Below, in pieces: positions 1 to 59,649 of a stretch of DNA of 59,649 bases. Each line of letters begins with the position of its first letter. The stretch's first letter is position 1. A program made the translations under genes and the position numbers. The DNA is from an uncultured Sphingomonas sp. (GTDB lineage Bacteria > Pseudomonadota > Alphaproteobacteria > Sphingomonadales > Sphingomonadaceae), in contig CAJYSA010000094.1 of NCBI GenBank assembly GCA_913777325.1, forward strand, positions 1-59,649, in the 5' to 3' direction. The notes under the pieces are model-generated. The model searched no databases, was not told the DNA's origin, and saw only the letters and a list, made by a program, of their open reading frames with translations.

Positions 1-174
1 ATCCGACATCTGGTCGGGCAGGCGACCGGCGCGGTGATCTCGAATACCGCGAACGACCGCGTCATCGACACCGTCAGCACCGTCAACGTCAATCTGGTCG
101 GGCTGCCCGCCGGGCTGATGAACGGAATGCTGCTGGTGAACCGAATTGCGACGGAGGCTGCGGGGCCGCGCTGA
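1..174 (+). CDS. 3' end of an unidentified protein gene (5' partial)
   Basis: The window opens inside a reading frame that runs 57 codons from base 1 to a TGA at 172-174. The visible C-terminus contains NVNLVGLPAGLMNGMLLVN and ends in AAGPR; it has no motif I recognise. The stop lies 26 bp before the next start on the same strand, so the two genes are probably one operon. The protein's function cannot be inferred from this tail alone; the composition (Asn, Val, Leu, Gly, Thr) would fit an exported or surface protein but this is a guess. Confidence 0.55.
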   Translation: MRHLVGQATGAVISNTANDRVIDTVSTVNVNLVGLPAGLMNGMLLVNRIATEAAGPR

Positions 175-200
175 ATGACTTGGGAAGGGGATAATCTTCG

Positions 201-1526
201 ATGCGACCTGCGGCCTCCAGCGCGTTTCTCTCCCTCGGGCTGATCGCTGCCCCGGCAGCGGCGCAGCAGCCCGTCCCATCGTCAACCGTGGCGGTCCCGG
301 CTGCGTTGGACGACCGCGACGAGCTGCGCCGGACGCTCGCGATCGAGCGACAGGCATTGGACCGTCAGCAGCGGGCGCTCGACGAGCAACGCGCGCGGAT
401 CGACAGGCTGGAGGCGCGGCTTTCGGGCGATACGGGAACGCAGGTCGCGCAGACCGCCTTGCCGCCGGGCGGCGTGCCGCTTCCCGTGTCGCCGCCGCCC
501 GCGCCACCGCCCGCCGGCACGCAGGTGCAGACCGTCGGTGAGGCGCCGTCGGATCAGCGCCAGGTGCAGGTCGCGGTGCTCTCCGAGCAGGGCGGGATCA
601 TCACCAAGGCGGGGCGCGCCACGGTCGAGGTGAATTTTGAATATGCACGTGCCGATCGCAATCAGGTGGTGTTCCGCGGCGTGCAGATTCCGGAGGCGGT
701 GCTGATCGGCGTGTTCGACATCAACCAGAGCCGGCAGGACGTGCTGACCGTCGGAACGGTCGGGCGGCTCGGGCTGACCAGCCGGCTGGAGATCAACGGG
801 CGGCTGCCGTTCGTCTACCGCTCCGACAAGTCGGTGCTCGCCCCCGTCGCCAACCCGTCCGAGCCGAACGCGGGGCAGCTCGATCGCCCGGTCAGCGGGG
901 CGAACATCGGCGACATCGACTTCGGCCTGCGCTACCAATTTACCGACGGCAACAACGGCGCGCCGTATCTGATCGCGGGCGTGCAGGCAGTGGCACCAAC
1001 CGGCACCGATCCGTTCCGCGTACCGCGCGACGCGCTCGGCAATGCGCTGAAGGGCGCAACGGGGGCGGGATTCTGGGCGCTGACACCGAACCTGACCGCG
1101 ATTTTACCCAGCGATCCGGCGGTGTTGTTCGCGACGTTGGGCTACACGTACAACTTCGCACGCACCATAAACCGACAGATCGGTGCCGCGTTCATCGAGC
1201 GCGTCGCGCCGGGCAGCCAGCCTTCGGCCAGCGCCGGCATCGCTATCGCGTTGAATCCGCGCACATCGATCAGCTTCGGCTATGCCCAGACCTGGGCCCT
1301 GGGCACCAAAACCCGCGTCCGCGCCCTCAACCAGACCACCCAGGAACTGGGCAATCCCGTCACCGCCCTCAGCCGCGACCTCCAGATCGGTCGCCTGCTG
1401 TTCGGCGTCAGCTATCGCACCTCGCCGACCACGACACTCAACTGGAACGTCGAGGTTGGTGCCACCGGCGATGCCGCCGATGTGCGGACGACGCTACGCA
1501 TCCCCTTCACGTTCAACGCCTACTGA
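201..1526 (+). CDS. Outer-membrane beta-barrel protein with periplasmic coiled coil, function unknown
   Basis: The 441-residue product starts with a signal peptide (about residues 1-21, ending PAAAQQ). Residues 40-75 form a charged heptad-like coiled coil (ERQALDRQQRALDEQRARI), followed by a proline-rich linker near 90-110. From about residue 125 the sequence has alternating aromatic and small residues typical of transmembrane beta strands, and it ends in FTFNAY with a terminal aromatic. This architecture matches outer-membrane proteins of the broad 'transporter/MetA-pathway' barrel type, often left as hypothetical in sphingomonads. The start ATG is preceded by GGGAAGGGGA. It lies 26 bp after the partial upstream gene. 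Substrate or partner is unknown. Confidence 0.75.
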   Translation: MRPAASSAFLSLGLIAAPAAAQQPVPSSTVAVPAALDDRDELRRTLAIERQALDRQQRALDEQRARIDRLEARLSGDTGTQVAQTALPPGGVPLPVSPPPAPPPAGTQVQTVGEAPSDQRQVQVAVLSEQGGIITKAGRATVEVNFEYARADRNQVVFRGVQIPEAVLIGVFDINQSRQDVLTVGTVGRLGLTSRLEINGRLPFVYRSDKSVLAPVANPSEPNAGQLDRPVSGANIGDIDFGLRYQFTDGNNGAPYLIAGVQAVAPTGTDPFRVPRDALGNALKGATGAGFWALTPNLTAILPSDPAVLFATLGYTYNFARTINRQIGAAFIERVAPGSQPSASAGIAIALNPRTSISFGYAQTWALGTKTRVRALNQTTQELGNPVTALSRDLQIGRLLFGVSYRTSPTTTLNWNVEVGATGDAADVRTTLRIPFTFNAY

Positions 1527-1751
1527 GCGCAACGGCAATCCAGATAGTGCGACAAGTCGAATGACACCGTCAAACCGAATGCACCGGCTGGTAAACGGGT
1601 AGGGTTGGGGCAGGGACATGCCCTGTTGGCGCAAGCCGCGACACGGCGGCCGCGCTTGCCTTCATGAAGAGGGCGCTGAAGCGATACGGCTCGACTGAGT
1701 AAGGGGCACGTCATTGCCGTTTCGACCTATGGTCGTTTGGACGTACTGGCC

Positions 1752-2984
1752 TCAGCGGGTGCCGGTGAGCCGCTCCTCGAACGCCCGTATCGAGCACATC
1801 CCCACCACGCCCCGCGCGGTGCAGCCGGGAATCGGCAGGACCGCAATATAAGGCCGCTCTTTTGCCAAGTCGGCCAGATTACGGATCTGCGCCAGTGTCT
1901 GGGCACGATATAGTGCGCGGACATAGGCCTGCCCCCTGGCATCGACCAGCCGCTCGAAGACGATCGCACCGCCCGGCGCGGGATCGTCCGCCGTCAGACC
2001 CGGCACCTTCCAATGCAGGTCGAGCAGCCCACCCAGGCTGGCGATATTGGTGTCATGGCCCGACAGCATCGTGACGACCGGTCCCTTCGCCGCCGCCAGC
2101 CCCTGGACGATCAGCGGCGTCAGGCCCGACAGATTGGCTTTGGCGACATAACGCGGCCGAGCGAGCAGGCGAAACTCCTCGCTGTGGAACACCCCCAGAC
2201 GTTCGATATCGGCGGCCGTCGCGCGGCCCCAGCCGACCTCGGCCATCGGCTTGCCCTCGGCATATTCAAGCAGCAGGATCTGAGCGGCGGTCGAAGCGCG
2301 GTCGAGCGCGCCGGTCAGCTTGGGGCGCTTGCCGGGCTTGGCGGGGGCGAGGCCCGAAGGTTCTTGCGTCACGCCGCAACCCGCCGACACGGGGGCGCAC
2401 AGGATCGCGTTCAGCCGCGCCAGTTCGGGGGCCAGCCGCGTCTCGAGCCGCGCGATGCCGGCCTCGCCGCCTGCCTCGCCCAGTACGGCACGCCGGGCCT
2501 GTTCGGGGTCGAAGGACACCGCACCCTCGTCGACTGGCGAAAAGAGCGGGTCGGCGACATCCTGGGGCTGGTGGGCGATCGCGATCGTGCAATTCGGCAT
2601 CAGCGTCCCGGCATAGGCCTCGGCGGTGCGGATCGTGCGCTCGTCGCTATCGGCGACCATGCGAACATCGACGCAGCCCGAACGCGGCAGCAATCCCGCG
2701 GCCGTCCAGATGCCGCGGTCATACCTGCCCAGCCGCGCGATAGCGGCCTGGCCATGCGGGGTCAGATAACCGGCCTTGACCGGCCAACTTGGCCAGGGCT
2801 GCCTGGCGGTGCCCTCGGGCATCGGCGTCGCCTTGGTCGGCGGGCGGACGCCGTGGCGCATCAGCAGGACGACACGGTCGAGCTTCAGCCCCGGCGGAAG
2901 CGCGGGCCCCTTGGCCATTGACGGCGCTGCCATCGTCAGCAGGAGCGGGAACAGGGCGAATCTCAACGCCGGCAATCCTTTCAT
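1752..2984 (-). CDS. Histidine acid phosphatase (phytase / glucose-1-phosphatase-like), secreted
   Basis: A 410-residue branch-2 histidine phosphatase. A signal peptide covers residues 1-24 (ending APSMA). The catalytic RHGVRPP motif is at residues 43-49 and the proton-donor HDTN motif near residue 309, the two signatures of the AppA/Agp family. These enzymes hydrolyse phosphomonoesters such as phytate or glucose-1-phosphate in the periplasm. The frame is open further upstream, but the ATG at 2984 is the sensible start: it gives the signal peptide, and the TGA of the upstream receptor gene overlaps it (TGATG), so translation is probably coupled. The pairing with a TonB receptor suggests uptake of a phosphorylated substrate or its products. 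Substrate specificity cannot be read from sequence. Confidence 0.88.
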   Translation of the reverse strand: MKGLPALRFALFPLLLTMAAPSMAKGPALPPGLKLDRVVLLMRHGVRPPTKATPMPEGTARQPWPSWPVKAGYLTPHGQAAIARLGRYDRGIWTAAGLLPRSGCVDVRMVADSDERTIRTAEAYAGTLMPNCTIAIAHQPQDVADPLFSPVDEGAVSFDPEQARRAVLGEAGGEAGIARLETRLAPELARLNAILCAPVSAGCGVTQEPSGLAPAKPGKRPKLTGALDRASTAAQILLLEYAEGKPMAEVGWGRATAADIERLGVFHSEEFRLLARPRYVAKANLSGLTPLIVQGLAAAKGPVVTMLSGHDTNIASLGGLLDLHWKVPGLTADDPAPGGAIVFERLVDARGQAYVRALYRAQTLAQIRNLADLAKERPYIAVLPIPGCTARGVVGMCSIRAFEERLTGTR

Positions 2985-5560
2985 CAGAAGTGCATCTGCA
3001 CGCCCCAACGGAAGCTGTAGCCATAGCGCTCCCGCTCCACCAATTGCGACCCGGTCCCAATGAAGCGCCGCCACGGCGCGTCGGTCAGGTTCAGCGCCTG
3101 GCCAAAGAAGGTCAGCTGCGGCGTGACCTCGTAGGACAGGTTCAGGTCGAGCTGGCCGTTGTTGTCCGTATATTGGTCGGTCGCCGCCGTGGCTCCGATC
3201 GTATCGAGATATTTGGAGCGGTAAGACCAAGCCGCGCGCACCGCGAGGCCGTGTTTCTCGTAGAAGAGCTGCGCGGTGCCGACATCGCGTGACTGGAGGA
3301 ACAGCGGGAAATCACCGCTGCGCCCGCCCGGAATCGTGCCCCGTCCGTGCCCGGTGATGTGCGCATAATTGGCAGACACCCCGAAGCCGTCGAGTGCGCC
3401 GGGCAGGAATGTAAAGCGAATCTGCAGATTGGCCTCAATCCCCTGCAGCATCGCCTGATCGACATTGATTGGCTGGACGAGATTGATGCCCGTCAGCGCC
3501 TGCCCGCCGAACGTGCCCGAGGCGTTCACCGTCGTGCCGGTGTAGATCGGATTGTCGATGTGCTTGTAGAAATAGCCGATGGAGATCAGCCCCTGTCCCG
3601 GCAGATAATATTCCAGCGCGGCGTCGAGATTGACTGCCTTGTACGGCTTCAGCCCCGGATTGCCGAGCGTGACGGTGGTCGGAGAGGTTGTCTGATCGAC
3701 CTGCACATAGGGCGCCAGATCGGGATAGTTCGGGCGGCCGATCGCGGTCGTCGCCGCCGCGCGCGCGATCAGGCCGTCGCGGATTTCCCACTTCGCATTC
3801 ACGCCCGGAAACCAGTTGGTATAGGATTTCGCGCCGAAGCTGTTGTAATCCTCGTTCAGGGACGAGGTCGCGGTGATGAGCTTGGCCTTGGTCCGATCGC
3901 GGGTATGCTCCACGCGGACACCCGGCGTCAGCGTCAGCGAGCCCAGATGCAGCGTCGCCATCGCGTACCCCGCCGAGATCTGCTCGGCGACGTCATAGTC
4001 GTTGGTCAGGCTGTTGACGCGGCTCGAGCCGATATTGGCGGTGATCGTTCCCGGATTTGCCGCCAGGAACGCCTGCGCGCGATCATAGTCGATCCGTACC
4101 GGAAAGACGTAGCGGCCGTCGTAGAAGCTGCCGTTCCCCAGGTAGGCGACATTGGCGAGCGTGAAGCCGCGCCCGCTGGTCAGGGCATAGGTCAGATAGT
4201 CGCGGGCATTGGTCTTGCTGCGGTCCAGATATTTGGCGCCGAACTTGAGCGTGCTGTCACCGCCGACGGCAATGGGGAGTGTCAGGTCGGCGCGCCCCTG
4301 CCACAGCGTCTCGACCGCGTTGCGATGATCGTAATTGACGCTGTTCAGCGAATAGGCGGTCTGGTTGGCGTTGGGCTGGACCGTCGGGATGAAGGTGTAG
4401 CGCGTGTCCGATACGTCGTAATTGACGGTCAGCGCACTGCCGCCGGTGCGGAAATTATATTCCGAGCGCAGCGGATCGCGCTTCTGCGCGCGGGTCCATG
4501 CCCCCGCCAGGTCGAGCGTCGCGTCGCCCAGCCGGATGCTGCCGCCGCCCTGCACCGAACCGGTATTGTCGGCCTCCTCGCGCCGCCGCACGCGAACGCT
4601 GCCGCGCCCCCGGAAGGTCCCGGCGGTGGCGCTGATCGGGGTGATCGCCGACTGGTTGTCGATGATGAACTGGTCGCGCGTCTCATTGTCGTCGAAGCGC
4701 GACAGCGTGCCGCGCAGGAACAGCTTGACCGCATCGCTCGGCCGCCAGTCGAGGTTCAGCACGACGCCCTCGCGGGTGCGCACCAGATTATAGTCGCGCA
4801 GCCCCGCCTGGTCGGGGAGCGTGACGCTCTGCCCGCCCGCGGTCACGGATCGCCAGTTGGTCGAGCCCTGGAAATTCTCGGACTCGATCGGCCGCTGCGA
4901 ATAATTGACCGACAGGACCGCGCCGAACTGCTGGTCGCGGCCGAAGCGCCCGCCGACCTGGATATCCCCCTCATAGGGATGCTTCCCGTTGAGGTGATAC
5001 GCACCATATTGCAGCCGCGCATCGGCAAACAGCGGCGGCTTGCGGTCGAAGGCGGTCAGGGTTCGGATATTGACCTCGCCCCCGATCGCGTTGGCGTCCT
5101 GATCGGGGGTCAGCGACTTGGTCACGATCACCGAATTGATGAGGGCCGAGGGGATATCGTCCAGCTTCACCTGCCGTCCGTCCGGCTCGGGCGCCGGCAT
5201 GGTCAGGCCGTTGAGGACGACATTGACCAGGTTCGGATTGACGCCGCGGATGATGACATAGCGCCCCTCGCCCTGATCGTTTGCCACCGAGACGCCGGGC
5301 AGGCGGCGGACCGCCTCGGCGACATTCTGGTCGGGCAGCTTGCCGACGTCATTGGCGTAGAGCGTCTCGACGACATTGTCCGCCTGGCGCTTGGCTTCGA
5401 TCGCCTTCTTCTCGCCCTGTGCGGTGCCGACCACCACGATGTCAGCGGGCGTGTCCCCATCCGCCGTCGGTGCGACCGCCGGGCTCGTCTGCGCGCTGGC
5501 GGGCACCGCCGTCGAAAGCGCAACGGCGGACGTACCGATGAGCAGCATCAAGGTCTTCAC
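2984..5560 (-). CDS. TonB-dependent outer-membrane receptor, paired with phosphatase
   Basis: An 858-residue receptor. Residues 1-24 are a signal peptide, followed by a TonB box-like DIVVVGT near residue 40. The plug contains LPDQNVAEAVRRLPGVSV and VIIRGVNPN, the pattern of the Xanthomonas/Caulobacter-type receptor subfamily. A 22-strand barrel is expected from about residue 200, and the protein ends in VQMHF with the usual terminal Phe. Start is GTG, supported by GGAAGG six bases upstream. The gene precedes and overlaps by one base the histidine acid phosphatase, so the two are an operon; a role in uptake of an organophosphate such as phytate is inferred from this neighbour only. No convincing Pho box was found upstream. 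Confidence 0.9.
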   Translation of the reverse strand: MKTLMLLIGTSAVALSTAVPASAQTSPAVAPTADGDTPADIVVVGTAQGEKKAIEAKRQADNVVETLYANDVGKLPDQNVAEAVRRLPGVSVANDQGEGRYVIIRGVNPNLVNVVLNGLTMPAPEPDGRQVKLDDIPSALINSVIVTKSLTPDQDANAIGGEVNIRTLTAFDRKPPLFADARLQYGAYHLNGKHPYEGDIQVGGRFGRDQQFGAVLSVNYSQRPIESENFQGSTNWRSVTAGGQSVTLPDQAGLRDYNLVRTREGVVLNLDWRPSDAVKLFLRGTLSRFDDNETRDQFIIDNQSAITPISATAGTFRGRGSVRVRRREEADNTGSVQGGGSIRLGDATLDLAGAWTRAQKRDPLRSEYNFRTGGSALTVNYDVSDTRYTFIPTVQPNANQTAYSLNSVNYDHRNAVETLWQGRADLTLPIAVGGDSTLKFGAKYLDRSKTNARDYLTYALTSGRGFTLANVAYLGNGSFYDGRYVFPVRIDYDRAQAFLAANPGTITANIGSSRVNSLTNDYDVAEQISAGYAMATLHLGSLTLTPGVRVEHTRDRTKAKLITATSSLNEDYNSFGAKSYTNWFPGVNAKWEIRDGLIARAAATTAIGRPNYPDLAPYVQVDQTTSPTTVTLGNPGLKPYKAVNLDAALEYYLPGQGLISIGYFYKHIDNPIYTGTTVNASGTFGGQALTGINLVQPINVDQAMLQGIEANLQIRFTFLPGALDGFGVSANYAHITGHGRGTIPGGRSGDFPLFLQSRDVGTAQLFYEKHGLAVRAAWSYRSKYLDTIGATAATDQYTDNNGQLDLNLSYEVTPQLTFFGQALNLTDAPWRRFIGTGSQLVERERYGYSFRWGVQMHF

Positions 5561-5771
5561 GATGGCCTTCCCCCCGTGCCGCTATGGCGACGACCGGGCG
5601 GCGGATAGATCTGGTGGAAGACAGTTACGCGGCATTGCTATTAGCGATTTGTTACAATCGGGCGGGCATTCAGCCGTAAGAAGGAAAGAGCCGTGATGCG
5701 GGAACCCGCCGCAGCGTGCCAATGAGCGACCGTCCGCGTCGGCGGCGCTCGCACGTCGGAAAGGCATCACC

Positions 5772-6138
5772 TTGATCAAGAGGGCGTCCTCGATCGAGCT
5801 TCGCCATCTCCGCTATTGTCGTGCTGCTGCCGAGCATGGCAGGTTTCGCAAAGTCAGCGTGACGCCGGCCGTGCAGAAATGGGTTACCAGCCGCGGCATC
5901 TGTGATGTGGAGGATCGTCTCGGCGCTTCGCCGTTCCAGCCGCACCTATGTCGTGTCTCTATGACGTTGGCGTGCCAGCACGTTCTCAGGCGGGCGCCTG
6001 CCGTAAGGATGCACTTCGAGGGAGCGAAAACGTCGGTGCGAGCGATCGAAGCGGAAGCGGCCCTATAAGGGTCAGCATCCTCCCATCGCTTGGTTCCAGC
6101 CTCTTGTACGACCTGTTTCAGCTTCATGAGGCGATCGA
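5772..6138 (+). pseudogene. Remnant of a LysR-family regulator (frameshifted, truncated)
   Basis: The frame from 5772 encodes IELRHLRYCRAAAEHGRF, then SRGICDVEDRLGASPFQ and LRRAPAV, clearly a degenerate LysR helix-turn-helix domain (family pattern: MELRHLRYF.A.AE.GSF, SR.I.DLE..LG..LF.R, LT.AG). It stops at 6068, but from about 6050 a second frame carries GPIRVSILPSLGSSLLYDL, the expected start of the effector-binding domain. The C-terminal two thirds is missing; the ROK gene begins at 6143 on the other strand. Several conserved residues are substituted. This is therefore a dead gene with a frameshift near 6050 and a deletion after about 6138. Confidence 0.75.
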
Positions 6139-6142
6139 TCAC

Positions 6143-7264
6143 TCATGCAGATGCGCTCGAAATCCCTGCGGTGGCAATGATGGGAAGCAGCGCCGCTCCC
6201 AGGACGGTGGCTTGCTCGCCGATGGACGACGCGCGGATCGCGGGGCGGCCGAGATTCTCTTCCCACCGCCGTTTCGTGAGGCGCTGCGCCAGGTCGTGGC
6301 GGATCACTTGCGGGAGGGGGCCGGATAATACGATCTCCCCCGGATCGAACCACGCGAGCGCGCCAGAGAGGACCGGCGCAAGCTGCGACGCGGCCCTTTT
6401 CGTCCAAGTGGCGACGGTTGGGTTGTTGAGATCGATCAACTGCGGGATGTCGGTCACTGCGCTGACCACGTGACCGCTCTCGCGAAGGGTGCGCATGAGG
6501 TCGGCCGTACTGGGGCGAGGCTTGTCCGCTGGAAATAGCTGTCCGATCTCCCCGACGTTGCCATATTGGCCCTTCAACAGCCGCCCGTCTTCGATCACGC
6601 CTGCGCCGATGCCGTGACCGAACAGGATGACCAGCGCCGAACGACAGCGCTGGGCGAGGTCTGACAGATAGAATTCCGCCAAAGCCGTCGTATTGGCGTC
6701 GTTCTCGACCCAGACGGGCATCCCGAAGATATCCGACATCACGGCGACCAGATCCGTGTCGCGCCATTGCTGGAGGCTGGCGACCGTGATCCAATGGGCG
6801 CGATCGTTGATCGCATTCGGCCCCGGAACACCGATGCCGCAGCCGATCAGCCGCCGACCGAGCAGATTGTGCCGGTCGACCAATTCCAACGCGATGCGGC
6901 GGACCTGTCGCGCAAAGACCGTCGGATGCGAATCGTCGAACGGTTCGCGAACGACGGCGATGGGCTTGCCTCGAAAGTCGACGATGGTCACGTCGACCGC
7001 GCCATAATGTGGGGCCGCGCCGATCGCGTAACCGGCCGTCGGCGAAATCCTGAGCGGAACGGACGGGCGGCCGCGTCCCGGTCCACGTTGTGCATCCGCC
7101 TCTTCGATCAGGCCCAGCGCGATCAGGTCGCTGGTCATCTTGGTCATTACCGAAGGACTCAGCCCCACTTCCTGACACAAGACGAAGCGCGACGCTTCTC
7201 CCCGCACCCACAGTCGATTCAGGATGCGGTTCTGCATCCGGTCGTTGAGAAGATCGCCAGCCAT
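6143..7264 (-). CDS. ROK-family transcriptional repressor (NagC/Mlc/XylR type)
   Basis: A 373-residue protein with an N-terminal winged helix-turn-helix (residues about 8-60, containing ILNRLWVRGEASRFVLCQEV and LSPSVMTKM) and a ROK sugar-kinase-like domain (about 75-365). The glycine-rich GIGAGVIEDGRLLKG and GNVGEIGQL segments are the ROK signature, but the CxCGxxGC zinc cluster is absent. ROK repressors sense sugars or phosphosugars. GTG at 7270 is in frame, but AGAGG sits seven bases before the ATG at 7264, which I take as start. The gene is divergent from the TonB receptor at 7373 and an NagC-like palindrome lies between them, so it probably controls that receptor and itself. Confidence 0.88.
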   Translation of the reverse strand: MAGDLLNDRMQNRILNRLWVRGEASRFVLCQEVGLSPSVMTKMTSDLIALGLIEEADAQRGPGRGRPSVPLRISPTAGYAIGAAPHYGAVDVTIVDFRGKPIAVVREPFDDSHPTVFARQVRRIALELVDRHNLLGRRLIGCGIGVPGPNAINDRAHWITVASLQQWRDTDLVAVMSDIFGMPVWVENDANTTALAEFYLSDLAQRCRSALVILFGHGIGAGVIEDGRLLKGQYGNVGEIGQLFPADKPRPSTADLMRTLRESGHVVSAVTDIPQLIDLNNPTVATWTKRAASQLAPVLSGALAWFDPGEIVLSGPLPQVIRHDLAQRLTKRRWEENLGRPAIRASSIGEQATVLGAALLPIIATAGISSASA

Positions 7265-7299
7265 GCCCACGCCTCTACAGGATCGACCGAATATCTGTT

Positions 7300-7318
7300 T
7301 TATTTTTGCAGGAAATAA
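7300..7318. promoter_or_regulatory. Candidate ROK-repressor operator, TTATTT-N7-AAATAA
   Basis: A perfect inverted repeat, TTATTT then seven bases then AAATAA, lies in the 108-bp divergent promoter between the ROK regulator (start 7264) and the receptor (start 7373). The known NagC/Mlc sites of enterobacteria are A/T-rich palindromes with TTATTT and AAATAA-like half-sites, so the match in sequence and position supports an operator. It is the most AT-rich stretch nearby and could also overlap promoter elements. Confidence 0.6.
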
Positions 7319-7372
7319 TAAAAACTGTCACGAAAAGCGTGAAAGGCGCCCCCAACAAACAAGGGGCTCTCC

Positions 7373-9889
7373 GTGAAAAAATCCGCTTTACTCGACAAAG
7401 TCGGGATCACCGCGCTGTGCATCGCCGCGGCCATTCCCACGCACGCCCTGGCCCAGACAGCCGATGGCGCATCGCCACAAGCGGCGGCGACTGTTCCGGC
7501 GGACGATCAGGCGGGTGACATCGTCGTGACCGGGTCCGCCCGTGCCGAACGGCGCTTCGACGTCGCCTATGCGGTCAACAGCCTGTCGCAAAGGGACATT
7601 CAAAAGATCGCGCCGCTCAACACCGCCGATCTGCTGGGCAACGTTCCCGGTATCCAGGTCGAAGCCACCGGTGGCGAGGTTCAGAACATAACCCGCGTGC
7701 GCGGCATTCCGACCGATCGCGGTTATCTCTATTTCCAGCAGGACGGCCTGCCGCTCTACCAGGAGATCGACGGCTTTTTCTTCAATGCCGGTGAAGGCAT
7801 GAACCGCTACGATCTGATGACCGAGCGGGTGGAAGTGGTCCGTGGCGGACCGGCGCCGATCTACGCCAGCGATGCGGCCGCCATCGTCAACAATATTACC
7901 GTAACCGGCACGGCGACAACGCGCGGTCGGGCGCAGGTGACACTGGGCGATACCGGCCTCTACCGTCTGGATGCCTATCAGGCCGGCCCGCTCGACTCGA
8001 ACACTTATTATGCTGTCGGCGGCTTCATCCGCCATCATGACGGTTACCGCGACAACGGCTTTCCCAACGATCGCGGCGGCCAGATCCGCGCCAATATCAA
8101 GCACGACTTCGCCAACGGCTTCTTCAAGCTGAGCGCGCAGTTCGTCGACGATCACAACGTCTTCTACCTGCCGATCCCGACCAACGACCCGCGCAACCCG
8201 TCGGTCTCGCTCAACCCTTATATCAATTACTTCACCGGCACGATGAACTCGCCGGCCTTGCGCAACGTCGGAATCACGTTCCAGAATGCAGACGGTGGCC
8301 TGACCACGCTTCGCCGCGATCTCGCCAATGGGCGGTACATTCGCTTCGGCAATATCGGCTTCACCTATGAGGCGACGGTTGACGACTGGACGATCTCGCT
8401 GAAGACCGGTGCGACCATCGGCAAGAACAGCTTCGACGCTTTCTATTCGACCACCAATCCCGTCGATGGTGCGACCTTCGCCGCCAGCTATCTGAATGCG
8501 TCCAAGACGGCGTTCGGCGCTTCGGTGACGCGGATGGGCTATGCGATCGCGGGTACGAACGGGGCGAGCGTGTACGATCCGTATAGCGCATCCGGACTGG
8601 TGATGTCGGGTCAGTATCGTGCGATCGAGGCCAGTTTTTATTCGACCCAGGGCGATCTGAGCGTCACGCGTCAGTTCGACACGCCGATCGGCCGGCATGA
8701 CGTCAAGGCTGGTCTGTACGGTTCGCTCTGGGGTCAGAACGTTCTACAGGCCTATCAGGATTATCTCATCGAGGTGCGGGGCAAGCCGCGCACGCTCGAT
8801 CTTTATGCCTACAATGCCAACGGAGCGATCCTGGGCAGCGTGACGCAGAACGGCGTGCTGCGCGATACCACCACGTTGAATCGTGGCAATGTCGACGCGC
8901 GCATGGCGGCCGTCTATCTGAACGACACATGGGACGTGACCGATCGCCTGCGTATCGATGCCGGCGTGCGGCACGAATGGTATGGCTATCGCGGCTCTGC
9001 GATGCTGTCGGCAACCGCCAATCTCGGCGATCCGACCACGCTGGCCGACAATGCGACGCGCGCGTTCACCGGTGCGGTCGTCAACAACCGCTTCGCACCC
9101 CAGGCGACCAACTGGACGGCAGGTATCAATTACGACCTGACGCATCATTTCGGTGCCTATGCCCGGATATCGCAGCTGGAGATCCCGATCACATCGGGCA
9201 CGGCGTTCGGCACTTCGACCGTCCCCATCGCCTCGAAGGCGCGACAATATGAGGTGGGCCTGAAGGCGGTGTCGGGTGGATCGTACCTCTATCTCACCGG
9301 CTTCTACACGAAGTTCGATCCGCTCAACGCCAGCTTCATCGCCTACAATCCCGTCACTGGTCGCAATGATCAGGCAGTAACGTTCGTCGGAACCGCCGTC
9401 ACCAAAGGGATCGAGGCGGATGGTCGACTGGCCGTGGGCCGCACCTTTTCGCTAGCCGGTTCGGTCACGGTCGGGGAACCACAGTATAAGAACTTGGCCA
9501 ACAATGTCGGCGCAGACCCCAGCGCCGTGAACGGCAAGCAGATCATTCGCGAGCCGAAGGTTTACGGCCATGTGCGCCCGACTGTCGATTTCGACATCGG
9601 CGCGACGCATGCGTCGCTCTACGGCAGCTACGAATATACCAGCAAGCGCTACACCGACTTCTTCAACCAGACCGCATTGCCCGCGTTCGGCAGCTTCGGT
9701 GCGGGGGTCATGGTCACCAATGGCCCATGGCTGCTTCAGGTCGTCGGCGACAATTTGACCAACGCGCATGGATTGACCGAGGGCAATACGCGCACCGATT
9801 CTCTTTCCGGGCAGGGCAACGCCACCGCGATCTATGGTCGACCGGTGTTCGGCCGCAATTTTCGCCTCATCGTCAGCCGGTCGTGGTGA
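7373..9889 (+). CDS. TonB-dependent receptor, probably for a sugar, under ROK control
   Basis: An 838-residue outer-membrane receptor. The signal peptide spans residues 1-28 (ending THALAQ). A TonB box-like GDIVVTGS follows near residue 50. The plug contains NTADLLGNVPGIQVEA, TRVRGIPTDRGYL and ERVEVVRGGPAPIYAS, the standard plug signature. The barrel ends with LIVSRSW, a terminal Trp. The start is GTG, with AAGGGG eight bases upstream. The divergent ROK repressor and the palindrome at 7300-7318 suggest carbohydrate-linked regulation. No glycosidase follows; instead there is a hairpin and gene debris, so any original downstream partner may have been lost. Confidence 0.9.
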   Translation: MKKSALLDKVGITALCIAAAIPTHALAQTADGASPQAAATVPADDQAGDIVVTGSARAERRFDVAYAVNSLSQRDIQKIAPLNTADLLGNVPGIQVEATGGEVQNITRVRGIPTDRGYLYFQQDGLPLYQEIDGFFFNAGEGMNRYDLMTERVEVVRGGPAPIYASDAAAIVNNITVTGTATTRGRAQVTLGDTGLYRLDAYQAGPLDSNTYYAVGGFIRHHDGYRDNGFPNDRGGQIRANIKHDFANGFFKLSAQFVDDHNVFYLPIPTNDPRNPSVSLNPYINYFTGTMNSPALRNVGITFQNADGGLTTLRRDLANGRYIRFGNIGFTYEATVDDWTISLKTGATIGKNSFDAFYSTTNPVDGATFAASYLNASKTAFGASVTRMGYAIAGTNGASVYDPYSASGLVMSGQYRAIEASFYSTQGDLSVTRQFDTPIGRHDVKAGLYGSLWGQNVLQAYQDYLIEVRGKPRTLDLYAYNANGAILGSVTQNGVLRDTTTLNRGNVDARMAAVYLNDTWDVTDRLRIDAGVRHEWYGYRGSAMLSATANLGDPTTLADNATRAFTGAVVNNRFAPQATNWTAGINYDLTHHFGAYARISQLEIPITSGTAFGTSTVPIASKARQYEVGLKAVSGGSYLYLTGFYTKFDPLNASFIAYNPVTGRNDQAVTFVGTAVTKGIEADGRLAVGRTFSLAGSVTVGEPQYKNLANNVGADPSAVNGKQIIREPKVYGHVRPTVDFDIGATHASLYGSYEYTSKRYTDFFNQTALPAFGSFGAGVMVTNGPWLLQVVGDNLTNAHGLTEGNTRTDSLSGQGNATAIYGRPVFGRNFRLIVSRSW

Positions 9890-9904
9890 TCGCGTGAAAG
9901 CCAT

Positions 9905-9932
9905 CGTCGCCAGTGCAGCAGCACTGGCGACG
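9905..9932 (+). terminator. Strong hairpin 15 bp after the receptor gene, no U-tract
   Basis: CGTCGCCAGTGC, loop AGCA, then GCACTGGCGACG form a perfect 12-bp stem directly behind the TGA at 9887-9889. It is placed as a transcription terminator or 3' stabilising hairpin. There is no T-run after it, so it is not a canonical intrinsic terminator. Confidence 0.5.
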
Positions 9933-9948
9933 GTCGCCAGCGCCTAGT

Positions 9949-10116
9949 CGTAGTATCTCTGTTGCTACACGGCGGCACCAAGGCGTTCGATCAGCAATTC
10001 TCGCTCAACCCCCGATTTAACCTGCACGGCACCGGGGTGCGTGTCAGCACGATCGATCCGCGGATGGTCGAAACCGAATCCACGCTGGTGCGCACCGGCG
10101 GCAACCTTCCTGTGAT
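9949..10116 (+). pseudogene. Fragment of a short-chain dehydrogenase (YdfG-like SDR)
   Basis: The frame through 9962 reads GGTKAFDQQFSLNPRFNLHG and then GTGVRVSTIDPRMVETE and TLVRTGGN. This matches the region after the catalytic Tyr of YdfG-type SDRs (GATKAFVRQFSLNLR.DL, GTGVRVT.IEPG.V). The lysine of the YxxxK motif is present (TK) but the tyrosine position, the NAD-binding Rossmann half and the C-terminus are absent. Upstream the frame is closed by stops. It is a decayed internal fragment. Confidence 0.65.
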
Positions 10117-10167
10117 CCAAGTGGATTTGATGCCGGTGACACAGTCATTCGCAGGATTTCCGGTCTT

Positions 10168-11565
10168 TCACCGGATTGCGCCAAGACCGTAAAGCGCAAG
10201 CCCGGCGGTGGATGTCGCCAGCAAGGTCGTGATAACTCCCGCCCGCGTCATGAAGATCGCATAGGCGGCGCCCAAGGACAGGAGGAGCGCAGCGGGATCG
10301 ATGCTGGTCGGCACCGGCGCATCGAAGCGGAGCGGTCCCGCCGCGACTATCGTCGTCGCGCGGAACAGCGTGTGCAACGCAAACCACACCCCGAGATTGA
10401 GGACGACGCCCACAACCGCCGCTGTGATCGCCGATAGCGCACCGGCGACCGCTGCATTGCCCCTCAGCCGTTCGATGAACGGCGCGCCGAGGAAAATCCA
10501 CAGGAAGCAGGGGACGAAGGTCACCCAGGTCGCGAGCAGGCCGCCGAGCGTGCCGGCCACCAGTGGCGACAGCCCGCCGGGATCGCGATAGGCGCCGAGG
10601 AAGCCAACGAATTGAAGGACCATGATGAGCGGGCCGGGCGTCGTCTCCGCCATGCCCAGGCCATCAAGCATCTCCTTCGGCCCCAGCCAGCCATAATTTT
10701 CGACGGCCTGCTGCGCGACATAGGCAAGGACGGCGTAGGCCCCACCGAACGTCACCATTGCCATCGTCGAGAAAAAGGTCGCGATGCGGCTGAACACGTC
10801 GTCGGGACCAAGCGCGATGAGCAGCGCCGCCACCGGCACGAGCCAGAGCGCCAGCCAGACCAGCGCCGTGCGGATCGTCTGAGGCCAACTCGACCGCGCA
10901 TGGGCCGGCAGATATTCGCCGAGCAACGTGTCTGCGTCGGCTACGATGCCGGCGTGGGACGCGCCATGACCTCCGCCGCGGAAGGCCGTGCTGCCCCGCC
11001 GGGCGGACCACCATCCGACGAGACCGGCGCCCAGCACGATCAGCGGGAATGGCGCGCCCGCGAAGAAGATCAGGACGAACGCCAGCGCGGCAAGCGCCTT
11101 AGCCGGTGTCGACCTGAGCGCCCGTCCGCCGATTCGCACGACCGCCTGAAGCACGACGGCCAACACCGCGCACTTGAGCCCGAAGAACAATGCGGAGACG
11201 ATACCGACGCGACCATAGAGGACATAAACCAAGCTCAGGGCCATGATCGCGACGGCGCCCGGAACGACGAACAGCACCCCGGCGACAATGCCCCCTTTCG
11301 TCCGGTGCATCAGCCAGCCGATATAGGTCGCGAGCTGCTGCGCCTCCGGCCCCGGCAGCAACATGCAATAGTTGAGCGCGTGGAGGAAACGCTCCTCGCC
11401 GATCCAGCGTTTCTCGTCGACCAGAATGCGGTGCATGACCGCGATCTGGCCGGCCGGGCCGCCGAACGACAGCAGCGCGATGCGCAGCCAGACCCAGAAG
11501 GCCTCGCCGAGCGTGACAGCCTCCGGGCGCGTCGGGCTTGCGGCTTCCGCCGTCACGGCGGTCAT
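10168..11565 (-). CDS. chrA: Chromate transporter ChrA (long-chain CHR family)
   Basis: A 465-residue inner-membrane protein with two homologous CHR halves. The N-half carries FGGPAGQIAVMHR, LNYCMLLPGPEAQQLATYIG and GVLFVVPG; the C-half carries FGGAYAVLAYVAQQAV, WLGPKEMLDGLGMAETTPGP and GFLGAYRDPGGLSP. These are the signature motifs of ChrA, which exports chromate using the membrane potential. About ten to twelve hydrophobic segments are visible. The ATG at 11565 overlaps the TGA of chrB by ATGA, so the pair is translationally coupled; the longer upstream frame lies inside chrB and is rejected. Confidence 0.93.
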   Translation of the reverse strand: MTAVTAEAASPTRPEAVTLGEAFWVWLRIALLSFGGPAGQIAVMHRILVDEKRWIGEERFLHALNYCMLLPGPEAQQLATYIGWLMHRTKGGIVAGVLFVVPGAVAIMALSLVYVLYGRVGIVSALFFGLKCAVLAVVLQAVVRIGGRALRSTPAKALAALAFVLIFFAGAPFPLIVLGAGLVGWWSARRGSTAFRGGGHGASHAGIVADADTLLGEYLPAHARSSWPQTIRTALVWLALWLVPVAALLIALGPDDVFSRIATFFSTMAMVTFGGAYAVLAYVAQQAVENYGWLGPKEMLDGLGMAETTPGPLIMVLQFVGFLGAYRDPGGLSPLVAGTLGGLLATWVTFVPCFLWIFLGAPFIERLRGNAAVAGALSAITAAVVGVVLNLGVWFALHTLFRATTIVAAGPLRFDAPVPTSIDPAALLLSLGAAYAIFMTRAGVITTLLATSTAGLALYGLGAIR

Positions 11566-12386
11566 GCCGAGACCTTTCCGCGCGCCGGCTGATGCGAGGA
11601 CCAATTGTGTTTCTCGTTCTGGGCGTCGCGGCACCAGCGATACAGCGCATCGTACACCGCCATGCCCGCTTCAAGCTGGACATGATCGTCGCTATGGATG
11701 CGCGACAGGCCAAGCGAGATGGCCAGCAGTCCAGCGGCCTCCGGCACCAGGTCGAGCCGGTCGGTATCCGCACCACGCACGATCGCAGCGAGGCGGAGCA
11801 GCGGTTCATGCGTGTCCAGCCCGAAACCTTCGACCATCACGTCGAAGGTGCAGCGCTCACCGCGGTGGCTCCAGTACACGCCTTCGTCCGCGACGTCGAA
11901 CGGCTCGGCGCGCTGCTGGGCAGCGACGCTCAGCACCTCGCCGGGCGCCACGAAGAGGAAACGCGCCTCCGGATCGACGAAGCGCCGGATCAGCCATGGA
12001 CAGGCGATGCGATCGACCTTGGGCCTCGCCCGCGTGATCCACCAGGTGCGGCCATCGTCGTGCCGTGCGGGGAGACGGGCCAGGCGAACGACAGGCAGCG
12101 CATTTGCGCGCCATGCCGCAAACCCGCCGTCCAGCACGTCGGCTGCCACCCCCTCGCTCCGCAGAATGGCCGCTGCGGCGACCGCCGGTCCGCTGCCGTC
12201 GGCATCCACAACGACGACCGGTGACCCGGCAACATACCCCCACCGGATTGGATCGGGATGCATCGGGAATCGTGATCCCGGAATGGCTTCCATCGGGCCG
12301 TCACGTAGATCAACGACGTGAGGCGCGCCGGCGGATGCTGCGAGTCGGGCGAGCTTGTCCGGCGTTATGACGTTTGGAGCAGGCAT
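11562..12386 (-). CDS. chrB: ChrB-domain chromate-resistance protein with N-terminal rhodanese-like domain
   Basis: A 274-residue protein. Residues about 8-105 resemble a rhodanese domain (VVDLRDGPM, GYVAGSPVVVVDADGSG, VLDGGFAAWR), but the catalytic loop reads VDADGSG, so the active-site Cys is replaced by Asp and the domain should be inactive. Residues about 110-265 are the ChrB C-terminal domain, with WWITRARPKVDRIACPWLI and FDVMVEGFGLD-type motifs. ChrB proteins act with ChrA in chromate resistance; some are chromate-sensing regulators. AAGGGA precedes the ATG at 12386 by six bases. A large palindrome lies 39-88 bp upstream. Confidence 0.87.
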   Translation of the reverse strand: MPAPNVITPDKLARLAASAGAPHVVDLRDGPMEAIPGSRFPMHPDPIRWGYVAGSPVVVVDADGSGPAVAAAAILRSEGVAADVLDGGFAAWRANALPVVRLARLPARHDDGRTWWITRARPKVDRIACPWLIRRFVDPEARFLFVAPGEVLSVAAQQRAEPFDVADEGVYWSHRGERCTFDVMVEGFGLDTHEPLLRLAAIVRGADTDRLDLVPEAAGLLAISLGLSRIHSDDHVQLEAGMAVYDALYRWCRDAQNEKHNWSSHQPARGKVSA

Positions 12387-12424
12387 GGCGCGTCCCTTGC
12401 GTGTTGGTGCTGGACGCGATTCTT

Positions 12425-12474
12425 TGGCTGACGCCTCGTGGGGAGATCGCGATCCCCATGCCGTCAATCAGCCA
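12425..12474. promoter_or_regulatory. Nested 50-bp palindrome upstream of chrB-chrA
   Basis: TGGCTGA (12425-12431) and TCAGCCA (12468-12474) are perfect inverted repeats, and GATCGCGATC (12445-12454) is a perfect inner palindrome. Both have exactly the same centre (12449/12450), with 13 bases between the inner and outer arms on each side. GGGG and CCCC flank the core on either side. The element lies 39-88 bp upstream of the chrB start and is placed to be an operator of the chromate operon. Confidence 0.55.
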
Positions 12475-12613
12475 TGTCGTTCAGACGATGTCAATCACCC
12501 GGAGCGGCGTACAGCTCACCTCCGGCGGTTTCGCCAAAGACTGTCGAATACTCAAGATTGCCCCTTGTTTGACAAGGCTGGTGTGGCGTCCTGACGCAGC
12601 GCCGCTGGTCGGC

Positions 12614-13189
12614 TCACTTGCCCTGGCTCAGGCTCTTCTCCAACGCCGCCGCTCCGTCGGCAAAGCCGCGCATCGAGAAGGTCAAGGTTACCGTCTTGCG
12701 CGTCTGAACCTGGTATGACGCATCCGCCTGATCGGTGATTGCGCCGAGCGCGGCCAGCTGCTCCTGGCTCAACACCGCGCCGGCCTGACAACTGTCCGGA
12801 CGGCACGCCACGAACGGCAGGCGCACCAGTTCCTTCCCCGTATGGATCAGGCGCACGCCCTCCGGCAACCATGCGCTGATCGGAACGTCGACCGACAATT
12901 GGCGCCCCGGCTCCCCCGGAATGGAGCGGAGCATCAGCTTGAGCGCGACGGCTGACGCTCCGGCTTCGTTCTTCAGCGTGACCGTCGACATCAGGCCACA
13001 GATACGCACAGCCGGGGTGATGTCGGTTCGCGTCTCGCAATGCAGGTTCCACGCGTCAAAATGCCGGTCGGAACCGTAGACCTTCGGGGCGGCGCTGCCT
13101 GGCGCCGACTGTCCGGCCATCGCCGGGGTCGCGGCGAGCATCGTGACGGCCAGCGCCATCGTCGCAACCTTGTCGATCATCGTCACCAT
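12614..13189 (-). CDS. Invasion-associated locus B (IalB)-family periplasmic protein
   Basis: A 191-residue exported protein. From the chosen ATG (13189, with AGAAGAG upstream) a signal peptide covers about 25 residues, ending ATPAMAG. The mature protein has FDAWNLHCETRTD and AVRICGLMSTVTLKN, then AWLPEGVRLI, RLPFVACRPDSCQAGAVL and VTLTFSMRGFADG. This spacing of the WxxxC and C..C residues is the IalB family pattern. Bartonella IalB is linked to erythrocyte entry, but the family is widespread in environmental alphaproteobacteria and its role there is not established. It starts 57 bp after the autotransporter stop, with a hairpin in between, so the two may share a transcript with attenuated downstream expression. 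Confidence 0.8.
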   Translation of the reverse strand: MVTMIDKVATMALAVTMLAATPAMAGQSAPGSAAPKVYGSDRHFDAWNLHCETRTDITPAVRICGLMSTVTLKNEAGASAVALKLMLRSIPGEPGRQLSVDVPISAWLPEGVRLIHTGKELVRLPFVACRPDSCQAGAVLSQEQLAALGAITDQADASYQVQTRKTVTLTFSMRGFADGAAALEKSLSQGK

Positions 13190-13211
13190 CCGTCTCTTCT
13201 GCCCGTGGGAA

Positions 13212-13239
13212 CCCGGCCGCCCGATCATGGACGGCCGGG
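13212..13239 (-). terminator. Hairpin between autotransporter and IalB-family gene
   Basis: CCCGGCCG and CGGCCGGG form a perfect 8-bp stem around a 12-base loop. It sits 7 bp after the autotransporter stop and 22 bp before the next start, with no T-run. It may be a partial terminator or a processing/stability element that sets different expression of the two genes. Confidence 0.45.
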
Positions 13240-13246
13240 GCACATG

Positions 13247-16200
13247 TTACCAGCGTACGCTGATCCCGCCGGCATAGGTGTCGCTGTGCGCGTTCGCCGC
13301 ATCGCCGTAGCGATAGCTCGCCCGCAGGCTGACACCCGGCGTGACGGCCACATCGACGCCGACCGCGCCGCGGAAGGCGGTATCCCCGGCATTGGCGGCG
13401 CGCACCGAGAAACGCTGACCGTACAGCGTGGGATCGATCGTGCTATAGGCATCGGCCAGTTCGCGCACCGCAAAGGCCGAGGCGTAGGGGCGCACCTGCG
13501 CGCCGCCCAGGTCGAAGCTGGTCGACAGGCGCACGCCGCTCCGCAACTGGAACGCCTCGCGGCGATCGGTCCCGGCGGAAAGCGCGGTGACCGTGTCTCC
13601 ACGCTCACCAAGCGCGCGGCGATCGAGCCGATCGTAGGCCAGACCCAGCGCGGGAGTCAGATCCAGGCGACCAAGCCGTATCGGAGCGCCGATTTCCAGA
13701 TCGCCGCCGATCGAGGCGCCACGCGGCGTGGACGCTAGGCGCGCATTGTCGTTCGACAACTGGACGGCACGCGACACCTTGTAACGATCGATCCCGCTGG
13801 AAAGGACGCCGTTGGCGTAGATGCCGTGGCCCTGCCACTGCGCATAAGCGATCAGCTGGTAGCTGTTCATTCGCGCCTGGCCCAACCCGCTCGCCGAGGC
13901 GTTGGAGCGCGCGTAGGATACACCGCCACCGATCAGGGCATGATCCGACACGTTCTTGTCGATGCCGATCGTCATCGTGGTGCCGGTGCCGCGATAGCCC
14001 TGACCGAAGCCATCACCATCGATCTGTTGCGTGGCACCGGCGATCGTGCCCCACAGCCGCTGGCTGACCGGCATGTCGCTGCCGACCGACCCGCTGACCG
14101 CGGTGTCGAGCAGATGGTCCGACACGCTGGTGCGGGTCAGGCGGCTGCTCTGGACCACCGCGTCCATCGCATCGGCATAGATCTCGCCCGAGGCTTGGCT
14201 CAGCGTTCGGCTGAGCTGTGCGGTCGACAGAGCCATCAGCCCATTCGTGAACGTGCCCTTGTCGCTGGTGTCGCGGACGCCAGCCGCACCACGGAAGCCA
14301 TCGATGGCGCCGCCGACGCTGGCGGCGTTGCCGTTGGTTCCCTGGAACAGCCGGGCGTAGCTGGCCGCCGTGACGGTCAGCACCACGGCGTTGGGCGCAT
14401 ACAGCACGTCGAAGCGGCTGTTGGCGGCAAGGCCTGCGGTCGGCTGCGTCAGGGCGGCGTAGCTGCCGGTGACGCCGCCTTGCGCGGTGACCACGGTGAA
14501 GGTCTGGCCGATCGCCGGCGTGTAGGCATTGCCGGCGTCGCCGGTGATCCCGCGCAGCTTCGGCGCGATCGTGCCCGCGGCGGTGTAGACGCTTCCGGCG
14601 CCGTTCAGCACCAGCGTGTCGTAATGGCCCGCGCCGATGCCCGGCGTGTCACCGTCGACATCCACCGCGAACGTGCTGCCCGCGAACTGGGTGACGCTGC
14701 CAGACACCACCAGGCGACCTGGCGAGTTGCCGGGTGCCAGCGTGCCGCGCACTTCCATGCCGCCGTTGATCGCACCCGAGCCGCCGGCGGTGCCGTCCTT
14801 CTCCACCCACACGTTGCCGGCGAAGTTGTTGTTGAAGCTGAGCGTACCCTGCTGGACGCACGCACCGATCGCGTTGCTTGCGGCGGCCAGAAGGTTGAGC
14901 TGCCCGGCGCCCTGCTTGATCAGGCACTGGTTACCGTCAAGTGCACCCAGCAGGCGGACGGTGCTGTCGCCGGTGTCCATCACCGCATTCGTGCCGGTGA
15001 CGTGCACGTTCTGCGTGATCGCCATGTCGGCCCCCGCGGAGAAGCGGCTATCCTGGCGCAGATAGATGTCACCGCCAGCCGCGCCGATCGCGGACTGCTG
15101 CGTCGCAAGCAGGCGGCCGCCCAGCACGTCGATGACCACCTGGCTGTTCGTTCCCGTCAGCGTCAGCGTGCCTGCCCCAGTCTTCTGGACGATGCCGGAA
15201 CCCAGGATATTGCCAGATACCACGATATCGTGCGCGCCGGTGTCGAACGCCGCCAGCTTCGTGTTCTGCACCTGGATGGCATGCGTGATCGTCATGTCGG
15301 CCAGGGTGTGCAATGTGGTGTTGTCTTCGATCGTGACGACGCTGCCCGCCTTGCCGAGAGCGGCGTCGGAGCTGAAGGCCAGGGTGCCACCGCGAACGTT
15401 GATGCCGTTCTGCGCGTTCACGCCGGTCAGCGTCAGCGTGCCGTTGCCCAGCTTGTTGAGCGTGCCATCCCCGGAAACCGTCCCGGCGAGCGTCACGTCA
15501 TGGCCCAGCGTGTCGATCGCGCTGGCGGCGTCGGTCAGCACGACGCCATTGTCGGTCGACAGGTTGCCGGCGGTCGCCAGCATCGCCGCGCCGATCGTGA
15601 TCGGCCCGTTGCCAAGGTTCGCTGCGCGCGCGACGGCCACCGTACCATCGGCGATCGTAAGCCCGCCGGTCATGCTGTTGTCGCCGCTGAGCGCCAGGAT
15701 CCCCGCGCCCGTCTTGGTCAGACCGCCGGTGCCGGTGATCGCGCCCGCATAGAGCGTGTCGCCGTCGTTGCGGGTGCCAAGCGTCGCACCCGCCAGGCGG
15801 ATCGTGCCGCTGCCGCTGATCGGCCCGACCTGCTCGGAGGACAGGACGGTGAGGGTGCCGTTGTTCCGGAGCGTGCCGGTATCCGCCAGCGCCTTTCCGC
15901 CGCTGACCACCAGTGCCGCGCCGCGCGCGATGCTGGTGCCGCCGGTGAAGGTGTTGGCGCCGGCCAGCTGCTGGGTGCCGCCGGCGACGCTGACGCCGCC
16001 GGTGCCCGCGATCGTGCCGTCGAAGCGGTCCGCCGCGTTGGTCAGGATCAGCTTGTTGCCGCCGAGCGTGACGTTGCCGGTGCCGTCGAGGGTGCGGATC
16101 GCGGCATCGCCGTTGTGGGGGGCGATGTCGAACGTGCCGTTGGCAGTGACGCCGCTGGAGGTGGCGAGGCTGCCGTCACCGGCGAGGCCGAGCGCGGCGC

Positions 16201-18910
16201 CCGATGCGATCATCGTGCGACCGGCGAAGGTGTTGGCGCCGGCCAACTGCTGGGTGCCGCCGGTGACGCTGACGCCACCGGTGCCCGCGATCGTGCCGTC
16301 GAAGCGGTCGGCGGCGCTGGTCAGGATCAGCTTGTTGCCGCCGAGCGTGACGTTGCCGGTGCCGTCGAGCGTGCGGATCGCGGCATCGCCGTTGTGGGGG
16401 GCGATGTCGAACGTGCCGTTGGCGGTGACGCCGCTGGAGGTGGCGAGGCTGCCGTCACCGGCGAGGCCGAGCGCGGCGCCCGATGCGATCACCGTGCGCC
16501 CGGTGAAGGTGTTGCCACCGGCCAGCTGCTGGGTGCCGCCGGCGACGCTGACGCCGCCGGTGCCCGCGATCGTGCCGTCGAAGCGGTCCGCCGCGTTGGT
16601 CAGGATCAGCTTGTTGCCGCCGAGCGTGACGTTGCCCGCGCCGTCGAGCGTGCGGATCGTGGCATCGCCGTTGTGGGGAGCGATGTCGAAGGTGCCGTTG
16701 GCAGTGACGCCGCTGGAGGTGGCGAGGCTGCCGTCACCGGCGAGGCCGAGCGCGGCGTTCTGCGCGATCACCGTGCGACCGGTGAAGGTGTTCGCACCGG
16801 CCAGCTGCTGGGTGCCGCCGGTGACGGTGACGCCGCCGGTGCCCGCGATCGTGCCGTCGAAGCGGTCGGCGGCGTTGGTCAGGATCAGCTTGTTGCCGCC
16901 GAGCGTGACGTTGCCGGCGCCGTCCAGCGTGCGGATCGTGGCATCGCCGTTGTGGGGAGCGATGTCGAAGGTGCCGTTGGCGGTGACGCCGCTGGAGGTG
17001 GCGAGGCTGCCGTCGCCGGCGAGGCCGAGCGCGGCGTTCTGCGCGATCACCGTGCGACCGGTGAAGGTGTTGGCCCCGGCCAGCTGCTGGGTGCCGCCGG
17101 TGACGCTGACGCCGCCGGTGCCCGCGATGGTGCCGTCGAAGCGGTCGACGGCGTCGGTCAGGATCAGCTTGTTGGCGCCCAGCGTGACGTTGCCGGCGCC
17201 ATCGAGCGTGCGGATCGTGGCATCGCCGTTGTGCGGGGCGATGTCGAAGGTGCCGCGGGCGGTGACGCCGCTGGAGGTGGCGAGGCTGCCGTCACCGGCG
17301 AGGCCGAGCGTGGCGCCCGATGCGATCACCGTGCGCCCGGTGAAGGTGTTGGCGCCGGCCAGTTGCTGGGTGCCGCCGGTGACGCTGACGCCGCCGGTGC
17401 CCGCGATCGTGCCGTCGAAGCGGTCGGCGGCGCTGGCCAGGATCAGCTTGTTGGCGCCGAGCGTGACGTTGCCCGCGCCTGCCACGGATTGCAGCAGGAC
17501 ATCGCCATTGTGGCCGGCGGTGTTCAGCGCACCGTCGACCACCACCTTCCGCGAGCTCGCGATGCTGCCATTACCGTCGAGCTTCAGCGTTCCGGCATCG
17601 ACCGTCGTGTTTCCGGTGAAGGTTTGCGCGGTCGTCAAGGTGAGTTCGCCCACGCCCGACTTGGTCACGGCGCCATCGCCCGAGATCGTGCCGGCATAGG
17701 TGCCGTTGCCCGGTTGCACGAAATCGATCGTCGCGTGGTTGACCATGTCACCCTGCAACGACGTCGTGGATCCGCGCAGCGTGCCGCCGTTGACGGTCGT
17801 GCCGCCCGAATAGCTGTTCGTTCCCGTCAGCGTGAGCGTGCCGGTTCCGTCCTTGATCAACGGGCCCGCTGCACCGGACGCGTTGGCGATCGTGCCGGTG
17901 AGCGTGACGTTATTGGCAGCCGTGTCGATCGTGCCACCGGTGCCGCGGACCGTCAGGTTCGTCGGGAGCGTGGTAGAGGAGGTCGGCCGCAACGTGCCGC
18001 CATCGAACACCGGCGCAACCGTTCCGCCGATCACCTGCGCCTCGGTATAGGTGTGACCCGTGCTTATCAAGGGCGGCGGCGTCGGGGTCGGCGTGCCGCC
18101 GGGCAGCGTCACCACAGAGGATCCGGTGGGTACGCTGTTCAACTGCAACGTCGAGAAGAGGATGACCCCGCCCGCGCCGAACGCTTCGCCGCGACCGTTC
18201 GGAACCATCGTGACGCTGTTGAAGCTGTTCCGGTCGTCGATCGCCGCGACGAAATGCTCCTCGCCGCGGATCGAGGTCGAGATGCCGCCGACCAGAAGCG
18301 GCGTGGATCCGTTGAACAGCATGTAGATCTGTGAGGCATTCGCCGTGCCCCCGCCGGGAACCGCGTTGTTCGCCGTGCAGCAGGTGCCCCAGTCGGACAC
18401 GTGCAACCCGATGGCGTTCACATTATAGGCGGACGTGTATGCCGAATCCGAGAAAAAGGAGAGCGTATATCCCTGTGAAATCGCCGAGTTGAAGTCGCCG
18501 GGCGTGTAGCCGACGCTCCAATTGGTGAAGCCATCGCCGCCTTCATCGCCATTTTGATTGTTCGGTGCGGCGCTTCCGGCGCGCGTCGTCTTGACATACA
18601 CCGTGGTGCCGCCGTTCGTGACGGCGAAATTGCTGCCGGTCACGTTGGTGAGGTCGATCCGGAAAATGTCAGAGCTTTGCGTCGCGCCCGGGTTGGCGGC
18701 ATTGTATGCCGCATCAGCCGCAGCCGCCGTGTCGCGGAAGGTTTGCTCGCCGGCGATGAGATCGGCGTTGAAGAAGACTGCCGGAGCAGCGTGAGCCGTA
18801 ACCGCGCCGGCCACGATCGCGGTGACGAACGCCGATGCCGATACGGAACGGCGCAGGCCGACCTTGCGCTTTGCCAGACCATTGGCAGGCATGCTGCTGA
18901 ACCCCTTCAT
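13247..18910 (-). CDS. Large autotransporter adhesin-like protein with 93-residue tandem repeats (type Va secretion)
   Basis: The 1,887-residue product has a long signal peptide (about 1-41, KRKVGLRRS then a hydrophobic core, cleavage after VTAHA). Residues about 42-280 are an unusual N-terminal domain (VFFNADLIAGEQTF, WGTCCTANN, IRGEEHFVAAIDDRNSF), followed by the linker TPTPTPP. The passenger from about 290 to 1540 is built of autotransporter-associated beta-helix strands (GTLTLTGTNSYSGGTTVNGG type), including five near-identical 93-residue units. Residues about 1620-1887 are the autotransporter beta-barrel, ending GGISVRW. AGGGGG lies five bases before the ATG. Only two Cys are visible in the N-terminal domain. 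The protein should be exported to the cell surface; ligand unknown. Confidence 0.92.
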   Translation of the reverse strand: MKGFSSMPANGLAKRKVGLRRSVSASAFVTAIVAGAVTAHAAPAVFFNADLIAGEQTFRDTAAAADAAYNAANPGATQSSDIFRIDLTNVTGSNFAVTNGGTTVYVKTTRAGSAAPNNQNGDEGGDGFTNWSVGYTPGDFNSAISQGYTLSFFSDSAYTSAYNVNAIGLHVSDWGTCCTANNAVPGGGTANASQIYMLFNGSTPLLVGGISTSIRGEEHFVAAIDDRNSFNSVTMVPNGRGEAFGAGGVILFSTLQLNSVPTGSSVVTLPGGTPTPTPPPLISTGHTYTEAQVIGGTVAPVFDGGTLRPTSSTTLPTNLTVRGTGGTIDTAANNVTLTGTIANASGAAGPLIKDGTGTLTLTGTNSYSGGTTVNGGTLRGSTTSLQGDMVNHATIDFVQPGNGTYAGTISGDGAVTKSGVGELTLTTAQTFTGNTTVDAGTLKLDGNGSIASSRKVVVDGALNTAGHNGDVLLQSVAGAGNVTLGANKLILASAADRFDGTIAGTGGVSVTGGTQQLAGANTFTGRTVIASGATLGLAGDGSLATSSGVTARGTFDIAPHNGDATIRTLDGAGNVTLGANKLILTDAVDRFDGTIAGTGGVSVTGGTQQLAGANTFTGRTVIAQNAALGLAGDGSLATSSGVTANGTFDIAPHNGDATIRTLDGAGNVTLGGNKLILTNAADRFDGTIAGTGGVTVTGGTQQLAGANTFTGRTVIAQNAALGLAGDGSLATSSGVTANGTFDIAPHNGDATIRTLDGAGNVTLGGNKLILTNAADRFDGTIAGTGGVSVAGGTQQLAGGNTFTGRTVIASGAALGLAGDGSLATSSGVTANGTFDIAPHNGDAAIRTLDGTGNVTLGGNKLILTSAADRFDGTIAGTGGVSVTGGTQQLAGANTFAGRTMIASGAALGLAGDGSLATSSGVTANGTFDIAPHNGDAAIRTLDGTGNVTLGGNKLILTNAADRFDGTIAGTGGVSVAGGTQQLAGANTFTGGTSIARGAALVVSGGKALADTGTLRNNGTLTVLSSEQVGPISGSGTIRLAGATLGTRNDGDTLYAGAITGTGGLTKTGAGILALSGDNSMTGGLTIADGTVAVARAANLGNGPITIGAAMLATAGNLSTDNGVVLTDAASAIDTLGHDVTLAGTVSGDGTLNKLGNGTLTLTGVNAQNGINVRGGTLAFSSDAALGKAGSVVTIEDNTTLHTLADMTITHAIQVQNTKLAAFDTGAHDIVVSGNILGSGIVQKTGAGTLTLTGTNSQVVIDVLGGRLLATQQSAIGAAGGDIYLRQDSRFSAGADMAITQNVHVTGTNAVMDTGDSTVRLLGALDGNQCLIKQGAGQLNLLAAASNAIGACVQQGTLSFNNNFAGNVWVEKDGTAGGSGAINGGMEVRGTLAPGNSPGRLVVSGSVTQFAGSTFAVDVDGDTPGIGAGHYDTLVLNGAGSVYTAAGTIAPKLRGITGDAGNAYTPAIGQTFTVVTAQGGVTGSYAALTQPTAGLAANSRFDVLYAPNAVVLTVTAASYARLFQGTNGNAASVGGAIDGFRGAAGVRDTSDKGTFTNGLMALSTAQLSRTLSQASGEIYADAMDAVVQSSRLTRTSVSDHLLDTAVSGSVGSDMPVSQRLWGTIAGATQQIDGDGFGQGYRGTGTTMTIGIDKNVSDHALIGGGVSYARSNASASGLGQARMNSYQLIAYAQWQGHGIYANGVLSSGIDRYKVSRAVQLSNDNARLASTPRGASIGGDLEIGAPIRLGRLDLTPALGLAYDRLDRRALGERGDTVTALSAGTDRREAFQLRSGVRLSTSFDLGGAQVRPYASAFAVRELADAYSTIDPTLYGQRFSVRAANAGDTAFRGAVGVDVAVTPGVSLRASYRYGDAANAHSDTYAGGISVRW
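15880..17500. repeat. 279-bp tandem repeat array inside the autotransporter gene
   Basis: The segment GCCGCTGGAGGTGGCGAGG recurs at 16151, 16430, 16709, 16988 and 17267, exactly 279 bp apart each time, which is 93 codons. Each unit encodes the pattern GTFDIAPHNGDA, TLDGAGNVTLG, NKLIL, DRFDGTIAGTGGV, GGTQQLAG and GDGSLATSS. A partial, more divergent unit lies at the N-terminal side (up to about 17500), and the C-terminal edge degenerates after about 15950. Near-identity of the units indicates recent duplication or ongoing homogenisation. Confidence 0.9.
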
Positions 18911-19279
18911 TCTACCCCCTGAAGCCGTGCGGAGCGTGGATGCCCCGATGTCCTCTCCGCGATAGGGGCAAGGCGTTAATGTGCGCCTAATCCTAATTTC
19001 ACAGACGAGCGCTGATCTATGTTGAATTCATTTGCTAACCAGCTTCCTAAAAGGAGAAGTGACGGATTGGACGGCGCATTATTTTACAATCTTGAGTGCG
19101 GTAATTATGGGGTTGATGAGGGTCTGCGAGTCGTGCGCCGAGCCGGTCTTGAACGAACTGCCATTTGGCGCATCGTATGAAGCGAGCGTTTGCCGTAACC
19201 TACGCTAAGTTGGGGGTGGATCGTCTGGCGTGATCCGGGCCGACCCTTACAGCCGATGATAGCTTGTATGGGAGAGTGG
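18911..19279. other. Intergenic region, divergent promoters; no gene seen
   Basis: This stretch lies between the autotransporter and the broken receptor. Its left part is relatively AT-rich (about 18975-19090) and holds a tandem CCTAAT CCTAAT at 18986-18997, consistent with the autotransporter promoter on the minus strand. I see no reading frame with recognisable coding, no inverted-repeat ends of an insertion sequence and no clear terminator in the remainder. Confidence 0.5.
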
Positions 19280-21049
19280 ATGAGCCGTCGTGGCGCTGCT
19301 GGGGTGCAGCGTTGCCTATCCCGCGCTGGCGCAGACGTCGGCGGGGCGGGAGGACATCGTCGTGGTCGGCACCGGGCTTGCCCCGCGGCCAAGGCGACCG
19401 CGCGTTCGACGTCGTCGTGATCGATGCCGACCGTGTTCGGGAGAATGCGAGCAACCGTCTGGAGAGCGTCCTCGCTGATGTTGCCGGGCTAGAGCAATTT
19501 CGCCGGTCGGACTCGCGCACCGCCAATCCGACCAGCCAGGGGATCAGCTTGCGAGGCATCGGCGGCAATGCGGGGAGCCGTGCGCTGCTGGTGCTCGACG
19601 GCGTGCCGCAGGCTGACCCGTTCGGCGGCTGGGTTCCATTTCCGGCCTATGCCACCGATCGGATCGGGCTGATCCGGGTCACCCGTGGCGGCGGCAGTGG
19701 GTACTTCGGGCCGGGAGAATTGGCGGGTACGGTCGAGATCGAGAGCGCGCCAGCACAGGCGCAAGCGCCGCTCGCCGCCGATCTCGCTTATGGCAGCCGT
19801 CGCGCTTTCGACGCCTCCGCCTCGGCGACGCTTGCACGGGGCGAAGGGGCGGCCACGCTGTCGGCGGCTTACGCCCGCGGTGACGGCTTCTTCCCGACCG
19901 TCAGCGGATCGCGTGGTCCCGCCGACCGGCCGGCGCCTTACAAGCAGTTCTCCGCTGCCACGCGGACCGTGATCGCCGTCGGGGCGGAAACGGAATTGCA
20001 GGCGAACCTGTCCGGCTTCACCGACACGCGTGAGCGCGGCACCGCCTTCACGCGCAATCGCAGCGAGGGAGCAGATGCCAGCGTGCGGCTTGTCGGTCGC
20101 GGGACATGGGGCTGGTCTGCGCTCGCCTACCTTCAGACGCGCGCCTTCGCGTCCCGGTTCGCCGGCGTCGATGCGGCGCGCACGGTCGCTAACCCTACGC
20201 TCAACCAGTATAATACGCCGGCATCCGGCGTCGGCGGACGATTCGAACTGGTGGCGCCGGTCGGGCAGGGGCGCGACGTGTGCTTTGGAGCCGACGTTCG
20301 CCGCGTCGACGGGCGGACGCAGGAAAATTATTCCTATGTCACGGGTTTGCCGACCCAGCTACGCGTGGCGGGTGGCGCGGCGCTGACCTATGGATTGTTC
20401 GCCGACGGCAGTGCCGAATTGGGCGACCTGACGCTGGGCGGGCGGCTCGATCAGTGGCGATTGAACGACGGCGTGTTGCGCGAGAAGGTGATCGCGCCGG
20501 GCGTGCCGCTGACCGAGGCGCGCTTTGCGGAGGGGCGCGGCACCGAGTGGACGGGGCGCGCCGGGGCGGCCTGGGCGCCGGTGTCGGCGGTGACATTGCG
20601 CGCCGCCGGCTATCGCGGCTGGCGACTGCCCACGCTTAACGATCTCTACCGCCCGATCCGCGTCGGCGCCGAAGCGACGGCGGCCAATGCCGCGCCGGAT
20701 CCGGAGGGATTGGTGGGCGTGGATGGCGGTGGGGGCTTCTACCGGGTCCGCCAGAACCTGGATGCGATCCGATCGATCGGGCTGGAGGTCGACGCACGCT
20801 GGGATCGCGGGCCCTGGTCCTTGCGGGCGTCCTGGAGCCACGTCGATCCGCGTGTCGAGGCCAGCGGCGGTGCGGCGGCGCTCGACGGGTTGCGCCCCGC
20901 GCAGACGCCGCGCGACCTGCTGTCGGGTTCGCTCGCGTGGCGAAGGGGCGGTGCGGTGCGGTGATATGGAGACGGGCATCAGTGGCGCCAACATCATCGA
21001 GCGTGCCACACCGCGAACCGTATGGGTCGGGCTCAGGCTGCGTGGCTGA
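19280..21049 (+). pseudogene. Broken TonB-dependent receptor (N-terminal frameshifts, internal deletion, out-of-frame C-terminus)
   Basis: An N-terminal frame from GTG 19290 reads VALLGCSVAYPALAQTS and EDIVVVGTGLAP, a signal peptide and TonB box. The plug and barrel continue in a different frame from about 19395 (GDRAFDVVVIDADRVRENA, GISLRGIGGNAGSRALLVL, GYFGPGELAGTVEIES). That frame runs to 20964 and ends at RRGGAVR without a final barrel strand. The true C-terminus, IIERATPRTVWVGLRLRG, follows in yet another frame and ends at TGA 21047-21049. The junction between the two skips the last several strands, so there is also an in-gene deletion of some tens of residues near 20960. ATG 19280 has GGGAGAG before it but is out of frame with the signal peptide, hinting at another early frameshift. 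Confidence 0.82.
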
Positions 21050-21125
21050 ATTGTAGGCCTGCTTGGAAAGCGCGGTGGCCGCGACAATCGTGGAGCACCG
21101 TGCAAGTGGAGCGAAACTCTCGCAA

Positions 21126-23489
21126 CTATCGAGCCAGCGATGCTGAATACGGGCGGTTTGAGCGCGCATGCCCCCAGCGCTTGTTGGGCTTGTCGGTCAT
21201 CGTGAACCGTAACGTGCCACCGGCTCGAATCTCCCCATCGCGGAGATAGGCGCGGTTCAAGGGCACATCGTTGAGCGTGACCGAGCCGACATACCGGTTC
21301 GCCTCGGAGAGGTGGCGCGCGACGATCGTGAAGGTGCGCCCGTTCCCCAGCCGCAAGCTTGCGCGCGACACGAACGGGCGTCCGATCACATATTCGTTGC
21401 TGCCCGGCGCAACCGGGTAGAAGCCCAGCGCGGTAAAAACCAGCCAGGCCGACATCTGGCCCAGATCGTCGTTGCCGGAGAGGCCGTCGGGTGCCGGCTT
21501 GTACTGGCTTTCGACGATCTGTCCCAGTCGCTCCTGCGTGCGCCATGGCGCGCCGGCGTAGGTGTAGAGATAGGCGACGTGATGGCTCGGTTCGTTGCCG
21601 TGGATATATTGGCCGATCAGCCCGGCGATATCCTCGGCATGGCTGTAGTCCAGCCTCGAATTGTCATAATCGAACATCGTGTCCAGCTTGCGGATCGCAC
21701 GGGCGTCGCCGCCGAGAAGCCGGAAAAGCCCCGCCTGATCCTGTGGCACGAACCAGCTATATTGCCAGGCATTGCCCTCGGTATAATCGGATCCGTAGTT
21801 GATCGCGGCCGGATCGAACGGCGTGCGAAATGCGCCATCGCTGCGGCGGGCGCGAAGCCACCCCGTCTTTACGTCGAAGCTGTTTCGCCAGAAGCCGGCG
21901 CGTGTGTCGAAGCGCGCGGCGATATCCGCCCGCCCCAATGCGCGTGCCATTCGCGCGATCGTCCAGTCGTCATAGGCATATTCGACGGTTTTCGACGCCG
22001 CTTCCGGTTCGCGATCGATCGGTACGTAGCCGCGTGCCATATAGTCGCCGAGCCCGCCGTACGGGGCATAGCTGGCGCTGGCGACCATCGCATCGAGCGC
22101 GGCGTGCGGATCGAAGCCGCGCATTCCCTTCATATAGGCGTCCGCGATTACCGGGGCCGTATGATAGCCGATCATGGTCCAGGTTTCGCGGCCCGCGAAC
22201 TGCCAGACCGGCAGAATGTGGTGGGGGCTGAAGCGCTGGCTGGCGATCAGCGAATTGACGATGTCGCTGGTCGTGCTTTCGGGCTGTACCAGCGTCAGCA
22301 ACGGATGCTCGGCGCGGAACGTATCCCATAGCGAGAAGGTCGATCGCTGCGTGTAGCCCGTCGCATGATGAACCTGATCGTCGGGTCCGCGCCAGCGTCC
22401 GTCGGCATCGCTCCACACGCTCGGCGCGATGAGCGTGTGATAGAGCGCGGTGGCGACCATCGTCTTCATCGGTCGCGGCGCGTCAAGTTCGAGCGCGCCT
22501 AGCGCATCACGCCACGCCGCCTGCGTGCGGGCACGCACCGCGTCGAAGGTGCCGGACTCGGCGTCCAGATTCGCGATCGCGCCCGCCTCATCGACGCCGG
22601 ACAGGGCAACTTTCACCTCGAGCGGGCGATCGAGCGTGCCGAAATCGAGACGCGCTTCCAGCGCGCGACCCAGTTTCTCGACGAGGCGATCGCTGCCCCG
22701 GCCCGGGGGCGAGAAGCCCTTGTACGTCACGTCCTTGTCCCGGTCGAGCAGGGCATGGTCGGTCAGCGGTGCGGAGAAGCGCATCGCGAAGAACAGCTTG
22801 CGCCCCGGCGCCCAGCCGCGCGTCTCGCGAAAGCCCGTCAGCGTGCCGTCGCCGCGCAGATGCAGCCCCGACCACAGCACCTTGCCCGGATAATTGTAGA
22901 GCGAGGAGCGCAGGTCGACGACCAGATGCGCCGATGTGCCGGCGGGAAAGGCATAACGGTGCACGCCGACGCGGGTGCCCGCCGTCAGCTCGGCGCGCAC
23001 CCGCGGCCCATCGAGCGTCACCGCATAATAGCCGGGGGTCGCCTGCTCGCTGGCATGTGAAAAGCGTGAGCGATAGCCCGGTGCGGCAACCGTGCCCGGA
23101 TCCATCGCAACCGTCTCGCCGGATACGGGCATCACCAAGATGTCACCGAGATCGGAGTGGCCGGCACCGGAGAAATGCGTGTGGCTGAATCCTTCGATCG
23201 TCGGATCGTCGTGGCGATAGCCGGCCGCATGAGCATAGCATGCGCGGATGACGCAGGACGTGTCGGTATCCGGCGATAGTTGAACCATCCCGAACGGCGA
23301 AACCGCGCCGGGAAAGGTGTGCCCCTCGCCCGCGGTGCCGATGAACGGATCGACCGCGTTCAGCGTGTCGGCCTCCTGTGCGGCCAGCGGCGCAGCGACG
23401 ACGGCGGTCAATGCGAGCGCTGCCACACAGGAGCGCAACGTGCCGGCCACGGTTCTGCATCGATCGTTGCCCATTCGGCTATCCGTCAT
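21126..23489 (-). CDS. GH92 family alpha-mannosidase, secreted
   Basis: A 787-residue glycoside hydrolase of family 92, calcium-dependent exo-alpha-mannosidases. A signal peptide covers about residues 1-37 (ending APLAAQ). Family motifs include NAVDPFIGTAGEGHTFPGA, GFSHTHFSGAGHSDLGD, TMIGYHTAPVIADAYMKGM, YTEGNAWQYSWFVPQD and GNDDLGQMSAWLVFTALG. The Glu in TEGNAW and the Asp residues of GNDD correspond to the catalytic and metal-binding region. GGAGAGA lies five bases before the ATG. It is divergent from a TonB receptor that leads a GH43 and a second GH92 gene, which together suggest mannose-containing glycan use. Linkage specificity is not readable. Confidence 0.92.
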   Translation of the reverse strand: MTDSRMGNDRCRTVAGTLRSCVAALALTAVVAAPLAAQEADTLNAVDPFIGTAGEGHTFPGAVSPFGMVQLSPDTDTSCVIRACYAHAAGYRHDDPTIEGFSHTHFSGAGHSDLGDILVMPVSGETVAMDPGTVAAPGYRSRFSHASEQATPGYYAVTLDGPRVRAELTAGTRVGVHRYAFPAGTSAHLVVDLRSSLYNYPGKVLWSGLHLRGDGTLTGFRETRGWAPGRKLFFAMRFSAPLTDHALLDRDKDVTYKGFSPPGRGSDRLVEKLGRALEARLDFGTLDRPLEVKVALSGVDEAGAIANLDAESGTFDAVRARTQAAWRDALGALELDAPRPMKTMVATALYHTLIAPSVWSDADGRWRGPDDQVHHATGYTQRSTFSLWDTFRAEHPLLTLVQPESTTSDIVNSLIASQRFSPHHILPVWQFAGRETWTMIGYHTAPVIADAYMKGMRGFDPHAALDAMVASASYAPYGGLGDYMARGYVPIDREPEAASKTVEYAYDDWTIARMARALGRADIAARFDTRAGFWRNSFDVKTGWLRARRSDGAFRTPFDPAAINYGSDYTEGNAWQYSWFVPQDQAGLFRLLGGDARAIRKLDTMFDYDNSRLDYSHAEDIAGLIGQYIHGNEPSHHVAYLYTYAGAPWRTQERLGQIVESQYKPAPDGLSGNDDLGQMSAWLVFTALGFYPVAPGSNEYVIGRPFVSRASLRLGNGRTFTIVARHLSEANRYVGSVTLNDVPLNRAYLRDGEIRAGGTLRFTMTDKPNKRWGHARSNRPYSASLAR

Positions 23490-23899
23490 CGTGTCTCTCC
23501 GACCATGGTCAACGCCATGTGCTTAGAATTAAAACAGCAATTTTGGGAATTCTCAACCGGCGAGGCTCGTGTCGGTTCGCCGCAGGAGTCGATTAGGACT
23601 ACACCTGGGACGGTATGGCTAGACTTTGCCGCGCTGGTTGCGACGCTGCGCACGACGCACGCTGGTTGTCTGGGCTAGCGCTACCACAACATGAATTAAG
23701 TGATTGGTATCAAAACATTTCTACAGAATTCTATTTGACAAGTTGTTTTCTTTATTGCGACATGATGGCTGTCGCATCGATCGAAACGGCCCGCCTTTGT
23801 GGTGGTGAACCGACGCCGGCCCACGAGCGTGAAATCGTATGCGACGCCACAGGGAGCCGGTCGCGAGTGGACGCTCGTTCCGGGGTTGGGAGAGGTCGA
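23490..23899. other. Divergent promoter region of the glycan locus
   Basis: These 410 bases separate the minus-strand GH92 gene from the plus-strand receptor. The part 23690-23760 is markedly AT-rich and includes TTGACA at 23735-23740, a possible -35 element for the receptor with no good -10 at the usual distance. A LacI-type operator-like palindrome is annotated separately at 23673-23686. An open frame from 23615 runs in phase into the receptor but has no signal peptide and contains the promoter features, so it is not used as the start. Confidence 0.55.
23673..23686. promoter_or_regulatory. LacI-family operator-like site GGCTAGCGCTACCA
   Basis: The perfect core TAGCGCTA lies in GGCTAGCGCTACCA, matching 12 of 14 bases of TGGTAGCGCTACCA. 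Closely similar sites (for example the xyl-box TGGTAGCGCTAACA) are bound by XylR-type LacI regulators upstream of TonB receptors and glycosidases in Xanthomonas and Caulobacter. The position, in the shared promoter of the GH92 gene and the receptor, fits. No LacI-family gene is present in the window. Confidence 0.55.
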
Positions 23900-26800
23900 A
23901 TGTCCGATCGTCATTTTCGAGCGGGGCTGCCCGCGCGACGCCTGATGCCGTTGCTGCTGGCAACCGCAGGCCTCAGCATTGCCACGACGGCGCAGGCGCA
24001 AGATACGACACCCGCCACCGCGCCAGCGGTCGCCGCCGATGCCGAGACGCAGGACAGTTCGGTGACGGACACTAACGTCGGGACGGCGCAGGATGCCGGC
24101 GCGGGTGACATCGTCGTCACCGGCTATCGCCGGTCGATCGAAGAAAGCCTGAGCCGCAAACGCGAGGCGAATGCGTTCGTCGATGTCATCACCGCCGAGG
24201 ATATCGGCAAGTTTCCCGACAAGAACGTCGCGGATTCGCTCCAGCGCGTGCCGGGCATCATCATCGATCGTGACGGCGGCGAAGGTTCGCGCGTCAGCAT
24301 CCGTGGCCTGCAATCGGACCTGACGCTGACACAGCTGAACGGCAATTTCATCGCGTCCGCCGACGACAACGAGCCGTCGCGTTCGTTCAACTATCTGCTG
24401 CTGCCATCGAACATGATCGGCAGCGTCGACGTGTTCAAATCGCCGGAAGCGCGGCTGGACGAAGGCGGCGTCGGCGGCACGATCATCCTCCACACGCGCC
24501 GGCCGCTCGACCTGAAGTCGCTGAGCGGCTTCGTGTCGGTCGAGGGGACGTACGCCGACGTGACCCGTAAGGTGCAGCCGCAGATCGGCGGGCAATTGTC
24601 GTGGAAGAACGCGGAGGAGACGCTCGGCTTCCTGGTGGGCGCGACCTATCAGGAGCGGACGGTGCGCGACCATCGCGCCGCGGCATCGAGCTGGAACTGG
24701 TGGACCTACGACCGGGCGAAGGAGCCGGCGACCGACGTGAACGGCAATCCCTATGCCAACGACGATGCGATCTCATATTGGCCGGAGGATACCGGTGCGA
24801 CGACGCAGGCGGGGCAGCGGTTCTCGGGTTATTGGGCGCCGCAGCAGGTCAGCCAAACCGTTACCGAGCAGAACCGCAAGCGGCTGGGCATCCAGGCGAC
24901 CGCGCAGATGAAGCCCTTCGACGACTTTACCGTCACCGCCAATTATTTCCGCTTCCAGGTCGACGACGACTATATCAGCAACGGCATCCAAATCCCGGAG
25001 TGGGGATATGGCAACTTCTTCTCGGGCGCGACGCTCGACAAGAGCGGCACGATCTTTCAGTCCGCACAGTTCCAGGTGCCCGCCGACGGCACGGGATGCC
25101 GCGTGCAGGTTGGCAACCAGCCGCCGTGTACGATGGAGACGCCGCAGATCTACGGCACCTACAGCCGCGAGAAAGCGGTTTCGAACACGTTCGATGTCGA
25201 AGGCGCATTCAAGCGCGACCGGTTCGAAGCGGTGTTCAAATTGGGCAAGACGCGCGCGACCGGCGGCCCTTCGGCACGGTTCAGCGTTGCCGCCAAGCCG
25301 CGCGTCGTGAACGGGATCACCGGGATCAACGGCAACCAGTTCAGCGCTTGGACCTTCACCGACCAGTCGGCGAACTTCGCATTCTCGCCGGACCTGCAGG
25401 ACAATATCAACAAGGGGCTGACGCAGATCGACCTGGGTTCGACCAATTCGTCGTTCAACCGCAGCTCGATCGCGCAACGCTATGCGCAGCTCGACCTGAC
25501 CCGGCGTTTCGAGACGTTTCTGGATTCGGTACAGGTCGGTGCGAAGTGGCGCGACGGGCAGGTCAACCGCGCAACCGGACGCAACGAATGGTACGCCGAT
25601 CCGGTTACCGAGCTGCGCTATCAGGATACGCCGGGCGCCGCGACGACGCGACCGGGCTTCTTCTTCGACAATCCGTTGGGCAATATCGCCGGCGGGTTCA
25701 GCGGCAACGCTTTTCCGGCGATCAACTTCCGCAACTACCTGAACTATCTCACCACCACCTACGGCGAAGCGGTGCGCGTCGACGAAACCGGCTTCGTCTA
25801 TGGCATCGGCGAGCGGATCTGGGCGGGCTATGCGCAGGCGAACTTCAAGGCGGAGCGGTTCCGCGGCAATCTGGGCCTGCGCTACGTCAACACCCGCCAG
25901 ACCGGCGTGACGTCCGACCGGTTGCAGATCCTGAACGATTATTGCGTCAACGCGGAGGGGGGCCCGTTCGTGACCCCGCCGGTGGGCGCGGATGGCAATT
26001 GCATCACGCTACCACTGGCGCAGCGCGAGACGATCGTGAACACGCAGCTCGATCAGACGCGGACCTACAGCGATTGGCTGCCCAGCCTGAACGCGTCCTT
26101 CGACGTCACCGACAATTTGCTGCTGCGCGGCGCGGTCGCGCGGGTGATCGCGCGACCGGCATTCACCAACCTGGGGTCGCAGCGCAGCCTGACCTATCGC
26201 TCTCCGGAATATGCCTTCGACCGGCGGCAGTTCGGTGAACGCGAGGGCTGGTCGGGTTTGGGCGGCAACGGCGCGCTGAACCCGTTCAAGGCGTGGCAAT
26301 ACGACATCGGCCTGGAATGGTATTTCAAGCGTGGGTCGGTGCTAGGCGCGACCGCGTTCCGCAAGGATGTGTCGGACTTCATCGTGCCGTTGGTGCTGGA
26401 CGTCACGCAAACGGTGAATGGGCGACCGGAGCTGATCCAGCCGTACAGCACCGTCGCCAACGGTTCGAACGCGCGGTCGCAGGGCGTGGAGCTTTATGCG
26501 CAACACACCTTGCCGTTCGGCCTCGGCGCGCAGGTGAACTTCACCTACAACGACACGTCGGTGGCGCAGATCACGCTGGAAGGGCAGAATGTCGGCAGCT
26601 CGCCGCTGGTCGGCAGCGCCAAGACGCAGATCAACGGATCGCTGTTCTACGAGAACGACCGGATGCTGCTGCGCGCGTCGTATAATCGGCGCGGCGAGGT
26701 GGTGCGCGGGCTGCAATCCGGGTTGAACGTCTATGACGACCCTTACGAACAGATCGATCTGAACGCATCGTACAATCTGTTCGAGAATTTCGTGTTGAGC

Positions 26801-26926
26801 GCGTCGGTGATCAACCTCACGAAGTCCGAGCAACGCCAGCATCTCGGTAACGACACCGATGCACGGTTCATCTCGAACGTCTATTCCGGACGGCGTGCCT
26901 ATGTCGGCGTGTCGTACAAGTTCTGA
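23900..26926 (+). CDS. TonB-dependent receptor of a mannoside/glycan utilisation locus
   Basis: A 1,008-residue receptor of the Xanthomonas/Caulobacter type. Signal peptide at about residues 1-34 (ending TTAQAQ); TonB box-like GDIVVTGYR near residue 73. The plug contains GKFPDKNVADSLQRVPGIII, RVSIRGLQSDLTLTQLNG and NMIGSVDVFKSPEA. The barrel ends in YVGVSYKF. The ATG at 23900 is chosen because AGAGG lies just upstream and it yields the signal peptide. A strong intrinsic terminator follows at 26949, before the GH43 gene, so the receptor may be expressed more highly than the enzymes behind it. Its neighbours suggest import of mannose-containing oligosaccharides. Confidence 0.92.
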   Translation: MSDRHFRAGLPARRLMPLLLATAGLSIATTAQAQDTTPATAPAVAADAETQDSSVTDTNVGTAQDAGAGDIVVTGYRRSIEESLSRKREANAFVDVITAEDIGKFPDKNVADSLQRVPGIIIDRDGGEGSRVSIRGLQSDLTLTQLNGNFIASADDNEPSRSFNYLLLPSNMIGSVDVFKSPEARLDEGGVGGTIILHTRRPLDLKSLSGFVSVEGTYADVTRKVQPQIGGQLSWKNAEETLGFLVGATYQERTVRDHRAAASSWNWWTYDRAKEPATDVNGNPYANDDAISYWPEDTGATTQAGQRFSGYWAPQQVSQTVTEQNRKRLGIQATAQMKPFDDFTVTANYFRFQVDDDYISNGIQIPEWGYGNFFSGATLDKSGTIFQSAQFQVPADGTGCRVQVGNQPPCTMETPQIYGTYSREKAVSNTFDVEGAFKRDRFEAVFKLGKTRATGGPSARFSVAAKPRVVNGITGINGNQFSAWTFTDQSANFAFSPDLQDNINKGLTQIDLGSTNSSFNRSSIAQRYAQLDLTRRFETFLDSVQVGAKWRDGQVNRATGRNEWYADPVTELRYQDTPGAATTRPGFFFDNPLGNIAGGFSGNAFPAINFRNYLNYLTTTYGEAVRVDETGFVYGIGERIWAGYAQANFKAERFRGNLGLRYVNTRQTGVTSDRLQILNDYCVNAEGGPFVTPPVGADGNCITLPLAQRETIVNTQLDQTRTYSDWLPSLNASFDVTDNLLLRGAVARVIARPAFTNLGSQRSLTYRSPEYAFDRRQFGEREGWSGLGGNGALNPFKAWQYDIGLEWYFKRGSVLGATAFRKDVSDFIVPLVLDVTQTVNGRPELIQPYSTVANGSNARSQGVELYAQHTLPFGLGAQVNFTYNDTSVAQITLEGQNVGSSPLVGSAKTQINGSLFYENDRMLLRASYNRRGEVVRGLQSGLNVYDDPYEQIDLNASYNLFENFVLSASVINLTKSEQRQHLGNDTDARFISNVYSGRRAYVGVSYKF

Positions 26927-26948
26927 CGTTCGCTTCTGCTTCCCTCCT

Positions 26949-26979
26949 GGGTGACCGCGGTGCGGTCACCCACTTTTTT
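26949..26979 (+). terminator. Rho-independent terminator after the glycan receptor
   Basis: GGGTGACCGC, loop GGT, GCGGTCACCC form a perfect 10-bp stem, followed after two bases by TTTTTT. It lies 22 bp after the receptor stop and 18 bp before the GH43 start, so it probably attenuates rather than fully separates the downstream genes. Confidence 0.85.
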
Positions 26980-26996
26980 GTGAGAAGGGGCATTGC

Positions 26997-28064
26997 ATGA
27001 AAAGACGTACGGTGGGCCGGATGCTGATCACAGGCGCGGCGCTGCTTTCAGCCGGGGCATTGTGGGCCGCCAATCCGATTGTGCCGGGCTGGTATGCCGA
27101 TCCGGAGATCCGGATCTTCGCCGGCCGATACTGGATCTACCCGACCTATTCGGACGATCCCGCCGTTCCGGCGGCGGCGTCGCGCTTCTCCGAGCGGCAG
27201 CTTGAGGATCGCAAGCGGCGGATGGTGCGACCATCCTACGCCAAGCAGACGTTCTTCGACGCATTCTCGTCCCCCGATCTGGTGCATTGGACGAAGCACC
27301 GACGTGTCTTCGATGTCGAGAACGCCGCCTGGGCCGCCTATGCGATCTGGGCACCGTCGGCGATCGAAGCGAACGGTCGCTATTATCTGTTCTTCAGCGC
27401 CAACGACATCCAAAGCGATCGCGAAGTCGGCGGGATCGGGCTGGCGGTGAGCGATACGCCCGGCGGCCCGTTCAAGGATGCGCTGGGCAAGCCGTTGATC
27501 GGCGCATTCCACAACGGCGCGCAGCCGATCGATCCGTTCGTGTTCCGGGACGACGATGGGCAGGTGTATCTTTACTACGGCGGCTGGAAGCACTGCAACG
27601 TCGTGCGACTGACTGCCGATCTCTCATCGGTGGAGAAACATGCCGATGGGACGACCTTCAAGGAAATCACGCCGCCCGGCTATGTCGAAGGATCGTTCGT
27701 CATCAAGCGCAAGGGCGTCTATTATCTGATGTGGTCGGAGGGCGGCTGGACGGGCCCGGACTATCGCGTGGCTTATGCCACCGGCAAATCGCCGATCGGC
27801 CCGTTCACGAAGCGCGGCACGATCCTGGCGCAGGACATGAAGGTCGCGCGCGGGGCAGGGCATCATTCGGTGGTCAACGTGCCGGGCAGCGATGACTGGT
27901 ATATCGTCTATCACCGGCGTCCGCTTAGCGACGACAAGGGCGAGCATCGCCAGATCGCGATCGAGCCGATGCGTTTCGCCAAGGACGGCACGATCGTGCC
28001 CGTCAAGCTGACCCATACGGGCGTCACCATGCCGCGCCCGCTGCGACGAAAGGAAGATCGTTGA
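26997..28064 (+). CDS. GH43 family glycosidase, secreted
   Basis: A 355-residue enzyme with a signal peptide of about 24 residues (ending GALWAA). It is a single five-bladed propeller GH43 domain: the general-base Asp is in GWYADPEIRI, the pKa-modulating Asp in QPIDPFVFRDDDG and the general-acid Glu in GYVEGSFVIKR. GH43 members are usually arabinofuranosidases, xylosidases or exo-galactanases; the specificity here is not readable. AAGGGG precedes the ATG by seven bases. Its stop overlaps the start of the second GH92 gene by four bases, so these two are a coupled unit. GH43 with GH92 partners suggests a heteroglycan or a decorated mannan. Confidence 0.88.
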   Translation: MKRRTVGRMLITGAALLSAGALWAANPIVPGWYADPEIRIFAGRYWIYPTYSDDPAVPAAASRFSERQLEDRKRRMVRPSYAKQTFFDAFSSPDLVHWTKHRRVFDVENAAWAAYAIWAPSAIEANGRYYLFFSANDIQSDREVGGIGLAVSDTPGGPFKDALGKPLIGAFHNGAQPIDPFVFRDDDGQVYLYYGGWKHCNVVRLTADLSSVEKHADGTTFKEITPPGYVEGSFVIKRKGVYYLMWSEGGWTGPDYRVAYATGKSPIGPFTKRGTILAQDMKVARGAGHHSVVNVPGSDDWYIVYHRRPLSDDKGEHRQIAIEPMRFAKDGTIVPVKLTHTGVTMPRPLRRKEDR

Positions 28065-30391
28065 CCAGGAAGCTGATGCGCCAGGGGATTGCGGCACTGA
28101 GCGCGGGGACGATGATCGCCACGTCGGCGATGACCGTCGCGCAGGAGCGGCCGGCGGCGGCGATCGATCTGGTCAACCCGCTGATGGGCACCGACTCCAG
28201 CTACGAGCTGTCATACGGCAACACCTATCCGGCGATCGCGCTGCCGTTTGGAATGAACGCATGGACGCCGGTGACCGGCAAGATGGGCGACGGCTGGGGC
28301 TATACCTATAGTGCGCAACGCATCAACGGCATCAAGCAGACGCATCAGCCCAGCCCGTGGATGAACGATTACGCGGCCTTCGCGCTGCTGCCGATGACCG
28401 GTGCGTTGAAGGTGAGGGAGACCGATCGCGCATCGTGGTTCAGCCACAAGGCGGAGGTCAGCACCGCTTACGGTTACAAGGTCTATCTCGCCGATTATGA
28501 CGTGACCGCCGAGGTTGCGCCGACCGAACGCGCCGCGCACTTCCGTTTCACCTTTCCGAAGACCGAGCAGGCGCACGTGCTGCTGGACGGCTACGCCGGC
28601 GGATCGATGGTGTCGATCGACGTTAAACGACGGCGGATCACCGGCTATGTCCGCAACAATCACGGCGGGGTGCCCGCCAATTTCCGTAACTGGTTCGTCG
28701 CCGAGTTCGACCGCGACTTCACCGTGACGCGGACGTTCGACGGGGCTGGTACGGTGACGAACGGCCGCCGTGCCGAGGGCGATCATGTCGGCGCGGTGGT
28801 CAGCTTCGCGACGCGGGCGGGTGAGCAGGTGGCGGTGCGCGTCGCCTCGTCGTTCATCAGCGTGGAGCAGGCCGAGCGTAATCTGGACCGCGAGATCGGG
28901 CGGGACGATTTCACCGCCACGCAGGCGAAAGCCAAAGCGGCATGGGCGCGTGAGCTGGATCGGATCGCGGTCGACGATCCCGACCTCGACAATCGCCGCA
29001 CTTTCTATTCCGCGCTTTGGCGGATGCTGCAATTCCCGCGACAGTTCCATGAAATCGACGCGCGCGGGCAGCAAATCCATTACAGCCCCTATGACGGGCA
29101 GGTGCACGCCGGGCCGCTTTATACCGACAATGGTTTCTGGGACACGTGGCGCGCGGTCTTCCCGTTCTTCGCGCTGATGTATCCCGAGCGTGACGGCGAG
29201 ATCATGCAGGGGCTTGTCAACACCTACAAGGAGTCGGGCTGGCTCCCCGAATGGGCGAGCCCCGGACATCGCAGCGTGATGATCGGGTCGAACTCGGCCA
29301 ATCTGATCGCCGACGCCTATCTGAACGGCGTGCGCGGCTTCGACGTGAACACGCTCTACGAGGCCATGGTCAAGAACGCGACGACCTCACAGGGGCGGCC
29401 GCGCGATGCCAAGGGCAAGGTGCTGACCGCGGTGGGGCGCGAGGGCGTCGAACTGTACAATCAACTCGGCTACGTTCCCTATGACGTCGGGATCAACGAG
29501 AATGCGGCGCGGACACTGGAATATGCCACCGCCGATTTCTCGCTGTCGCGGCTGGCCGGCGCGCTCGGCAAGCGTGACGAGGCGCGCAAGTACGCCGCGC
29601 AGGCGCAGAACTACCGCAAGCTGTTCGACGCGCGGAGTGGGTGGATGCGCGGTCGCAATCGCGACGGCTCCTGGTCGACGCCGTTCAATCCGTACAAATG
29701 GGGTGACGCCTTCACCGAGGGAAATTCGGTGCATTACAGTTGGTCGGTGATGCAGGATGTGCAGGGCCTGATCGACCTGATGGGTGGGCGCGAGAAATTC
29801 GTCGCGCGGCTCGACTCCGTTTTCTCCACCCCGCCGATCTTCGACGACAGCTATTATGGACAGGTCATCCACGAGATCCGCGAGATGCAGATCGTCGACA
29901 TGGGGCAATATGCGCACGGCAACCAGCCAATCCAGCACATGATCTACCTCTATGACTGGGCCGGCGCGCCATGGAAGGCGCAATTCCACGCACGCGAGGT
30001 GATGCGAAAGCTCTATTCCTCGGCGCCCGACGGCTATCCTGGCGACGAGGATAACGGCCAGACCTCGGCCTGGTACGTCTTCTCGGCGCTGGGCTTCTAT
30101 CCGGTCACCCCGACGGTGGGGCAATATGCGATCGGCAGCCCGCTGTTCCGCTCGGTCCGGGTGACGATGCCGGGCGGCAAGGGGCTGACGATCGAGGCGC
30201 CGGGCAACAGCCGGGAGAATGTGTACATCCAGTCGGCGACACTCAACGGCGTGCGCCATGACCGGCCATGGCTATCGCGGGAGGCGTTGCAGGCCGGCGG
30301 CACGCTCCGCTTCGTCATGGGCCCGACGCCGAACAAGGCGTGGGGCGCCCGAGCGGCGGACGCGCCCTTTTCGATGAGCGCGGGCAAGTGA
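28061..30391 (+). CDS. GH92 family alpha-mannosidase-like enzyme (second, diverged copy), secreted
   Basis: A 776-residue GH92 protein. The start is taken as TTG 28061, overlapping the GH43 stop as TTGA and preceded by AGGAAG; an in-frame ATG at 28076 is an alternative. Signal peptide to about residue 28 (ending TVAQ). Motifs: DLVNPLMGTDSSYELSYG, VMIGSNSANLIADAYLNGV, FTEGNSVHYSWSVMQD, GYPGDEDNGQTSAWYVFSAL. Compared with the GH92 at 21126-23489, the conserved N-terminal loop (GTAGEGHTFPGA) and the GNDDLGQ segment are altered (GTDSSYELSYGNTYPAIA; GDEDNGQ), and WFVPQD is replaced by WSVMQD. It therefore belongs to a different subgroup and probably has another linkage specificity. Confidence 0.88.
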   Translation: MTRKLMRQGIAALSAGTMIATSAMTVAQERPAAAIDLVNPLMGTDSSYELSYGNTYPAIALPFGMNAWTPVTGKMGDGWGYTYSAQRINGIKQTHQPSPWMNDYAAFALLPMTGALKVRETDRASWFSHKAEVSTAYGYKVYLADYDVTAEVAPTERAAHFRFTFPKTEQAHVLLDGYAGGSMVSIDVKRRRITGYVRNNHGGVPANFRNWFVAEFDRDFTVTRTFDGAGTVTNGRRAEGDHVGAVVSFATRAGEQVAVRVASSFISVEQAERNLDREIGRDDFTATQAKAKAAWARELDRIAVDDPDLDNRRTFYSALWRMLQFPRQFHEIDARGQQIHYSPYDGQVHAGPLYTDNGFWDTWRAVFPFFALMYPERDGEIMQGLVNTYKESGWLPEWASPGHRSVMIGSNSANLIADAYLNGVRGFDVNTLYEAMVKNATTSQGRPRDAKGKVLTAVGREGVELYNQLGYVPYDVGINENAARTLEYATADFSLSRLAGALGKRDEARKYAAQAQNYRKLFDARSGWMRGRNRDGSWSTPFNPYKWGDAFTEGNSVHYSWSVMQDVQGLIDLMGGREKFVARLDSVFSTPPIFDDSYYGQVIHEIREMQIVDMGQYAHGNQPIQHMIYLYDWAGAPWKAQFHAREVMRKLYSSAPDGYPGDEDNGQTSAWYVFSALGFYPVTPTVGQYAIGSPLFRSVRVTMPGGKGLTIEAPGNSRENVYIQSATLNGVRHDRPWLSREALQAGGTLRFVMGPTPNKAWGARAADAPFSMSAGK

Positions 30392-30394
30392 GGA

Positions 30395-30420
30395 GAAAAG
30401 GGGCGGGCCATCGCCCGCTC
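30395..30420 (-). terminator. Intrinsic terminator for the chemotaxis operon, between convergent genes
   Basis: On the minus strand GAGCGGGC, loop GATG, GCCCGCCCC form a stem followed by TTTTCT, 75 bp beyond the stop of the chemotaxis protein gene. Read on the plus strand it is a stem without a T-run just behind the second GH92 gene, so it could serve both but is oriented for the minus strand. Confidence 0.65.
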
Positions 30421-30494
30421 TGGCATGTCGACATGCGTCGGGTTGCCGACATCGATCTGGACCCACCCTCCGCCTGGCTTCTCCAGGCCGCCGC

Positions 30495-31829
30495 TCAGCC
30501 ATAAGCGTGGCGGCGACCGCGATCGCTGACCACCGCGAGCCGGGGCGGGGCGGCGCCGAGCCGGAAGCGACCGACCTCCGACGCCAATGCCGCCGCCTCG
30601 CTGGCCAGGCTGCGGGCCGCCGCGGTCGCTTCCTCGACCATCGCGGCATTGCGCTGGGTCACGCCGTCCATTTCACCGACGGCGGTGTTCACCTGCTCCA
30701 GACCCTGCGACTGCTGCTTGGCCGCCTCCGAGATTTCGGCCACCAAGGTGCTGATCTCGCCGATCCGCCCGACGATCCGATCCAGCGAGCGGCCGGTTTC
30801 GCTGACCAGCGACACGCCGGCATCGACGGTGCGGACCGAGGCGGTGATGCGCTGCTTCACGTCCTTCGCCGCCTCCGCCGAGCGCTGCGCGAGTGCGCGC
30901 ACCTCGCTGGCGACGACCGCGAAGCCCTTACCCGCCTCACCGGCACGCGCGGCCTCGACGCCGGCGTTGAGCGCCAGCAAATTGGTCTGGAAGGCGATGC
31001 CGTCGATCACCGCGATGATGTCCGAGATTTCGGCGGAGGTGCGTTCGATGCCGGCCATCGCCTCCACCGCGCGGCGTACGACGTCCCCGGACTCGAGCGC
31101 CTCGTCACGCGCGCTGGTCACGATCTGGTTCGCGCGTCCGGCGGAACCGGCGGTCTCGCGCACGGTGACGGTGACCTGTTCCATGGCCGCCGCGGTCTCT
31201 TCGAGGCTGGCGGCCTGTTGTTCGGTACGCTGCGCCAGATCGTCCGAGGCGGCGCTGATCTCGCCGGAGCCGCGCCGGATACCCTCGACCGCGCCGGACA
31301 CCGACGTCAGCGTGGCGTGGAGCGCGGCGACCGCCTGGTTGAAGTCGTTACGGAGCGTCTGGAACGGCTCCTGCAACTCGACGTCGATGCGGACGGTGAG
31401 GTCGCCCTTCGCCAGCTTGGCCAGGCCTTCGCCCATCACCAATGCCATCTGTCGTTGCACGTCGCGCTCGCGAGCTGCCAGCGCGCTTTCGCGAAAGCTG
31501 GCCATCGCCTTCGTCATGCGACCGACGCAATCGCGATTGTCGGTGTAGCGCACCGGGCTGTCGAGATCGCCGGCCGCCAAGGCCTCCATTCGCATCACGG
31601 TGGCGACATATGGCGTGCAGATCAGCCGCGACGCCAGCAGCGTCAGCGCGCCGATCCCGGCCACGCCTGCGGTCCCGAAGCCGACGGCATAGAGTGGCGG
31701 GATGGCCGTCGCCCCCAGCGCGGTGGCGCCGAGAACGGCGACCATGCCGGCGGACATGAGGACGTAGAGCGTCGCGAGAATGCGAAACTTCACGCGGATC
31801 GGCGCGTCGTTCGAAAACCAGCCAATCAT
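30495..31829 (-). CDS. Methyl-accepting chemotaxis protein
   Basis: A 444-residue MCP without a large periplasmic sensor: two hydrophobic segments (about residues 17-40 and 45-68) are joined by a very short loop, followed by a HAMP-like region (VRMEALAAGDLDSPV, then GEGLAKLAKGDLTVRI) and a long signalling coiled coil. The conserved hairpin tip is intact (DGIAFQTNLLALNAGVEAAR, AGKGFAVVASEVRALAQRS). Lack of a periplasmic domain suggests it senses an internal or membrane signal. GGAGGA precedes the ATG. It lies 50 bp after the MHYT-GGDEF-EAL gene on the same strand, so the two are probably co-transcribed and may link chemotaxis with c-di-GMP. Confidence 0.93.
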   Translation of the reverse strand: MIGWFSNDAPIRVKFRILATLYVLMSAGMVAVLGATALGATAIPPLYAVGFGTAGVAGIGALTLLASRLICTPYVATVMRMEALAAGDLDSPVRYTDNRDCVGRMTKAMASFRESALAARERDVQRQMALVMGEGLAKLAKGDLTVRIDVELQEPFQTLRNDFNQAVAALHATLTSVSGAVEGIRRGSGEISAASDDLAQRTEQQAASLEETAAAMEQVTVTVRETAGSAGRANQIVTSARDEALESGDVVRRAVEAMAGIERTSAEISDIIAVIDGIAFQTNLLALNAGVEAARAGEAGKGFAVVASEVRALAQRSAEAAKDVKQRITASVRTVDAGVSLVSETGRSLDRIVGRIGEISTLVAEISEAAKQQSQGLEQVNTAVGEMDGVTQRNAAMVEEATAAARSLASEAAALASEVGRFRLGAAPPRLAVVSDRGRRHAYG

Positions 31830-31879
31830 GAGATATCCTCCTCATTCGATCAGATGATGCAAAGACCCATCTCGCGGCG

Positions 31880-34213
31880 TCATGCCCTTTTCGAGGCTGT
31901 TTCAGGTTCCGGTATCACGTGCACGGGCTTGGAGAGCGCCGTGCCGAAGTAGTAACCCTGCGCCTGGGGGCAGCCCTCCTCCGCGACCATCTTGTGCTGC
32001 GCCTCGGTTTCGACGCCTTCGGCGACGACCGGAAGATTCAATCCCTTGCCAAGACCGGCGATGGCGCGGACGATCGAGCGCGCCGCGTCGTCGTCGAGCA
32101 TGGCCGACACGAAGCTCTTGTCGATCTTGAGCTTGTCGAACGGGAAGTGCCGCAGGTTGCTGAGCGACGAATAGCCCGTCCCGAAATCGTCCATCGAAAT
32201 GCGCACGCCCATCGCCCGGATCTGGCGCAACGTCTGGAGCGTCAACTCGCGATCGCGCAGCAGCGCGGTTTCGGTGATTTCCAGCTCCAGCCGCGATGGC
32301 TCAAGCCCCGTGTCATGGAGGGCGAGGCGGACGGCCTCCGCCAGCGCAGGCACGCGCAACTGCACCGCCGAGACGTTCACCGCCACCGTGAGATGCGATG
32401 GCCAGGTGGCGGCTTCGGAGCAAGCGCGGCGCAATACCCATTCGCCGAGCGCCAGGATCGTGCCGGCCTCCTCTGCCACGGGGATGAAGATATCGGGCGG
32501 GACTTGACCACGTTCCGGGTGCCGCCAGCGCAGCAGCGCTTCGTAACCGGCGATCTGACCCGAGGCGGTAGACACCAGCGGCTGGTAGACGAGGGCGAGC
32601 TCCTCGCGGCAGACCGCATGGCGCAGTTCGTGCTCGAGGCTGCGGCGATCGCGTGCCGCGCGGTCCATTTCCTCGTCGAAGAAGGAGGCGGTGCCCCGCC
32701 CGCTATGCTTCGCCCGGTAAAGCGCGACGTCGGCGTTGTGGCGCAGGCTTTCGGGATCGGTCCCGTCGCGCGGGTAGGTCACGACGCCAAGGCTGCACCC
32801 GACCGCCATCGGATCGCGCGCCGGGCTCATCTCCTCCGTGAACTGGGCGATGATGCGCGAGGCGAGGCGACGCGCATCATCGGTCGACGAAATGTCACGT
32901 TGCAGGACGATGAACTCATCTCCGCCGACGCGTGCGACCAGATCCTGGGCGCGTACCGCCTTGTCAAGGATCGCGGCGACGCGTTCCAGCACCTCGTCCC
33001 CCGCAGCGTGGCCGAAGACGTCGTTCACGGCCTTGAAACGGTCGAGATCGACCGCCAGCAAGGCGAATTGCCCGCCGGACCGGACCGCCTCGCGCAGCGC
33101 GAGATCGAAGGCGGCGCGATTGACCAGTCCGGTGAGCGGATCGTGCGATGCCAGATGCTCAATGGCGCGCTGCGCGCGTGCCGCCTCGGTCAGATCCCGT
33201 ATGGCCAGGACCGTCGAGGCCTTTCCGCGATACTCGATGGTGCGCGAACTCAACTCGATCAGCTGATCCGGCACCGCCGTGCCGCGAACCTGGGCGTGCG
33301 AAACCTCGCTCTTTGCCGCAGCCGACAGGACCGGCTGATCGATGACGAACCATTCGATCGCCGATGTGCCGAGGATCGCGGCACGCTGCACACCGAGCAG
33401 GGTGCATGCCTGTTCGTTCACCTCGATCACCTTGCCGTCTCTGCTGATCAGCAATCCTTCGGAGGTCGCATTGGCGAACCCGCGCAGATCGGTGAGGAAT
33501 CGGTCAATCAACGACGCGGCGGCGGTGAGCGTGATGAGAAGCAGCGTGGCGGCGGCAATCCACGCCAGCAACCACGCATGGCCGGCGTTGGCGATCGCGG
33601 TGGCAGCTTCATGGTCCGACATCGTGGTGGCCGACATCGCGGTAAAGTGGATGACGATGGTGGCGACGACCAAGGCGATGGCGGGCAGGAAGATGCGCTT
33701 CAGCCCGTTGCACCGGGTGAATGCCGCGAACGCGCCGGTCAGCGCGATCCAGGCGAGCAGCGACGCGACGCTCAAGGATCGCGCGGACGTGCCGAGGATT
33801 TGCGGGCTGGTGACCGCCGCCATGCCGACGAGGTGCATGCCCGCGATGCCGAGCGTGGCGATGGCGCCCGACAGGCCGATCACAACCGGCTGTCGGCTGC
33901 GCGCCAGCCTCGCGAACGCGATCGCGAAGGCGCAGATCGCGACCGTCGCCGACATTGCGGTGAGCAGCCGACCGAAGCCCAGGCTGGTCGCGCTCTGAAA
34001 CGCGATCATCGAAATGAAATGCGTCGACCAGACGCCGCCGCCGGCCGTGATCGCCGCCGATGTTATCCATAGCGGGCGGCGCGCCGCGACGCACTCGCGG
34101 GCGCGTTGAAGCTGCAGGAACGTGGAGAGCGAGCTGACCGTGCAGACCAGCAGGGCAAGCACGACGATCGCTTGATCGTGGTGATGCAGTAAGCACGTTA
34201 TGGCTCGCGACAT
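31880..34213 (-). CDS. MHYT-PAS-GGDEF-EAL membrane protein (c-di-GMP turnover)
   Basis: From the ATG at 34213 the product has 777 residues. Residues about 10-245 hold seven hydrophobic helices with the MHYT repeats (STHFISMIAF, AGMHLVGMAA, VIHFTAMSATT), a domain proposed to bind a metal and sense a diatomic gas or redox state. A PAS domain follows (EGLLISRDGKVIEVNEQAC). The GGDEF domain has an intact RVGGDEF and an RxxD inhibitory site five residues before it (RAQD). The EAL domain is also complete (YEALLRWRHPERG, NVSAVQLR, ITETALL, MDDFGTGYSSL, AEGVETEAQ). Both synthesis and hydrolysis of c-di-GMP are therefore possible. GGGAGGGGG lies about ten bases before the start; the frame is open upstream of it. 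Confidence 0.93.
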   Translation of the reverse strand: MSRAITCLLHHHDQAIVVLALLVCTVSSLSTFLQLQRARECVAARRPLWITSAAITAGGGVWSTHFISMIAFQSATSLGFGRLLTAMSATVAICAFAIAFARLARSRQPVVIGLSGAIATLGIAGMHLVGMAAVTSPQILGTSARSLSVASLLAWIALTGAFAAFTRCNGLKRIFLPAIALVVATIVIHFTAMSATTMSDHEAATAIANAGHAWLLAWIAAATLLLITLTAAASLIDRFLTDLRGFANATSEGLLISRDGKVIEVNEQACTLLGVQRAAILGTSAIEWFVIDQPVLSAAAKSEVSHAQVRGTAVPDQLIELSSRTIEYRGKASTVLAIRDLTEAARAQRAIEHLASHDPLTGLVNRAAFDLALREAVRSGGQFALLAVDLDRFKAVNDVFGHAAGDEVLERVAAILDKAVRAQDLVARVGGDEFIVLQRDISSTDDARRLASRIIAQFTEEMSPARDPMAVGCSLGVVTYPRDGTDPESLRHNADVALYRAKHSGRGTASFFDEEMDRAARDRRSLEHELRHAVCREELALVYQPLVSTASGQIAGYEALLRWRHPERGQVPPDIFIPVAEEAGTILALGEWVLRRACSEAATWPSHLTVAVNVSAVQLRVPALAEAVRLALHDTGLEPSRLELEITETALLRDRELTLQTLRQIRAMGVRISMDDFGTGYSSLSNLRHFPFDKLKIDKSFVSAMLDDDAARSIVRAIAGLGKGLNLPVVAEGVETEAQHKMVAEEGCPQAQGYYFGTALSKPVHVIPEPETASKRA

Positions 34214-34582
34214 GTGCCCGGATCCCCCTCCCAGAAACAAACCGGCAACATGACTTTTGCCACTTTGTTGTTTAACAATCAGTAGCTTGTGGGCCTTGAT
34301 GCCAAGGGTTGACACGATCTACACCATGCTCGCCGGCACATGACGCCCGCGATGGTCGTACGCCCCTTGCGCGGAGGATCACGACGTCCGCGCGGGTCAT
34401 GAAGGTGGTCCAGAAACGGGTCGTGCCATGGCCGGCAGATGATCGTGGGGGCGGTTGCACCAAGTTAACGCGCGGGCGCGCGGTCGCCGCACTTCGACCA
34501 ACGTCTAATGGTTGGACCTGAATCGCGGCGGCGGGGGCATGCCGACCATGCGCCCGCCGCGGTGTTGATCGACCTTACGGCG
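34214..34582. other. Intergenic region between the signalling operon and cbtA; no gene seen
   Basis: No coding region is recognisable. Near the MHYT gene, 34255-34280 is AT-rich and contains the odd palindrome TTGTT-T-AACAA at 34268-34278, a candidate promoter or operator. A strong hairpin lies at 34526-34562 (annotated separately). The middle part (34320-34520) shows no structure I can support. Confidence 0.5.
34526..34562 (-). terminator. GC-rich hairpin behind cbtA
   Basis: The two arms pair at 14 of 16 positions (CGGCGGCGGGGGCATG against CATGCGCCCGCCGCGG) around a five-base loop. It begins 21 bp after the cbtA stop on the minus strand. No T-run follows, so it is called a terminator from position and stem strength only. 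Confidence 0.5.
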
Positions 34583-35302
34583 TCAGCGCGACTGCCGCGT
34601 CAAAAGCGAACGTTCGGACCAGCGACCGAACAGATCGGCGGCGACCAGCCAGAACAGCGCCTGCGTCGCCAGTGCGGCAAGGCGGAAGCGCCAGAGCAAG
34701 GTGGCGGGGAAGTCGGCGGGCACCTCGTCCACCGACGGCAGCAGCCACTGCACCACGAGGACGGTGCCCAGATAGACCACGATCGCGACCAGCAGTCGGT
34801 CGATCCCGGACAGACGCCGGGCGAGCCGTTGCTGCGTCCATGAAGCGCCGATCGCCGCGAGCGTCGATACGGCGATCATCGCGAAATACGCGGCGGTGCG
34901 CAGCCTGACCGTTTCGTGCAGCCCCACCGCCGGCGGGGTTGGGGGATATTTCACAGCCGGAATCAATGCGATAACCGCGAAGGCCGCCAGTCCGAGTGCG
35001 AGCGCCAGACCGCGCGGCCCGATCCGCGCAACCCGCCCGTACATCCCGGCAAACACGATCGCCAACAGACCGCCCATCGCGGTGCCGTATAGCGCCATCG
35101 CGGTGAACAGTCCCCAGGTGCGCTGCGTAGCCCGGCTGACCAGTTCGTCGCCGATCGCGCCAGCATGCGCGGCGTGGCGTGCCTCCAGCGCGATCGCGGC
35201 GTCGATCTGCGGCTCGGCGACCAGCCAAGCGAAGGTGGCGGCGACGAACGCGCCGACGAAACCTGCGAACAGGCCGCGCCACAGGAGCGCTCTCATCATC
35301 AT
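34583..35302 (-). CDS. cbtA: Cobalt uptake membrane protein CbtA
   Basis: A 239-residue integral membrane protein with five to six hydrophobic helices (first at LLWRGLFAGFVGAFVAATFAW; others around residues 65-90, 105-125, 145-165 and 170-190). The N-terminal RGLFAGFVGAFVAATFAW and the central WGLFTAMALYGTAMGGLLA are typical of CbtA, a predicted cobalt transporter subunit known from B12-riboswitch regulons of proteobacteria. Three in-frame ATGs stand at the start (MMM); the first at 35302 is taken, 11 bp after the cbtB stop. It works with CbtB to bring cobalt for the cobalamin pathway encoded downstream. Confidence 0.9.
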   Translation of the reverse strand: MMMRALLWRGLFAGFVGAFVAATFAWLVAEPQIDAAIALEARHAAHAGAIGDELVSRATQRTWGLFTAMALYGTAMGGLLAIVFAGMYGRVARIGPRGLALALGLAAFAVIALIPAVKYPPTPPAVGLHETVRLRTAAYFAMIAVSTLAAIGASWTQQRLARRLSGIDRLLVAIVVYLGTVLVVQWLLPSVDEVPADFPATLLWRFRLAALATQALFWLVAADLFGRWSERSLLTRQSR

Positions 35303-35313
35303 GTGCGCGGCCC

Positions 35314-35535
35314 TTAGTGGCAGGGAAAGCCGAGCAGGTGCCGCCCGTCGTGGACATATTCGTGGACGTACATGCCGTCGAACAGCGCGAATGCGCCCTG
35401 TTCGGTGCTGACGAAATACAGCAGGATCAGCGCCACGATCGTGGCGAAGACCGCCCAGGGCGCAATGTCGGCGAGCGGGATGGACGGCGCAGCGCCGACG
35501 GGGGCGAACGTATCGTCGAAAGCGGTGGTGGTCAT
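35314..35535 (-). CDS. cbtB: Cobalt uptake small subunit CbtB
   Basis: A 73-residue protein with a single transmembrane helix (about residues 22-42, WAVFATIVALILLYFV) and a C-terminal metal-binding tail with HEYVHDGRHLLGFPCH, the diagnostic CbtB pattern of four His and one Cys. The ATG at 35535 is preceded by CAGGAG at seven bases. The frame is open further upstream, but that portion would overlap the riboswitch and is rejected. A cobalamin riboswitch lies directly upstream, so cbtBA should be repressed by adenosylcobalamin. Confidence 0.93.
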   Translation of the reverse strand: MTTTAFDDTFAPVGAAPSIPLADIAPWAVFATIVALILLYFVSTEQGAFALFDGMYVHEYVHDGRHLLGFPCH

Positions 35536-35584
35536 CGGTGGTGCTCCTGCCGGGAAAGCGCGCCCGGTTCGGGTTTTGTGACGA

Positions 35585-35715
35585 AGTGGGCGGGGTCTGA
35601 CTCTCGACAGCATCGCTGCTGGCGATCACAGTGGCGCGACCGCGCCGGAATCTCACCGGCTTCCCGCCCGGCTCGACCGTCGTTGTGGCGGCTGGGCATC
35701 GGGGCGTCAACCGAT
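35585..35715 (-). promoter_or_regulatory. Cobalamin riboswitch controlling cbtB-cbtA
   Basis: Read on the minus strand, the leader contains GGGAAGCCGGTGAGATTCCG followed by GGCGCGGTCGCGCCACTGTG and then GAGAGTCAGACCC, the conserved core of the cobalamin riboswitch (the GGGAA.CCGGTG..A.TCCGG stem-loop and the B12-box GCCACTGT). It lies 50 bp before the cbtB start and extends to within 16 bp of the divergent start at 35731. The compact form is typical of leaders of cbtAB in alphaproteobacteria. Confidence 0.88.
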
Positions 35716-35730
35716 CAGGAGCCCGATGCG

Positions 35731-36300
35731 ATGCCAACCCGTCTCGTCCTGCTGTGCGCTGGCGCCACGGCAGCGGTCCGCGAGGGGCGCTTCGGCACCG
35801 AGCGGGACGCGCTGGATGCGGGCGGGCGCGCGAAGGTATGCGCCTTTGCCTTGCCCGGCCCGCCCCCGGCGCGGTGCGTCGTCAGTCCGGCGGCGGCGGC
35901 GCGCGAAACCGCCACGTTGCTGGGGGTGGAGGCGGAGGTGGACGCGGCGTTGCGCGATCGCGATCATGGCGCATGGGCCGGCAAGTCATTGAGCGCGATC
36001 GATCCCGTGGCACTGAGCGGCTGGCTGGCGGCACCAGAAGCGGCGGTGGCGGGCGGTGAGAGCATGGACGCGGTGGGCGACCGTGTCGCGGCGTGGCTCG
36101 GCGCGCTGGAGGAGGGGCGGCTGTTGGCGATTACGCATGCGGCGGTGCTGCGCGCGGCGGTCGCGCGGGTGTTGGGTGTGCCGGCGGTTGCGACCGCCGC
36201 CATCGACATCGCGCCGCTGACGATGCTGATTCTCTCGCGACATGATCGCTGGCGGATCAAGGAGTTACGGAGCGGCGGCGCAGCAGATACGTATCCATGA
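35731..36300 (+). CDS. Histidine phosphatase-like protein with an altered catalytic motif (CobC-like position)
   Basis: A 189-residue protein of the histidine phosphatase (phosphoglycerate mutase-like) fold. The usual N-terminal RHG is replaced by LVLLCAGATA, so both the catalytic His and the preceding Arg are missing. The second catalytic element is kept (LAITHAAVLRAAVARVLG), as is an Arg in CVVSPAAAARETATLLG. In B12 loci such proteins are usually alpha-ribazole phosphatase (CobC); here catalysis by the classical mechanism should be impossible. The ATG at 35731 has AGGAG nine bases upstream. It is divergent from the cbt riboswitch and its last 44 bases overlap the 3' end of cobF on the other strand. 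Confidence 0.78.
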   Translation: MPTRLVLLCAGATAAVREGRFGTERDALDAGGRAKVCAFALPGPPPARCVVSPAAAARETATLLGVEAEVDAALRDRDHGAWAGKSLSAIDPVALSGWLAAPEAAVAGGESMDAVGDRVAAWLGALEEGRLLAITHAAVLRAAVARVLGVPAVATAAIDIAPLTMLILSRHDRWRIKELRSGGAADTYP

Positions 36301-37036
36301 TCCAGCCGTGTTCGGCGCGCAACGCTGCGCGACGGTCGCGGATCAGGGGCCCGGCGGTGGACAGCGGCCCGGCCACGAGCGCCTGTTGCGGCATGCCGAG
36401 ATAGGCGCCCCACCAGATCTCCATGCCGGAATTATCCAGCGTTTCGAACGCGCAACCGGCGTCGAGCATCACCGCCAGCGTCTCTGTCACCGGCGGCCAG
36501 CCGTAATCGCGCAGTCGGCGCCCGGTGGTGATCGTCACCGCCGCGCCAAGCAGGTTGAGCGGGATGGCGTGCGCGGCCGTAAGTGCCTGAAGACTGGTGA
36601 TTCCGGGTGTGACGGTGACGCTGAGCGCCAGCCCGTCGTGGCGGAGGCGATCGGCGATGCGCAATGTGCTGTCGTAGAGCGAGGGGTCGCCCCAGACCAG
36701 CAGCGCGAGGCGCCCGCCGTGCGGCAGGTGCGTCGCGATCGCGGCGGCCCAGGCGCAAGAAATCGCGTTGTGCCAGTCGTTTACTGCATCGAGATAGGGG
36801 GTGTCGGTGGCGCGGTTCGGCAGGTCGAACTCGGCGACCCGCGTCGGGGCACCGTGCAGCACTTGCGCGCAGATCGTGCGGCGGAGATCGAGCAAATCAC
36901 TGGTTTCGCTGCGTTTCCGTGGGAGAAGGATGAGGTCGGCGCCGCGCATCGCTTGTTCGGCGGCGCGGGTGAGATGATCCGGGTTGCCGGTGCCGATGCC
37001 GATAAGATGCAAGTCGATCAATGGCTTGTCCGGCAT
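36257..37036 (-). CDS. cobF: Precorrin-6A synthase (deacetylating) CobF
   Basis: A 259-residue SAM-dependent methyltransferase of the tetrapyrrole methylase fold. HLIGIGTGNPDHLTRAAE is the N-terminal SAM-site motif; ADLILLPRKRSETSDLLDLR, LVWGDPSLYDSTLRI and TVTPGITSLQALTAAHAIPL are distinctive for CobF. It methylates C-1 with release of acetate, the step specific to the aerobic pathway. It starts 2 bp after the cobB stop and is the last gene of the cob set. Its 3' end overlaps the phosphatase-like gene on the other strand by 44 bases. Confidence 0.95.
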   Translation of the reverse strand: MPDKPLIDLHLIGIGTGNPDHLTRAAEQAMRGADLILLPRKRSETSDLLDLRRTICAQVLHGAPTRVAEFDLPNRATDTPYLDAVNDWHNAISCAWAAAIATHLPHGGRLALLVWGDPSLYDSTLRIADRLRHDGLALSVTVTPGITSLQALTAAHAIPLNLLGAAVTITTGRRLRDYGWPPVTETLAVMLDAGCAFETLDNSGMEIWWGAYLGMPQQALVAGPLSTAGPLIRDRRAALRAEHGWIMDTYLLRRRSVTP

Positions 37037-37038
37037 CG

Positions 37039-38352
37039 TCAGGCCGCGGCGATCAGGTGGAAGAAGGTGCCGGACACGCGCCCGCGATGTGATCCGGCAT
37101 CCGCCACCGTCGCGTCATCGGCATCGGTGACCGCCGCCAGTGCCGCATCAGGCTGCTCCAGGATCGTGGCATAGCGGAATTCATGGCCGACAAAACACGC
37201 CGGTGCCGCCCAAACGCCGATCGGCGCGGCAAGCGTCGCGCGCCGGTAACCAAGATGCATGCGTCGCTGCGCATGGCTGGTGACGAGCCCCAGCAGCCCC
37301 GCCATCGCATGGCGAACGCCATGCTGATCGATGAGCGCCTGGCCGAGCGCCATATAGCCCCCGCACTCGCCATGCACCGCGCCGCCGGCGGCGACATGCG
37401 CGTGGAGCGCGGCGCGGAAGCGACCGGCGGCGGCGAGGGGGCCGGCGTGCAGCTCCGGATAGCCGCCCGGCAGCCACACCAGATCGGCATCGGGCGAGGG
37501 CGGTTCGTCGGCGAGCGGGGAGAAGGGCAGGATCTGCGCCCCCGCCGCGCGCCACCCGTCGAGCAGGTGCGGATAGACGAAGGAGAAGGCGGCGTCCTGC
37601 GCCAGCGCGATCCGCTGCGCCGGGGGAATGACGCGGCGGGGGGACGCGGCGGGCCGCGCTACCGCTTCCGCCGCCGCGCGCAACGCCGCCAGATCGACCT
37701 GTGCGGCCAGCATGGCGGCATAATCGGCGATGCGCGCGTCGAGATCGGGATGTTCGATCGACTGCACCAGCCCGAGATGGCGTTCGGGCAAGCGCAGATC
37801 GGCGCGACGCGGCAGGCAGCCGAAGACTGGGATGCCGACCTGCTCCATGCCCGCGCGTGCCAGCCGTTCGTGGCGCGGACTGGCGACGCGGTTGAGGATC
37901 ACGCCGGCGATGCGGACAGCGGGGGCGAAGCGCGCGAACCCCAGCGCGGTCGCCGCCGCCGACTGTGCCTGGCCGGACACGTCCAGCACCAGCACCACCG
38001 GCCAGCCCATCCGCGCCGCGACGTCGGCACTGGCGCCATTACCGCTGGCGCCGCGCCGCGCGACGCCGTCGAACAGCCCCATGGAACCCTCCGCCAGCAC
38101 CAGCGCGGCATCGTCGCCATGCGTGACCAAGGCATCCAGCAGCGCGTCGGGCATCGCCCAACTGTCCAGGTTGAACGATGGCCGCCCGCTGGCAGCACGG
38201 TGGAAGGCGGGATCGATATAGTCGGGGCCGCTCTTGAACGGCTGCACCGTGACGCCGGCGTCGCGGAAGGCGCGGAGCAGCCCGAGCATCACCGTCGTCT
38301 TGCCGGTGCCCGAGGCGGGGGCGGCGATCATCAGGCCCGGCGTCGCGATCAT
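37039..38352 (-). CDS. cobB: Hydrogenobyrinate a,c-diamide synthase CobB
   Basis: A 437-residue ATP-dependent amidotransferase. The P-loop [10 protein letters not shown] is at residues 11-20, followed by [13 protein letters not shown] and NLDSWAM. The C-terminal class I glutaminase domain has [11 protein letters not shown] and the nucleophile Cys in [11 protein letters not shown] near residue 330. It amidates side chains a and c of hydrogenobyrinate with glutamine. ATG 38352 overlaps the cobM stop (ATGA). The same frame is open a further 360 codons upstream inside cobM and cobE, but that part is proline/arginine-rich noise. Confidence 0.95.
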
Positions 38353-39137
38353 GCCGCGTCGCCACCGGCGAAGCGCGAACCGACCGACTGTGGGCGGAAG
38401 CGCCGATCGTAGCCGGAGGCGTACAGGCTGCTGTCGCCGAAGTCGGTGGCGGCCAGCACCCGACCGACGAGGATCAGCGCGGTTCGCTCCGGTCCGTCCG
38501 CCGCGGCGGCGACGATGGTGGCGAGCGTCGCGCGCACCACGCGCTCGTCGGGCCAGCTCGCGCGCCAGACGATCGCGACCGGGCAGTCCGCACCATGCGT
38601 GGGGAGCAGCGCGTCGACGATCGCGGCGAGGCGATGGATCGACAGATGGATGGCGAGCGTCGCGCCGGTGGCGGCGAACGCGGCCAGCGTCTCGGCGGGG
38701 GGCATCGCGCTGGCACGGCCCGGCGTGCGGGTGAGCACCAGCGACTGCGCGATGCCCGGCAGGGTCAGCTCCGCCTCCAGCGTCGCGGCGGCGGCGGCGA
38801 ACGCCGGCACGCCGGGGGTGATGGAGACGGGAATGCGCAGCGCGCGCAGCCGACGAAGCTGCTCGCCCATCGCCGACCAGACCGACAGGTCGCCGGAATG
38901 TAGCCGCGCGACGTCGTGCCCCGCCGCATGGGCCGCGACGATCTCCGCGACGATCTGATCCAGTGACAGCGGCGCGGTGTTGACGATCCGCGCGCCCGGC
39001 GGGCAGTGATCGAGCAGGGCGGCGGGAACCAGCGAACCGGCGTAGAGGCATACCGGCGCGGCGGCGATCAGGTCGCGCCCCCGCAACGTGATGAGGTCGG
39101 CGGCACCGGGGCCGGCACCGATGAAATGGACGGTCAT
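38349..39137 (-). CDS. cobM: Precorrin-4 C11-methyltransferase CobM
   Basis: A 262-residue tetrapyrrole methylase. [18 protein letters not shown] is the N-terminal SAM motif; [28 protein letters not shown] and [14 protein letters not shown] are the CobM/CbiF family motifs. It methylates C-11 of precorrin-4. Both ends overlap neighbours by ATGA (cobE upstream, cobB downstream), indicating translational coupling. Confidence 0.95.
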
Positions 39138-39520
39138 GATCGTGGCTCCGGTGCGGGCAGGCTGGTGGCGATGGCACAGGTCGCCATCCGGTCGGGCGCG
39201 ATGCGGCGGGGGACGAGCAGTCGCGCGCCGGGACCGGCGGCGGCGAGCGCGGCGGCCTCCGCCACGCTGCCGGTGCCGCGCGCGGCTTGGGCGGCGGGGG
39301 AGTGCGTGACGGTTTGGGGCGCGGCGAGCGCGTCGGCGGCGATCGCGACCAGCGGCAGGGCGAGCGTCTCGGCCAAGGCGGCGACGCGCGGGGCATGGTC
39401 GATTGCCGCCGCCAGCATGTCCGGGGCGGCACCGGTCGCGGTCAGCGCGTCGCGCAACGACGTCGCGGTGGCGCCCGCGCGCATGCCGAAGCCGGCGACG
39501 ATCACAGCGTGACGCTCCAT
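39134..39520 (-). CDS. cobE: Cobalamin biosynthesis protein CobE
   Basis: A 128-residue protein like the C-terminal half of CbiG. The N-terminal [20 protein letters not shown] and the central [20 protein letters not shown] and [16 protein letters not shown] are CobE/CbiG_C patterns. CobE is needed for the aerobic pathway in Pseudomonas denitrificans but its exact reaction is not settled. The ATG at 39520 lies 19 bp inside the 3' end of cobL, and its stop overlaps the cobM start (ATGA). Confidence 0.88.
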
Positions 39521-40704
39521 TGCACCAGCGGATAGGCGGCGCGCCAGCCGCGCCGCGAGCCGATCGGTGCGGCCTCCGACAACTCGATCCGCAGCAGATG
39601 CCCGCCCCGGGCGGCGTGGCAGCGGGCGAGCAGCGCCTCCGATTCGAGCGTCACCGCGTTGGCGACCAGCCGGGTTCCCGGCGGCAGCCGCGCGAACAGC
39701 GTGTCGAGCAGCGCATTGGACAGCCCGCCGCCGATGAACACCGCGTCGGGCGGCGGCCGATCGGCGAGCATCGACAGCGCGTCGCCCTGAACGATGGTGA
39801 GGCGATCGATGCCCAGCGTGTCGGCGTTGCGTCGGATACGCGCGGCGCGCACCGCGTCCCGCTCGAACGCGATCGCGCTCGTCGTCGCGTGGGCGAGCAA
39901 CCATTCGATCGTGATCGAGCCCGACCCCGCGCCGATATCCCACAGCGTCTCACCCGCGAGCGGCGCCAGCGCGGAGAGCGTGAGCGCGCGCGCGGGACGC
40001 TTGGTGAGTTGGCCATCGTGCGCGAACCAGTCGTCCGCCACGCCGCTGGCCCGCGACAGCACGCGTCCATCGCCCGCAATCTCGACCGCCAGCGCGACCG
40101 GATGCGCAATATCGTCGAACGGCAGCGCGGCGGCCACCGCGGAGCGGATGCGCTCGCGCCCGCCGCCCAGCGCCTCCAATATTGTCAGCCGCGAGGCGCC
40201 GAACCCCTGTTCGTCGAGGTAACGGGCGGTGGCCACCACCGCCGCGCCGTCCCGCAGCAGCACGATCGCGCGGGTGCCGGGCGCCAGATGCGGGCGCAGC
40301 CGCGTCAAGGGCGCGGCGTGCAGCCCGAGGCACAGCGTCTCCTCGATCCGCCAGCCGAGCCGCGCGGCGGCGTGCGCGAAGGTGGACGGGGCCGGGTGCG
40401 CGACCCATTCGTCCGGCTGGAGATGCCGCGCCAGCGTGCCCCCCGCACCGAACCAGAACGGGTCGCCCGAGGCGAGCATCACCACCGGCGTGCCGCGCCG
40501 TTCGAGCAGGTGCGCGACGCCCGCCTCGAAGGGCACCGGCCAGGCTTGCGTTTCGCCGGCCAGCGCAGGGAGCAGCGCGAGCTGTCGCGGCGCGCCGACG
40601 ATCAGCGTGGCGTTGGCGAGCGCGGCTTGGCTTACGGGCGGCAGCGCGGCAAAGCCGTCCTCCCCGATCCCCACGATCGTCAGCCACGGAGTGCGATCAG
40701 CCAT
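39502..40704 (-). CDS. cobL: Precorrin-6B C5,15-methyltransferase (decarboxylating) CobL
   Basis: A 400-residue fusion of the CbiE and CbiT functions. Residues about 1-200 are a tetrapyrrole methylase ([35 protein letters not shown]); residues about 215-400 are a class I SAM methyltransferase ([34 protein letters not shown]). It methylates C-5 and C-15 and decarboxylates the C-12 acetate. AGGAGC precedes the ATG by seven bases. The ATG at 40704-40702 shares two bases with the ATG of the divergent cobK; there is no intergenic space between them. Confidence 0.95.
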
Positions 40705-41452
40705 GACCAAGCTCCTGATCCTGGGCGGCACGACAGAGGCCAGCGCGCTGGCGACCGCGTGCGCGGCGCGCGGCATCGCCGCGACGCTCAGCTATGCCGG
40801 GCGCACCGCCGCACCGGCGCGGCAGGCGGTGCCGACACGGGTCGGCGGGTTCGGCGGCGTCGCAGGGCTGGCCGCCTATCTGCGCGAACAGGCGATCACG
40901 CATCTGATCGACGCGACGCACCCGTTCGCGGCGCAGATGAGCGCGCATGCGGTGGCCGCCGGCGAGAGGACGGGGGTCGCGACGATCGCGCTGACCCGGC
41001 CCGCATGGGCGGCGCAGGCCGGCGATCGCTGGACGCGGGTGCGCGATATCGACGCGGCGGTCGCGGCGCTCGACCGGCCCGCGCAGCGCGTGATGCTGGC
41101 GCTGGGGCGGATGCACGTCGCCGCCTTCGCCGCGCAGCCGCAGCATCATTATCTGCTGCGCTTCGTCGACCGGGCGGCGGGGGTGCCGCCGCTGCCGCGC
41201 CACACGCTGGTGGTCGATCGGGGGCCGTTCGATGTGGCGCGGGACCGCGCGCTGTTGATTGCGGAGCGCATCGACCTGATCGTCGCCAAGAATGCCGGGG
41301 GCAGCGGCGCGGTGGCGAAGGTGGAGGCGGCGCGCGCGCTTGGCCTGCCGGTGGTGATGATCGACCGCCCGCCGGTGCCGGCACGACGTGCGGTCGACAG
41401 CGTGGCAGCGGTGCTCGACTGGCTGGATCATGCCGCCGACCGGGGGGTGTAG
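40703..41452 (+). CDS. cobK: Precorrin-6A reductase CobK (inverted relative to the cob set)
   Basis: A 249-residue NADPH-dependent reductase. LLILGGTTEASALATACA is the N-terminal dinucleotide-binding motif; ITHLIDATHPFAAQMSAHA, ALTRPAW and DLIVAKNAGGSGAVAKVEAA are characteristic of CobK/CbiJ. It reduces precorrin-6A to 6B. It is the only gene of the set on the plus strand. Its ATG (40703) overlaps that of cobL at CATG, and its last 25 bases overlap the 3' end of cobJ. A GGAG stands 11 bases before the start, within cobL. Its promoter must therefore lie in the coding sequence of cobL. Confidence 0.95.
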   Translation: MTKLLILGGTTEASALATACAARGIAATLSYAGRTAAPARQAVPTRVGGFGGVAGLAAYLREQAITHLIDATHPFAAQMSAHAVAAGERTGVATIALTRPAWAAQAGDRWTRVRDIDAAVAALDRPAQRVMLALGRMHVAAFAAQPQHHYLLRFVDRAAGVPPLPRHTLVVDRGPFDVARDRALLIAERIDLIVAKNAGGSGAVAKVEAARALGLPVVMIDRPPVPARRAVDSVAAVLDWLDHAADRGV

Positions 41453-42177
41453 AGCAACGGCGCGCCGGGGCGATCGATCGTGCGCGTGCGGCTCGATCCG
41501 ACGATCACCATCGTGCGCATGTCCGCCATCGCGCCGCGCGCATCGGGCAGCGGAACGACGCGAAGGCTTTCCTCGGGGGTGGAGACTGCGCGCGCGAACA
41601 GCACCGGGCGCGCGTCGCCGCACGTCGCGCGCAGCACGTCGAACGCGCGGTCCAGCCCGTCGGGGCGCGCGAGCGAGCGCGGATTGTAGAAGGCGATCGC
41701 GAAATCGGCCTGCGCGGCCAGCCGGACGCGTTGCTCGATCACCGGCCACGGCTTCAGATTGTCGGACAGGTTGATCGCGCAGAAATCGTGCCCCAGCGGC
41801 GCGCCGGCGCGCGCGCTGGCGGCCAGCATCGCGGTGATGCCCGGCAGCACGCGGATATCGAGCGCGCGCCACGCCGCCGGCCCGGCCTCCAGCGCCTCGA
41901 ACACCGCCGCCGCCATCGCGAACACGCCGGGATCGCCCGACGACACCACGACGACGCGGCGGCCCGCGGCGGCGAGGCGCAGCGCATGGGTCGCGCGATC
42001 CAACTCGACGCGATTGTCCGACGGGTGGAGCGTCAAGCCGGCGCGCGGGGCGACGCGCGCGACATAGGGGATGTAGCCGATCACGTCGGTGGCCGCGTCC
42101 AGCGCCGTGGTCACCTCCGGCGTCACCAGCGCCGCATCGCCCGGGCCGAGTCCGGCGATCGCGAGCCAGCCGGTCAT
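41428..42177 (-). CDS. cobJ: Precorrin-3B C17-methyltransferase CobJ
   Basis: A 249-residue tetrapyrrole methylase with LAIAGLGPGDAALVTPEV at the N-terminus, DVIGYIPYV, VVVVSSGDPGVFAMAAAVFE, VLPGITAMLAASARAGAPLG and FAIAFYNPRSLARP, typical of CobJ/CbiH. It methylates C-17 with ring contraction. The start overlaps the cobI stop (ATGA). Its 3' end overlaps cobK on the opposite strand by 25 bases. Confidence 0.95.
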   Translation of the reverse strand: MTGWLAIAGLGPGDAALVTPEVTTALDAATDVIGYIPYVARVAPRAGLTLHPSDNRVELDRATHALRLAAAGRRVVVVSSGDPGVFAMAAAVFEALEAGPAAWRALDIRVLPGITAMLAASARAGAPLGHDFCAINLSDNLKPWPVIEQRVRLAAQADFAIAFYNPRSLARPDGLDRAFDVLRATCGDARPVLFARAVSTPEESLRVVPLPDARGAMADMRTMVIVGSSRTRTIDRPGAPLLYTPRSAA

Positions 42178-42899
42178 GGCCGCCGGCCCCGACCGTGGAT
42201 CAGCAGGATCGCGAAATAGGGCGCGCTGTCGCCCGCATCGGCCAGCCGCACGACGCGCTGCTCGGGCATCGCGGCATATTCGACCAGCCACGCCGCATCG
42301 GTGCGCCCCGCCGCCGCCACTGCGCGGCGCAGCTTGGGCAGGTGCCGCCCGATCTTCATGACCACCAAGGCGTCGGTCTCGCGGATGCGGCGTGCCAGGT
42401 CCGCCTCGGGCAGCGTCGCGGTGGCCACGGTCAATATATCGTCGCCCCAGGTGATCGGCACGTCGGTGGCGGTCCAGGCGCCCGACATGCCGGTGATGCC
42501 CGGCACGATCCGCACCGATACATGAGGCGCGAGCCGCGCGTGCAGGTGCATGAACGAGCCGTAGAAGAACGGATCGCCCTCGCACAGCACCACCACGTCC
42601 TCGCCCGCATCGGCCAGTGCGCGCAGGTGGCGGGTGCAATCGGCGTAGAAGGCGGAGAGCCGCGCATTATAGGCCGGATCGGCGACCGCGATCTCGGTGG
42701 TGACCGGATAGTCCATCGCAAATTCGACGACATCGGCGCGCAGCATCCCCTCCACCATCCGCCGCGCCTGCCCGGGGCGTCCGCGCTTGCGGAAATAGGC
42801 TAGGTGGCGTGCGCCGCGCACCAGCCGGTCGGCGCGCACGCTCATCAGATCGGGGGCGCCCGGGCCGAGGCCGACGCCGTGGATCGTGCCGCGCGTCAT
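42174..42899 (-). CDS. cobI: Precorrin-2 C20-methyltransferase CobI
   Basis: A 241-residue tetrapyrrole methylase with HGVGLGPGAPDLMSVRADRL, AYFRKRGRPGQARRMVEGML, VVVLCEGDPFFYGSFMHLHA and RIVPGITGMSGAW, the CobI/CbiL motifs. It makes precorrin-3A by methylating C-20. It is coupled by ATGA overlaps to cobH upstream and cobJ downstream. Confidence 0.95.
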   Translation of the reverse strand: MTRGTIHGVGLGPGAPDLMSVRADRLVRGARHLAYFRKRGRPGQARRMVEGMLRADVVEFAMDYPVTTEIAVADPAYNARLSAFYADCTRHLRALADAGEDVVVLCEGDPFFYGSFMHLHARLAPHVSVRIVPGITGMSGAWTATDVPITWGDDILTVATATLPEADLARRIRETDALVVMKIGRHLPKLRRAVAAAGRTDAAWLVEYAAMPEQRVVRLADAGDSAPYFAILLIHGRGRRP

Positions 42900-43558
42900 T
42901 CGGCGCGGCTCGCCAGCGCGTTGACCGCCGCGACGGTGATCGCGCTGCCGCCCAGCCGCCCCTCGACGACGACGCACGGCACCGGGCGCTCCGCCCACAA
43001 GGCGGCTTTGGACTCCACCGCGCCGACGAAGCCGACCGGACAGCCGATGATCGCGGCGGGGCGGGGGCAGGTGGGGTCGGCCAGCATGTCGAGCAGGTGG
43101 AACAACGCGGTGGGCGCGTTGCCGATCGCGACCAGCGCGCCGTCCAGATGGTCGCGCCACCGCTCCAGCGCGGCGGCGGAGCGCGTGGTGCCCAGCGCGG
43201 TGGCCCGGGCCGGCACCTCCGCATCGTGGAGCGTGCAGATCACCGGATTCGCCGCGGGCAGCCGCGCGCGCGTGATCCCCTCGCTGACCATGCGCGCGTC
43301 GCACAGGATCGGCGCACCTCCCGCCAGCGCGGCGCGCGCGGCCACGGTGGCGCCGGGGGAGAAGCGGATGTGCGGTGCGAGATCGACCATGCCGGCGGCG
43401 TGGATCATGCGCACCGCCACCGGCTCCTCGTCGGCGGAGAAGCGCGCGAGATCGGCCTCGGCGCGGATGATGGCGAACGAGCGGCGATAGATCGCAGCGC
43501 CGTCGGTTTCATAGTCACGGGGCACGGAACGGGCCTTCGAAAAGAGCGGGGAGATCAT
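42896..43558 (-). CDS. cobH: Precorrin-8X methylmutase CobH
   Basis: A 220-residue methylmutase. ISRSF-type N-terminus (AIYRRSFAIIRAEADL), the catalytic His in MIHAAGMVDLAPHIRFSPGA, and LCDARMVSEGI, NAPTALFHLLDML and AAIIGCPVGFVGAVESKAAL are all diagnostic. It moves a methyl from C-11 to C-12, forming hydrogenobyrinate. The ATG at 43558 lies 44 bases inside the end of cobG; a longer frame exists but adds only arginine-rich sequence. Confidence 0.95.
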   Translation of the reverse strand: MISPLFSKARSVPRDYETDGAAIYRRSFAIIRAEADLARFSADEEPVAVRMIHAAGMVDLAPHIRFSPGATVAARAALAGGAPILCDARMVSEGITRARLPAANPVICTLHDAEVPARATALGTTRSAAALERWRDHLDGALVAIGNAPTALFHLLDMLADPTCPRPAAIIGCPVGFVGAVESKAALWAERPVPCVVVEGRLGGSAITVAAVNALASRAE

Positions 43559-44632
43559 CGGCGGACAGCGCCGTGCGGTGCGGCGGCGCGCCGGCCCGGG
43601 CGTGATGCGCAAGGTCGAAGCGTCCGTCGCGCCCGGTCAGCACGACGTCGGCGGGCGCGGCGCGCGCGCAGCCCTTCGCACAGCCGGAGACGTGGAGGCG
43701 TCCCGCGACGTGCGGCGCCAGCCGCGCGGCGAGCGCGCGTGTCGCGACGCTCGCCTGCGGACAGGCGGGCGCCCCGACACAGGCATCGACGCGCAGCAAC
43801 GCGGGATCGTGAAACAGCGCGCGCGCGTCGTCGGGCGCGACGCCGACCAGCAGCAGCGCGCGCCACGGCGTGAGCCGCACGCCGCGCAGGCCGGGCAGGC
43901 GCAGGAGGCGATCGGCATCGACCCGCCCGAACGCGGTGCCGATCATCGTGCCGAGCGGATGCGCGCCCTGAACGACGGCGAGGGTGGCGCGGGCGGGCGC
44001 TTCGCGGCCCGCCGCCCAGTCGGGAAGCGGCGCGCGATGGCGTGCCATGCGACCCGCCGCCGCGCCGCCGCTAGCCGAGAACCAGCGGGCGAGCGCGACG
44101 AGCGCGTCGAGCTCTGCACCGGGCGAAAGCGGCGTGCCGCGCGGGCGACCATCGGCGCGCAGGATCAGCCCGCCGCTCTCGCCGCGTTCGATCCGGAAGT
44201 CGGCGGAGGTGTCGTGCAGCACGGCCGCGTCGCCGGCGTCGATCGCGATGCCGACCTTGCCGGGCAGCGCGGGCAGCGCGTCCAGGCTGTCGCGCAGGCC
44301 GATGGCGAGACGATGCGTGTCGTCGCCGGGACGCCACGCGGGCGCGACCAGCACCACGCGCGCCTCGCGTCGCGGATCGGCGTCGACCAGCCCGGCGGCG
44401 ACCAGCCGGTCGCGCGCGTCCGCCCCGTCGCGCTCGCGCAGCCCGCGTAGCTGGAGCGCGGCGCGGCTGGTGAGATCGATCTGACCATTGCCATACAGAC
44501 CCGCGACGTCGGCGATCGTGCGCAACTGGTCTGGTGTCAGATGCGCGAGCGGGGGGCGGAGGCGCAGCAGCAACCCGTCGCCCGCCGCCATCGGATGCCA
44601 CGCATCCGGGCACCAGCCGCGCACCCGACCGC

Positions 44633-44636
<4 letters not shown>
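43515..44636 (-). CDS. cobG: Precorrin-3B synthase CobG
   Basis: A 373-residue monooxygenase of the sulfite/nitrite reductase fold. WCPDAWHPMAAGDGLLLRLR begins the protein, GNGQIDLTSRAALQLRG is the ferredoxin-like half, and the 4Fe-4S Cys are in CVGAPACPQ and GCAKGCA near the C-terminus. It uses oxygen to hydroxylate C-20 of precorrin-3A and form the lactone, which marks the aerobic pathway. ATG 44636 overlaps the cobN stop (ATGA). Confidence 0.94.
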
Positions 44637-47890
<3,254 letters not shown>

Positions 47891-47898
47891 CGCGCGGC

Positions 47899-48936
47899 TC
47901 AGCCGTTCAGGATCGATCCGATCGCCGCCGGATCGAGGCGGTCATGCTCGGCGATCACCACCAGCCGGGTCGCGCGCGGTTCGTCCGCGCGCCACGCGCG
48001 ATCATATTGGGTGCGGACGCGCGCGCCGACCGCCTGCACCAGCAATCGCATCGGCTTGCCGCGAACGGCGGCATAGCCCTTCACGCGCAGGATGTCGTGC
48101 GTGCGCGCCAGCGTCTCGATCCGGGCGGCGAGCGCCTGCGGGTCGTCGATCTCGCCACCGATGTGGATGAGGCTGTCGAAATCGTCGTGTTCGTGATCGT
48201 CCGCGCCATCATGGTGCGACGGACGGGCGGCGATGTCGTCCTCGGCGGCGGCGTCCAGCCCCAGCACGATCGCGGGATCGATCGCGCCATCCACCAGCTC
48301 CACGACCGGCAGCGGACGCGGCGTCTCGGCGGCGATCACCGCACGCGCCGCCGCGACCCCCTCGGCACCGGCCAGGTCGACCTTGGTGAGCAGCACCATG
48401 TCCGCGCAGGCGAGCTGGTCCTCGAACAATTCCGACAGCGGGGTCTCGTGGTCTATCCCCGGATCGGCGGCGCGCTGTTCCTCCAGCGCGGCGGGATCGG
48501 GGGCGAAGCGCCCCGCCGCCACCGCCTCCGCATCGGCCAGCGCGACGACGCCGTCGACGGTGATGCGCGAGCGGATCGCGGGCCAGTCGAACGCCTTGAG
48601 CAGCGGCTTGGGGAGCGCCAGGCCGGAGGTTTCGATTAGGATGTGATCGGGGCGCGGCTCCAGCGCGAGCAGCCGCTCGACCGTGGGGATGAAGTCGTCC
48701 GCGACCGTGCAGCAGATGCAGCCGTTGGCCAGTTCGACGACGTTCTCCGCCGGGCAATCGGGGATCGCGCAGCCCTTCAGGATGTCTCCATCCACGCCCA
48801 GCGTGCCGAATTCGTTGACGACCACCGCCAGCCGCCGCCCGCCGGCGTTGCGGATCAAATGGCTGATAAGCGTCGTCTTGCCCGCGCCCAGAAAGCCGGT
48901 GACGATGGTGACGGGAACTTTGGCGAGATCGGCCAC
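47899..48936 (-). CDS. cobW: CobW, G3E-family GTPase/metal chaperone for cobalt
   Basis: A 345-residue GTPase with the P-loop GFLGAGKTT (residues 14-22), a metal-binding CxCC motif (NGCICC, about 72-76), ILIETSGLA (G3E switch) and LLTKVDL (base recognition). A His/Asp-rich loop (HHDGADDHEHDD) around residue 240 and a C-terminal CobW_C domain follow. Placed first in the cob operon, it is expected to supply cobalt to CobN. A cobalamin riboswitch lies upstream. Confidence 0.95.
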   Translation of the reverse strand: MADLAKVPVTIVTGFLGAGKTTLISHLIRNAGGRRLAVVVNEFGTLGVDGDILKGCAIPDCPAENVVELANGCICCTVADDFIPTVERLLALEPRPDHILIETSGLALPKPLLKAFDWPAIRSRITVDGVVALADAEAVAAGRFAPDPAALEEQRAADPGIDHETPLSELFEDQLACADMVLLTKVDLAGAEGVAAARAVIAAETPRPLPVVELVDGAIDPAIVLGLDAAAEDDIAARPSHHDGADDHEHDDFDSLIHIGGEIDDPQALAARIETLARTHDILRVKGYAAVRGKPMRLLVQAVGARVRTQYDRAWRADEPRATRLVVIAEHDRLDPAAIGSILNG

Positions 48937-49114
48937 GGATATTCCTTCGCGAGCGCCGCGACGTCGACGCGGGCGGGGCGCACGAAGGCCGGTGCGCCGG
49001 CAACGGACGGGCGCTCAAGAATCGCCCGCGCCACGCGCACCGATGCGGCCCCGGCCGCATGGCTTCGCCGCTCAGACGGAATACCGTGCCCGGATCAGTC
49101 CCTGAACCCCGGCA

Positions 49115-49330
49115 AGAGCGACCTGTTCGTCGGCAGGTTTCCTGGCTCGCGGGTCGTCGTTCCGGCCACGGCCTTCCCGGATGGGCGAACCCGATCCAGT
49201 GGCCGCCTTCCCCACGTGGAGAAGGCATGTGCCCGTCACTCGCCGCTTACAGTTGCAGGGACAGCTGCGGCCTTGGGGCAAGCCCCGCACCGCATTCCCG
49301 TTTACGCCTCCTCATCGGAGGCACCGACGC
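49115..49330 (-). promoter_or_regulatory. Cobalamin riboswitch controlling the cobW-N-G-H-I-J operon
   Basis: On the minus strand the leader contains AAACGGGAATGCGGTGCGG, CAGCTGTCCCTGCAACTGTA then AGCGGCGAG, GCCACTGG, CCGGGAAGGCCG and GAGCCAGGAAACCTGCCGAC. These are the conserved elements of a full-length cobalamin riboswitch in the right order. It ends about 180 bp before the cobW start, leaving room for an expression platform. High adenosylcobalamin should shut the operon off. Confidence 0.93.
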
Positions 49331-49439
49331 GATCATGGCCCCGGCAACCGGAGCCGACCCCGCAATACGCCGCGCGGGCGGGTTTGCCAATCGTCGTGCG
49401 GAGATCGTTGCGCGGCGGTTGCTTCTTTTGCTCCCCAAA

Positions 49440-49458
49440 GATAATGCGAGCCAGTATC
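49440..49458. promoter_or_regulatory. Fur-box-like site before the siderophore-type receptor
   Basis: The 19 bases beginning GATAATGCGAG and ending GTATC match 14 of 19 positions of the enterobacterial Fur consensus GATAATGATAATCATTATC. It lies 21 bp before the chosen GTG start of a siderophore-type TonB receptor, where iron control would be expected. Alphaproteobacterial Fur/Irr sites differ from this consensus, so support is modest. Confidence 0.35.
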
Positions 49459-49479
49459 GTTAGCGGATTTGGGGGCAGT

Positions 49480-51576
49480 GTGAGGGTTGTGATGGGGCCA
49501 CCGATGGCGGCGATGCTGGCGCTCGCTTCCGCCCCGGCGATGGCGGACGCACCGGACGAGGCGGAGGACATCGTCGTCACCGCGCGGGCGCAGCGGCTGT
49601 ATCGCGCGGACACGACGACCGTGGGCAAGAGCCACGAGAATCCGCTCGACATCCCGCAGGCGGTGCAGGTGATCAACGCCGAGCTGTTCGCCGATCAGGG
49701 CGCGCGCGACGCGACCGATATCTATCGCAACATCAGCGGGGTCAGCTTCTTCAGCTATGCGGGGGTGACGTTTCGCGGGTTCCGGCAGGACCAGTCGTTC
49801 TACGACGGGCAGCGCGGCAATCCCTTCATCGGCTTCTCGGTGCCGCAATTGTTCAACGTCGCCCGCGTCGAGGTGCTGAAGGGGCCGGCGGGGCTGTTCT
49901 TCGGCCCCGGATCGCCGGGCGGGATCATCAATTACGTGTCGAAAGTCCCGTCCGCGACGCGCGCGCTGCGCATCGTGGCGACGCTGGGCACCTATGATCG
50001 TGCCGGCATCTCGTCGGAGGCGACCGGGCCGGTCGACGCGGCGGGCGTGGTGACGTACCGGGTCGGCGGCTTCTACGAGGCGATGCGCCCGTTCCGCTAC
50101 AACAGCGGCTCCACCTCGCTGATCGGGGACGGTGGGCTGACGGTGCGGACCAACAACGGCGGGGCGCTGACGCTACAGGCGACCGCCTATGACAACGAAC
50201 TGCCGGGCAACCGGCTGCGCGGCGTGCCGGTCGACGATGCCGGGCGCTTCCTGACCACGATCCGGTGGAACGCCAACGAGCCGACCGATTTCCTGCGGCT
50301 GACGTCGCGCGTGCTTCAGGCGCGCTATGCGACGACGATCGGGTCGGCGGTGACGTTCGACGCCGGGGTGCGGCACTTTTCCTCGACCGAACGGCAGCAA
50401 TATCACGAGGCACGCGGCTTCGTCGCCGGGCAGCGCGATCTGGTGAGTCGCGAGTTCCGCGACCAGATCCGCGCGGTCGACGGGCTGTCGCTGACCGCCA
50501 ACATGACCGCGACCGTCGCGCTGCTCGGCCTCGCGCATCGCTTTCAGGCCGGTGGCGACTGGTATGACGAGACGAACCTTTTCGACTCGCGAATCCTGCG
50601 CGCAGGCGTGACCCCGCTGAGCCTGCGCCATCCGGTCTACACCACGACCGGGCGCGACGTGGCGCGCGCCGCCGCGCTGCCGTTCGCGCGCACCGATACG
50701 CGGACGAAAAGGTACGGCGCCTATCTGCAGGATCGGATCAGCCTGAGCGACGCGTTCCTGCTGGTCGGCGGCGTCCGCTACGACCGGTTCGACGATCGCA
50801 CGACCACCGCCGCCGCAGCCTCGGCCTATGGCGACGGCAAGCTGACGTACCGGGCGGGCGCGGTCTACAAGCCGCGCACCGATATGTCGCTGTACGTGAG
50901 CTGGTCGGGCAGCTTCGAGCCGCAGGCCGCGGCCAGCCAGACCGCCGACGCCGGTGGCCCGTTCGCGCCGGTGACGGGCGGACAGGTGGAGGGCGGCATC
51001 AAGACCGCATTGTTCGACGGGCGCGTCCAGGCCAATCTGGCCGCCTATCGGATCATGCGGCGGAATATTCTTCAGGTCGATCCCACGCTGCCGCCCGTCA
51101 ACGGACAGGATCAGCTGCGCCCGATCGGCGCGGTGACCAGCAAGGGCGTCGAGATCGATCTGGCGACCGACCTGACCCCCGACTGGGTGCTGCTCGCCAA
51201 TTACGGTTACAACGACGCGCGGATCACCGAGGCGGTCGCGGGACAGGCGGTGACCAATGCGGTGGGCGACCGCTTCGCCAATGCGCCGCGCCACAAGCTG
51301 GGCTTCTGGACGCGCTATCAACTGCCGACGATCGGCACCGCGATCGCCTTCGGCGGCGAGCACGTGTCGCGGCGGATCAGCCTGGCGGGGCAGCAGGTGC
51401 GTCCGTACACGATCTTCGACGCATCGCTGACGAAGCGGCTGGGGCCGGTGGAGCTGTTGCTGCGCGTCGATAACCTGTTCGATCGTCGCTACGCCGGGTC
51501 AGGGTTCTCGGCGCAGAGCGGCCATTTCCCCGGCGAGCCGCGCATCGCGATGGCCGAGCTGCGCTTCCGGATGTGA
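49480..51576 (+). CDS. TonB-dependent receptor, siderophore-receptor type
   Basis: A receptor of 698 residues from GTG 49480. ATG 49492 and ATG 49444 are in-frame alternatives; the first lacks a basic n-region and the second would place the Fur-like site in the gene. Signal peptide ends near PAMADA; DIVVTARAQRLYRAD is TonB box-like. The plug reads NPLDIPQAVQVINAELFADQ, GVTFRGFRQDQS and ARVEVLKGPAGLFFGPGSPG, the pattern of hydroxamate/catechol siderophore receptors. It ends ELRFRM, lacking the usual terminal aromatic. It is divergent from the B12 operon, so a corrinoid or metallophore substrate is also possible. Confidence 0.87.
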   Translation: MRVVMGPPMAAMLALASAPAMADAPDEAEDIVVTARAQRLYRADTTTVGKSHENPLDIPQAVQVINAELFADQGARDATDIYRNISGVSFFSYAGVTFRGFRQDQSFYDGQRGNPFIGFSVPQLFNVARVEVLKGPAGLFFGPGSPGGIINYVSKVPSATRALRIVATLGTYDRAGISSEATGPVDAAGVVTYRVGGFYEAMRPFRYNSGSTSLIGDGGLTVRTNNGGALTLQATAYDNELPGNRLRGVPVDDAGRFLTTIRWNANEPTDFLRLTSRVLQARYATTIGSAVTFDAGVRHFSSTERQQYHEARGFVAGQRDLVSREFRDQIRAVDGLSLTANMTATVALLGLAHRFQAGGDWYDETNLFDSRILRAGVTPLSLRHPVYTTTGRDVARAAALPFARTDTRTKRYGAYLQDRISLSDAFLLVGGVRYDRFDDRTTTAAAASAYGDGKLTYRAGAVYKPRTDMSLYVSWSGSFEPQAAASQTADAGGPFAPVTGGQVEGGIKTALFDGRVQANLAAYRIMRRNILQVDPTLPPVNGQDQLRPIGAVTSKGVEIDLATDLTPDWVLLANYGYNDARITEAVAGQAVTNAVGDRFANAPRHKLGFWTRYQLPTIGTAIAFGGEHVSRRISLAGQQVRPYTIFDASLTKRLGPVELLLRVDNLFDRRYAGSGFSAQSGHFPGEPRIAMAELRFRM

Positions 51577-51616
51577 CGACCCGCGCGACCCGCATGTCAT
51601 CGATGTGTCAAATTTG

Positions 51617-51649
51617 CCACGGCCCGTGGAATTACGCTGCGCCGCAGCG
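51617..51649. promoter_or_regulatory. Two adjacent perfect inverted repeats before a TonB receptor
   Basis: CCACGG-C-CCGTGG (51617-51629) and CGCTGCG-C-CGCAGCG (51635-51649) are both perfect palindromes around a single central base, separated by five bases. They lie 40 bp after the previous receptor gene and about 93-125 bp before the start at 51742. One-base loops cannot form RNA hairpins well, which favours protein-binding sites; without a T-run they are poor terminators. Confidence 0.4.
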
Positions 51650-51741
51650 CTGAATTCATTAACGATCTTGCGCGACCACTAACCCCTTGGTCACATTCCT
51701 GCTTCCAGGCGCGTCCACAAGCGCTTTCGAAGGGGACATAC

Positions 51742-54597
51742 ATGCGGTTGCTTCTCGTTCATCGTGTCAGCGTTATCGCGCTCATCGTCGCGGCCTCGAT
51801 GCCGGGCTCGGCGATCGCGCAGGCCGCGCCCGAACAGGCGCCCGGCGAAAGCGCGGCGACCGAGGGCGGCGATATCGTGGTCACCGGATCACGCATCCGG
51901 CGCGACCCGCTCGACAATCCGTCGCCGGTCGTCACGATCGACGAGGCGGCGATCGCCAAGACCGGTCTGTCGTCGGTCGCCGACGTCCTGCAACGCATCC
52001 CCGCGTCCTCGGGCGGACTGAACAGCAAGTTCAACAATTCCGGCAACTCGGGCAATCCGCCCGACGGCGGCGGCGTGGGCGCGGGGTCTGCGGCGATCGA
52101 TCTGCGCTATCTCGGGGCCAAGCGGACGCTCGTGCTGGTCGACGGCCTGCGCTACGTCAACGGCGCCAGCGCCAGCGGCATCCCGGGGACGGTCGACCTC
52201 AATTCGATCCCCGACGTCATGATCCAGCGTGTCGAGGTGCTGCAATCCGCCGCCTCCGCGCTCTACGGGTCGGATGCGATCGGCGGCGTGGTCAACATCA
52301 TCACCCGCTCGGGCCAGAACGGCTTTCGCGCCTCGGCGCAATACGGCCAGTTCCTCGGCAAGAACGACGGCGGCACGCAGAATTACCAGCTGAGCTGGGG
52401 CGGCGGCGCGGAGCGCATCCATCTGGATGCGGGCATCTTCTATACCAAGCAGGATGACGTCAGCGCGCGCGACCGCTCGATCTCGCAATTCCCCAACCCC
52501 GGGCAGACGACCTGCAACATCCCCAACGGCGGCTGCTCCAGCTTCACGCCATTGGGCCGCTTCGTCGTCAACGGACAGAACATGACCTTGCGCGGGCCGG
52601 TGACCGGACGTCGTCCGGTCTATGATCCGACGTTGGCGACCGGCGATTACAAGGCGTTCACGAATGCCGACCGCTTCAACTTCGCGCCGTTCAACTATCT
52701 GCTCACTCCGAACGAGCGTTACGGCGGCTTCGCCAACGCGCGTGCCGAGTTCGCCGATTGGTTCAACGTCCGCGTCCGCACCGTCTGGAACCATCGCCAG
52801 TCGCAGAACCAGGCGGCGTTCCTGCCGCTGGGGATCGGGCCGGACGTCGGCAACGGCAACCTGCTCGACACGATCACGGTCGACGCGACCAACCCGTACA
52901 ATCCGTTCGGCGTGTCGCTGGTGCCGGGGCAGAATTACGACGCCATCTACCGCCGCCTCGTCGAGGCTGGGCAGCGGACCTACAACCAGACGGTCGACAC
53001 CTGGTCCGTGACCGGCACGATCGACGGCAAGTTCCAGCTGTTCGGCCGCAACTGGTATTATGACGCCAATGCGGTGCTGGCGACCAACGACGCGCACCAG
53101 CTGTTCACCGGCAACATCAACGCCGCGAACCTGGCGCAGGCGCTGGGTCCGGTGTCGCAGTGCACCGGCGCGTGCGTGCCGTTCAACATGTTCGGCGGAG
53201 TCGGATCGATCACCCCGGAGATGCTGGCGTTCGTCGGTTTCGACGAGCGCTCGCGCAGCCAGCAGACGCTGAAGGACTACACGCTGAACGTGTCGGGCGA
53301 GCTGTTCGACCTGCCCGGCGGCCCGGTCGGTGTCGCGGTCGGTTACGAGCATCGCGACCAGCAGGGCAGCTTCACCCCCGACCCGATCATCCAGGCCGGG
53401 CTGGGCGCGGACATCCCGGCACAGGCGGCGCGCGGGCAGTTCAACGTCGACGAATTCTATGGCGAGCTGCGGCTGCCGCTGATCCGCGACGTGCCGTTCC
53501 TGCGCTTGCTGGAACTGAACGGCGCCGCGCGGCACTCGAATTTCTCGACCTTCGGCGGCAATACCACGCTGACGGGTGGCGCGTTGTGGAAGCCGGTCAG
53601 CGACCTGCTGCTGCGCGGCCAATATGCCGAGAGCTACCGTGCGCCGTCGATCGGCGAATTGTTCGGTGCGCAGTCGCGCTTCGACGCGACGCTGCCCGAT
53701 CCGTGCAGCAACGTCGCGGGATCGCCCTACCAGTCGTCGGCGACGGTACGGACGAACTGCACCGCGGCGGGCGTGCCGGCGAACGGCAGCTATGCCGAGC
53801 CGAACGGGCAGTTGCCGGTCCTGACCGGCGGCAACCCGCGCCTGAACCCGGAAACCGCGACGACGTGGCTGTTCGGTGGCGTCTACAGCCCGGCCTGGGC
53901 GCGGCAGGGCTTTGCCAGCGCGCTGAGCCTCGAGGTCAATTATTACGACATCAAGGTGGACGGCGCGATCGCGGCGATCCCGCAGGCGACGCTGCTGAAC
54001 CGCTGCGCGCAGACGGGCGACGCGCTGTCGTGCGCCGCCATCGTCCGCGCACCGACCGGGGTCATCACCGCGATCAACGGCCTGCTGCTCAACACCGGCG
54101 GCATCCAGACGCGCGGCATCGACGCGACCTTCAATCTGCGCACGCGCCAGACCGGCGCGGGGACGTTCGGCCTGTCGGTCAGCGGCAATTACCTGCTCCA
54201 CTATCGCGAGATCGTGCCCGCCACGACCGGCACCACGACGATCGATTATACGGGCACCGAGCGCGGCAGCCCCGATCAGGCGTTCCCGCGCTTCAAGGGG
54301 CAGGCGACGCTTGACTGGGATATCGGCGCGGTCGCGGCGACGATCACCGGGCGCTACATCGACCGGGTGCGCGAGCTGCAGAACGGCAACCGCATGAACA
54401 GCCGCTTCTACACCGACGCGCAGCTGTCGTTCCGCCCGGGTTGGGTGGGCGAGCGGGTTGGGTTGACGCTGGGCGTGAACAACCTGTTCGATCAGGATCC
54501 GCCGGCGTGCATCTCGTGCAGCCTCAACAACTTCGACCCGACCACCTACGATATTCCAGGGCGGTTCGGTTATGCGCGTCTGACCTACGGGTTCTGA
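51742..54597 (+). CDS. TonB-dependent receptor (951 residues), substrate unknown
   Basis: Signal peptide at about residues 1-27 (ending GSAIAQ), TonB box-like GDIVVTGSRIRR near residue 44. The plug has GLSSVADVLQRIPASSGG, IDLRYLGAKRTLVLVDGLRY and QRVEVLQSAASALYGSDAIG, the common sphingomonad/Shewanella-type receptor pattern. The barrel shows AESYRAPSIGELFGA and ends FGYARLTYGF. AAGGGG stands seven bases before the ATG. Extracellular loops carry paired Cys (CTGACVPF, CNIPNGGC, CISC), probably disulfides. No catabolic enzyme is linked except the convergent hydrolase, so substrate is not inferable. Confidence 0.9.
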   Translation: MRLLLVHRVSVIALIVAASMPGSAIAQAAPEQAPGESAATEGGDIVVTGSRIRRDPLDNPSPVVTIDEAAIAKTGLSSVADVLQRIPASSGGLNSKFNNSGNSGNPPDGGGVGAGSAAIDLRYLGAKRTLVLVDGLRYVNGASASGIPGTVDLNSIPDVMIQRVEVLQSAASALYGSDAIGGVVNIITRSGQNGFRASAQYGQFLGKNDGGTQNYQLSWGGGAERIHLDAGIFYTKQDDVSARDRSISQFPNPGQTTCNIPNGGCSSFTPLGRFVVNGQNMTLRGPVTGRRPVYDPTLATGDYKAFTNADRFNFAPFNYLLTPNERYGGFANARAEFADWFNVRVRTVWNHRQSQNQAAFLPLGIGPDVGNGNLLDTITVDATNPYNPFGVSLVPGQNYDAIYRRLVEAGQRTYNQTVDTWSVTGTIDGKFQLFGRNWYYDANAVLATNDAHQLFTGNINAANLAQALGPVSQCTGACVPFNMFGGVGSITPEMLAFVGFDERSRSQQTLKDYTLNVSGELFDLPGGPVGVAVGYEHRDQQGSFTPDPIIQAGLGADIPAQAARGQFNVDEFYGELRLPLIRDVPFLRLLELNGAARHSNFSTFGGNTTLTGGALWKPVSDLLLRGQYAESYRAPSIGELFGAQSRFDATLPDPCSNVAGSPYQSSATVRTNCTAAGVPANGSYAEPNGQLPVLTGGNPRLNPETATTWLFGGVYSPAWARQGFASALSLEVNYYDIKVDGAIAAIPQATLLNRCAQTGDALSCAAIVRAPTGVITAINGLLLNTGGIQTRGIDATFNLRTRQTGAGTFGLSVSGNYLLHYREIVPATTGTTTIDYTGTERGSPDQAFPRFKGQATLDWDIGAVAATITGRYIDRVRELQNGNRMNSRFYTDAQLSFRPGWVGERVGLTLGVNNLFDQDPPACISCSLNNFDPTTYDIPGRFGYARLTYGF

Positions 54598-54607
54598 GGC
54601 GCCACCG

Positions 54608-54636
54608 GGGCGGGCGGCGATCGGCGCCGCCCGCCC
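54608..54636. terminator. Bidirectional GC-rich terminator hairpin
   Basis: GGGCGGGCGGCG, loop ATCGG, CGCCGCCCGCCC give a perfect 12-bp stem placed exactly between two convergent stop codons (54597 on plus, 54638 on minus). No T-run on either side. Position and stem make a shared terminator likely. Confidence 0.7.
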
Positions 54637-54637
54637 G

Positions 54638-55381
54638 TCACGCCAGCGTCCGCCGGAAGAACGCCAGCGTCAGCGCCATCGCCTGAAGGAACAGCGCCGG
54701 GTCGTAGCGCGGTCCCTCGTCGCGCAGGAAGGCGTGCTGCGCGTTCCACTCGTGCCATTCGTACGGTGCGCCGACTTCCTCCAGTCGCGCGCGGATCGTC
54801 GCGCGGCCGGCGAGCGGGACGTGCGGATCCTGCCGCCCCCAGACCAGCATCGCCTCGGCACGCAGCTCCGCCAACCGCGCCAGCGTGTCGTCGCTGCGCC
54901 CTTCGCCCAGCGTCCCCGAATGCACGTCGGTCGGGTAGAAGCACGCCGCCGCCGCGACGCGCGGGTCGAACGCGGCGCGCAGCGCGAGATGCCCGCCCAG
55001 ACACACCCCGAACGTCGCCACCCGCCCGTTGCAGGCCGGATGCGCTGCCAAGGCGCCGATCGCGGCGGTGGCGTCGGCGTCGAAGGCCGCGACCGGCTTG
55101 GTGATCTTCAGCGCGTTGCCGCGATCCGTTCCGACCGTGTCATAGCCCAGCACCGTGCCGGCGGGTTCGTATTCGTGATAGACCTCCGGCACCGCGACGA
55201 CATGGCCGTTGCCCGCCAGCATCGCGGCCAGCCGGCGGATCGGCGCGGTCACCTGATAGATTTCGGAGAACAGCAGCACGCCCGGAAACCGCCCCTCGAT
55301 CGCAGGGCGAAACAGGTGCATCCGCATCGTGCCGCCACCGGGCACGTCGACATCGACCGTTTCGTCACTGCGCAGGATCAT
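54638..55381 (-). CDS. Dienelactone hydrolase family protein
   Basis: A 247-residue cytoplasmic alpha/beta hydrolase. The nucleophile elbow GVCLGGHLALR has Cys instead of Ser, as in dienelactone hydrolase; WGRQDPHVPL holds the acid Asp and EWNAQHAFLRDE the catalytic His. Early motifs GVLLFSEIYQVTAPIRRLA and VAVPEVYHEYEP are family-typical. Such enzymes hydrolyse dienelactone or related small esters; the true substrate here is not known, as no aromatic-degradation genes are nearby. AAGGATG precedes the ATG with long spacing. It converges with the receptor gene on a shared hairpin. Confidence 0.87.
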   Translation of the reverse strand: MILRSDETVDVDVPGGGTMRMHLFRPAIEGRFPGVLLFSEIYQVTAPIRRLAAMLAGNGHVVAVPEVYHEYEPAGTVLGYDTVGTDRGNALKITKPVAAFDADATAAIGALAAHPACNGRVATFGVCLGGHLALRAAFDPRVAAAACFYPTDVHSGTLGEGRSDDTLARLAELRAEAMLVWGRQDPHVPLAGRATIRARLEEVGAPYEWHEWNAQHAFLRDEGPRYDPALFLQAMALTLAFFRRTLA

Positions 55382-55445
55382 GGGAGCGCCATCCTTTTTT
55401 GTTCAGGAAACCAATGGGAAAGTAACCGCGTGGCATGATGCGGCC

Positions 55446-55823
55446 ATGACACGTCCGACCTATGATATCGATGCCGATGCCGCGGGGGAATTCCTGCGCC
55501 TGACGCTGGCCGGCGACTGGGATCGCGAGACGGCGGAGCGATACGCCGTGGACGTGGCGGCGGCGGTGCGCGGGATGCTGGCCGCCGGTGTGCGGCACGG
55601 GCAGCTTCGCACCCTGATCGACATGCGGCGTAAGAAGGTCGTGCCCCAAGAGGTGGTGGGGATGTTCGCGAAGATGGTGCAGCCCGATTCGCCGTCGAAG
55701 AGGATCGCAATGCTTCCGTCCGGCGCGTTGCATCGGTTGCAGGCGAAGCGGATCGCGGACGATCGCTGCGCGCTGTTCGACAATGAGGCGGACGCCCGCG
55801 CGTGGCTGTTCGCCGACGACTGA
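55446..55823 (+). CDS. Small STAS/SpoIIAA-like protein
   Basis: A 125-residue cytoplasmic protein: LRLTLAGDWDRETAERYAVD, then RTLIDMRRKKVVPQEVVGMF and KRIAMLPSGALHRLQAKRI. The alternating strand-helix pattern with a central LIDMR strand resembles STAS/SpoIIAA-like proteins often found alone in sphingomonads. The nearest good start is ATG 55446; no strong ribosome site is seen. It is divergent from the hydrolase and ends 12 bp before the convergent stop of the CHASE2-EAL gene. Function is unknown. Confidence 0.7.
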   Translation: MTRPTYDIDADAAGEFLRLTLAGDWDRETAERYAVDVAAAVRGMLAAGVRHGQLRTLIDMRRKKVVPQEVVGMFAKMVQPDSPSKRIAMLPSGALHRLQAKRIADDRCALFDNEADARAWLFADD

Positions 55824-55835
55824 CCCGCCCGGCGG

Positions 55836-58088
55836 CTAGGCGGCGGCGCGTTCCGCAAGCCGCGCGATCAGCGCCTCGAACGGCATCGGGCGATCGATGA
55901 AATAGCCTTGCGCGTAATCGCAGCGATGCGCGCGCAGGAACGCCAAATTGGCGGCATCCTCAATCCCCTCCGCCACCACCTTCAGCCCCAGCGCATGCGC
56001 GAGGTCGATCGTCGAGCGGACCAGCTTGGCGTCGTTCTCGCGCTCGTGCGCATATTGCACGAAGCTGCGGTCGATCTTCAGCTCGCTGAGCGGCAGCTCG
56101 CGCAGGTAGCTGAGCGTCGACTGGCCGGTGCCGTAATCGTCCATGGAAATCGCCACGCCGCGCGCGCGGAAATAGGTGAGGGTGGCGACCGCCTTGGCGG
56201 GATCGGCCATCGCGGCGGATTCGGTGACCTCGAAGATCAGCGCGGCGGGCGGGACGGGCGCGGTATCGAGCAGCCGATCGACGTCCGCGACGAAGGCGGG
56301 CGCGTCGAGCAGCCGCGCCGAGATATTGATCGCGGCGCTGACCTCATGCCCGGCTTCGCGCCAGCGCGCCACGTCGGCGATCACCGTTTTCAGGACATGG
56401 AGCGTCAGCGCGGTGATGCGATCGGTCTGCTCGGCCAGCGGCACGAACGCGCCGGGCGAGACGAAGCCGCGTTCGGGATGGCGCCAGCGCACCAGCGCCT
56501 CGACGCTGGCGATCCGATCGGTGGCGAGCGCCAGCTTGGGCTGGTAATGAACCTCGATCTGCCCCGCGATGATCGCGGCGTCCAGCTCGCCCATCAGCGA
56601 CACGGCGCTTTCCAGGTGCGCGCGGTTGAACGCGGCGCGGCGCCAGAACGCGCCCGCCGCCGCCGCCTCGCCCGCCGCCAGCGCCGCGGCGACCATGTCG
56701 CCATCCTCCGCGATGCCCAACGCCACCGCGACGTCGATCTTGCGCCCCATGATCTCGACCGGCTGGAGCAGTAGCGCGCGCAGCGTGGCCATGACGTCCT
56801 CGACGATCTCGGTGGTCGGCAGGGTGATCGCGAGCTGGTGGCTGCGGATGCGATAGGCGGCGCCGTCGACGCTGCACAGCCGCAGCCGCTCGGCGGTGCG
56901 CAGCACGGCCTGCGCCGCCTCCGCCGCGCCGAGGACCGCGCTCACTTCCTCCAGATTGGTGAGCTGCACCACCGCCGCGACGCCGGTCGCGCCGCGCAGC
57001 GACAGCGTGCGTTGGTTGGGGAGCCCGGTCGCCTCGTCACGTAGCCGCCCGTCACGGAACCGCCGCGCGATGTCGCGCGCCACCACCAACCCGGCAGCGG
57101 CGGCGATCATGATGATGCCCAGCCCGAGCGGATAATAGGTCGCCAGCCAGCGCTGGATCGCCAGCACCGTCACGGCCTGTATCGCCAGCGCGCCCACGAA
57201 CGCGGCCGCCGCGACGGCGCGATGGCGCGCACGTACCGCCGGCACGCACAGCAGCAGCGCCAGCACGTGGGAGAACAAGGACAGGCCGCGCGTGGGGATG
57301 CCGCGCAACAAGGTTTCGGCGCCGAGCGCTTGGATCGTCACGCCTGGCAGGACGCCGTGCAACGGAACGGGATAGCGATCGCCCATTTCGATCGCGGTCG
57401 CGCCGATCAGCACATTGCGTCCGCGCACCATGGCGGGATCGAACGCGCCATGTTCGACCGCGGTGAAGCTGAGCCGGGGGATCGTGTCGGGATCGATCGA
57501 GAAATCGACGGGGTAGTCCGCATCGACGCTGCCGTTGCGCGCGGCGATGAAGGCCGACAGCGACGGGCGCGGCACGCCGGCGGTGATGGTGGCGAGCGGC
57601 AGCGCGCGGACGAGGCCGTCGACGTCGGGCGCGACGCTGACCGAGGCGAGGCTGGCGGCAGGACGGAAGGCGGGGAGCGGCAGCGCGTCGAGGTTGCGCT
57701 GATCCCCCGCGCTGGCCTGTTGCCCGAAGGTGGGCAGGGTGACGCGGCCCTGCGCACGCGTCAGCGCGGCGGCGAAGGCGCGGTCTCCGGCCGCATCCCC
57801 GGCGCTGGAGAGATCGACGTCGAAGACGATCGTCTGTGCGCCCGCCGCCGCCAGCCGATCCACGACCGTCGCATAATGGTCGCGCGGCCACGGCCAGCGG
57901 CGGATCGCGGCGACGCTGCGCGCATCCATCTCCACGACGACGACGCGCCCGCTGGCCGGATGCGGCTGCGTCGCGAAGCGCAGCGGCTCCAGCGCGCGCT
58001 TGATCGGCGCGGCGATCCCCGGGATCATCAGCAGCAAGCCGATCAGCGCCACCGCCGCCAGGATCAATGCGTTGCTGGACCGGCGCAT
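55836..58088 (-). CDS. CHASE2-degenerate GGDEF-EAL membrane protein (c-di-GMP phosphodiesterase)
   Basis: A 750-residue protein. A signal-anchor helix (about 6-25) precedes a periplasmic CHASE2 domain (about 40-270: VVVVEMDARSVAAIRRWPWP, TIVFDVDLSSAGD, VLIGATAIEMGDRYPVP), then about three transmembrane helices (about 280-350). The GGDEF-like domain has lost its signature: the site reads YRIRSHQLAITLP, so it cannot be a cyclase. The EAL domain is intact (VEALVRWRHPERG, NISARLL, EVTESAAM, MDDYGTGQSTL, AEGIEDAANL). It should degrade c-di-GMP in response to a periplasmic signal. The ATG overlaps the TAA of the upstream TpsB gene by one base (TAATG), so the two are coupled. Confidence 0.93.
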   Translation of the reverse strand: MRRSSNALILAAVALIGLLLMIPGIAAPIKRALEPLRFATQPHPASGRVVVVEMDARSVAAIRRWPWPRDHYATVVDRLAAAGAQTIVFDVDLSSAGDAAGDRAFAAALTRAQGRVTLPTFGQQASAGDQRNLDALPLPAFRPAASLASVSVAPDVDGLVRALPLATITAGVPRPSLSAFIAARNGSVDADYPVDFSIDPDTIPRLSFTAVEHGAFDPAMVRGRNVLIGATAIEMGDRYPVPLHGVLPGVTIQALGAETLLRGIPTRGLSLFSHVLALLLCVPAVRARHRAVAAAAFVGALAIQAVTVLAIQRWLATYYPLGLGIIMIAAAAGLVVARDIARRFRDGRLRDEATGLPNQRTLSLRGATGVAAVVQLTNLEEVSAVLGAAEAAQAVLRTAERLRLCSVDGAAYRIRSHQLAITLPTTEIVEDVMATLRALLLQPVEIMGRKIDVAVALGIAEDGDMVAAALAAGEAAAAGAFWRRAAFNRAHLESAVSLMGELDAAIIAGQIEVHYQPKLALATDRIASVEALVRWRHPERGFVSPGAFVPLAEQTDRITALTLHVLKTVIADVARWREAGHEVSAAINISARLLDAPAFVADVDRLLDTAPVPPAALIFEVTESAAMADPAKAVATLTYFRARGVAISMDDYGTGQSTLSYLRELPLSELKIDRSFVQYAHERENDAKLVRSTIDLAHALGLKVVAEGIEDAANLAFLRAHRCDYAQGYFIDRPMPFEALIARLAERAAA

Positions 58089-59649
58089 TACAGCACGCGC
58101 GACACGCGCACCGAAAGGCGCGGGCGGCGATCGCCGGTGTCGAAGCGCGCGTCGGTCAGCGGCCAGGCCGCCTCCGCCATCCAATCGAACCTGCCGGTCC
58201 CGACGCGGATGCCGACACCCGACGAGGCCAATGTGCCGCCGCCGGTGCCGCCGCGCAGGTTGCCGACCGTGCCGCCATCGACGAAGCCGTAGAGTTGACC
58301 ACGATCGACGACGCTGCCCGGGATGCGTCCGGTATCGGCGCGCAGTTCCAACGAGCCCATCACCCCGGTATCGCCGGTCCGCTCCGCATAATCATAGCCG
58401 CGCCCGAACGCCGGGCCGCCCAGCCCGATCTCGGCGGCGGCGAGCAGCGGGCGGTTCGCGATCTGCCCGGCGCTGGCGGCGACCAGGCTGAACGGCTTGC
58501 CGAGCGGCACCGTCCAGTCGAGCTGGTACGTGCCCGCCACAAACCGCGCGTCTCCGTCGAAGCGCGAGGCGAGGATCGAGCCGGTGCGCGTCGTGCCCGC
58601 CAGCGGCAGACCGGCGATCGCGGCCATCTCGCCACGCAGCACGCCGCCCGCCCACAGCATGTTGCCGCCCAATGTGCCGCTGAGCGTCGCGATCCGATCG
58701 CTGCGCAGGCGCCGACGCGCGAGATCCTGATCGGTGCCCAGCGCGCGCAGCTCGGCGGTGGCCCACAGGCTGCGCGCGCGGGTGCGCAGCAGCGGATATT
58801 GCAAGGCGACCGCCGCGTCGGCGCTGCGCCCGCGAACGTCGAGCGTGCGCAGGAACCCGCCCGGTCGCGTCCGGGCAAGCGACCCCGAGGCCGACAGGAC
58901 CGCGCCGCCGCTGCCGAGCGGCGCGCCGTAGCGGACCCGCAGGAACGTGAATTCGGTGGGCTGGAACGGGGTCTGCGCGACGATCACGGCCAGTTCGTCA
59001 CCGTCCTGCGCCAGCCCGCGCAGGCTGCCGAGCGCGGTGGAGCGGAACGGGCCGATTTCCTTGCTGCCGCGATTGTCGAGCTGGACGTATCCCGACGCGC
59101 GGTCGCTTTCGATCGTGACGAGCAGGATGCCGAATCCGTCCTGCCGCACCAGCCGACTGTCGGTGACGCGCAGTCCGGGCACGTCGCCGACGAGCAGCAG
59201 CGCACGTTCGAGCTGCCCCTGCCGCACCGGCGCGCCGGTGGCCAGCGCGCGGCCGAGCAGGCGATCGGCGGTGGCGCTGCGCGCGCCGACCACCCGCACC
59301 GCGTCGATCCGCCCGAGATCGAGCGTGACGCGCAAGATGCCGTCGCGCTGCGCCTGGGCGGGCACCTGCGCGGTGGCGAACGGATATCCCTGCGCGCGCG
59401 CGGTGGCGGCGATCGCGCCGGCCAGCGCCGCGACCTGCGCGCGATCCAGCCGCTGGCCGATCACCGTGGCGATCGAGTCCGCAAAGACGGCCGGCGACAG
59501 GCGATCACGCCCTTCGACGATCACCGCGCGCACCACCTCGGTCAGCGCGGCGGGTGTCGTCGCGACGGCGGCGGTGGGGAGGGCGGGCGCCGGGGTAGCG
59601 GTGGCGGGTGGCGCCTCGGCAGGGGGCAACGTCCGCTCGATCAGACGCG
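58088..59649 (-). CDS. TpsB/ShlB-type two-partner secretion outer-membrane transporter (5' partial)
   Basis: At least 520 residues are visible; the frame is open to the window edge (RLIERTLPP before the alternate TTG 59629), so the true start is outside. The region VIVEGRDRLSPAVFADSI to DGILRVTLDLGRIDAVRVVG contains two POTRA domains, followed by a 16-strand barrel with the family GRGYDY motif (the conserved RG-aromatic loop-6 signature) and VMGSLELRADTG. It ends LSVRVSRVL. TpsB proteins translocate one large TpsA exoprotein such as a filamentous haemagglutinin; no TpsA is in the window. It precedes the CHASE2-EAL gene with a TAATG overlap. Confidence 0.9.
   Translation of the reverse strand, partial: RLIERTLPPAEAPPATATPAPALPTAAVATTPAALTEVVRAVIVEGRDRLSPAVFADSIATVIGQRLDRAQVAALAGAIAATARAQGYPFATAQVPAQAQRDGILRVTLDLGRIDAVRVVGARSATADRLLGRALATGAPVRQGQLERALLLVGDVPGLRVTDSRLVRQDGFGILLVTIESDRASGYVQLDNRGSKEIGPFRSTALGSLRGLAQDGDELAVIVAQTPFQPTEFTFLRVRYGAPLGSGGAVLSASGSLARTRPGGFLRTLDVRGRSADAAVALQYPLLRTRARSLWATAELRALGTDQDLARRRLRSDRIATLSGTLGGNMLWAGGVLRGEMAAIAGLPLAGTTRTGSILASRFDGDARFVAGTYQLDWTVPLGKPFSLVAASAGQIANRPLLAAAEIGLGGPAFGRGYDYAERTGDTGVMGSLELRADTGRIPGSVVDRGQLYGFVDGGTVGNLRGGTGGGTLASSGVGIRVGTGRFDWMAEAAWPLTDARFDTGDRRPRLSVRVSRVL

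Follow-up and report, generated by a model that had tools for sequence, protein, structure and literature searches.

Some leader ORFs control transcription through their translation rather than through their product. Opposite-strand genes can also stand within operons: in the noncontiguous operon menE-menC-MW1733-ytkD-MW1731 of Staphylococcus aureus, as outlined in passages of PMC7154746, such a gene interrupts related genes, a read-through messenger would be antisense to it, and the internal part of the messenger is untranslated. Operon neighbors may be coupled at junctions of stop and start codons (passages of PMC2174442), and long ORFs embedded antisense in known genes have been discussed as possible proteins (passages of PMC7457138). 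For the cob cluster of Ensifer adhaerens and Pseudomonas denitrificans SC510, overlaps of the adjacent genes cobH, cobI, cobJ, cobK, and cobL are described in passages of PMC4070679, which do not mention an antisense reading frame.

The locus considered here is a cob gene cluster in a window of 59,649 nt (the whole stretch of DNA that was analyzed) from an uncultured Sphingomonas sp., in which cobK is inverted between cobJ and cobL. From comparison with related sequences, we infer that the antisense strand of the inverted cobK probably serves as a translational bridge, by which ribosomes would pass from cobJ to cobL. As in leader ORFs, ribosome transit, rather than the peptide, would be the function of the bridge; unlike leader ORFs, the bridge is ~245 codons long, lies inside the operon, is antisense to a gene, and occurs in many families. 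The initial annotation had recognized the layout of a noncontiguous operon, and an opposite-strand gene is indeed found among operon genes, such that read-through would produce RNA antisense to it, as for the S. aureus men operon; unlike the internal messenger part described in passages of PMC7154746, however, the antisense stretch here holds a stop-free frame that overlaps the preceding stop codon and the following start codon. ATGA and ATGNNTGA junctions tie the bridge to cobJ and cobL in the manner of stop-start coupled operon neighbors, but in contrast to the ordinary coupled genes in passages of PMC2174442, the bridge is wholly or largely antisense to an operon gene and its product appears unselected. 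Like the antisense overlapping genes in passages of PMC7457138, the bridge is a long ORF that lies within, and antisense to, a known gene, although those are discussed as possible proteins, whereas here only openness appears to be selected. The overlaps of cobJ, cobK, and cobL were already in print (passages of PMC4070679); we found no published description of the bridge in the open-access literature, and the passages on noncontiguous operons in PMC7154746 do not mention a translated bridge.

The inverted cobK and its operon

The features of the locus, with coordinates in the window, are as follows.

36257..39505, minus strand: downstream part of the operon (cobE, cobM, cobB, cobF)
39502..40704, minus strand: cobL, precorrin-6Y C5,15-methyltransferase (ATG 40704; CbiE and CbiT domain models over cut-off)
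40688..40691, plus strand: GGAG ahead of cobK, 11 nt from the cobK ATG, inside cobL
40697..40704, minus strand: ATGGCTGA, in which the bridge stop TGA overlaps the cobL ATG by 8 nt (from the sequence)
40697..41431, minus strand: bridge ORF, codon-aligned antisense to cobK (ATG 41431, TGA 40697-40699; 244 aa plus stop; checked letter by letter)
40702..40705, no strand assigned: CATG containing the ATGs of both cobK and cobL (from the sequence; common to 134 of 170 loci of the layout)
40703..41452, plus strand: cobK, precorrin-6A reductase, inverted (ATG 40703, TAG to 41452; NCBIfam NF005968, 6.2e-98; confidently predicted fold, pLDDT 91.8)
40712..40716, minus strand: Shine-Dalgarno-like AGGAG, 7 nt ahead of the cobL ATG, antisense to codons 4-5 of cobK and within the bridge ORF
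41428..41431, minus strand: ATGA, in which the bridge ATG overlaps the cobJ stop TGA (from the sequence)
41428..42177, minus strand: cobJ, precorrin-3B C17-methyltransferase (TIGR01466, 8.4e-83)
42174..48936, minus strand: upstream part of the operon (cobW, cobN, cobG, cobH, cobI), in an order matching annotated Sphingobium and Paracoccus loci
49115..49338, minus strand: cobalamin riboswitch ahead of cobW (RF00174, 97.3 bits)

The initial annotation had placed cobK on the plus strand between the minus-strand genes cobJ and cobL, with its ATG overlapping that of cobL at a CATG and its 3' end overlapping cobJ by 25 bases; the ORFs and the letters of the sequence bear this out (cobK at 40703-41452, CATG at 40702-40705, and cobJ ending at 41428 on the minus strand). 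It had also described eleven minus-strand cob genes joined by ATGA-type couplings. Eleven ORFs were assigned (cobF, B, M, E, L, J, I, H, G, N, and W), but the couplings stand for five junctions: 4-nt stop/start overlaps (ATGA or GTGA) are present at cobB/M, cobM/E, cobE/L, cobJ/I, and cobI/H, and there is none at cobF/B or cobN/W in the window. The identities of CobK, CobL (via its CbiE and CbiT domains), CobJ, CobI, CobM, and CobF are based on NCBIfam; the remaining cob names were given by position and by comparison with annotated Sphingobium and Paracoccus loci. The riboswitch expected ahead of cobW was recovered, and a cobalamin riboswitch is also situated just ahead of cobW in 5 of 7 related named loci.

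The initial annotation missed the 244-aa minus-strand ORF that runs antisense to cobK and is coupled at both ends. This bridge ORF covers the antisense strand of cobK except for the last few cobK codons, and fills the space between cobJ and cobL. Among loci that have the CATG, a Shine-Dalgarno match of at least 4 nt was identified ahead of cobL in 104 of 134 (a count made without a shuffle control) and ahead of cobK in 65 of 134.

Distribution of the layout

CobK was identified by profile in 285 sources, and 275 loci were left once duplicates with equal CobK cores had been discarded; gene calling used profiles derived from the gathered loci. The relatives sample comprises the best 80 of 521 confirmed relatives and is biased. 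A class draw yielded a match in 97 of 289 genomes, of which 89 loci were fetched and counted, and a phylum draw yielded a match in 108 of 398 genomes, only part of which were fetched.

The layout with cobL and cobJ on the minus strand and cobK on the plus strand was present in 170 of the 275 de-duplicated CobK loci, a set enriched for close relatives, and in 22 of the 89 fetched loci of the evenly drawn class sample. The recurrence of the layout among relatives exceeds chance. Across the 170 layout loci, the in-frame CATG is common to 134, and cobK and cobJ overlap at their tails in 158, most commonly by 25 nt (58 loci). The suggestion in the initial annotation that the order may be common to other alphaproteobacteria also holds: annotated plasmid records of Sphingobium and Paracoccus yeei have the order and orientation of the window. 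A plasmid record of Methylibium, a betaproteobacterium, has a matching arrangement around cobL-cobK. Seventy of the 162 bridge loci carry a class name, and these comprise 65 Alphaproteobacteria, 3 Betaproteobacteria, and 2 Gammaproteobacteria. In the class sample, 20 of the 22 layout loci have phase 1 and zero core stops; the other two (L038 and L157) have phase 2, with 12 and 13 core stops.

The bridge appears to be dispensable and can be lost, given that the phase is missing in 8 of the 170 layout loci and that cobK and cobL are still close together in three unbridged loci (L099, L096, and L225). The 6 layout members without a bridge are dispersed over a quick tree of 109 representatives (5 changes, compared with 5.9 in shuffles), and this suggests that the bridge was lost several times. 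Other layouts include a tandem arrangement with cobL and cobK both on the plus strand (18 loci) and another inverted one, with cbiD and cobK jointly oriented against cobM and cobA. In 23 loci, cbiD-cobK is inverted between cobM and cobA, and none of these has a frame that is open across both cores; thus, other inverted layouts manage without a bridge.

The antisense frame and its joints

Of the 170 layout loci, 162 have a cobJ/cobK phase of 1 (mod 3), which is the phase that joins the bridge to cobJ. Within these 162 loci, an in-frame start overlaps the cobJ stop as ATGA (117), GTGA (31), or TTGA (2). At the opposite end, 105 of the 134 CATG loci have the bridge stop at offset 5 (ATGNNTGA) and another 16 have it at offset 8. 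The geometry of coupled genes is found at the cobJ end in 150 of 162 loci, and at the cobL end (offset 5 or 8) in 121 of 134. T is the last base of the second cobL codon in 124 of 147 loci; the corresponding numbers are 7 of 134 (cobJ), 11 of 133 (cobI), and 7 of 136 (cobM). For cobL, 125 of 147 loci have a stop in frame+2 at offset 5 or 8, vs. 0 to 17 for ten other cob genes. A Shine-Dalgarno-like site precedes the bridge in only 55 of 150 loci (23.9 in shuffles).

There are 45 loci with a gap between cobK and cobL. When starts are taken from the profiles only, 11 of these have the bridge stop on the cobL start (offset 1 or 5); in the remaining 34, it lies 4 to 79 nt short of the profile-picked start, and many of these 34 contain a shared CATG further upstream. 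This outcome, from independently chosen starts, is weaker than the count of no bridge-frame stops in these gaps, a count that is zero by construction. Gaps on the cobJ side contain 2, 5, and 2 stops by frame, which does not tell the frames apart. In one locus with cobK and cobL apart (L269), the bridge frame can run 353 nt to the cobL start, depending on the start taken.

Stops in the antisense frame correspond to TTA, CTA, and TCA codons of cobK, and their expected number was derived from the other cob genes of the same locus. The window by itself is uninformative, as an open antisense frame would be expected by chance: with the codon usage of the neighboring genes, 0.41 antisense stops are expected, and the probability of none is 0.66. 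Across the 162 matching-phase loci, cobK contains 7 of these codons vs. 165.0 expected (TTA, 0 vs. 32.7; CTA, 3 vs. 63.2; TCA, 4 vs. 61.5), and all 7 exceptions are at cobK codons 1, 6, 15, or 243-247, which are at or beyond the ends of the bridge. The core has zero stops in the aligned antisense frame in 162 of 162 loci (136.9 expected), vs. 735 and 668 stops in the other two antisense frames of the same loci; among 31 representatives of <60% identity, there are 0 core stops vs. 30.4 expected. The control codons GTA, ATA, AAA, and CGA are present in cobK at 0.97 to 1.12 of expectation, and the next lowest cobK codons are TCG (0.66) and ACA (0.74). TTA, CTA, and TCA are present in the other cob genes of these 162 loci at between 0.54 (cobI) and 1.18 (cobE) times expectation. 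There is no avoidance in cobK from the 69 loci of other layouts (297 observed vs. 282.0 expected); the corresponding numbers are 58 vs. 57.9 in the 8 layout loci of other phase and 18 vs. 21.8 in the 18 tandem loci. Selection to keep the antisense frame open is well supported by these codon counts.

Translation, transcription, and alternative explanations

The stop-free frame and its joints argue for translation of the bridge. A transcript led by the riboswitch would extend from cobW through cobJ, over the antisense strand of cobK, and into cobL-cobF. After finishing cobJ, ribosomes would reinitiate at the ATG that overlaps its stop (ATGA) and translate the stop-free frame over the antisense strand of cobK; they would terminate at the start of cobL (ATGNNTGA in most relatives) and reinitiate at that point, aided by the Shine-Dalgarno-like site. 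The likely gain is that the messenger would not be bare for ~735 nt, as bare RNA would invite Rho-dependent termination and could pair with the cobK messenger; the transcript would stay translated and escape polarity, and the later genes would come under the same B12 control. It also seems rather likely that the frame of ~245 codons is product-independent and kept only for ribosome crossing, with the codon choice of cobK set in part by ribosomes on the other strand, and that the bridge ranges across much of the Alphaproteobacteria and some beta- and gammaproteobacteria.

The initial annotation had offered either read-through over cobK or a promoter inside it. Read-through is favored by the stop-free frame that is matched to cobJ and ends on cobL. 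No cobalamin riboswitch was identified between cobJ and cobL in the window or in 7 related loci; thus, the later genes would need read-through to come under shared B12 control, although an ordinary promoter may still lie there. A scan of positions 36000-49600 returned 0 promoter-like sites (0.5 expected by chance) and 4 terminator-like sites (2.4 expected), with no site on the minus strand between cobJ and cobL; at this chance expectation, the lack of promoter-like sites carries no weight. A Rho-site signature was sought in the excess of C over G and set aside: the antisense cobK RNA is not above the neighboring genes (medians 0.98, 0.97, 0.91, and 0.95), and no such signature was therefore found by this measure.

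The bridge ORF could instead be a true overlapping gene for a functional protein of 245 residues, in keeping with its conserved open frame and operon-type joints at both ends; of the features of such a gene, a frame kept open by selection is present, but a selected product sequence and a fold or known family were not found. At equal divergence, conservation at synonymous sites is no higher in cobK than in cobJ, cobL, and cobI, and the antisense product surpasses shuffled codons in identity by a factor equal to that of control genes (observed/shuffled 1.086 for cobK vs. 1.092 for cobJ, 1.090 for cobL, and 1.085 for cobI). The product has no match in Pfam, contains 14.5% arginine and 13.5% glycine, and has no fold predicted by AlphaFold2 (pLDDT 36.4, pTM 0.11; 38 sequences), vs. 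pLDDT 91.8 and pTM 0.87 for the control CobK (23 sequences). With no extra conservation, no Pfam match, and no predicted fold, we consider a functional antisense protein unlikely; the bridge peptide appears to be a by-product, without selection on its sequence. It is barely credible that the open frame is an artefact of GC-rich codon usage and of the general scarcity of TTA, CTA, and TCA that comes with it. This would account for the window alone (0.41 stops expected), but codon usage by itself is contradicted by the expectation from the same loci (7 vs. 165.0) and by the codon-specific controls; furthermore, third-position GC is <0.7 in 13 bridge loci, and there is no deficit for cobK in other layouts.

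Two further explanations concern transcription. The cluster may be an ordinary noncontiguous operon, with the antisense part untranslated, cross-regulation by RNase III and polymerase collision, and an open frame that is incidental; the layout agrees with the description in passages of PMC7154746, but frame-specific stop avoidance, the cobJ phase, and the T-ending codon 2 of cobL are not predicted by it, and we regard it as distinctly unlikely. Cross-regulation of the noncontiguous-operon kind and the bridge can act together. A separate promoter for cobL-cobF inside cobK, with the overlaps as neutral compaction locked by the double overlap, is very unlikely: three loci without a bridge (L226, L227, and L274) do have 108 to 187 nt between cobK and cobL, which is room for a promoter, but this explanation gives no reason for the avoidance of antisense stops throughout cobK or for the phase match with cobJ.

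If the translational bridge operates as proposed, a long antisense frame in a well-studied pathway would be selected for its readability and not for the product it encodes, and the synonymous codons of one gene would answer to translation on the other strand. It would show a way for an operon to continue past an opposite-strand gene, provide a clean natural test of the protection of messenger from Rho by ribosomes, and caution that conserved antisense ORFs need not encode useful proteins. The proposal is directly testable, because an antisense stop can be introduced without altering CobK. Other inverted operon genes may be crossed likewise. In the window and the loci >15 kb from the best 80 of 521 relatives, with genes called by a rough codon-usage caller, 64 of 1360 genes were tightly inverted single genes; one was a doubtful 80-codon ORF, and the other 63 were cobK (61 counted as such, plus L074 and L122, with cobK elsewhere in those loci).

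Loci without the antisense reading frame and a second inverted arrangement

In four CobK loci of relatives from low-GC lineages (L099, L096, L225, and L274), the layout with cobK inverted between cobL and cobJ is kept, the phase of the bridge (the stop-free minus-strand ORF antisense to cobK that joins cobJ and cobL; cobJ/cobK phase 1 mod 3) is absent, and cobK carries 11 to 16 antisense stops. L099 was filed as an actinobacterial MAG; nevertheless, its CobK was placed among proteobacterial homologs in the tree, and thus this locus may be misbinned.

Many CbiD-containing alphaproteobacteria carry cbiD and cobK side by side on the same strand (L172, L194, L277, L166, and similar loci). In 23 loci examined, the two genes lie inverted as a unit, with cobM on one side and cobA/cobB on the other, and none of these loci has a frame open across both cbiD and cobK.

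Distribution of CobK

CobK is sporadic in the family of the window (present in 10 of the 199 genomes sampled, including one weak match), and in relatives it is often encoded on large plasmids (262 plasmid records), which together suggest that the pathway is gained and lost frequently.

Other features of the window

12384-12462, minus strand: chrB-a RNA motif (81.6 bits)
35731-36300, plus strand: histidine phosphatase-like ORF, perhaps alpha-ribazole phosphatase (named by eye)

The latter ORF is convergent with cobF (36257-37036, minus strand), with a 44-nt overlap at the end of cobF.
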